Below are positions 1-22,577 of a stretch of DNA of 22,577 nucleotides, piece by piece. Position 1 is the stretch's first letter. Each line of letters starts with the position of its first letter. Both the position numbers and the translations under genes were made by a program. Below the pieces are notes generated by a model. The model ran no database searches, was not told the DNA's origin, and saw only the letters and a program-made list of their open reading frames with translations. The DNA is from Physocladia obscura (Eukaryota; Chytridiomycota; Chytridiomycetes; Chytridiales; Chytriomycetaceae): assembly GCA_027596945.1 (NCBI GenBank), contig JADGJH010000252.1, forward strand, positions 1 through 22,577, written 5' to 3'.

Positions 1-125
1 TTTTTTTGTTATATGTTATTATAAATAATAGGAAACATTAACTGATTAAAATAAAATGAAGTGTTCATATTTCTAAAAGAAAATACAAAAGAAATATAAA
101 AAAAAGAGAAAGTGGTTGTGTTCAC

Positions 126-780
126 CTTAATATCCCGATGAACAATATTCCGTTCATGCAAATACGCCACACAATCGACAACAATCCTGATAATTTCCGC
201 AGCATCTTCTTCAAAGAAACTCCCTTTCTCCACAATCCGTTCAAACAGCTCACCCCCCAAACAAAGGTCCATCACGAGATACAACGAGTTTGGTGTTTCA
301 AAGTATTCGTGCAGTGTGATGATATGGGCGTGGCCTTTTGAAACGTGTTCAAGAATTCGTACTTCGTTGCGTACGAAATGCTCGCGTCCGCGCATGTGCC
401 GTTTGTTGATTACTTTGAGTGCGTATTTTTCCCCAGTGCTTAGCTGTATGACATATTGTTATGAAATTTGAACACAAGCCTTTTTTTTTTTGAAAGTCAA
501 ATTGCAAAAAACAAAAACCTTTATGGCTTCTTTGACTGTGGCATAGGTTCCTGCTCCGAGAGTTCGCCCTGTCTTGACGGTCGATGTTGATGTCGTTCGT
601 GTTAAAAGATCGCTTCGTGGAGAGATATGTTTGCCGTTTTTGTTGGAAATGAACAACAAACCTTATAATCACACTGAGAAGAACCCGTTAGATTGCATAA
701 ATACTCTTAATTTTTAACTGACAGTGATTCACAACTGTCATTCAAAGAAAACTCACAGGTATAAGTCGGTTTGCAACCAT
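126..780 (-). CDS. Ca2+/calmodulin-dependent protein kinase-like, 5' part only
   Basis: N-terminal lobe of a serine/threonine kinase of the CaMK group, most like fungal calmodulin-dependent kinases. Proposed exons, all in phase 0: 780-757, 673-662 (12 nt), 572-519 and 443-126. The spliced start reads MVANRLIP-CDYK-TGRTLGAG. Visible motifs are the glycine loop (GAGTYATV), the ATP-anchoring lysine in ALKVINK, the partner glutamate in VRNEV, the hinge around LVMDLCLGGELFE and the catalytic-loop beginning HRDIK at the end of the fourth exon. The next exon (PENLL-type sequence, DFG, APE, calmodulin-binding tail) is not in the window: the intron after position 126 runs to the left edge. The exon from 443 to 126 is secure. 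The first two exons rest on splice-site logic (donor GTGAGT, acceptor TTCTTCTCAG) and on the fit to the family's usual P-C-x-Y start. The frame of the third exon is closed by in-frame stops upstream, so a simple unspliced start is excluded. Confidence 0.8.
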
Positions 781-1005
781 CAATGACAGGTCTAAATTCA
801 ATGCCCAGTTGAGAAATTGAAAAATTAAAAAAAAAACCGTTGAGAAAATTTGTAGTTATATTTGTCAAAATCCAGGAATTTTCGGCAATAATTCCATTCC
901 GTGCCTCTCTTCTTCATCTTCTTTCTCTTTTCGTTCTTCTCTCAAACATTCTTGAGTTGCAAAACACAACTTTCTGGAATTACCCAGACAAAAACACACT
1001 CAACT

Positions 1006-4000
1006 TTAAAATTTGGTGAATCCTTGCGACTGTTGCGTATTTCCATAATCTTGGCTCATCATATATCCACTGCCACCGCCCCCATAAATATCCCCTTGAC
1101 TCTTGTAATCATCTGCGAGATTGAATTCAAGGCGATCGCTTTGCGAAAACGCCTGCAACGGCTGCGACAGCAATGACTCACCACCAAAACCAACCGCAGC
1201 TTGGGAATTCGGCTGCGAGAAGAACGATTGCTGAGAAAATCCTGTTTGTGACATTTGAGTCTGTCCGTTGCCACTACGGCTGAGTTTTGGAATTGGTTTC
1301 ATCATTGACTGTGAAAACGAGGCCGCAGAGTTTTGGGTGAGCATGATTGAGTCGACTTCGTATCCGGATTTAAAGTACCCATTGACTTTCGGGCCACCCA
1401 AGTCGAGACCCGCTATTCCTTGTGATAATCCAGCAAACGCGTTCTTTGGAACTCCTTGTTGTTGCTGCTGCTGAAGAGGAGGATATGCAGGCATTGGCCC
1501 AACTTGCCGAGCTATAATCGCAAAGACAGTTCAAATATAAAAAACAAAAAAACAAAAAAAACAACTTACAATCATAAAATCCTACAGGCCCGACAGGCGC
1601 CGCAATCCCCGGACCAACAGGAATTCCCCGAATAGGCGCACCACCTGCCCGACTTCCCCAAACCATTTCAAACCGTTTCCCCTTTACCTCGGCAAAAGTT
1701 TTCCGTGGCTTGGCAAAACTAATTCCCGATACATGCATGTTATTCAATGGCCCTTCCATCAACAAATTGTTATTTTTATACTCCATCAGCAGTTCATACC
1801 ACAGCGGATGTTTCGCCAGAACTTTTGCATTCCCAAGAAGGCAAACCCCATATTTCGCTCGAGTCAGTGCAACGTTCAATCGTCGCGGATCGCTCAAGAA
1901 CCCGATCCCTTGATGATCATTCGACCGTACACACGACACGATAATATAATCCTTTTCTCGGCCCTGGAACGCATCCACCGACGCAATCTCAATCTCCTTA
2001 TACAGCTCTTTTTTCAATGTCCCTGTGAACTGCATGTAATTTACCAGAAACGCACGCTGCCCTTCGTATGGCGTGATGACACCAATCTGGGCCGGCGCGA
2101 TTCCAGCCTTCAAGAACCGCGTCACGATTTTCTCGCAATTAGAAGCCTCTGTGCGATTTAGATAGCTGGTTCCCGACGCTGAGATTTCTTCTTGGCCCGA
2201 TGATGAGAGAAAGAACATTGGTGTTTCGGCTACTGGCCATGGGAAGTCAAGGTTTTTTCGCACGCGGTCGTTCATACCCACCCCATCTTGCAACGAGCCT
2301 TCGTAAAACATGTTTGAGGGGAAACTAGAAAGACATGGATGCATGCGGTACTGCACTTCGAGTCGTAACGGGCGGTGTCCGAGAATTACCAGCCGTTCAA
2401 ACAAGGACTGCGACAATCCTGCTTTTGCGGCTTTCTTATTCATAATTACAGGCCCCAGTTGCTGATGATCGCCGATCAAAATCGCCTGTTTACATCCCAT
2501 CACAAGGGGGATCAAACACTCGGGCTCGGCGGACTGCGTGCTTTCGTCAATCAGGACGGTTTTGAAACTGAATTTTGAAAGCCGCGGGTCTCCTGCTCCA
2601 GCACAAGTTACGCAGATTACATTTGCATGCATCAATATCTCACGCTCTGCTTGTTTTTTTAGCGTCATGTATCGTTTCTCGTCGCGTGGCCTCAATTCGC
2701 CGAGCTCGTTTTTGAGTTTGATGAGTTTTTGGAATTCTTGATTCGTGTCGTTGTTGTTGACTTGTTCGTGGAGCGTTAAAAATCCGACTGGCGAGTCGAG
2801 CTCTTCGCGAGATTTAGCAGTCATGCGGACAACTTTGAGTCCCGTTTTGTGAATTTTTTCTGTCAATTGATCAACAGCCACATTTGATGGCGCGCATACT
2901 AAAATTTGCCCCTTGTTCATTTTTGCTAAATGGTAAACAATTGTTGCAGATGTCACCGTTTTTCCAGTTCTAAATATAAAAATAAGAACCACATAAAAAA
3001 CAGATGCGAAGCTCAGAATATATTTACCCAGGAGGGCCTGTTTTAAATTATGATGTGTTTAGAAACAATTTTTAAAGAATAAAAACAACACCAAATCAAA
3101 CAAACCTTGAATCAACGATAACGGCCTTTGAATAGCCTGCTTAATGGCAGTAACTTGCGAATGATTCAAGTCTGGCAAATTTGGGGCCGTGAATTTTTTA
3201 GGCAGGTTCGAGTTGAGTGTTACTGGATCAACGTTATGTCCCAAAAGACGGTGGTACTAAAAATAAAAAATTAATAAAATAAAATAAAATATAAAAGGAA
3301 TAAATAAATAAACTTACGAGGTATCCAGAAACCGACGTTTCATCTACTGCAAATCGTTTCATTGCATTTTGCATTCTAACATACAAACGAAGTTAATAAA
3401 ATGTCCAGATATTTTCTATTTATCACATACCGATCAAAAGATGTGGACTTCCAAACAAAATCAACAGTAAAGTTGAGCGTGCATTCAGTAGGCGCATGGC
3501 TTTGCTTTCGAATTTCTAAAGCAACTTCATCAGAAACAGCTGGAAAAAAAGGGATTAGTTTTCCTTAATATCTATGTAAAAATACTCAACAATTTGGAAT
3601 CTTGATAACATTTCCTTTACTCTCCCACTCTCGACTCAATTCTCCCCGATACCTGAGCAATAACTCATCTCCAACCGCAAGCTTCACTTCTCCTTGCTCC
3701 AGCTTCAGCAACGTGAAATACGCCACAAGTTTCTGATTCAATCCAACATCCCACCGCACAACGACATTATCCTGAGTTTGCGCCTCCTTCATTTTCCGAT
3801 CGTGTTCAGCCTCGAGCGCTACAAGCGGACCAAAAATATTTTGATATTGATAAGCGTCTTCATATTGCGCTTGCACAGGCAACGCTTCGATTTCTTCAAT
3901 TCCGCCATTTCCGGAGCGGTCGATTTTGTGGAGATCGTCGACGGTAGCTTTGCTGTCGCCGGATGCCCAGATGTTTTCAAGGGTAGAAATTTGACTGGCA

Positions 4001-5735
4001 CTAATATGACGACTGCGCATGACTTCAGTTTCGGTGGGGTTTTTGACGAGCCAGGGTAAAAACGCCTTGTCGCTAATAAGTGGGACCCATTGTGACAGGT
4101 CCCAGTTTGCGTCTTTTGAACTTGGCGTCGATGCGCAAGGTTGTCTGGAAGAGAAGTAACGAATTAAATTTTGGGTTTTTGTTTTATTCGCTTCTTTCTT
4201 TTATTTTTTATTTTTTATTTTTTCCCTCATTCAGATTTAGTGATCTTAATGTTTCTACTTCGCTTTGTTCATTTTTAGTTTTTACTTCACCTGCACAATA
4301 GCACAACAACGGTATCACTTTTCGCAGGAATAAATCCCAGCAAAAACACATTTCGCGATCCGCAAAGATAGCATTCCAAAACAGTATCGCCAAGCGGTCC
4401 ATCGGCATGCAGAACAACCTCCTTGTGCTTTGATTTGACTAAATGTGTCACGATATGCGATCCGCCTGTCCCACTTCCTCCGTGTACGCTATGTCCGACG
4501 CCACGGCCATTGCAGAACCATTTCGAGCATTGTAAGCATTTTACTACGGTCGCAGGAGAATGGACGCCGCAATATCTGGTTTTGTTGCATGAGTGTCAAT
4601 TGAACTCTATTTTTTTTTGTTCTTTCTCGCTTCGTTCCATTTGCTTGTTTTGTTCACTCGCTTCACTTGGTGAAAAATATATTTACTTGCACGCATGCTC
4701 AGGAGCTGCCATAATATCGGCCTCTGAATTTCTCTCCCGAATTGGAGCAAGATACCGCTTCAACGAAGACGCAGACGAATCAGCAGCAGCCACAGATTCG
4801 GCAAGCAGCCGCACGTCATCGTTTTTAATACGATCGACAAGCTTAAAGTTGCTACGCGACCAGTTGCTTGCAAAGCCGTCATTGAGGAGTTTGATGGCCT
4901 GGTTGTGAAGGGAGGCGAGCGCGTCGTGCTGCGGGGGCTTTGCGGAGTCGGGGTTGCGGAACTGGTCGATCAGCAGGGCGGAGTCGGAGCGCAGGTGGAT
5001 TCTGTCGTAGCCCTCGTTGCGCGCGGCGTCGATGGCGAGCACAAGCGCGTGGTAGTAGGCCTCGACGAGGGACGCCGTCTGCTGCACCACACGCCGCGCC
5101 ACGTCGACGACAACCGTGGCGCCCTCGACAATACGTATGGCCACGGCGCCGACGTGCAGTCCGGCCTCGGCGCCGTCGTTGGCGTCGGCACACACCGCCG
5201 AGAAGAACACATGGCAGCGCAGGAGCCCGTCGTCCAGATCCCCATCCGCTGTTTAAAGCGTTTGTTTGTGTTCAATCTTCGTGTCAACAATCCTTTCAGT
5301 GTAGCTCAGCAACATAAACATACCGTCATCATCATCATCGTCGTCGTCGTCATTGTCATTGCCATCGTCATTGTATCCATCGCCATTGTCGTCGTTGTCG
5401 CCCTCGCCTTCCTCTCCTTCCTCTCCAAGATTGTTGCGTCGCCTCCGCCCGTGTTTGCGCGCCTCCACACCCTCCGAGCCCTGCGTCAAGTTGAAATTCT
5501 GACTCAGCTCAAACCCAACACTTTCACCATCAATATTTTCATTGTCATCACTGTCACTCTCATCGTTTTCATCATCATCATCGTCATTGTCCGAGTACTC
5601 GTCCATCTCCGTTTGTGTCTTTTGCGTCTGCGGAGTGAATGCGTAAGGATCGTATTCGTCATTGCTGTCGTCAATACTCTGCGACGGCTCAACATCCACA
5701 AACTCCGAAAGTTTCTTCGGGTTGCTACTGCTCAT
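1006..5735 (-). CDS. UPF1: UPF1/NAM7-type RNA helicase with an inserted RNase H-like domain
   Basis: ATP-dependent 5'-3' RNA helicase (SF1), the central factor of nonsense-mediated mRNA decay. Exons: 5735-5324, 5248-4687, 4575-4291, 4144-3591, 3539-3431, 3375-3318, 3256-3106, 3037-3028, 2969-1570, 1511-1006; phases agree throughout and give about 1348 residues, versus roughly 1120 in human UPF1. Domain order: acidic, SQ/TQ-containing N-terminus (1-137); RNase H-like domain (about 148-320); CH zinc-binding domain starting EHACKYCG (321 on) with the KWFCNGRG segment; 1B and helicase region with GPPGTGKT (711-718), DEST (855-858), [13 protein letters not shown] (921-925), DAFQGREKD and LNVALTRA; then a Q-rich tail (about 1181-1348) with around ten SQ dipeptides. 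SQ/TQ clusters are phosphorylation targets in animal UPF1; use here is inferred. The start is the first ATG of exon 1; the frame extends upstream only to a TTG. UPF1 identity is certain; the RNase H part is argued separately. Confidence 0.95.
3028..3037 (-). other. 10-nt microexon of UPF1 (Walker A)
   Basis: The helicase Walker A motif is split over three exons. The upstream exon ends after the first base of the first glycine codon (3106). A 10-nt exon then supplies the rest of G, two prolines and two bases of the next glycine. The main helicase exon starting at 2969 supplies the last base and T-G-K-T. The microexon is preceded by AAACAG and followed by GTAAAT; its flanking introns are 68 and 58 nt. 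Without it the invariant GPPGTGKT cannot be made and the frame breaks. Confidence 0.93.
4687..5248 (-). other. UPF1 exon 2: RNase H-like domain
   Basis: This single exon encodes UPF1 residues 138-324 and ends with the EHAC that begins the UPF1 zinc domain. The protein has the order expected of an RNase HI or plant-type (RVT_3) fold: a first strand with D159 (AVCADAND) followed 12 residues later by [18 protein letters not shown] with E200, at the same T-x4-E spacing as family members; [10 protein letters not shown] with D226; and a final [12 protein letters not shown] with D315, matching the usual R-x-x-N-x-x-A-D-x-L-A ending. All four catalytic acidic positions can therefore be placed. The first half of the exon is about two-thirds G+C, much richer than the rest of the gene. 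Fold assignment is by eye; the region around 267-300 is longer than usual and its alignment is uncertain. Confidence 0.72.
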
Positions 5736-6125
5736 TTTTGGTTGCAAAAAATTGGAAAAAAATGTTTGAGCAAAAGAGCATCCAATCTGCCCTGCCACTG
5801 CCAAGAAATAAGAATTAAAGAAAGGAATAATATTTTATAAATACAGTCAAACTCCATCTGGACTAAATTCGATTAAATTTTAAATAGAATGTTGTTAGGG
5901 TGGCCTTTGAAGTAGAAGATGTATCTTAGGCAAGTCAAAAGGTCGTTCAAGAGTGATCGTGGTGGTCGTGTGATGTCAGACTTTTATCAAGCGCGAATGA
6001 ACAAGGAAGTGTATTTGCCAGTTTCGAAAGGAGGCCGTGCGATGGAAGGAAAAACTTCAAAAAATAAATAGAGGATTTAACAGTGGTTTCATTATTCAAA
6101 GATTTGTGCTATACTTTATTAATTT
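5736..6125. other. Intergenic: UPF1 5' flank and UNC93-A 3' flank
   Basis: About 390 nt between the UPF1 start and the stop codon of UNC93-like A, both on the minus strand. It should hold the UPF1 promoter and the UNC93-A 3' untranslated region. No gene, repeat or clear regulatory motif was recognised. Confidence 0.6.
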
Positions 6126-7627
6126 TTATAATATAGAATATGTGCCCATAATAGCCCCAACTATCAAAGTGAGAAACAAAGTCGACCAAATTCGCATGTC
6201 TGGGAGACCATTTTCTGTCAACGTGTATTTTGAACTGAAGAAAGCAATGGCGGCACCAACACTGGTGTGAAATTTATAACCGGCGAAAGCTTGGCTCATT
6301 TCGGAAGATTGAAACGCGTTCCCAACAAGTTTTTGGGACTGGTTAACGAGGATCTGAGTGAAGTCAATTAAAATACACGTAAGTCAGATAACAAAACAAA
6401 AAAAAAACAAAAACATACCGCATTCGTGGATCCAAAACAGATATACACAACTGCCAACAACCCCAAATTATTTTCAGGCGCGCCAAAATTCAACAACCCC
6501 TGGCAAATCAAGTACACAAAAAAGCACGAAAAAACCATTGGTTTAGATCCAAACCGATCCGTCAGTCTCCCGCCAATAAACGCCGAGCTTGTCGACACAA
6601 TTCCCAACGCGACCCGCATATACAATTTGTTTGCCAGATCAATGTTTGGCGAATCCGTGTGGATAAACAAAGGAAGCGATCCGTTATAAAACGCTTGCTC
6701 AAACGCCGTGATTATATTCAACGGTAATAACAATAGCATTGACCGCGTCAAAAGTATTTTCAAAGTCTTTAGATATTTAGGCGTACTAGGAGATGCGGCA
6801 GCGCTGATAGCAACTGACAGATTCGCAGGATTAAACGGCTCGGGACGGAAAAAACACAAATATATGAGAATTAGCGGGCCTATCGAGCTAAACGCTGTGA
6901 TTGCTTTGAAAACAGCAATTTTGTCAATGTTTGCTTGTAGTAACGATAATGTGAGGAGTGGGCCGAGTATTCCTGATACCCACATCACGCCAAAAAATAA
7001 ACCAGAATATCGCCCGAGTGTTTGGGGTGTTGAACATTTCGTTACGTAAACTCTTGAAAATTATGCGTTAGTGCAAAAAACGTATAATATATGTTATATA
7101 TACCCTTGGCTTGACCAAAGAACACTCGCAGATATACCTGATAATAACGCACCAGGCAGTAAAACGGCAAGCTACTCAAAAAAAAAAAAAAAAAAGAGTT
7201 CATATGACAGATCCAAGAAAAGCAAAGCTCCAAACCTGAATTTTTTCGTTTTGATCAAACTGCAACGCCAAAACATTGCTCGCGAAATAAACAGGATAAC
7301 CCAAAGATGAAACAAACAGGCCCAATCTTGGCCCAACTTTATCAACAATCGCCGACGCGCAAAAGAGGTTTGACAACGCAAAAACAGTGTAGATTATTGT
7401 ATTTGCGTTGAATGAGACTGCCGGCGGCAAGACAGTGGAAGATATTGACTGTGGAACCAATTAAAAAGATTAGATAAAAATTTAAGTACCGCAATCGTTG
7501 TGAATCCCGAGAAGATAAAGAAGAAAGAGACTCCGAGGATCCAGATATCTCCGATTCTGTGGTTTGGATTGGCGGGAGATGTTGACAGTGGCAACAGCGG
7601 AGTTTGCTCGGCTGTTTGTTGTACCAT
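6126..7627 (-). CDS. UNC93-like membrane protein, copy A
   Basis: Multi-pass membrane protein of the UNC93 branch of the major facilitator fold; animal relatives act as transporters, channel regulators or trafficking factors, so the substrate here is unknown. Exons 7627-7490, 7448-7236, 7171-7104, 7052-6419 and 6353-6126 give 426 residues. Family features are the first helix after NHRIGDIWILG, the ALSNLFCASAIVDKVGPRLGL helix pair, GYPVYFASN, the ALLSGISASVLW helix followed by the G-x-Y of QGVYVTK, and GGRLTDRFGSKP in the second half. A hydrophilic loop after FRPEPFNP divides two hydrophobic halves. The ATG at 7627 is the first in frame; the frame upstream opens only with a GTG. It has an inverted paralogue at 12520-14010 with identical exon lengths for exons 2, 3 and 5. 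Confidence 0.88.
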
Positions 7628-9836
7628 CTGTTCTATTCTGGTTTCCTTTCCTATTTGTTGATACACTGAAACCAGTGAATAGTTAAATATTTGCTGTACA
7701 TTTTATGAAAAAAGAAATTAAAATTGCCGGAAGAACAACACAAGTTCAGTTTTTAAGTTATATTATTTTATTAAATAGTTCAAAATATTACAGCTGTGTG
7801 ATCCATTACTTTTTTATAATTTTTTAAAAAACACTTTGGCCAATTCTGGAAACCCATATCTCGTGACAAACACTAAGCTGACCGGATCCCAGTCCAAAAA
7901 AAAAATCAACTGAAGAAGAGACTGGTATGAAATTATTCATTTTATGTTACATTACATTCACTGTGCAATTTTTTGTTAGAAGGTTCTATTTAAGCTCGTT
8001 GATATTCTGACTGAAAAGACACTTTGATGGAATCTTGCAAGATTAAAATGCAAATATCTACTATCAAGGACATTGCAAGTTTGCAAATATTTTTAAAAAG
8101 TAAGTTAGCTAAATGGGAACCAGAAAATTGAGATTTGAGCCTTTACTATGAGTTTGTGCATTTTGCAAAGTCAATTCTTAACTTGAGCTGTCATCTTCTG
8201 TCCATGAAATGACAAATATCATGCCATCAATTCCATCAGAATTGAAATTCTGGGGAAAATTGGTACTTTATCATAGCCAACAGTTGCCATTGCCAGTACA
8301 GTCATTATTTTTATAAAAGCAAATGCAGCCCTTGGTTTGTGTCCATTTTGCACTTGTTGCAACATAATTTTAATAGTTACTAATTGACTGGCAAGTTGTA
8401 AATGGAATACATTGTGTGAGATAGTTTACAAAGCTGCTAACAAATTGGAAACTAGTTTTGATGTTAGTAGGATCAGGACATTGCATTTGTTCAATCCAAG
8501 TTCAGTAAGGAACTGTGTCAATTAGTCCTTCAATTTGTACAAGAGGCCATAACTTAATGTCCAAATACTAACATGAAGGTTTTCTTTCAGATACTACTTT
8601 GTACTGATTTCTTTCAAATACAGGTTTTGATAGGATATACTGCAAAAAATTTCATGCTTCCCACAAACTTTGTTGTTTTGACTCCAAGTACTGGATGTTA
8701 GATTTGAGAAATAAAACATGTTATACAAGCTGAATAAATGTTAAATAATATTTAATAGAATTGGATATAGAAATATTATTTATAAGATAACTGTGAAAGA
8801 ATATAAAATTTATGTCATTCATGGCAAAATTTAAGAATGAGGATTAAATGCTCTAACTTTGTCTTTTACATTTGAACAATTTCTTTTGCTAAGAAATTGG
8901 TTTTTAATCAATATTGAGGCATTACAAATGAGGCACAAAAGTTTTATTTTGAGGCACGGAATTGGGCATTTAAAAGTTTTATTCTTGGAAATAAATTGTA
9001 AGATTCAAAACTAAATTACACTTTATTGTGCCAGTGAATCTGCCTCTGCAGGATCCAACACAGAAAAACAGAGTTGAGACTAGGAGATTGCAACCATGGA
9101 ATTTTTACTATTCTAACTGGGAATTACTATTTCAAGTTCACTTCAAGTATTTTGAATTATCAACAATTTGCAGATGGTTTTTGGACTGGTGAAAATGTGT
9201 TCCCAACTGATCATGTGAACCAAAACCAAACAAGCCCAGGGTTGCCATCAGCTGGAACATATTTGTACTGAACTAAAGGGAGTTTTTGGCCCCTGTTTTG
9301 TCTCTTTTTTTTTTTTGTTTGTTTTTTGTTTCCTTTTTTCCTTTTTTCCTTTTTTTCTCTTCTCTTGTTTCATTGAATACTGGAGATTGTTGCTGCTTGC
9401 TCCATTCAAATTTGCAAAAATGAAGAGATTTACACTTGAAGTCAAGCAAAAGATAGTCAGTCAGCTGTCAATTGTCGAGAATGGAGCCCAGTTGGCCACT
9501 GGAAACTTGCTGGTAGTGTCATTTCAGCCAACAGCGCAATCCCCACAACAGCTATTTACTGCTGAGGTTGTTTTTGCAGCTGCACATGCTCAAGCACAGG
9601 GGTAAGCCTGGTACAGGTGAGGAAGAACAAGCTTATATTGCCTCACTTAATAACCCAACAACAACAACAACCAACGTGTCTTCTTCCCTCTGTGGCTCTT
9701 GCTTCAGAAAGATTCAGAGAAAATTCATTTCACATTGAATCAACAGATAGTACCAATATCTCCCTGTTCTTATGCAAATAGTTGGCTGAGATACTTTCTT
9801 TCTTCTTCTTCAATTGAGGCTGAGTTTGCTGAGATT

Positions 9837-9890
9837 CAACCTGAGACAACTCAGCCTGAGACTCAACCTGGGATAACTCAACCTGAGACT
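9837..9890. repeat. Two-copy 27-bp tandem repeat
   Basis: Two adjacent 27-nt units, 9837-9863 and 9864-9890, differ at three positions. Each is itself built from 15- and 12-nt subunits starting with CARCCTGRG. In the plus frame it would read as a Q-P-E-T repeat, but the surrounding frame is short and unsupported. Confidence 0.85.
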
Positions 9891-10853
9891 CAGGAATTCC
9901 ATTTTTAGCAAATGGTTATTATCCACATCAGTTCTCTTCCTCTTGTATGTATACTTTGTGCTCCAATTCTTCCTGACCTTTTCTAACTCTGCTTCTAAAA
10001 CATCCACATTCACATATCCAGCAACAAAAACTTTTGTATATCAAGATACTGTCAACAATTGTGCAGAAGCAACAATAGAAAACAAGAGTGGATGTGTTGA
10101 AATACGCATGTTGTCAGCCACATTTTCATTTTACCCATTTTAACACTTTCCTTGTAGTTTTTTTCTTTCATTTGTCCCTTGAGACATCTTTGAATCTGAA
10201 ATAATTTAAAATACATCAGTATAAAGCCATCTTTGAGTTTTTCTCTTTTCTCTTTTTTTCAATGAAAGTGTGTATATGGGAGATTTTGAGAAAAAACAAA
10301 CAAATGTGGTCTTTCTGTTATTGCTTATAATTCAAAATTATTGATGCTATAGTGAATGGCAGTTGATTCCTTCACTTAGTTTGAGTTCACTTTTTAGACA
10401 AGTCACTGTTATGTTTAGTTAATAAATAGCTTAATATCTTTATTACATGTGCTGTGGTCATTAACATATTCAGATTTGTTGATACAAGAGACTGTGGATA
10501 CCTCCATCATATTGAAATTTTATAATATTTGAACTAAGTTTTCTTTATTTAAAATGAAGTCCTTTTATAGTTTCCCTAATCAATGTAAACGCCCAAAGAC
10601 GACCCCACCTGAAAATCTCAAAAAGAGTGAAATGAAAGGGATAGTGAAATCAAAATGAAAAAGAGTGATAACAAAAAGGGAATTGTGTGAAGTAGATTAG
10701 ATAAATTTTTAATGATGAATAAAGGAGATTTTCTTGAGAAAATTTGAGGAGCGGACCAAAACAAAAAGAAATTATTTAATGTAGAAAATGTAATACATCA
10801 TACCTTACAATTATTGTTTCTAATACAATATTATTTATGAAAAATAATTATGT

Positions 10854-11159
10854 TCAAAACCCTTTACACTGTAGGGCATCTCTCACTTGCTTTGCTATTC
10901 TACTATGCAAGCCATGTTCTTCTGTAGTATGATCCAGGAAAGTTTGTACTTTCTGGGATTTGAACATTATAGTAAGTGGAGTTGGTCTCTTACTATTAAC
11001 AAGTGAGTGGACTTTCACAATTCCAAAGTGAACAGCAGAGGAGTATTGAAAAAAGTTTCTAACCTGAAAAGAGCTAACATGGCCTTTATGAGAAATTTCT
11101 GAAATTTCTCCAATTTTGAAATGAAAATGGAAATCTTCTCTGGTGTTTGAGTTAAACAT
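10854..11159 (-). CDS. Unidentified 101-codon open frame in the CpG-poor block
   Basis: An ATG-headed frame starting MFNSNTREDF and ending QCKGF. It has balanced amino-acid composition, but I recognise no family, signal or motif. It starts inside the 11-bp inverted repeat at 11140-11178. It could be a small gene, a relic of a mobile element or chance; the CpG depletion argues against an actively conserved gene. Confidence 0.25.
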   Translation of the reverse strand: MFNSNTREDFHFHFKIGEISEISHKGHVSSFQVRNFFQYSSAVHFGIVKVHSLVNSKRPTPLTIMFKSQKVQTFLDHTTEEHGLHSRIAKQVRDALQCKGF

Positions 11160-11178
11160 TTTTGCTTTCAAACACCAG
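11140..11178. repeat. 11-bp perfect inverted repeat, third copy at 11268
   Basis: CTGGTGTTTGA at 11140-11150 is the exact reverse complement of TCAAACACCAG at 11168-11178, with a 17-nt spacer. The second arm recurs in the same orientation at 11268-11278, exactly 100 nt further on, with a similar TTTTTG-containing lead-in. It could be the end of a small mobile element, a stem-loop, or a local duplication scar. Confidence 0.8.
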
Positions 11179-11295
11179 GTATGTTCTTTTTACTTTACTA
11201 CTTGTACATTATTACTTTATTTTCTGTAAAATGTTTGAAACAGTATAATAAATAAGCATTTTTGGTCTCAAACACCAGATCTAAGAATTCATGCA

Positions 11296-11661
11296 GTGAA
11301 CATACCAGATTCTTCTCAATGGTTCTCTGTCGATTCTGTTGGCACTTCTGCAGTAGTATGTCACAATAAGAAGAACAGATCAGTTGAAACAGTATGCCAT
11401 TTTTGCAAAATTAGATTTTTAACAAATAGTTTATTTCATTTATTTGAAAAGAGACAAGTAAACCTTAAATTAAAGAAGAAAGATTTATTTTGCACTACTT
11501 GCTTTGGAATACATATCTCTCAATACAAAGTTGCAGATACCTCAACATTGCCAAATGCCAAAGACTACCCCCTCTTCAATCACAAATTTGAGAAAGTTTG
11601 CAGTGAAACTTATACATATAAATTAACAGCCCTGTTGATAAAAGCTGGGAGTTATATATGA
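11296..11661 (+). CDS. Unidentified open frame with two CxxC pairs
   Basis: The frame is open from about 11237 and has no ATG, so if real it is an internal exon or a truncated relic. It contains CHFC and, 27 residues later, CTTCFGIH, a spacing that could bind zinc, followed by a basic stretch (NLKLKKKD) between the pairs. No family was recognised. It lies divergently next to the 10854-11159 frame, with the TCAAACACCAG repeats between them. Confidence 0.25.
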   Translation: MNIPDSSQWFSVDSVGTSAVVCHNKKNRSVETVCHFCKIRFLTNSLFHLFEKRQVNLKLKKKDLFCTTCFGIHISQYKVADTSTLPNAKDYPLFNHKFEKVCSETYTYKLTALLIKAGSYI

Positions 11662-12519
11662 TTTGTACTGCAACCCACAGTCAAGCAATATGAAATAAAA
11701 TGCATTTAATAGCTGTAGCTTTTTGCTGAAGTTAATGTCAGTTCTGTAATTAGATTGAAAAAAGCTATAACAGTGCAGTACAAATGGTCTACATCCAACT
11801 TCAAAACAAGTATCCATCAATAACTCCAATTGATTCCAAGAATTTGATCATATGCTCTGTACTACTCATCAACTATTGCATGTTAGAAATATTAACAGAT
11901 TCCTTCAAAAGTAGTTGATTTTGCACCAAAAATAGATATCAAACAATTTATCTTGCATCATGACAAACACCATCTATGATTCTGTCCTGTAAGGGCATAC
12001 TTGCTCTAGATGCAGATCCTCACTTTCATGGGTCTTCATAGCTATCATGACATGATTTTGACATAACTTGTCCATATAAACCAGGAAAATCAACTTCTCA
12101 TTGCAGGAGCAATGGCATCTGAAACTCATGGTTGACTTTGAATAATCACAAATGGGTCAGTGACTGTCAAGCAAGGCCCTCCAAAGGAGAGGTTCAGGAT
12201 GCATGTAATTACTCATGCAGATTTCAGGTTTTGTTTTTCAGTTTTCAAAATGACAAAATAAAAAAATGGTGTGGTTCAATCTTTTTTGCAAACAGTTGTA
12301 ATGCGAAATGGAAAACCAAAACGTTTCCCAGAGTACTGCGTCAACTGTAACTTTCACAAATCAAAAATTAGCCAGTAAGAACCTAATTTTCATTTCCGTC
12401 TACAGCTGTGCTGCTGTATAAACGAGTAGGACTCATTCGAACTTTCACATTTCCAAGATCTCCATTTTTTCACAGCGTTGGATTTTTTTGCAGGATTTTT
12501 CTGTAAAAATTGCTTCATT

Positions 12520-14010
12520 ATGGCGGCATCTGAGCGCGATGCATTACTGCCTTTCACCGCATCTCTCGCCAATAATTCAACTCACCGAATTGGGGACGTC
12601 CGCATTCTTGGTGCAGCTTTCTTTTTTGTCTTCTCTGGATTCACGACGATCGCAGTAAGATTTCGTATCGTAATATACTTTTGTTCATTCATTATACAGT
12701 CAATATCATCCACTGTACTTCCTACAAGAGTCTCATTTGATACTACTGCAATCTTCTATATTATTTTCGCATTTTCAAATCTTTTTTGGGCTTCAGCAAT
12801 TGTTGACAGCATTGGATCACGATTGGCTCTGCTTCTATCATCTCTGGGATATCCTGTGTATTTTTGGTGCCATGTTCTTGCGTTGCAGTCAGAATATGAT
12901 GAAAAAATACAGGTTGAATTGTAAAACTAAATAGTAATATAATAATTTCTATTTTCAATAGACAATGATGTTAATACCAGGAGCTTTGCTAGCTGGAGTA
13001 TCCGCAAGCGTGATTTGGGCCGGCCGCGGGTTAGTCTAAGCATAATATATTGATTTATGCTAAGGAATGTCGCTAGAGTATACGTGTCAAAATGCTCGAC
13101 GCCGCAAACTCTGGGCTGGTATTCCGGCCAATTCTTTGGTATTATGTGGGTTTCAGGAATTCTAGGCCCATTCTTGACATTATCGCTACTCCAGGCAAAT
13201 ATTGACAAGATCTTAGTCTTCAAAGCCATCACTGCATTCAGTTCAATTGGGCCTCTTCTCCTTGTTTATTTATGCTTCTTTCGGCCGGAGCCTTCAAATC
13301 CCTATTACCTATCAATATTTGTCGACATCTCAGTTGCGCCTGTTTCATCGTTTTCTTCAACAAGGGAAATATCTTTCAAAACGGTGAAAATTTTATTGAC
13401 ACGTACAATGATTTTATTGCTTCCTTTGAATATTATTTCTGCTTTTGAGCAAGCCTTTTACAACGGATCTCTACCGCTATTTATTCATACTGATTCAGCA
13501 AATTTGGATCTTGCAAACAAACTCTATATGCGTATTGCGTTGGGATTAGTATCCACAAGCACTGCGTTTGTAGTGGGAAAACTGACTGATGTATTTGGAT
13601 CTAAGCCCTTGGTTGTTTTTTGTTTTATAGTGTATATATTTTGCCAGACGTTATTGAATTTTGGTGAACTTGAGAACAATCTACCGTTATTGACAGTAGT
13701 TTATGCTTGCTTTGGACTGACAGATTCGGTACTTGTTTTTGTAAAACTTTTTTTTGATCCCTTTTGAACAATTTATTACCAGATTCTGATCAACCAATCC
13801 CAAAAATTAATCGGAAATGCGTTTAAGTCTGTAGAGATGAGCCAAGCGTTTTCGGGATATAAATTCCATACAAGCGTGGGATCAGCTGTTGCATTTTTCA
13901 GTTCAAAATATACAATGACAGGAAATGGACTTCCAGACATGAGAATATGGTCTAGTTTATTTTTTGTTCTAATTACTGGTGCGATTTTTGGGACATTCTC
14001 GATAATATAA
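12520..14010 (+). CDS. UNC93-like membrane protein, copy B
   Basis: Paralogue of the minus-strand copy at 6126-7627, same UNC93/MFS fold. Exons 12520-12654, 12700-12912, 12962-13029, 13077-13728 and 13783-14010 encode 431 residues. Exons 2 (213 nt), 3 (68 nt) and 5 (228 nt) match copy A exactly in length, and all four introns are at the same codon positions and phases, while the intron sequences have diverged. Conserved blocks include HRIGDVRILG, ALLAGVSASVIW, GVYVSKCSTPQTLG, MWVSGILGP and MSQAFSGYKFHTSVG. The last exon follows the acceptor TTACCAG, and the stop is TAA. The start is the first ATG, followed by a short polar N-terminus as in copy A. Both copies look intact, with no internal stop. 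Confidence 0.88.
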
Positions 14011-14184
14011 TAAACCAAAATTCGGACAAACCTATTTCTGATATTGATTGCAGCTGTTATTGGAATATTCAAAGTTGAAAAAAATAAAGCTTAGCTCTGT
14101 TCTGATGACACGAAAGCATTGCAATTCGAATTTTGGGATCTGCTATGCTGATATTCACATAACGGAAAAATAGAAGAAAAAAAA

Positions 14185-14728
14185 ACAACAGCTGGATCTG
14201 TAGTCCAGTATTTCATCGCGTAAACGTTGATATAATTTTTAGTGAAAAAATTCAACAAAACTCTGCCCAAAGGACAATGGTAGAAAATAGCAATACGTCT
14301 AGTAACAAGAATGCCAACTTGAAATAAAATTTACATGCATCAGCCAAAATGTTTTCCTTCTTGAGCGATGTAAAACGTGTTTTAAAGGCACAAAAATACA
14401 CTAGATATCCCACAAACGAAAGAGTGAGTACTAGTCTTGATACGATTTTATCAACACCCACAAGGCACACAAAAGATTTGATAAGGAAAGCGCAATGTAG
14501 AAAAATAAATTGCGTCAATGATACTGAAACCTCATCGTCTGCAGAAATCCGAATATCTGCTAGTTTGTGATTTGGGTCACTAACAGCTGTGGCGTCCTGA
14601 GGAGTGATTATAGGACAGCAACAATAAAAGTTGAAGAGGGCAATAGAGGATTTTGTTCTGTTGCGAATGGCGTTATTAGACCCTTTTAATTGAAGTTCCA
14701 AACTGTTCTCAAAATGCAAATGAACCAC
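14185..14728 (-). pseudogene. Decayed third UNC93-like copy
   Basis: A 158-codon minus-strand frame (14728-14252, opened only by a GTG) aligns with the first half of the two UNC93 genes. DPNHKLADIRI corresponds to NPNHRIGDIWI; VDKIVSRLVLTLSFVGYLVYF to the VDKVGPRLGL...GYPVYF block; LAFLLLDVLLFSTIVLW to LAVLLPGALLSGISASVLW. The exon 1/exon 2 junction and helix 1 are largely missing. Past the stop (14252-14254), the place of intron 3 can be found: its acceptor AG has become AC, and VYAMKYWTTDP corresponds to VYVTKCSTPQT before similarity is lost near 14185. The second half of the gene is absent. It lies tail-to-tail with copy B. It is most likely a pseudogene; a short expressed protein cannot be excluded. 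Confidence 0.72.
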
Positions 14729-14800
14729 ATGAAAAACTAAGAAATACAGGACAGTTGAATTCAGTCAAAATCAAAAGGCACCAAGAAAGGTGGACAAAGA

Positions 14801-15892
14801 ATGAAGCGAAAATTGTTGAGTAACAACGAAAACGAAAACAATGGAAACCAAACCAGACTTCAAGCGACATGTCCAATCTCCGCCGTTTCGCTTTTACTTG
14901 CAGCATCATCGCAACAGCGCGCGTTTCTGAGTCTGCGCGGATTCAGGCAACAACCCCGTATGTGTTTGTTCAGTATTACAATATCCTCACCCATTTTTAT
15001 TATCGCAGCATCATTTACTGAAAAGTCCTGGGCGTGCGGGTTCAAAAATGCACAACTGCTTATAGCCGCGGCCTTGCAAATCCCATCGTTTCGAACTTCG
15101 CTTGCTTCGACTTTCGAATCTATTAGTCCGCAAATCTCGTTTCTTCCACAGCAACCGTACGTTCCGTCAATACCCTCGATTCAGTTTCTCATTGAACGTG
15201 CATGGTCGCTTGGTTTCGACCCTGTTGGCGCCGCACAGCTAGATTCTCATATATTGTCAACAAAGAAATGGATTGGCGCTTGCGAAATATACGCTTTTTT
15301 CCATTCTATCGGAATTAAAGCCAACACTTATGATTTTCGCAACGCATCTGGACCGAATGCGACGCATCCTGTGCTTCTTGATTTCGTCGAAGCTTATTTT
15401 GACTCATCTCTTGACGAGTTTTTGAATACTTGGACTCTTGAAAAGGCTACAACTCCTGTGCTGTTATCCCCCCTTATATGGATGCGAAACACGACAGATT
15501 ATATTGCTGGGAACTTTATTCATGACACAGAGAAAATGCCTTTGTACTTTCAATACCAGTTAAGCTTATTGTGTTTTGTTCCATTCAATCGTTTCTGAAT
15601 TTGAAATAGGGGGCACAGCCTCACAATTATTGGAATTGAAATTCTTAAGTCTGGGTTACGCAATTTACTTGTACTAGATCCAGGAACTAAAATACCCCCG
15701 AAATTATGCGTGGGAATTGATTTATATTTGCGGAGTAGCGATGCAACAGAAAAGATGTTAAATGTGTTTAGATTTGGAGAACATCTTTTGCGTAAGCATC
15801 CATCTTACCAAATTGTAGAAGTGGTTGGAAAGTATGATCCAAAGTCTGATTCCGAAGGAAGGAAAGTGTTCCGAACCAAAAGACTTACATAG
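14801..15892 (+). CDS. ZUP1/UFSP-type cysteine protease (peptidase C78)
   Basis: Papain-fold peptidase of family C78, which contains UFM1-specific proteases and the K63-ubiquitin-specific deubiquitinase ZUP1 (fission yeast Mug105 is a fungal member). Exons 14801-14957, 15009-15558 and 15610-15892 give 329 residues. The catalytic cysteine is C62 in SWACGFKNAQLL, the histidine H238 in QGHSLTIIGIE (rebuilt across the second intron) and the aspartate D259 in LLVLDPG. The conserved block WIGACEIYAFFHSIGI and the segment SIQFLIERAWSLGFDP are also typical of ZUP1-like members. Neither zinc fingers nor a ubiquitin-binding helix is apparent in the short N-terminus, unlike human ZUP1. All triad residues are present, so activity is expected. 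ZUP1-like deubiquitinase is preferred over UFM1 protease from the sequence around the active site, but this is not decisive. Confidence 0.87.
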
Positions 15893-16583
15893 GAATGCTT
15901 TAAAGAAAAACGAGCGGAACTGAATATAAACGAATTAAAAATATGTGATATTATACTCAATGCTCCATTATTCTCAATGAAAAATATGATAAAAATATCA
16001 ATATTTATTTGGAATCCTATGGAATTTCAAGAACGAGAATAAAAGGATAATCATAACGACAACCAGAAGCTTATCCATGGAGCTACAAACACAAACACAT
16101 ACATTTTTCTGGCACGATTCCGTATTTACCTATTAGTAGCGACACTTATTACCAGTTTGATCCGACCAGTGGATATTTTGTTGTCAATGGAGACAAACGA
16201 TTTTGATAGAAGTTCCTCTTGATTTCAAACGATTGGATGATTCATTGAAAAGGTAATCGGTGCAGGTAACTAATCGATGCCTCGATTTTAAGTAACTGCT
16301 CAGTTGTTCAAGTCAAAATTTGGAGTTCCTTAGTCCAGGTGGGGTCGACGGTAAATACTCTGGCAGTATCGGCAGATTCGGATATATTTTCGAATGTATG
16401 TTTTTGAGAGAGTTTATAACGCTGATGATGTTGTAGACAACAGTCTCAAACTCTCGTATTTGGTTGTCAAAAAAATTTTTTTTGACTGGATGAGTTTTTT
16501 CTCGTGACTGACCATAGACTAAATACAAGTCACAAAATTTTGTAATGATTTTCCTTCCTTCATATGTGCAAATAAATAAATTT
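15893..16583. other. Convergent intergenic region
   Basis: About 690 nt between the stop codons of the C78 protease and the zinc-finger gene. It should contain both 3' untranslated regions. Two coding-like stretches occur here (16057-16252 plus, 16313-16597 minus) and are listed separately; nothing else was recognised. Confidence 0.6.
16057..16252 (+). pseudogene. Possible decayed exon with a frameshift
   Basis: The plus strand encodes AYPWSYKHKH...GTIPYLPISSDTYYQFDP...YFVVNGDK and then meets stops at 16204. A shift of one base near 16197 gives ILIEVPLDFKRLDDSLK up to a splice-like AAAAG/GTAATC at about 16252. The composition looks coding, but there is no ATG and I recognise no family. It could be a remnant of a lost gene or an unrecognised exon with a sequencing error. 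Confidence 0.25.
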
Positions 16584-16597
16584 TCAAATGGTTTCAT
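16313..16597 (-). CDS. Unidentified 94-codon frame overlapping the zinc-finger stop
   Basis: ATG-headed frame MKPFENLFICTYEGRK... ending GLRNSKF. It begins 14 nt before the end of the zinc-finger coding sequence, in another frame, on the same strand. The amino-acid composition is ordinary; no domain or signal was recognised. It may be chance within the 3' untranslated region, a second short coding region on the same transcript, or part of an alternative 3' end. Confidence 0.25.
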   Translation of the reverse strand: MKPFENLFICTYEGRKIITKFCDLYLVYGQSREKTHPVKKNFFDNQIREFETVVYNIISVINSLKNIHSKIYPNLPILPEYLPSTPPGLRNSKF

Positions 16598-17449
16598 ATC
16601 TCATTTTTTTACAGCGTCCCTGGCAATGCCTCCTTAATCCATCAATCCTAATACAAAGACGAAAAAAATATTAGATAAAACACATTGGTATTGACCGTAA
16701 TCAAACCTTGAAAACATCCGATTACATCCTTCACATCTAATTTCAGCCCCGTCTAGTTTATGAATTGTCTTTAAATGTCTTTTGAAATCTTGCCGTCTTT
16801 GAAACTATTACGTTCATGATTAATAATCCAAATTTTTGATATGGTTTTTTCCACTCACTAATTTTGGGCACTGGGTACATGCAATGGGCGTAGATTTTTC
16901 ATCTTTAAGTTGCATAGAGTTTGGAGCTGCTGAAATTCCGCTGGTGACGCTGCCCGCATATCCTGGAGGGAGCTTGACCAAAACCACCGGAACCACAGAA
17001 TCACCATTTGAATGAAAAATATTTTCGCTGCTGAAATTCGATGAAATGTGATCACACAAACGCGATCTTTGCAGATTATTGCATTCTAAAGCTATAGCGG
17101 GGCTCGCGGGAGACATATTTTGATTCTTTTGCCTTATCAACGCATGCATGTTAATCAACAAATCGGAAAACTGTTTCTGCGAAATGCTAGATTCGAATTG
17201 ATGATTTGGCCAATTCTCCAATGTTGCTTCTCTACTTTGCGTTAAATTGAATTCGTTTATGCTTTTGTGATTTGATGGCATGAATTTTGACTCGTTTTGA
17301 TGGGTTTCTCCAAGATCGTGGAAGAGAAACGTCAAAAGCAACTCTTCGGCGTTCACGGATTTCGCACTGCTATGTTGTGCCACATGCTTATTGTTGCTTC
17401 GAGACGCTGAATTTGATTCGCACCAGTGGCTTTTCGTTTTTGACTTCAT
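16584..17449 (-). CDS. C2H2 zinc-finger protein, probable transcription factor
   Basis: Probable nuclear DNA-binding regulator of about 250 residues. Exons 17449-16859, 16804-16707 and 16647-16584. Two adjacent zinc fingers end the protein: finger 1 has C191, C194, H207, H212 (CTQCPKL-FQRRQDFKRHLKTIH) and finger 2 has C221, C224, H237, C242 (CEGCNRMF...H-x4-C). Both have 12 residues between the second Cys and the first His. Finger 1 is split after its first four residues past C194 by one intron, finger 2 after its F-S by another; both junctions restore the pattern exactly. The preceding 190 residues are rich in S, N and Q, with no other domain, as in many fungal regulators. The start at 17449 is the first ATG of the large exon. 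The frame stays open upstream, and an 8-nt exon at 17535-17528 (ATGCCCAG) spliced to 17477 would add 12 residues. Confidence 0.82.
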
Positions 17450-17535
17450 CAAATTTTTGAAATTTTCTGTTCTAGAACTGAAGAAAATTTCTTTGGAAAT
17501 CCGACTCTGATGACCAATTCGAAAAACCTGGGCAT

Positions 17536-18154
17536 TTCATTTTCAGATGGGATTCGAATTTGCATCTCAGTCAGTGCTGTTGCCTATCAATTCAATTGAA
17601 TGCCGCTTGAGCGATAGAATTTGAGACTGTAAACCAACTCCTCCCAGAGACTGTCGTGCGAAAGGCTGCGATGATAAAGAAACCTATGCTGCGGGCTATG
17701 TTTAACTCGATGATTCAAGACTCTTGTCTGTGTCCTGATGTGCTGCAAAGTTCTTCATGCAAAAGATTGGAATCGAATTTTTCCAGTATGTTATTGTAAA
17801 CTGCAACCAGAAACTGATTCAGAAATATGTGCAAAAAGACAGCAAAATAATTGGAATACCATTAAATAATTGATAGGAATCGAAGATATTGCTGATTCAC
17901 ATTGTCGTTTTTGCCTTTTTGATCCACAGGTTTTTGTAATAATAATCTTTCATCATTATGAGATACGATTAAGAAATTAAAAATAATAAAAAATCGAACG
18001 TCTGGCGAATATTAATAATTGGGAGTCCTCGTTTTGATGACCGGACACAAACAAGTTGACACCAAGAAAAGATATCCTGTTATTATACTATAGCTTTTTG
18101 CTTTGTTTTACATCATTTTTCCATCTCATTCCTGGGTTGTTTTTTTCTCCCAGA
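17536..18154. other. Divergent intergenic region, likely bidirectional promoter area
   Basis: About 620 nt between the 5' ends of the zinc-finger gene (minus) and the dihydroxyacetone kinase gene (plus). A plus frame of about 60 codons ending near 17800 has no recognisable content. No repeat or defined motif was identified; T-rich stretches precede the kinase ATG. Confidence 0.5.
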
Positions 18155-20039
18155 ATGAAACAACTGTTTTCAGCTACGAACATTGTGCAGGAGGCGATTC
18201 ACGGGTAAGAAACAAGAATACTGGTACGGCAAAATAAGAATAGAATATTCATAGAGATTTCACAGGGCTGTTTGCAACGGAGCGCATCCAGCAATTCACT
18301 CTACAGCCACCGGACAAATTGTTTACCGCATTCATGACGACAAAAATGGCAGCAAAGGAAGGAATCGCGTTCGCATTATTAGCGGCGGTGGATCCGGACA
18401 CGAGCCGGCACATGCAGGATTTGTTGGAGAAGGAATGCTTGACGCAGCGGTTGCTGGCGCAGTCTTTGCTTCACCTTCATCAGCCCAAGTCGCGTCTGCC
18501 TTAACGCTGCTTTCACACAACAACAGCAACAATAACAATAATAATCAGAATAATGATGTTCTTGTAATTGTTAAAAATTACACTGGCGACAAACTCGCGT
18601 TTGGTCGTGCCGTCGAACGTTTCAATTCGATTTCTTCAAATTCTGCAAGAGCAAAAATGCTTATTGTCACCGATGACTGTGCGATTCCCAAATCACGCTC
18701 GCTTGCTGGAAGACGTGGTCTTGCCGGCATTATTTTGGTTTACAAAATTGCTGGAGAACTTGTAAGACGCGGTGACGTAACGTTGGAGCGCGTCTATAAC
18801 CTTGCCAATCAGGTTTCTCAAAAAATTGGGACAGTTGGTATGGCTCTCAGGGACGATGGAAAATACGAAATCGGGCTCGGAATTCATGGCGAGCAAGGGT
18901 ACTCTATTGAAGAAATATATTCTGGCAGTGATCTTGCCAAAAAACTGGTTGATATGATTCTTATTCCGAAGCCAGACTTTTTTTCAATTTCGCTCCCGCA
19001 AACAGCGCATCTTGTTGTTTTGATCAACAATCTTGGAAGCACCACAGACCTCGAAATGAATGCTTTCCAAAGCCATGTTTTAAGCTACATCAAAAAAACG
19101 TTTCCACATCTTGCATCGATTCGAGTTATTTCAGGAAGATTAATGACTTCCTTGCACATGCATGGACTCTCATTGACTCTTTTTGCAGACCCCACTGATG
19201 AAATGCTTGAATTACTTGATATAAAGCCAGCGCCAGAATGCCAATGGCCCGGCGTTGTCAAATTGGACATGTCTTTATTCTACGGAACTGCCTCCACATT
19301 TTTACAAACATCTACCAATACACCAACAAAAAATTCCGCAATTCTTAAAACTGGCCCGATTCTCCCAGCAATCGCCGCCGAAACATTCCAAAAATGTCTC
19401 TTGGCAGCTGCAAACGCTCTCATAAGCGCCGAGCCATTGCTAACAAAATACGACACAATTGTTGGAGACGGCGACTGTGGGCATACCATGAAATCCGGTG
19501 GCACTGCGCTATTGAAAGCAGCAGCAACATCAACAGAAACAACCACGCAAATTTCGTACACTTATCCAGTATCAGCTTTGCATCAGATCAGTGAAATTAT
19601 TGAAAATTCTATGGGTGGAGCTTCAGGTGCTTTGTATTGTATTCTCGTTGATGCAGCAGCTGGATACCTTGTTTCCCTTAATTCTTCAGATAAAGTTAAT
19701 TTTAATGATTGGCTACATGCACTTGAAGCTGGAATTGACGCAGTAAAAAGATACGGTGGCGCAAAAGCTGGTGATTGTACAATGATTGATTCACTGGAAC
19801 CTCTTCTTGCCTCCTTGCAAGAAACTGGCACAAAATCAACGACAAAGGTAGGAGATTGGACTGACGCTGTTGTATTGGCTGTTGAAAAGGGGGTTGAAAA
19901 AACAGCAGAAATGGATTCAGCACGTGCAGGTAGATCAAGCTATATTGGAGCAATTTTGTCAGGAACTCCGGATCCTGGAGCAGTTGCGGTATTGGTGTGG
20001 GTAAAGGCAGTTTTATCTGTGTTGAAAAATGCTGCATGA
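18155..20039 (+). CDS. DAK: Dihydroxyacetone kinase (DAK), ATP-dependent
   Basis: Cytosolic enzyme phosphorylating dihydroxyacetone (and glyceraldehyde) with ATP, detoxifying dihydroxyacetone and feeding glycerol carbon into glycolysis. Exons 18155-18204 and 18266-20039 (61-nt intron, GTAAGA...CACAG) encode 607 residues, the usual size. The N-terminal DhaK domain shows GGGSGHEPAHAGF with H62, D125 in NYTGDK and the histidine expected to bind substrate covalently, H224, in GIHGEQG (most relatives have HGEPG). The C-terminal DhaL domain has the Mg-ATP motif GDGDCGHTM (about 417-425), MGGASGAL (466-473), GDCTMIDSL and the ending TAEMDSARAGRSSYIGA. An asparagine-rich run (about 102-113) lies in a DhaK loop. 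The first exon gives MKQLFSATNIVQEAIHG, matching the family N-terminus, which fixes the start. Confidence 0.96.
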
Positions 20040-20840
20040 GAATTTTGTGTTGAAATGTGACTGTATTCATTTATATAAGACTCTATTCTTCTTTGATTTG
20101 ATCTATCGTAGTAGAAAAAGCAATCTCAGCTTTATTCAAAGTATCTCCAAGAGTGCGAGGAAGAATTCCATACAGTTGGAAGAGCTCGCGGTAACCCAGT
20201 GCTTTTTTTTAATCAAAATAAGTTATTAAAAAACTTTGTCCGAACCGGGACATTAAATCCAGCACAGTGAAATTTTCCGAAGCCTCACAATCCAAGTCTT
20301 GATATAACAAGGTTGTATTTGTTGAATTTGGTGTGGATTGCATCAAATATTGGCCAATCAAATCCTGCTGTACAAATTAATTTGTGCCTGCTGCATGGAG
20401 ACTTGAAGAATACGAAATATGCCATGATGCTTTGCTTGGATATTTCAAGACAATTTGCTTCATATTCGTTTTTTGTTTTATTATTGGCCACCTAAACACA
20501 GTTTATCTTTCACAAGTACTATAAATTTGTAAAAATATAAAAAAATAAAAGAAATTGCACGCATTTTTTAAAAATAAAAATGAAAAGGGCTATATCTTTA
20601 ATTTCAATGATTAAATATTAGAAAACTATTTTTTCAATTTTATTTGCATTTTACTGTCTGGAGTTTCAAACTATGCCCTGATCTTTTGTTCGTTCTGCCA
20701 GTTTCCGTCATGCAGTAAGTGCGGTGGAATCAGTAGAATCAGACGGAACTCAAGAGTTTAGTTTTTGCAGCTAATTTTTGCAGAAATTATTTTTGGATTC
20801 TAACCATCAGTGAAATTGGGATGTGGAGGGCAGAGAGAAT
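20040..20840. other. Intergenic, kinase 3' flank with an unidentified short frame
   Basis: Follows the DAK stop codon. A plus frame at about 20270-20495, ending FFVLLLAT and containing NLVWIASNIGQSNPAVQINL, has a coding-like look, but there is no convincing start or family. Beyond 20500 the sequence is AT-rich and nothing was recognised until the integrase relic. Confidence 0.4.
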
Positions 20841-20984
20841 CTAGTCATTCTTTTCTCCAGTTTGTCCATCAGTTTGAGGGTGGTAACTAGTAGAGGCAGT
20901 TTGCTTGATTTTGAGCCAGTGGCAGCGTTTGTTCCAAAATATTGATTTTATTTTTTGGTGCTTTTTGCAAAATCTGGTGCCGTT
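20841..20984 (-). mobile_element. Ty3/gypsy-type integrase relic
   Basis: A 47-codon minus-strand stretch ends at an in-frame TAG and contains STSYHPQTDGQT, the hallmark of chromovirus/Ty3-gypsy retrotransposon integrase cores. It is preceded at the correct distance by NGTRF, corresponding to the family's S-D-x-G-x-x-F segment; the aspartate is not evident. The rest of the element (reverse transcriptase, long terminal repeats) is not visible, and coding potential stops right after E-K-N-D. It is an old, truncated and inactive insertion. Confidence 0.78.
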
Positions 20985-21281
20985 GCAACTGCAATGGTTG
21001 CAATCAATCTGGCTGAAAATCAGTACCAGCAGCAGCGCAATTTATTTGCCAACAGAAATATTTAATCAAACACTTTGATAAAGAAGAGAATTATGAACAT
21101 GAAAGGCAAGAAGATCGCTAACAGAATTTAGCCACGCAGACTAATTTGTGACACAACAAAGCTTTAAATTACAATATCCAAGTTAATTTTATTTTTCTAG
21201 AATTGCTGGGATGTGATTGAGACCGGTTTTGCTGTTCAAATAATTCAAACTATTTTGTGATAATTTAATTTATCTTGGTTG

Positions 21282-21659
21282 ATGTTTGGTTGTGTACGGC
21301 GGAGATTAACAACAGCGGCAACGCGGGTTGCGGCATTGACAGCGGCAGAACGCAGCGAGCACGTGGCATTACTTGAGTCACGCGGGTGGCGGCACGAGAA
21401 GGGGCCGGCGCAGGAGGCGCTGGCGAAGCAGTTCCGGTTCAGCGACTTTGGGGCTGCGTTCGGGTTCATGGCGCGCGTGGCGGTTGCGGCCGAGCGCGAC
21501 GGCCACCACCCCGAGTGGGCCAACGTGTACGCCACCGTCGACGTGCGGCTGACGACGCACGATGCCGGCAACGCGCTGTCCATGAAGGACGTGCGCCTCG
21601 CCACGCAGATGGACGAGTACGCCGCCGCGCTGCTGGGTGGTGGTGGCGGCACGTTGTGA
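21282..21659 (+). CDS. Pterin-4a-carbinolamine dehydratase (PCD/DCoH)
   Basis: Dehydrates 4a-hydroxy-tetrahydropterin during recycling of tetrahydrobiopterin after aromatic amino-acid hydroxylation. It is a 125-residue, apparently intronless gene; family members are about 100-120 residues. Key sequence: [25 protein letters not shown], then the active-site block [23 protein letters not shown] with H75, H76, P77 and H93-D94. The N-terminus [15 protein letters not shown] is basic and lacks acidic residues, which could be a mitochondrial targeting peptide (inferred). Start is the ATG at 21282. The coding sequence is about two-thirds G+C, far above its surroundings. The next gene begins 35 nt after the stop on the same strand. 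Confidence 0.93.
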
Positions 21660-21694
21660 GAAGCAAGATTAATAAACTTGACGCATAAACAAGA

Positions 21695-22577
21695 ATGTTT
21701 TCGCTGGGCGTCGGTGCGCCGCACGCAGGCGGCCGGCTCGCTTTTGCCGTTGGCGACGCCGACTCGCCCGCGCTGCCCGCCACGCCGTTTGTCCTCGTGC
21801 GGCGTGGCGAGGCGCTGTTCTGCATCGAGGCCGTGTGTCCGCACTCGGGCGGCCCGCTGGCCAACGGGCTCGTCGAAGACATCGAAGACGTGCTCGTCTG
21901 TCCGTGGCACCACTTCCGCTTCAGCCTCCGCTCCGGCGCCTGTTTCGACGACCCGCTCCACGCCGCCCGCACCCTCGACGCCGCCCTCGGCAAGCACGGG
22001 CACGTGACCCTGCAAGACCGCTCCCGTCCAAACCTCTTTCTCGTCGACGGCAGTCTGAGTCACGTGGCCTCTCCCGGTCCCGTGACCACGCTAAGCAGTC
22101 ATGTGTCTCCGACGAACGACTCCCTTCTTCTCCTTCCCAACATTGGCGATGGTCGCGTTTGGTCTCTCGTCGACTGGTCTATTCGTGTCCTCAACGAGCC
22201 CGACCCCTCCCTTAAAGTTCAACTGACTCAACACATTTGGCACCTGTGGAACAATGATCCTGGTCAAATTCCCGATATTGGTCACGGCTCTCCCCCCAAT
22301 GAACCAGCCCGCGATAATTCTGTTCAAAAAGTTGCTCATAACCGCACTAGGAGGATTAAAAAAGGAAGTGGCTTGGTATGTAAATTGAGCAAAGGAAAAG
22401 TATTTTTTCTGAGTACAGCGATAAATAGTATTTCAGTGAAGCGAGCAAGAAAAAAAAAAAAAAAAAAGTGATTAATGACAAAAAAACCAAAAATAAAAAT
22501 AAATTCCCAGCCCGACCCTTTTAGACCAAAATAAAAAATACAACAAACCACCAACACACAAAAAAAAAAAAAAAGAA
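21695..22577 (+). CDS. Rieske [2Fe-2S] protein with DUF455-like extension, 3' end missing
   Basis: Residues 1-125 form a Rieske domain of the ferredoxin or dioxygenase-component type: CPHSGGPL with C48 and H50 and CPWHHFRF with C69 and H72 are the four cluster ligands. A linker of about 25 residues follows. From about 150 the segment GRVWSLVDWSIRVLNEPDPS...LTQHIWHLW...PPNEPARD resembles the start of DUF455, a ferritin-like family; the helices carrying its metal ligands would be in the next exon. The first exon runs 21695-22375, where KKGSGL meets a donor GTATGT. The intron reaches the right edge, so the gene is truncated. The ATG at 21695 is the first in frame. The 5' part is strongly GC-rich, dropping to ordinary composition past about 22020. 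Rieske identity is secure; DUF455 is a moderate call. Confidence 0.82.

Follow-up and report, generated by a model that had tools for sequence, protein, structure and literature searches.

The UPF1 gene of the chytrid Physocladia obscura, located in a 22,577-nt stretch of contig JADGJH010000252.1 (the window), codes for an RNase H-like domain between the acidic N-terminal region and the CH zinc domain of the protein. The fusion is real and common to three genera, and a nuclease role for the inserted domain is not supported. We favor the view, with a probability of about 0.5, that the domain is a lineage-specific pseudo-RNase H that may act in binding or regulation next to the CH domain. In a survey of 32 species, UPF1 has five predicted InterPro domains (PMC4749658). 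None of these five is known to be an RNase H. Among the papers listed in a literature search, covering mostly titles and the starts of abstracts, none described a UPF1 bearing such a domain; the Pfam label for the domain is already precomputed on the Physocladia and Chytriomyces proteins.

An RNase H-like domain is encoded within the UPF1 gene

The spliced model of the gene consists of 10 exons with no internal stops (Table 1), and its 1348-residue product is letter-identical to the NCBI protein P0001, 'ATP-dependent helicase NAM7 [Physocladia obscura]'. The CH domain (PF09416), the 1B domain (PF18141) and the two RecA-type helicase halves were detected with 230.5, 112, 171.7 and 202.1 bits, all above the cut-off. 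With the CH zinc domain followed by 1B and the two helicase halves, the predicted protein qualifies as UPF1/NAM7. In a profile search of the 21.8-Mb assembly, the CH domain family was matched at this locus only, and a single putative UPF1 was found in this chytrid. UPF3-type and EST1-type matches were also present in the genome, together with one MIF4G match; the Upf2 profile PF04050 gave no match there, which does not imply absence.

The joining of exons 1, 2 and 3 given in the original prediction agrees with the stop-free model and with the NCBI protein. So does its view that the domain is fused to UPF1 and does not belong to an adjoining gene: the exon coding for the RNase H-like domain also codes for EHAC, at the start of the CH domain; omission of exon 2, which is 562 nt long, breaks the frame; and the insert is found in three genera. 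Retention of intron 1 introduces a stop codon. A separate neighboring gene was rejected, as there is one spliced stop-free reading frame and the junction is shared by three records. Exon 8 has only 10 nt (3037-3028, minus strand) and lies inside the coding sequence for Walker A. Antisense to exons 1 and 2, a stop-to-stop frame of 370 codons (4728-5840, plus strand) is probably a by-product of repetitive Asp codons and GC-rich sequence.

Table 1. Features of the UPF1 locus of P. obscura (positions in the window)
Feature	Position	Strand	Detail	Basis
UPF1/NAM7 gene	1006..5735	-	exons 5735-5324, 5248-4687, 4575-4291, 4144-3591, 3539-3431, 3375-3318, 3256-3106, 3037-3028, 2969-1570, 1511-1006	spliced model, NCBI protein identity, Pfam
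Exon 1	5324..5735	-	acidic N-terminal region, aa 1-137	spliced model
Exon 2	4687..5248	-	aa 138-324: RNase H-like domain, tail and first CH residues (EHAC)	spliced model; Pfam RVT_3, 35.5 bits
RNase H-like core	4779..5225	-	aa 146-294	Pfam, HMM alignment, structural matches, hhalign, MAFFT
Canonical catalytic codons	5201-5199; 5057-5055; 4985-4983; 4811-4809	-	S154; Y202; D226; R284	alignments
Tail joining core to CH domain	4704..4778	-	aa 295-319	conserved in three species; outside structural matches
D315 codon	4718-4716	-	within tail
Exon 3	4291..4575	-	first part of CH (UPF2-binding) zinc domain	PF09416, aa 322-480; own-genome match
Exons 4-10	1006..4144	-	remaining CH domain, 1B domain, RecA helicase domains, Ser/Gln-rich C-terminus	spliced model, Pfam

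The insert is found in three genera of the Chytriomycetaceae

Residues 138-420 of UPF1, used as a protein query, gave 1378 matches. Among the best 120 of these, a query coverage of 97% or more was reached three times: by the Physocladia protein and by those of Chytriomyces confervae and Siphonaria sp. JEL0065, with identities of 58% and 53%; the Siphonaria record is labelled UNVERIFIED_CONTAM. All three are Chytriomycetaceae, and the other 117 of the best 120 cover at most 54%. The position of the insert is identical in the three genera, and RVT_3 passes its cut-off in all of them (31.5, 39.2 and 21.9 bits for Physocladia, Chytriomyces and Siphonaria, the last barely). Its occurrence at this position in two further genera speaks against a chance observation.

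The survey of UPF1 orthologues in related fungi gave no RVT_3 match, up to an E value of 10, in the proteins of Dinochytrium and Phlyctochytrium, which belong to the same order and to the Chytridiaceae. The CH motif was located in 104 of 122 returned proteins; in these, the sequence preceding the motif had a median of 99 residues and exceeded 163 only in the three Chytriomycetaceae. Most likely, the insertion would date to the Chytriomycetaceae after their split from the Chytridiaceae. Two proteins were discarded as further cases: P0005, whose sequence reveals that its high score is due to a duplicated CH domain, and P0004, with a query coverage of 36%. In the three Chytriomycetaceae, the CH-domain loop that follows KWFCN, encoded in exon 3, is 15 residues long, as against six in 95 of the 107 UPF1 proteins in which the loop was located; longer loops also occur in a few other fungi.

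The domain has an RNase H fold

That the domain reads as an RNase H, as originally proposed, was confirmed by profile search and by the predicted fold. RVT_3 (PF13456) scored 31.5 bits in full-length UPF1 and 35.5 bits in the exon reading frame, above the curated cut-off of 21.6 bits, and the predicted structure matched RNase H structures over model residues 9-162; the model was built from three sequences and has a best pLDDT of 74 (60.8-74.0 over five models). The domain thus belongs to the RNase H fold and the RVT_3 family. By sequence and by fold, the best match is an RNase HI of the archaeal/bacterial type (Halobacterium RNase H1, 4E19; NCBIfam RnaseHI_Halo). The NCBIfam model for haloarchaeal RNase HI, NF041306, was the top match of all three domains, with 35.4, 28.5 and 53.9 bits; because these scores are far under the equivalog cut-off of 300, 'archaeal/bacterial type' denotes a resemblance and not a donor. 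The domain is net negative, with a pI of 5.0-6.0.

Only one of the four catalytic acids is retained

The original prediction had assigned all four acidic positions of an RNase H, to D159, E200, D226 and D315. The canonical set is S154, Y202, D226 and R284. D226 stands, as the canonical second Asp, while D159, E200 and D315 are at other positions, the last outside the fold. HMMER aligned D75 of 4E19 with S154, the Glu with Y202, the second Asp with D226 and D189 with R284. With hhalign, a canonical RNase H (P0121) was aligned at the same Y202, D226 and R284, with strand 1 shifted so that A158 is opposite the first Asp; MAFFT with P0121 likewise set A158, not D159, against it. In either register of strand 1, the first Asp is missing. 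The superposition ranges, read as gap-free near their ends, place S154 (model residue 18) opposite the first Asp and R284 (model residue 148) opposite the last in HIV RT (443 and 549), human RNase H1 (145 and 274) and 4E19 (75 and 189). For the E. coli enzyme, the first Asp (10) fits, but Asp 134 would fall on model residue 151 (Ala 287 of the protein), so that this range does not fix the last Asp.

Across Physocladia, Chytriomyces and Siphonaria, the canonical columns read S/A/A, Y/Y/Y, D/D/D and R/H/V, with one of four acids kept. In the columns of the proposed acids, E200 is E/E/H and D315 is D/E/Q, whereas D159 (D/E/E, in a gapped loop) is an acid in all three species. D315 (model residue 179) falls outside the structurally matched region, in a part where the local pLDDT is below 50. 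A complete acid set was therefore rejected on the 4E19 alignment, hhalign, the superposition and the three-species columns, and only one residue of the Asp, Glu, Asp, Asp set of active type 1 RNases H was found. Since each of the three species has kept a single metal-binding acid out of four, the domain, judged from these alignments, should not cleave RNA. D159 is matched by Glu in both relatives, which leaves a small chance of an atypical group of acids near strand 1. The tail sequence RERNSEAD resembles the C-terminal motif of RNase H, which may account for the misreading of D315. Within 4704-4811 (minus strand), the tail looks like a repeat of the strand 5/helix E motif, which may reflect duplication or chance.

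Constraint on the insert and its origin

Identity to the two relatives is 46-49% over residues 1-142; it rises from 33-40% in the core and 40-56% in the tail to 87-89% in the CH domain and 92-94% in the helicase. The domain changes fast, yet its frame and fold signature are retained, and the positions invariant across the three species include Y202, D226 and N280.

Searches for a source returned little. Among the 8000 best candidates scored in a profile search for free-standing relatives there was one weak match, P0121 (E 0.48). A search with the Chytriomyces domain alone gave back the query protein and, from plants, a single reverse-transcriptase protein (E 4.2e-3), at a sensitivity low enough to miss the known Physocladia and Siphonaria homologues. 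Pattern scans of prokaryote and virus contig collections gave 109 and 38 matches, none of them a relative. In its own genome, RVT_3 matched at the UPF1 locus only and the insert had no paralogue, the next match having an E value of 0.73.

The window has 40% GC and two GC-rich islands, at 4801-5200 (0.645) and 21201-22000 (0.595-0.680); the second holds a pterin-4a-carbinolamine dehydratase frame and then a Rieske frame. Third-position GC is 0.895 for residues 143-237 as against 0.484 in the helicase. Elsewhere in the window are two similar MFS/UNC-93-like transporter frames (6371-7060, minus; 13054-13764, plus) forming an inverted gene pair, the second under the Pfam cut-off, a Peptidase C78-like frame (14759-15595, plus) and a long dihydroxyacetone kinase (Dak1-Dak2) frame (18255-20036, plus).

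Discussion

The sequences from three genera show that an RNase HI domain resembling the archaeal/bacterial type was inserted into the N-terminal region of UPF1 before Physocladia, Chytriomyces and Siphonaria diverged. The inserted domain keeps the RNase H fold but has only one of the four metal-binding acids in each species, and by alignment it should not cleave RNA; we propose that it may have taken on a docking or regulatory role as a pseudo-nuclease. The insert directly adjoins the CH domain on its N-terminal side. The CH domain is described as binding UPF2, eRF1 and eRF3 and as participating in the helicase switch (PMC4749658). The acidic pI weakly favors a protein partner and weakly argues against nucleic-acid binding. 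More tentatively, a captured RNase H of archaeal/bacterial type could have become, in one chytrid family, a pseudo-nuclease control domain of the central nonsense-mediated decay (NMD) helicase, docking on eRF1 or UPF2 or gating the switch between CH domain and helicase; this would add a further built-in control of UPF1 beside the CH domain. Against the docking or regulatory role, the low identity of the core relative to the helicase also suits weak constraint, the acids opposite D159 could form a cluster near strand 1, the predicted structure comes from three sequences, and the Siphonaria record is labelled UNVERIFIED_CONTAM.

Two other explanations are real rivals, each appreciably less probable. 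The domain could be a non-cleaving binder of RNA or RNA-DNA hybrids that still recognizes hybrids or structured RNA and thereby directs UPF1 to R-loops or transcripts. The fold and the one retained catalytic Asp are consistent with this, as is the reported promotion of R-loops at breaks by human UPF1 (PMC8219777); the net negative charge of the domain speaks against it. Alternatively, a captured domain of little function may be tolerated in the flexible N-terminus and be decaying there, as the lost catalytic residues and the gap in identity to the CH and helicase domains would suggest. Frame, fold signature and junction, however, are retained in three genera, with Y202, D226 and N280 invariant.

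An active RNase H tethered to UPF1, perhaps with a metal site rebuilt from D159 and D226, is very improbable: D226 is retained and the D159 column is acidic throughout, but the first Asp, the Glu and the last Asp are replaced in all three species, and neither E200 nor D315 is conserved as an acid. The R-loop nuclease of the original prediction fails on the same replacements and is unlikely. Moreover, a separate RNase H1-like gene elsewhere in the genome has the motifs of the first Asp, the Glu and the second Asp in canonical form, which, together with the broken site here, makes catalysis by the insert unlikely. Least probable of all is an error that places in UPF1 a domain absent from its mature message; the splice model rests on sequence, but the shared exon with EHAC, the frame break on skipping and an identical junction in three records argue against it.

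The insert is a case of a nuclease fold that, in fusion with a helicase, lost its catalytic site. UPF1 is strongly conserved among eukaryotes, and a conserved insert immediately ahead of the zinc domain, to which UPF2 and the release factors bind, amounts to a natural experiment in how this helicase can be re-regulated.

Comparison with known systems

With other UPF1/NAM7 helicases (SF1), the Physocladia protein shares the CH and 1B domains and the two halves of the helicase; unlike the usual members, it has an RNase H-like insert of about 150 residues on the N-terminal side of the CH domain, and its CH loop is longer. The insert shares its fold and top sequence match with Halobacterium RNase H1 (4E19; RnaseHI_Halo), from which it differs in the replacement of three of the four catalytic acids and in its profile scores (28.5-53.9 bits against 300). 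As an analogy of function, the RNase H-like domain of Prp8 may be the closest parallel for control of an RNA helicase: the RNase H-fold domain of PRPF8 is reported to regulate the BRR2 helicase (PMC8894380). The likeness would be one of analogy, and the Prp8 domain acts in trans, on spliceosomal Brr2, whereas the UPF1 insert is fused. A second possible analogy is the RNase H domain of MoMLV reverse transcriptase, an RNase H fold that is reported to dock on the termination factor eRF1 and to affect NMD (PMC4917968); unlike the UPF1 insert, it is viral, and the same paper describes reverse transcriptase activity as retained with eRF1 bound.
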